Below, in pieces: positions 1 through 8,065 of a stretch of DNA of 8,065 nt. The notes below the pieces were generated by a model, which saw only the letters and a program-made list of their open reading frames with translations, was not told the origin of the DNA and searched no databases. How positions within the stretch are numbered: position 1 is the stretch's first letter; the number at the start of each line of letters is the position of its first letter. A program made the translations under genes and the position numbers. The DNA is from a bacterium (GTDB lineage: Bacteria > JAJVIF01 > JAGGVT01), in contig JAGGVT010000161.1 of NCBI GenBank assembly GCA_021157815.1, positions 1 to 8,065 on the forward strand, given 5' to 3'.

Positions 1-16
1 CTATTTCTATTTATAA

Positions 17-36
17 CACCATGCTTTAGCTTGGTG
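17..36. other. Short imperfect hairpin at the left edge
   Basis: CACCATGCT (17-25) is complementary to AGCTTGGTG (28-36) except at one position, so a stem can form around a very small loop. No T-run follows on either strand, so it is not a convincing intrinsic terminator. It lies beyond the octamer array, downstream of the minus-strand peptidase gene. The remaining bases 1-49 show nothing recognisable. Confidence 0.3.
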
Positions 37-49
37 CTTCCTAAAACTT

Positions 50-193
50 ACTAACCTGCTAACTTACTAACCTACTAACCTACTAACCTACTAACCTGCT
101 AACTTACTAACCTGCTAACCTGCTAACCTGCTAACTTACTAACCTGCTAACCTGCTAACTTGCTAACCTGCTAACTTGCTAACCTGCTAACTT
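50..193. repeat. Tandem array of 18 octamers, consensus RCTAACYT
   Basis: Eighteen contiguous 8-bp units with no insertion, deletion or off-consensus base. Only unit positions 1 (A/G) and 7 (C/T) vary. Three of the four possible forms occur: ACTAACCT (7 copies), GCTAACTT (6) and GCTAACCT (5); ACTAACTT never does. The last five units alternate GCTAACTT and GCTAACCT, giving a 16-bp higher-order period that suggests recent slippage. The array begins 6 bases beyond the stop codon of the M48 peptidase gene and lies in the 3' flank of its transcript. Because 8 is not a multiple of 3 and each unit contains TAA, all forward frames are closed; TTAG on the other strand closes those frames too. It is therefore non-coding. 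Its function is unknown. Confidence 0.95.
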
Positions 194-199
194 ACCCCC

Positions 200-1336
200 C
201 TAAATCCTCTGCTTTACCCGCTCTTCCCACAACAAACGCTGGATTTTTTTCAGCACGGTTGTCAAAAACTCATCCCTGCCGACGCCTGAATTTTCAATAT
301 CCAAATCATCAGGTTCATAAAATATCCGACCCTTTGCCTGCAGCCATGCACGATTATCATCACTAACCATCCTGAAACTGAAACGGTTCGCGCCGCTTCT
401 TATTATCTCATCAAGTGTGGTTGTAATTTTTTTCGCTCTGTATTCAAGCGATTCAGCATCGTGTCCGGCAATTGTAAAAATCAACTCATTGCCGAACTCG
501 ATATCAACCAGATTGACTCCATCCTCTTCACGCGCTTTAATCCCGCTGCAAAGCCAGGAGCGAATTACTGAATCTGGAACGTCATATCCCATTTCACGCA
601 ATATCTTCTTCTGCGAGTCAATTCGATCATGAGCGTACGGGTGAACCAGAAAGTAATTCTGGAAAAGATGCGGATTGCGTTTTTCCTCCTCCTTCATGAA
701 ACTGAAAAACTGAAGCATACCGATTGGATCATAACCGGCGCGCATCATCAGATGCAAACCGTACTGGTCCGCATCCTCCTCAGCTTTACGGCCATACGCC
801 TCAGCATGAGCCTGCGCGAACATTTTACCAGCCAATGCCGCCGCTGGTTCCCTTGACACTACCGCCAGAGCAATTCCGCCTATCATCCACGGAAGCGACT
901 CGCTTGCAATTTTCTTCGAATGTTTATGAAGCACGTGCGTAAGCTCATGCCCTACAACTCCCGCCAGCTGATCATCAGTTTTGGTCAGTTCAACAAGTCC
1001 GCGAAAGAAATACATATGGCCATCAGACATGGCAAACGCGTTGACCATGTCGTCATCCAGAACCTTGAATCTAAAATCCGCTATCTCATTCTCCTCATCG
1101 GAAAGAACATCCAGAATCCGCGCCGACACTCTTTCGAGCTTATCGTTTATTTCAGCATCCTCGCATAACCCGAAATGCTCCTCTATTTCACGAACTGCCT
1201 TTGAGACTTTTTCCTCTTTGGATGCGGTCGATTCATCAACCGGAGTCTTCTTCTCATCAGGCGCAGCTTGAACCTGCACGCAAAGCGCAAACGCAATCAG
1301 GATAAAAACAAATATGCCTGTCGAGCATGATTTCAT
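200..1336 (-). CDS. Secreted M48-family zinc metallopeptidase
   Basis: Predicted 378-residue exported metallopeptidase. The start chosen is the ATG at 1336. It puts a clean signal peptide at the N-terminus (MKSC, then a hydrophobic stretch, then VQA|AP near residue 24) and lies 7 bases after the stop of the preceding gene. An in-frame ATG at 1372 would overlap that gene and add 12 polar residues before the signal. The zinc site is visible: HELTH at residues 130-134 and the third-ligand motif EEDADQYG at 186-193 (Glu186 of ExxAD). HPYAHDRI at 232-239 matches the 'HP' motif that follows the catalytic core in periplasmic BepA/YfgC-like M48 proteins. No TPR repeats are apparent; the C-terminal ~110 residues are unassigned. 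Family knowledge suggests envelope protein quality control; the substrate is unknown. It is probably co-transcribed with the upstream DDPLV-type gene. Confidence 0.9.
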   Translation of the reverse strand: MKSCSTGIFVFILIAFALCVQVQAAPDEKKTPVDESTASKEEKVSKAVREIEEHFGLCEDAEINDKLERVSARILDVLSDEENEIADFRFKVLDDDMVNAFAMSDGHMYFFRGLVELTKTDDQLAGVVGHELTHVLHKHSKKIASESLPWMIGGIALAVVSREPAAALAGKMFAQAHAEAYGRKAEEDADQYGLHLMMRAGYDPIGMLQFFSFMKEEEKRNPHLFQNYFLVHPYAHDRIDSQKKILREMGYDVPDSVIRSWLCSGIKAREEDGVNLVDIEFGNELIFTIAGHDAESLEYRAKKITTTLDEIIRSGANRFSFRMVSDDNRAWLQAKGRIFYEPDDLDIENSGVGRDEFLTTVLKKIQRLLWEERVKQRI

Positions 1337-1343
1337 CGCAATC

Positions 1344-1763
1344 TCACATTCCGTGGCGAAGCGGATTCGCATCCCCGCCGTTAATCAGGATTTTCACATC
1401 CTTCCGCGCGACAAGGCTGACATCACTGCCGCCGGTCACAACAAACAGATGATTTTCAGAAACCTTACTGCCCCTTTTGTAACTCTTGCCGATTGTCAAA
1501 TCAATCACCACGTAATCACCCACTCCGCGAAGTTCAGCTTTGCCATCGACAAGAATAAACACCATCCCGGATTCAATCGGGAATTCCTCATTCTTCCTGA
1601 GCTGGATTTCACCGAGGCGGGATACGGCTTGAAGGTATGAAAGCGATACAAGAGGATCATCCGTTTCACCCGGCCCCGCGAATAGAGGCATGACAAATAC
1701 AACTGCGAGAATAATCACAATCACGGCGGTTAGTGGATATTTCCAGTTTGTTTTCATTTTCAC
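1344..1763 (-). CDS. Small membrane-anchored or secreted protein of the DDPLV type
   Basis: About 139 residues, function unknown. One hydrophobic segment (roughly residues 9-28, ending MPLFAG) is a signal peptide or N-terminal anchor. It is followed by DDPLVSLSYL (about 35-44) and a predicted beta-rich domain with 'ELRG', 'GKSYKRG' and 'SENHLFVV'. From memory, this order (DDPLV-x-SY, then a GxxFILxxGKA-like stretch, then a NHL motif before the end) resembles an uncharacterised exported family common in Clostridia; no function is established. The start is uncertain. I chose GTG at 1763 because GGAG (1776-1773) sits 9 bases upstream. In-frame ATGs at 1793, 1778 and 1757 are alternatives, and the 1793 ATG lacks a well-spaced ribosome binding site. 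It ends 7 bases before the M48 gene, suggesting co-expression and perhaps a shared envelope role. Confidence 0.75.
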   Translation of the reverse strand: MKMKTNWKYPLTAVIVIILAVVFVMPLFAGPGETDDPLVSLSYLQAVSRLGEIQLRKNEEFPIESGMVFILVDGKAELRGVGDYVVIDLTIGKSYKRGSKVSENHLFVVTGGSDVSLVARKDVKILINGGDANPLRHGM

Positions 1764-1770
1764 CAATTGA

Positions 1771-1776
1771 CTCTCC
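1771..1776 (-). promoter_or_regulatory. Ribosome binding site GGAGAG deciding a GTG or TTG start
   Basis: On the minus strand GGAGAG reads 1776-1771. GGAG is 9 bases before GTG (1763), 6 bases before TTG (1766) and 15 before ATG (1757). The spacing favours GTG or TTG initiation for the DDPLV-type gene over the three in-frame ATGs. The signal peptide is intact with any of these starts. Confidence 0.5.
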
Positions 1777-1818
1777 ATACTGAGTTTAATCATAATTAAT
1801 AATCATAACACTCCAAGC

Positions 1819-1841
1819 TAATTTGTACCGGGTACGAATTA
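1819..1841. promoter_or_regulatory. 23-bp palindrome, candidate operator
   Basis: The two arms of 11 bases around the central G (1830) are complementary at 10 of 11 positions; the core is GTACCGGGTAC with AATT flanks. It lies in the gap between the ylmH-like stop (1848) and the DDPLV-type gene. A TATGAT that could act as a minus-strand -10 lies at 1807-1802, which would put the palindrome centre near -35. There is no T-run after it and the loop is one base, so an intrinsic terminator is unlikely. A dimeric regulator site is the best guess. No regulator is identified. Confidence 0.5.
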
Positions 1842-1847
1842 AATACA

Positions 1848-2576
1848 TCAATCCAAAACATCCACCCTAACCCTCGCCCGACCTTTCTTCGTTACAGCAC
1901 CAATTTCAACCAGACGAAAACGCGGAAATCCCCTCAGCGATATCACACTGCCCTCGTTTATTTCCCTTGAGCCTTTATTAATAAACCTGTAATCAACCAT
2001 CGCGCCGCCATTTGCAATCAACCCCTTCAGTTTTCCCCGCGACGGCTTAAACGCAATCGAGCAGATTGAATCCAGCCTGACCGATGCTGTCGTTCCGCTT
2101 ATTTCCGGCTGCGATTTTCTAACTGCGTCCGATGGCAAATCGACATCGTGAACCAATTCAGCATCGCTGAATTCAATATCGCTGGCACTCTTGTCAATCG
2201 CAGCAAACCACGAATCATCACCCTGCATGATATCGCCTATCAATTCAGCATTTATCCCCTGATTATAAAACGCATTCAATACACTTTTTCGATTGTGATA
2301 TACAATACGGCTTTGAGGCTTGAATTCAACTATCTCGATTCTGAACATCGACCGCTTTATTTTACGAGTTGAACCAACAACCCGCTTTCTAAAAGCATTT
2401 TCAATTCCGCCCCATTCATCAACGTTTAAATCAGTATCAAGCGCAACATGTCTGATAAGGCTTATCTCCCACGGGAAAAGAAAATCGCTCAGGAGTGCTT
2501 TTCCCTTTAAGCCATCAATCCGGCTTTTTATCCTGCTGATAAACGCCGCATCCTCTGGAAATAAACTCTCTCTCAA
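1848..2576 (-). CDS. ylmH: YlmH-like S4-domain RNA-binding protein
   Basis: Predicted 242-residue cytoplasmic RNA-binding protein. The C-terminal S4 domain (about 165-235) shows the usual order: SVRLDS, then a basic helix (KPSRGKLKGLIANGG), then INEGSVISLRGFPRFRL and a VTKKGRARV tail, matching the end of Bacillus YlmH. The middle domain carries NRKSVLNAF and NAELIGDI, also YlmH-like. In B. subtilis YlmH (RqcP2) acts with stalled large ribosomal subunits in quality control; that role here is inferred from family. Start: TTG at 2576 overlaps the rarA stop (TTGA), has AAGGA 9 bases upstream, and leaves an N-terminus (LRESLFPEDAAF) matching the family. An ATG at 2636 would prolong the overlap with rarA to 64 bases and add 20 unconserved-looking residues. 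It is likely translationally coupled to rarA. Confidence 0.8.
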   Translation of the reverse strand: MRESLFPEDAAFISRIKSRIDGLKGKALLSDFLFPWEISLIRHVALDTDLNVDEWGGIENAFRKRVVGSTRKIKRSMFRIEIVEFKPQSRIVYHNRKSVLNAFYNQGINAELIGDIMQGDDSWFAAIDKSASDIEFSDAELVHDVDLPSDAVRKSQPEISGTTASVRLDSICSIAFKPSRGKLKGLIANGGAMVDYRFINKGSREINEGSVISLRGFPRFRLVEIGAVTKKGRARVRVDVLD

Positions 2577-3952
2577 CTTTCTCGTTCCTTTTTCTGTTTC
2601 CTTTTCTCCAGCGACGCTTTCAACGCATCCATCCATTCACGGATAACCCTCTCTTCGCCCCATGGCCTGGGTTTGTAATACTTGCGGCCTTTCATTTCCT
2701 CTGGCATGTATGTTTCCTCGACATACCCAAGCGGGAAATTATGCGGATACTGATACCCCTTCGAAAAACCGTATTCATCTTTCATTTGTTTGACCGGAGC
2801 GTTTCTCAGATGAAGCGGAATCGGCGGATTCACACCCTCGCGAACATCCTTGCGCGCGGCGTTAATCGCATTATAGCTGGCGTTCGATTTAGGGCTGACT
2901 GAGACATAAATAACCGCCTGCGCCAGAGGCAAAGCAGCTTCCGGCATTCCGACAAACTCGACAGCTTCACGCGCGGCATTAGCGACAACTAACGCCATCG
3001 GATTCGCATTGCCGACATCCTCCGCAGCCTGAATTACAATTCTACGCGCGATAAATTTCGGGTCCTCTCCGGCTTCAAGCATACGTGCAAGATAATAAAT
3101 CGCGGCGTCAGGATCAGACCCTCTCATGCTCTTTATAAACGCGCTGATTGTATCGTAATGATCATCCCCGCCCTCATCGTACTTCAAGGAACGAGTCATG
3201 AGCGCGTTTTGCGCATCCTCAAGCGATATTTCAACTGTTCCCTTATCCGATTTCTCACAATTCAAGGATGCCGCGACCTCAATCGAATTGATTACAAACC
3301 GGGCATCGCCACCCGCCGTGTCTATAAAAAACCGCCTGACACTGTCATCCAGATTGAGTTTGGTTCCATCCTTTTTCTGAATTTCAGCAATCGCGCGATC
3401 AAGGATTTTACCCATCTCCTCATCGTTCAACATCTCAAGGCGATACACTTTCAACCTGGACAGAAGCGGAGCATTGATTGAAAAGTACGGATTCTCCGTT
3501 GTCGCCCCGATGAGAATAATCACACCAGCTTCAACATGCGGCAGAAAAGCATCCTGCTGCGCCTTGTTGAAACGGTGAAGTTCATCGATGAAAAGAATCG
3601 TCCGACCCATCCCCATCTCAAGATTCGCTTTCGAAACTTTGATAATCTCCCTGACTTCCTTCACACCGCTGGTAACCGCGCTGAATTCGACCATCCTTGT
3701 TCCAGTCAGTTTCGCGATTATCCTCACAAGCGTGGTTTTGCCGCATCCCGGAGGCCCCCAGAGAATAAGAGAATAAACCTCCTTTGTTTCAATCATCCTG
3801 CGAATCACACCCCTGTCGCCAATCAGATGTTTCTGTCCGGCGAAATCATCCAGATTATCAGGGCGAATTTTCGCGGCGAGAGGTTCCGCGGCTTTTACAG
3901 TGTCACTTCGTTTTTCTTCAGGCACAGGATTATTTTCAAAAAGAGAACTCAT
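2573..3952 (-). CDS. rarA: Replication-associated recombination protein A (RarA/MgsA), AAA+ ATPase
   Basis: A 459-residue homologue of E. coli RarA (MgsA) and eukaryotic WRNIP1, a clamp-loader-like AAA+ ATPase that acts at stalled replication forks and single-strand gaps. Visible motifs: the family N-terminus (MSSLFENN, then EPLAAKIRP), Walker A GPPGCGKTT at 66-74, Walker B ILFIDELHRF with Asp-Glu 123-124, sensor-1 GATTENP at 149-155, and LLSR with a likely arginine finger at 166. The C-terminal tetramerisation half has DPDAAIYYLARML (~280-292), PIPLHLRNAP (~377-386) and GYQYPHNFPLGYVEE (~399-413). Length is normal with a slightly extended basic tail. I chose ATG 3952. The frame opens at a TTG at 3979, but that adds unfamiliar residues and would start upstream of the best -10. 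It is the first gene of the minus-strand group, overlapping the ylmH-like start. Confidence 0.95.
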   Translation of the reverse strand: MSSLFENNPVPEEKRSDTVKAAEPLAAKIRPDNLDDFAGQKHLIGDRGVIRRMIETKEVYSLILWGPPGCGKTTLVRIIAKLTGTRMVEFSAVTSGVKEVREIIKVSKANLEMGMGRTILFIDELHRFNKAQQDAFLPHVEAGVIILIGATTENPYFSINAPLLSRLKVYRLEMLNDEEMGKILDRAIAEIQKKDGTKLNLDDSVRRFFIDTAGGDARFVINSIEVAASLNCEKSDKGTVEISLEDAQNALMTRSLKYDEGGDDHYDTISAFIKSMRGSDPDAAIYYLARMLEAGEDPKFIARRIVIQAAEDVGNANPMALVVANAAREAVEFVGMPEAALPLAQAVIYVSVSPKSNASYNAINAARKDVREGVNPPIPLHLRNAPVKQMKDEYGFSKGYQYPHNFPLGYVEETYMPEEMKGRKYYKPRPWGEERVIREWMDALKASLEKRKQKKERES

Positions 3953-3965
3953 AAATTCAGGATGA

Positions 3966-3971
3966 ATTATA
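3966..3971 (-). promoter_or_regulatory. Candidate rarA -10 element (TATAAT)
   Basis: A perfect TATAAT reads on the minus strand at 3971-3966, 13 bases before the rarA ATG. Upstream matches to TTGACA are poor (TCAACA at 16 bp spacing matches 4 of 6). Transcription would start about 6 bases before the ATG, giving an almost leaderless mRNA, which fits the lack of a Shine-Dalgarno sequence before that ATG. Confidence 0.45.
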
Positions 3972-4010
3972 GCAGACAATATGGGTCTGTTGAAAAGGTC
4001 GATTTTACCC

Positions 4011-4129
4011 TAACCCGACCATGCCGTCCCGAATAAAATCAACAATTACCTATTTAGCCGCCTCTCCGGCATGCCTGATTTGCATTATAGAAAATTGTTA
4101 GCTGTGCACGGGATGGCATGACCGGGCTA
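4011..4129. repeat. Imperfect inverted repeat, 21-base arms about 119 bp across
   Basis: The reverse complement of 4011-4031 matches 4109-4129 at 17 of 21 positions, and all four differences are transitions. The best-kept part is CGGGATGGCATG (4109-4120) against CGGGACGGCATG from the left arm. The 77 bases between the arms have no open reading frame of note. The layout is like a small non-autonomous element or the remains of two inserted copies of a dispersed repeat. No target duplication was recognised. Confidence 0.5.
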
Positions 4130-4179
4130 CGAATTACTGTCATCGTGCCTAACACCAAATTCTACAATGCCGCATAGGC

Positions 4180-4222
4180 ATTCCCTATAAAATCCAATCG
4201 CGCTAAAAGTATTCCCTATAAA
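4180..4222 (+). repeat. Two 12-bp direct repeats 31 bp apart upstream of the lipoprotein promoter
   Basis: ATTCCCTATAAA occurs at 4180-4191 and again at 4211-4222. The 31-bp offset is about three helical turns, so both sites would lie on the same face of the DNA. The second copy ends 6 bases before the -35 hexamer of the lipoprotein promoter, where an activator would bind. Role inferred; the binding protein is unknown. Confidence 0.5.
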
Positions 4223-4228
4223 TACGCA

Positions 4229-4257
4229 TTGAAACGTGATAGAATACACTATATAGT
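4229..4257 (+). promoter_or_regulatory. Sigma-70-type promoter for the lipoprotein gene
   Basis: TTGAAA (4229-4234) and TATAGT (4252-4257) are separated by 17 bases, each matching the consensus at 5 of 6 positions. Expected start of transcription is near 4264, giving a leader of about 46 bases. A ribosome binding site (GAGG at 4299-4302, inside TTGAGGTT) lies 7 bases before the ATG. The same TTGAGGTT precedes the M50 protease gene. Confidence 0.7.
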
Positions 4258-4309
4258 AGTTAGCAAAACCGTAAAATATTAATCATTCCAATATAATTGA
4301 GGTTGGCTT

Positions 4310-6082
4310 ATGATACGCATTATCTCAATTCTAATTCTTCTGGCAGGATTACTTGTGTTTTTGGGATGCTCCGCAAATGGTGCATCGCCAGTGCTGCCAG
4401 CCGATGATAATTCATCGAACTCGCAGAACGGATCGCTTCTTGGCATCTACACCATGACGTTCGATATCGAAAACATGAGCGTGTCAGTGGCGCCGAATCG
4501 CGAATCAGGTGCGCATTTCAATGTTACATCATACCTTCCCGCACCGGGGATTCATCTGAATTCCTTTGACCCGGGCACAATGACAGCGGATGTTGACGTG
4601 ACCATCTCAAACACATTCGATCTGGATGGCCATGACCTTCGTCTCATTATTTTCACGGACGCAGTAGGGCATAAACTGGTAAATTTCGACAGCTGGACAG
4701 GCTTTTTCGATATCGCCGGCGGACTGCCAATCAACCCGTTTAAGGCGTATCGAACAAGTGACCCGAACAGAATGTTCCCGGGGAAATCGGATGATGTCCG
4801 GAATCTTCAGATTTATCTTCCCGGCGGAAATCCGAATGTAACGTTCGCGATTGAAGCGTCGTACCCATCAAACTGCGAGGAGCCGTACGAGATTAACAAT
4901 TTTAACCAGGGCGTGCTTTATGACACGGTCGGCGCAATCGCGAATGTAACTGTGGATATATATGACTGGCAATCCGATGTATTTGGTGCTTTTTTGTACT
5001 GCCCTGCATTGACAGGCGGACCGATTGCTGTCCTTACACAGGTAAACGCAACCGAATGGGAGTATAATTTTGCGAACACAACGGGAGCGGCTGAGGGAAA
5101 TTACACCGGCTACGTTTTCGCGGAATCCTCCGATGTAAGGCTCTACACAGAGGTTGTTATCGAGGTTACGCATCAGACATCCGGCGTTGACCCGGTAGGC
5201 GATCTGGTTGTGGTTGCGATAAACCGCGGTGATTCGGGAGTGGATGCCGAACAGATTTCTTCCGTCGATTTCGATTGGGAGGACTCAAACGGCGCAGTTG
5301 AGTACGCGTTCGAACGTGCGGATGGCTACACGGGAACCGGCTGGACAGTCGATGGCGTAACCAGACAAAGCGATTACAATTTCATCCCGACCGGATATGA
5401 TCTCGATGACGATATCCGATTCAGGGTTATCGCTCGCGCGGTTGCCGGCGGAGACCCGCTGACAGATGCAGACCCGTCCGAAGAGGTTTTCATTCTCTTC
5501 ATGAGCAACATGGGCGACATGGGCGGCAGTTATGAAAACAGCTGGACTTTCACCAGAAAAGATCCGACAGACGGAATCTATTTAACTCGATGGTATTGGA
5601 ATGTCGATGAGTGGGGCGAGTGCGGAATCGGATTCTACGGCAATAACAGCATCGCAAAGGATACAAACACATGGGCTATCGCGTACACTCAATACGAAGT
5701 TCCCGATCTCGACGGCATGAGCGAAGCCTGGTTTGACGGCTACATCTCACCCGGCGCTAATTGGGACCCCGCGACGCTCGGATTCTGCATGGGTACGATT
5801 TCCGAAACTCCAACACCCGGACAAACCTGCCCGGATTTCGAGCCGGCGACTGAAATCCTCGGGCCGCAATATTTCGCATACAATAATCCGAACTGCGGTG
5901 GAATCAACGACCAGTTTGGTGAGACCAATCAGGATGCATGGCGGCTTACACCGGACTTCGATCCAGTTCACGTATGGCGTCATGTGGGATATTATCTAAA
6001 TGACTTGCTTGATCCTGACAGGGATTATATCGCGCTCGGATATGCAAACGGCAACATACCGTTAACGCCGGGCACCACGTGA
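4310..6082 (+). CDS. Large secreted multidomain lipoprotein of unknown function, possibly cut short by a late TGA
   Basis: A 590-residue predicted lipoprotein. The signal peptide ends in a lipobox, VFLGC, with Cys20 as the lipidated residue, followed by a low-complexity Ser/Asn/Asp linker. Regions in order: a beta-rich module (about 40-190) ending PSNCEEPYEI; a second beta-sandwich-like module (about 200-290) with VTVDIYDWQSDV; a fibronectin-III-like module (about 294-397); and a C-terminal module (about 400-590) rich in Trp, Tyr, Gly and Asp. Six further cysteines (189, 231, 438, 493, 507, 529) could form disulfides. No catalytic motif was recognised; a structural or binding surface role is likely but unproven. 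It has its own promoter, a good ribosome binding site and a terminator, so it is monocistronic. The stop is odd: past TGA (6080-6082) the frame runs GRTTGVTDAWAFVVH to TAA at 6128-6130, which looks like a natural last beta strand. Confidence 0.85.
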   Translation: MIRIISILILLAGLLVFLGCSANGASPVLPADDNSSNSQNGSLLGIYTMTFDIENMSVSVAPNRESGAHFNVTSYLPAPGIHLNSFDPGTMTADVDVTISNTFDLDGHDLRLIIFTDAVGHKLVNFDSWTGFFDIAGGLPINPFKAYRTSDPNRMFPGKSDDVRNLQIYLPGGNPNVTFAIEASYPSNCEEPYEINNFNQGVLYDTVGAIANVTVDIYDWQSDVFGAFLYCPALTGGPIAVLTQVNATEWEYNFANTTGAAEGNYTGYVFAESSDVRLYTEVVIEVTHQTSGVDPVGDLVVVAINRGDSGVDAEQISSVDFDWEDSNGAVEYAFERADGYTGTGWTVDGVTRQSDYNFIPTGYDLDDDIRFRVIARAVAGGDPLTDADPSEEVFILFMSNMGDMGGSYENSWTFTRKDPTDGIYLTRWYWNVDEWGECGIGFYGNNSIAKDTNTWAIAYTQYEVPDLDGMSEAWFDGYISPGANWDPATLGFCMGTISETPTPGQTCPDFEPATEILGPQYFAYNNPNCGGINDQFGETNQDAWRLTPDFDPVHVWRHVGYYLNDLLDPDRDYIALGYANGNIPLTPGTT

Positions 6083-6130
6083 GGCCGTACAACCGGAGTA
6101 ACCGATGCCTGGGCGTTTGTGGTTCACTAA
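6083..6130 (+). other. In-frame coding-like extension after the lipoprotein TGA
   Basis: Fifteen codons reading GRTTGVTDAWAFVVH, then TAA. The hydrophobic, Trp-containing end resembles a closing strand of the preceding module (which ends RDYIALGYANGN...). TGA works as a normal stop elsewhere in the window, so a recoded genome is excluded. A nonsense change, a sequencing error or readthrough are the options. No clear bacterial SECIS hairpin was seen. Confidence 0.55.
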
Positions 6131-6145
6131 CACACCAGACATCAA

Positions 6146-6167
6146 GACCGGCAAGGCCTTGCCGGTC
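6146..6167. repeat. Perfect 22-bp palindrome
   Basis: GACCGGCAAGG is followed at once by its exact reverse complement, with no loop bases. It lies between the lipoprotein stop and its terminator. As RNA it would fold into a strong GC-rich hairpin. No T-run follows directly (GAAAGTATAG), so the real terminator is the next hairpin. It may be a dispersed palindromic repeat, a protein site or an mRNA 3'-end stabiliser. Confidence 0.85.
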
Positions 6168-6187
6168 GAAAGTATAGAAAATTCAAC

Positions 6188-6215
6188 AAGCCCCTGCGAT
6201 AGTCAGGGGCTTTTT
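6188..6215 (+). terminator. Rho-independent terminator of the lipoprotein gene
   Basis: AAGCCCCTG (6188-6196) pairs with CAGGGGCTT (6204-6212) around a 7-base loop, and the T-run TTTTT occupies 6211-6215. This is a textbook intrinsic terminator on the plus strand. It closes the lipoprotein transcript about 57 bases after the TAA at 6128 and separates it from the HD-GYP gene. Confidence 0.88.
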
Positions 6216-6279
6216 GCTGAGTTTGCGTTAGATTATGAGGGCGTATATCGCGTCATGAACTGCAATAACCAACGATATG

Positions 6280-6315
6280 GGCTGTCACCATGGCTGTCAC
6301 CTAACCACCTAACCA
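6280..6315 (+). repeat. Small tandem duplications upstream of the HD-GYP gene
   Basis: GGCTGTCACC is repeated at 6280-6289 and 6292-6301 (period 12), followed directly by CCTAACCA twice at 6300-6307 and 6308-6315 (period 8). The second pair shares the CTAAC core and the 8-bp period of the array at 50-193. The rest of the gap 6216-6404 shows no gene. Confidence 0.6.
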
Positions 6316-6346
6316 AACCCCAACATCGCAATCAACCGACGTTTCA

Positions 6347-6355
6347 TGATACACT
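6347..6355 (+). promoter_or_regulatory. Possible extended -10 promoter for the HD-GYP gene
   Basis: TGATACACT has the TGn-TACACT arrangement of an extended -10 element, 49 bases before the TTG start. No recognisable -35 lies at the usual distance. A promoter is needed here because a strong terminator precedes it at 6188-6215, but this exact site is tentative. Confidence 0.3.
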
Positions 6356-6404
6356 AACCACAGTAAGCGCAGGACGATTTAAGCGGTTTGGCGGAACGGT
6401 ATAA

Positions 6405-7550
6405 TTGGATTCATCCATCTCAAAAGAACTGAAAGTCGGCGACCCTTTGCCGTACGATTTAATCCTCGCTAAAGGGCAAATGACCTTCCCCAAAGGAACG
6501 GCCATTACTCCTGACATTCTGCGGATTATCAATTCAGGAAACGTGGTGCAGGTAACTTTTGACACGCCTCTTGGTGAGAGGATTACCGATTCAGCGCCCA
6601 AAACGGTTGTCAAAACAGAACCTGTAACGCAGAGCGGGAAAAACCTTGCGAAGGCGTTAATTTTAAATCAGGCACGGGCTGCGATTATTTCACACACAGC
6701 AATTTCCGATGATCCTCTCGAACCTGTTTTAGCCGAATTGTCCGGCCTGTGGTCAGACCCATCCATGCAATTTCAAATGCCGTCGATTGTATCCGCTGTG
6801 AATCAGTGGGTTGAATCCCTGACGGATATGCAATATGTGCCTGCATCCGTGGGATGGCATCCGGTATCGGGGAATTTCATTCCGGCGCATATGGTGGATG
6901 TCGCACGGATGGCATCGGCAATCGGGGTTGAACTCGGATTTGAAACAGGCAAACTCAGCGATTTGGCATACGCCGGATTAATGCACGATATCGGCGAATT
7001 GTTCATCGAGCGCGAACTTCTAATGCGCAACGGCGATTTGAGCCAACCTGAAATCAACAAATTGAGACAGCATCCGAGGCAGTCGGTCGAATGGCTCAAG
7101 CGCGCGGGGCTTGAGAGCGAATCGGTACAGAGGCTTGTGCTGCGGCATCACGAGCGGTTTGACGGCAGCGGGTATCCATTCAATATCACGCAAAAAGTGC
7201 TTGGCGATGACGACTGCATTCTCGCGCTTTGCGATGTCTATTGCGCGATGATAGCCGCAAGGCCACACCGGCGGGCGTTTACTCGCAGGGGAGCGTTAAA
7301 GGCAATTCTCTCGCAGAAGGATTTGGGTTTTCCTGCCAAACTTGTTAATCAATTCGCATCAGTTCTCGGACTCTATCCCCCCGGTTCAGTTGTCAAACTT
7401 AAATCCGGCGATATCGCTGTTGCGCTGCAATCTTCAAAAAATAGTAAATGGCGCGCTCTATTGATAAACACTGAACCGGAAAGCGAATCGCACGAGGAGA
7501 TTGATTTGAACAACCTGTCAGGGGATTATATAATCGGGGAGATTGCATGA
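6405..7550 (+). CDS. HD-GYP-type cyclic di-GMP phosphodiesterase, possibly divergent
   Basis: 381 residues, with TTG start directly after an in-frame TAA and a weak GGCGGAACGG upstream. The TTG is needed to include the N-terminal small domain (LKVGDPLPYDLI...KGTAITPDIL), a module often seen before HD-GYP domains. The HD-GYP core is clear: His162 (AHMVDVA), His194-Asp195 (HDIGE), His223, His248-His249 (HHERFDGSGYP, 248-258) and Asp277. The metal ligands are therefore present. Differences from consensus are Glu198 where HDIGK has lysine, ARPHRR for the usual DRPYR, and no Glu four residues before His162, which would argue for two rather than three metals. The family hydrolyses c-di-GMP to pGpG or GMP. 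No membrane segment, REC or other sensor domain is seen. The C-terminal ~60 residues (YPPGSVVKL...) form a usual family tail. Confidence 0.9.
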   Translation: MDSSISKELKVGDPLPYDLILAKGQMTFPKGTAITPDILRIINSGNVVQVTFDTPLGERITDSAPKTVVKTEPVTQSGKNLAKALILNQARAAIISHTAISDDPLEPVLAELSGLWSDPSMQFQMPSIVSAVNQWVESLTDMQYVPASVGWHPVSGNFIPAHMVDVARMASAIGVELGFETGKLSDLAYAGLMHDIGELFIERELLMRNGDLSQPEINKLRQHPRQSVEWLKRAGLESESVQRLVLRHHERFDGSGYPFNITQKVLGDDDCILALCDVYCAMIAARPHRRAFTRRGALKAILSQKDLGFPAKLVNQFASVLGLYPPGSVVKLKSGDIAVALQSSKNSKWRALLINTEPESESHEEIDLNNLSGDYIIGEIA

Positions 7551-7552
7551 TT

Positions 7553-7591
7553 TGTTTTGGGATTGTTTAATTTTAGAGTCAAACCAAAACA
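7553..7591 (+). other. Weak inverted repeat after the HD-GYP stop
   Basis: TGTTTTGG (7553-7560) is complementary to CCAAAACA (7584-7591) with a 23-base loop. It starts 3 bases after the stop codon but lacks a following T-run and has a long AT-rich loop, so it is at best a poor terminator. No better terminator exists between the HD-GYP and M50 genes, so some read-through into the M50 gene is possible. Confidence 0.3.
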
Positions 7592-7600
7592 GGATTGTAT

Positions 7601-7695
7601 TGTGGTGCGGACATCCTGTCTGCATTTTGTTGTGGTTCGGATAACCTGTCTGTATCTTGAGATGTAAACTATGCAGGCAGAATGCCTGCACCACA
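7601..7695. repeat. Three copies of a 24-bp palindromic repeat, two direct and one inverted
   Basis: Copy 1 is 7601-7624, copy 2 is 7631-7654 (exactly 30 bases later, plus strand), and copy 3 is 7672-7695 on the minus strand. Copies 2 and 3 each match copy 1 at 20 of 24 positions. All begin TGTGGT. Copy 3 holds a perfect hairpin, GCAGGCA-TTC-TGCCTGC; copy 1 keeps the same stem with one G-T wobble; copy 2 has largely lost it. Direct and inverted copies can also pair with each other. The layout is like a REP-type dispersed intergenic repeat. Confidence 0.8.
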
Positions 7696-7712
7696 AAGTT
7701 ATTTTTGAAGTC

Positions 7713-7720
7713 TTGAGGTT
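7713..7720 (+). promoter_or_regulatory. Ribosome binding site of the M50 protease gene
   Basis: TTGAGGTT contains GAGG at 7715-7718, 8 bases before the ATG at 7727. The identical octamer precedes the lipoprotein ATG at a 7-base spacing, supporting both starts and suggesting a conventional anti-Shine-Dalgarno in this organism. No separate promoter was recognised between 7551 and 7726. Confidence 0.7.
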
Positions 7721-7726
7721 TAATAA

Positions 7727-8065
7727 ATGGATAGCCATTTCCTGATACAGCTTCCAATATGGATTATCGCGTTCGTGGTGGCGTCATCATTTCACGAATT
7801 CTCTCACGGGTGGATGGCGCATAAACTCGGTGATGACACCGCCCAGCGCATGGGACGGCTTACCCTTAATCCAATTGCCCACATCGACCCCGCCGGAATA
7901 ATAATCCTGATTGTCCTGCTGGCATCATCGGGAGGGCGGTTCGGATTCGGATGGGCGAAACCTGTTCCGTTCAATCCAAACCAACTGTCCAGGCCGAAAA
8001 GAGATATCGGACTTGTCGCGCTCGCGGGACCTGTCAGTAACATAATACAGGCGATGGTTATCGCC
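7727..8065 (+). CDS. Site-2-type intramembrane protease, M50 family (N-terminal 113 residues; runs off the window)
   Basis: Partial gene, open to the right edge. The first membrane segment (about residues 6-22) leads straight into HEFSH at 23-27, the zinc-binding HExxH with catalytic Glu24. After it come the family's LNPIAHIDPAG (47-57), a second hydrophobic segment (58-68), GWAKPVPFNP (75-84) and ALAGPVSNI (98-106). This order is that of the short bacterial M50B proteins (YwhC/SpoIVFB-like), which cleave substrates within the membrane. The third zinc ligand (an Asp in a later NxxPxxxLDG-type motif) should lie beyond 8065. The substrate cannot be told from sequence. The gene lies 176 bases after the HD-GYP gene in the same direction, with repeats between, so an operon link is uncertain. 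Confidence 0.92.
   Translation, partial: MDSHFLIQLPIWIIAFVVASSFHEFSHGWMAHKLGDDTAQRMGRLTLNPIAHIDPAGIIILIVLLASSGGRFGFGWAKPVPFNPNQLSRPKRDIGLVALAGPVSNIIQAMVIA

Follow-up and report, generated by a model that had tools for sequence, protein, structure and literature searches.

The lipoprotein gene on an 8065-base bacterial contig probably ends prematurely, at a TGA in the loop that leads into the last strand of its C-terminal module, as judged from the ends of two paralogues. We favor, with moderate confidence, the explanation that an ordinary nonsense mutation created this TGA close to the end of a single paralogue in a large, decaying lipoprotein family. The window, i.e., the whole stretch of DNA that was analyzed, is the entire contig C166 of a 3.2-Mb metagenome-assembled genome (221 contigs, 90.9% completeness). 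The features that bear on the argument are the following:

4310..6082, plus strand: lipoprotein open reading frame as it stands, with an ATG start, 590 codons and the stop TGA.
5486..6127, plus strand: C-terminal module, counted through the 15 codons that follow the TGA; it is homologous to the C-terminal modules of the paralogues C27 and C150.
6080..6082, plus strand: in-frame TGA, probably premature (from reading of the frame and comparison with relatives).
6083..6127, plus strand: tail GRTTGVTDAWAFVVH, 15 codons in the same frame behind the TGA; over its last ten residues it matches the strand that closes C27 and C150.
6128..6130, plus strand: TAA, probably the ancestral stop, at the same place as the C27 and C150 stops relative to the last strand.
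About 6188..6212, both strands (T runs on either side): terminator-like hairpin CCCCTGCGATAGTCAGGGG, from the sequence and a consensus scan.

The encoded protein consists of a signal peptide with a lipobox cysteine, an N-terminal module (residues 5-290), an FN3-like domain, and the shortened C-terminal module of about 210 residues. An earlier note on this DNA had claimed that the frame runs past the TGA through 15 codons to a TAA, and that a terminator follows closely; the frame does read as listed above, and the terminator-like hairpin with its T runs lies 57 nt beyond the TAA and 105 nt beyond the TGA. The consensus scan flags this hairpin on the minus strand only, the plus-strand terminator being missed because the stem takes up two of the T. 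A perfect 20-bp palindrome, ACCGGCAAGGCCTTGCCGGT, lies between the TAA and the terminator (6148-6167), with no second copy found in the genome. A search of the window against Rfam gave no match above threshold.

Used alone as a query, the C-terminal module of the window had no real match in its own genome, its class, 385 genomes, viral contigs, plasmids, PDB or Pfam, and no orthologue was found in the 385 genomes or in the class. One match spanning the TGA (L066, E 0.009 for one genome, in the 385-genome search) was judged on inspection to be due to chance. Relatives emerged from inspection of the C-termini of paralogues: C27 ends in ...DSYIAIQFLHLDEPTGTTARIDEIAIVIY, resembling the window, in which ...RDYIALGYANGNIPLTPGTT is followed by the TGA and then by GRTTGVTDAWAFVVH. 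The pairwise alignment of the two modules scored 61 (shuffles: mean 37.3, sd 6.6), a value reached by 7 of 1000 shuffles, which supports their homology. With the C27 module as the query, a third member, C150, was found (40% identity to C27, E 3e-23), and the window module scored 7.6 bits against the profile built from C27 and C150, more than any of the 428 scored shuffles; no further convincing member emerged when four genomes were searched with a profile. Both relatives are distant, and both are located in the same genome as the window.

The three modules end in RIDEIAIVIY (C27), GLDDFSIVIY (C150) and, behind the TGA, VTDAWAFVVH (window), the final strand of the two relatives being D-x-x-A/S-I-V-I-Y. 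In C27 and C150, the stop directly follows the counterpart of VTDAWAFVVH, exactly where the window frame meets its TAA, and therefore the TGA is probably premature. C27 has no stop at the position of the window TGA; C150 has a TGA elsewhere, in the middle of its last module. The matching ends and stops bear out the suggestion of the earlier note that the tail resembles the strand closing the C-terminal module; neither relative ends at the place of residue 590, which would have spoken against it. The proposed comparison of homologue ends was thus informative in that a strand matching that of the tail ends both relatives, whereas the residue replaced by the TGA is unreadable because the site lies in a loop of variable length. 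It should be noted that the multiple alignment of the three modules misplaces part of the module middle and is reliable at the ends only, and that AlphaFold2 models from the three sequences were unusable (pLDDT 29 and 32).

The N-terminal module (window 4310-5180) defines the family. The genome has 45 copies of it, amounting to 12,736 codons, and two genomes of the same class contain more divergent ones; neither Pfam nor NCBIfam has a name for it. Four lipoprotein copies are arranged in tandem on contig C118. A scan of a collection of genome contigs with the whole window protein gave one relative, which matches the N-module only. The C-terminal parts vary among copies; on our reading of the sequences, beta-propeller-like and FN3-like repeats are among them. 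The N-module contains in-frame stops in 4 of the 45 copies (two TAA, one TAG, one TGA), and one further copy is frameshifted, on C36, between two N-module parts; the earlier note had not anticipated stops elsewhere in the family. A TAA in C206 (L085) and a TAG in C104 (L087) fall on the same conserved Glu of the motif NCxEPY, which is GAA or GAG in 46 of 62 aligned copies, and several hundred open codons lie behind each of these two stops. The TGA, in another C104 copy, occupies a column dominated by Gly (Gly codons in 42 of 61), and a TAA in C195 is located directly behind the lipobox. In C176, the frame stays open for 555 codons behind a TAA and encodes repeat-like protein. In the relatives G001 and G003, 18 N-module copies were examined, all of them free of in-frame stops. 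A codon-score scan for interrupted genes also detected candidate cases outside the family (L056, L081, L082, L084).

The genome also carries an 8-bp tandem repeat, GTTAG[CT]A[AG], in arrays of 5 to 37 units, at window positions 48-191 (minus strand), at L084:4708 directly behind the C27 gene, and on many other contigs, some of the arrays being at contig ends. A survey of 1.12 Mb of this genome counted 50 arrays, of which all 49 that were tested lie outside long open frames; 0.8 Mb of G002 and 0.12 Mb of G001 and G003 contain no array.

Under the favored explanation, the ancestral stop would be the TAA at 6128-6130, and a nonsense change would have produced the TGA at 6080-6082 in the loop ahead of the last strand, cutting that strand off from the C-terminal module. 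The gene is one of approximately 45 paralogous lipoproteins that join one N-terminal module to a variety of C-terminal modules; single copies seem to be under relaxed selection, such that nonsense changes and frameshifts have built up in several paralogues. We infer that the organism itself carries the mutation, and that it either impairs the module by shortening it or is tolerated.

Alternatively, the TGA could be the true, old stop, with a non-coding tail that is open and strand-like by accident. Open frames of this kind are common: at least 15 open codons follow the stop in 82 of 216 long genes (38%) in 0.45 Mb of this genome, so that the openness of the tail is uninformative and its content is what counts. 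The codon score of the tail (0.127) equals the average for coding sequence (0.129), the average behind stops being -0.094, and is at the 85th percentile of post-stop tails; 12 of the 82 tails, counting that of the window, reach this score, several of them belonging to interrupted or adjacent genes. The local alignment to the C27 and C150 profile stops short of the tail because the preceding loop differs in length, and therefore an end-anchored test bears the argument. In this test, the end-to-end score of the tail against the C27 and C150 ends was 11. Of 330 post-stop tails, 1 did as well, as did 63 of 42,763 short open stretches and 0.1% of tail shuffles, although the similarity is short and the test was picked after it had been noticed. 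An old stop would also fit the a priori rarity of a nonsense change so near a gene end and the lack of the longer form in any orthologue; nevertheless, the resemblance of the tail to the final strand of both relatives, together with the agreement of the stop places (p ~0.001 to 0.003), makes this alternative unlikely, if still worth serious consideration. Another possibility is that the TGA was introduced by error into the assembled consensus, in which case the organism would have a sense codon there and make the full protein. The metagenomic origin of the assembly (221 contigs, 90.9% completeness) is compatible with such an error, and the N-module stops are consistent with single differences of the G-to-T or C-to-A type, as can also arise from oxidative damage (the numbers are small). 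However, errors would strike conserved genes as well. As a control, 1.12 Mb of the genome was compared by alignment with the proteins of G002, which belongs to the same class and comprises four contigs; in a first tblastn version of this control, many stops were antisense or preceded start codons, and these were filtered out of the final count. No credible internal stop was found in 56,591 codons of conserved homologues, versus four in the 12,736 N-module codons; the single candidate in the conserved genes lies upstream of the likely start of the query, and there were no in-frame stops in 35 ABC domains. If the rates were equal, the chance of all four stops falling in N-module codons would be (12,736/69,327)^4, or ~0.001. 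The interruption of N-modules in a genome with clean conserved genes thus argues against a uniform error and in favor of relaxed selection on the lipoprotein family, which is the better reading, although the TGA site alone could be in error; overall, we regard a consensus error as distinctly unlikely.

The remaining alternatives assume that the TGA is translated. The claim that a changed genetic code is excluded was borne out for practical purposes: TGA is a normal stop, ending 47 of 218 long ORFs (TAA 106, TAG 65), and we rejected the UGA-reassigned codes (tables 4 and 25) also in view of the tRNA-Trp, which has the anticodon CCA and an ordinary anticodon stem of 5 bp, speaking against the 4-bp-stem route of UGA reading covered by the survey in PMC13092985. 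A regulated or leaky stop, with readthrough yielding a minor long form that has the complete module, would accord with a tail that still looks coding, with the stops of two paralogues at one and the same conserved Glu, and with an in-frame TGA in two of the three copies of the C-terminal module. Against it, RNA structure behind the TGA is no better than in shuffles (folding z-scores 0.28, 1.10 and 0.99), TAA, TAG and TGA all occur as stops in the family and their places differ, the loop position is not conserved, with neither stop position nor context shared by C27 and C150, and no suppressor anticodon was present among the tRNAs read, which were part of all tRNA matches; a search of papers on bacterial readthrough with C-terminal extensions turned up no precedent for this lipoprotein family. 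Such a stop is accordingly very unlikely, and we give even less credence to a family-wide device in which low-level readthrough of in-frame stops gives long lipoprotein forms, the Glu stops of C206 and C104 and the TGAs in two of the three C-terminal modules being selected rather than products of decay. Selenocysteine was worth testing because the genome has a tRNA-Sec (G000:C190:13693-13783, L182:1497-1591; 65.5 bits versus the Rfam cut-off of 47, ARAGORN anticodon TCA), whereas none above this cut-off was present in three relatives of the class. However, folding revealed no stable SECIS-like hairpin behind the TGA, neither C27 nor C150 has a Cys at this place, and the site is a variable loop, not a redox site, which leaves selenocysteine with almost no credibility. 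Among the three explanations put forward in the earlier note, the nonsense change is thus the best supported, readthrough found no positive evidence, and a consensus error is conceivable, with the clean conserved genes arguing against it.

A premature stop by itself changes little. The present case shows that an in-frame stop near a gene end can be judged from the ends of paralogues combined with a genome-wide control, and it draws attention to an extended set of lipoproteins, from an obscure lineage, whose annotated gene ends are not to be trusted; the finding would gain importance only if proteomics showed readthrough of the stops. Among known systems, the window gene resembles the nonsense-truncated, pseudogene-like copies in expanded bacterial paralogue families, in which any of the three stops occurs with the frame open behind it, several copies are hit, and conserved genes are clean; in contrast to such copies, it loses only the last strand, so that its product may still be stable and anchored, and the gene need not be dead. 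It shares with bacterial selenoproteins the in-frame TGA and a genome with tRNA-Sec, but differs in that the site has no SECIS-like hairpin and the relatives have no Cys there. With programmed stop-codon readthrough, which generates C-terminal isoforms, it has in common an in-frame stop followed by a protein-like tail; unlike in that system, the stop lacks a conserved position, context or structure, and the same arrangement is seen in no orthologue.
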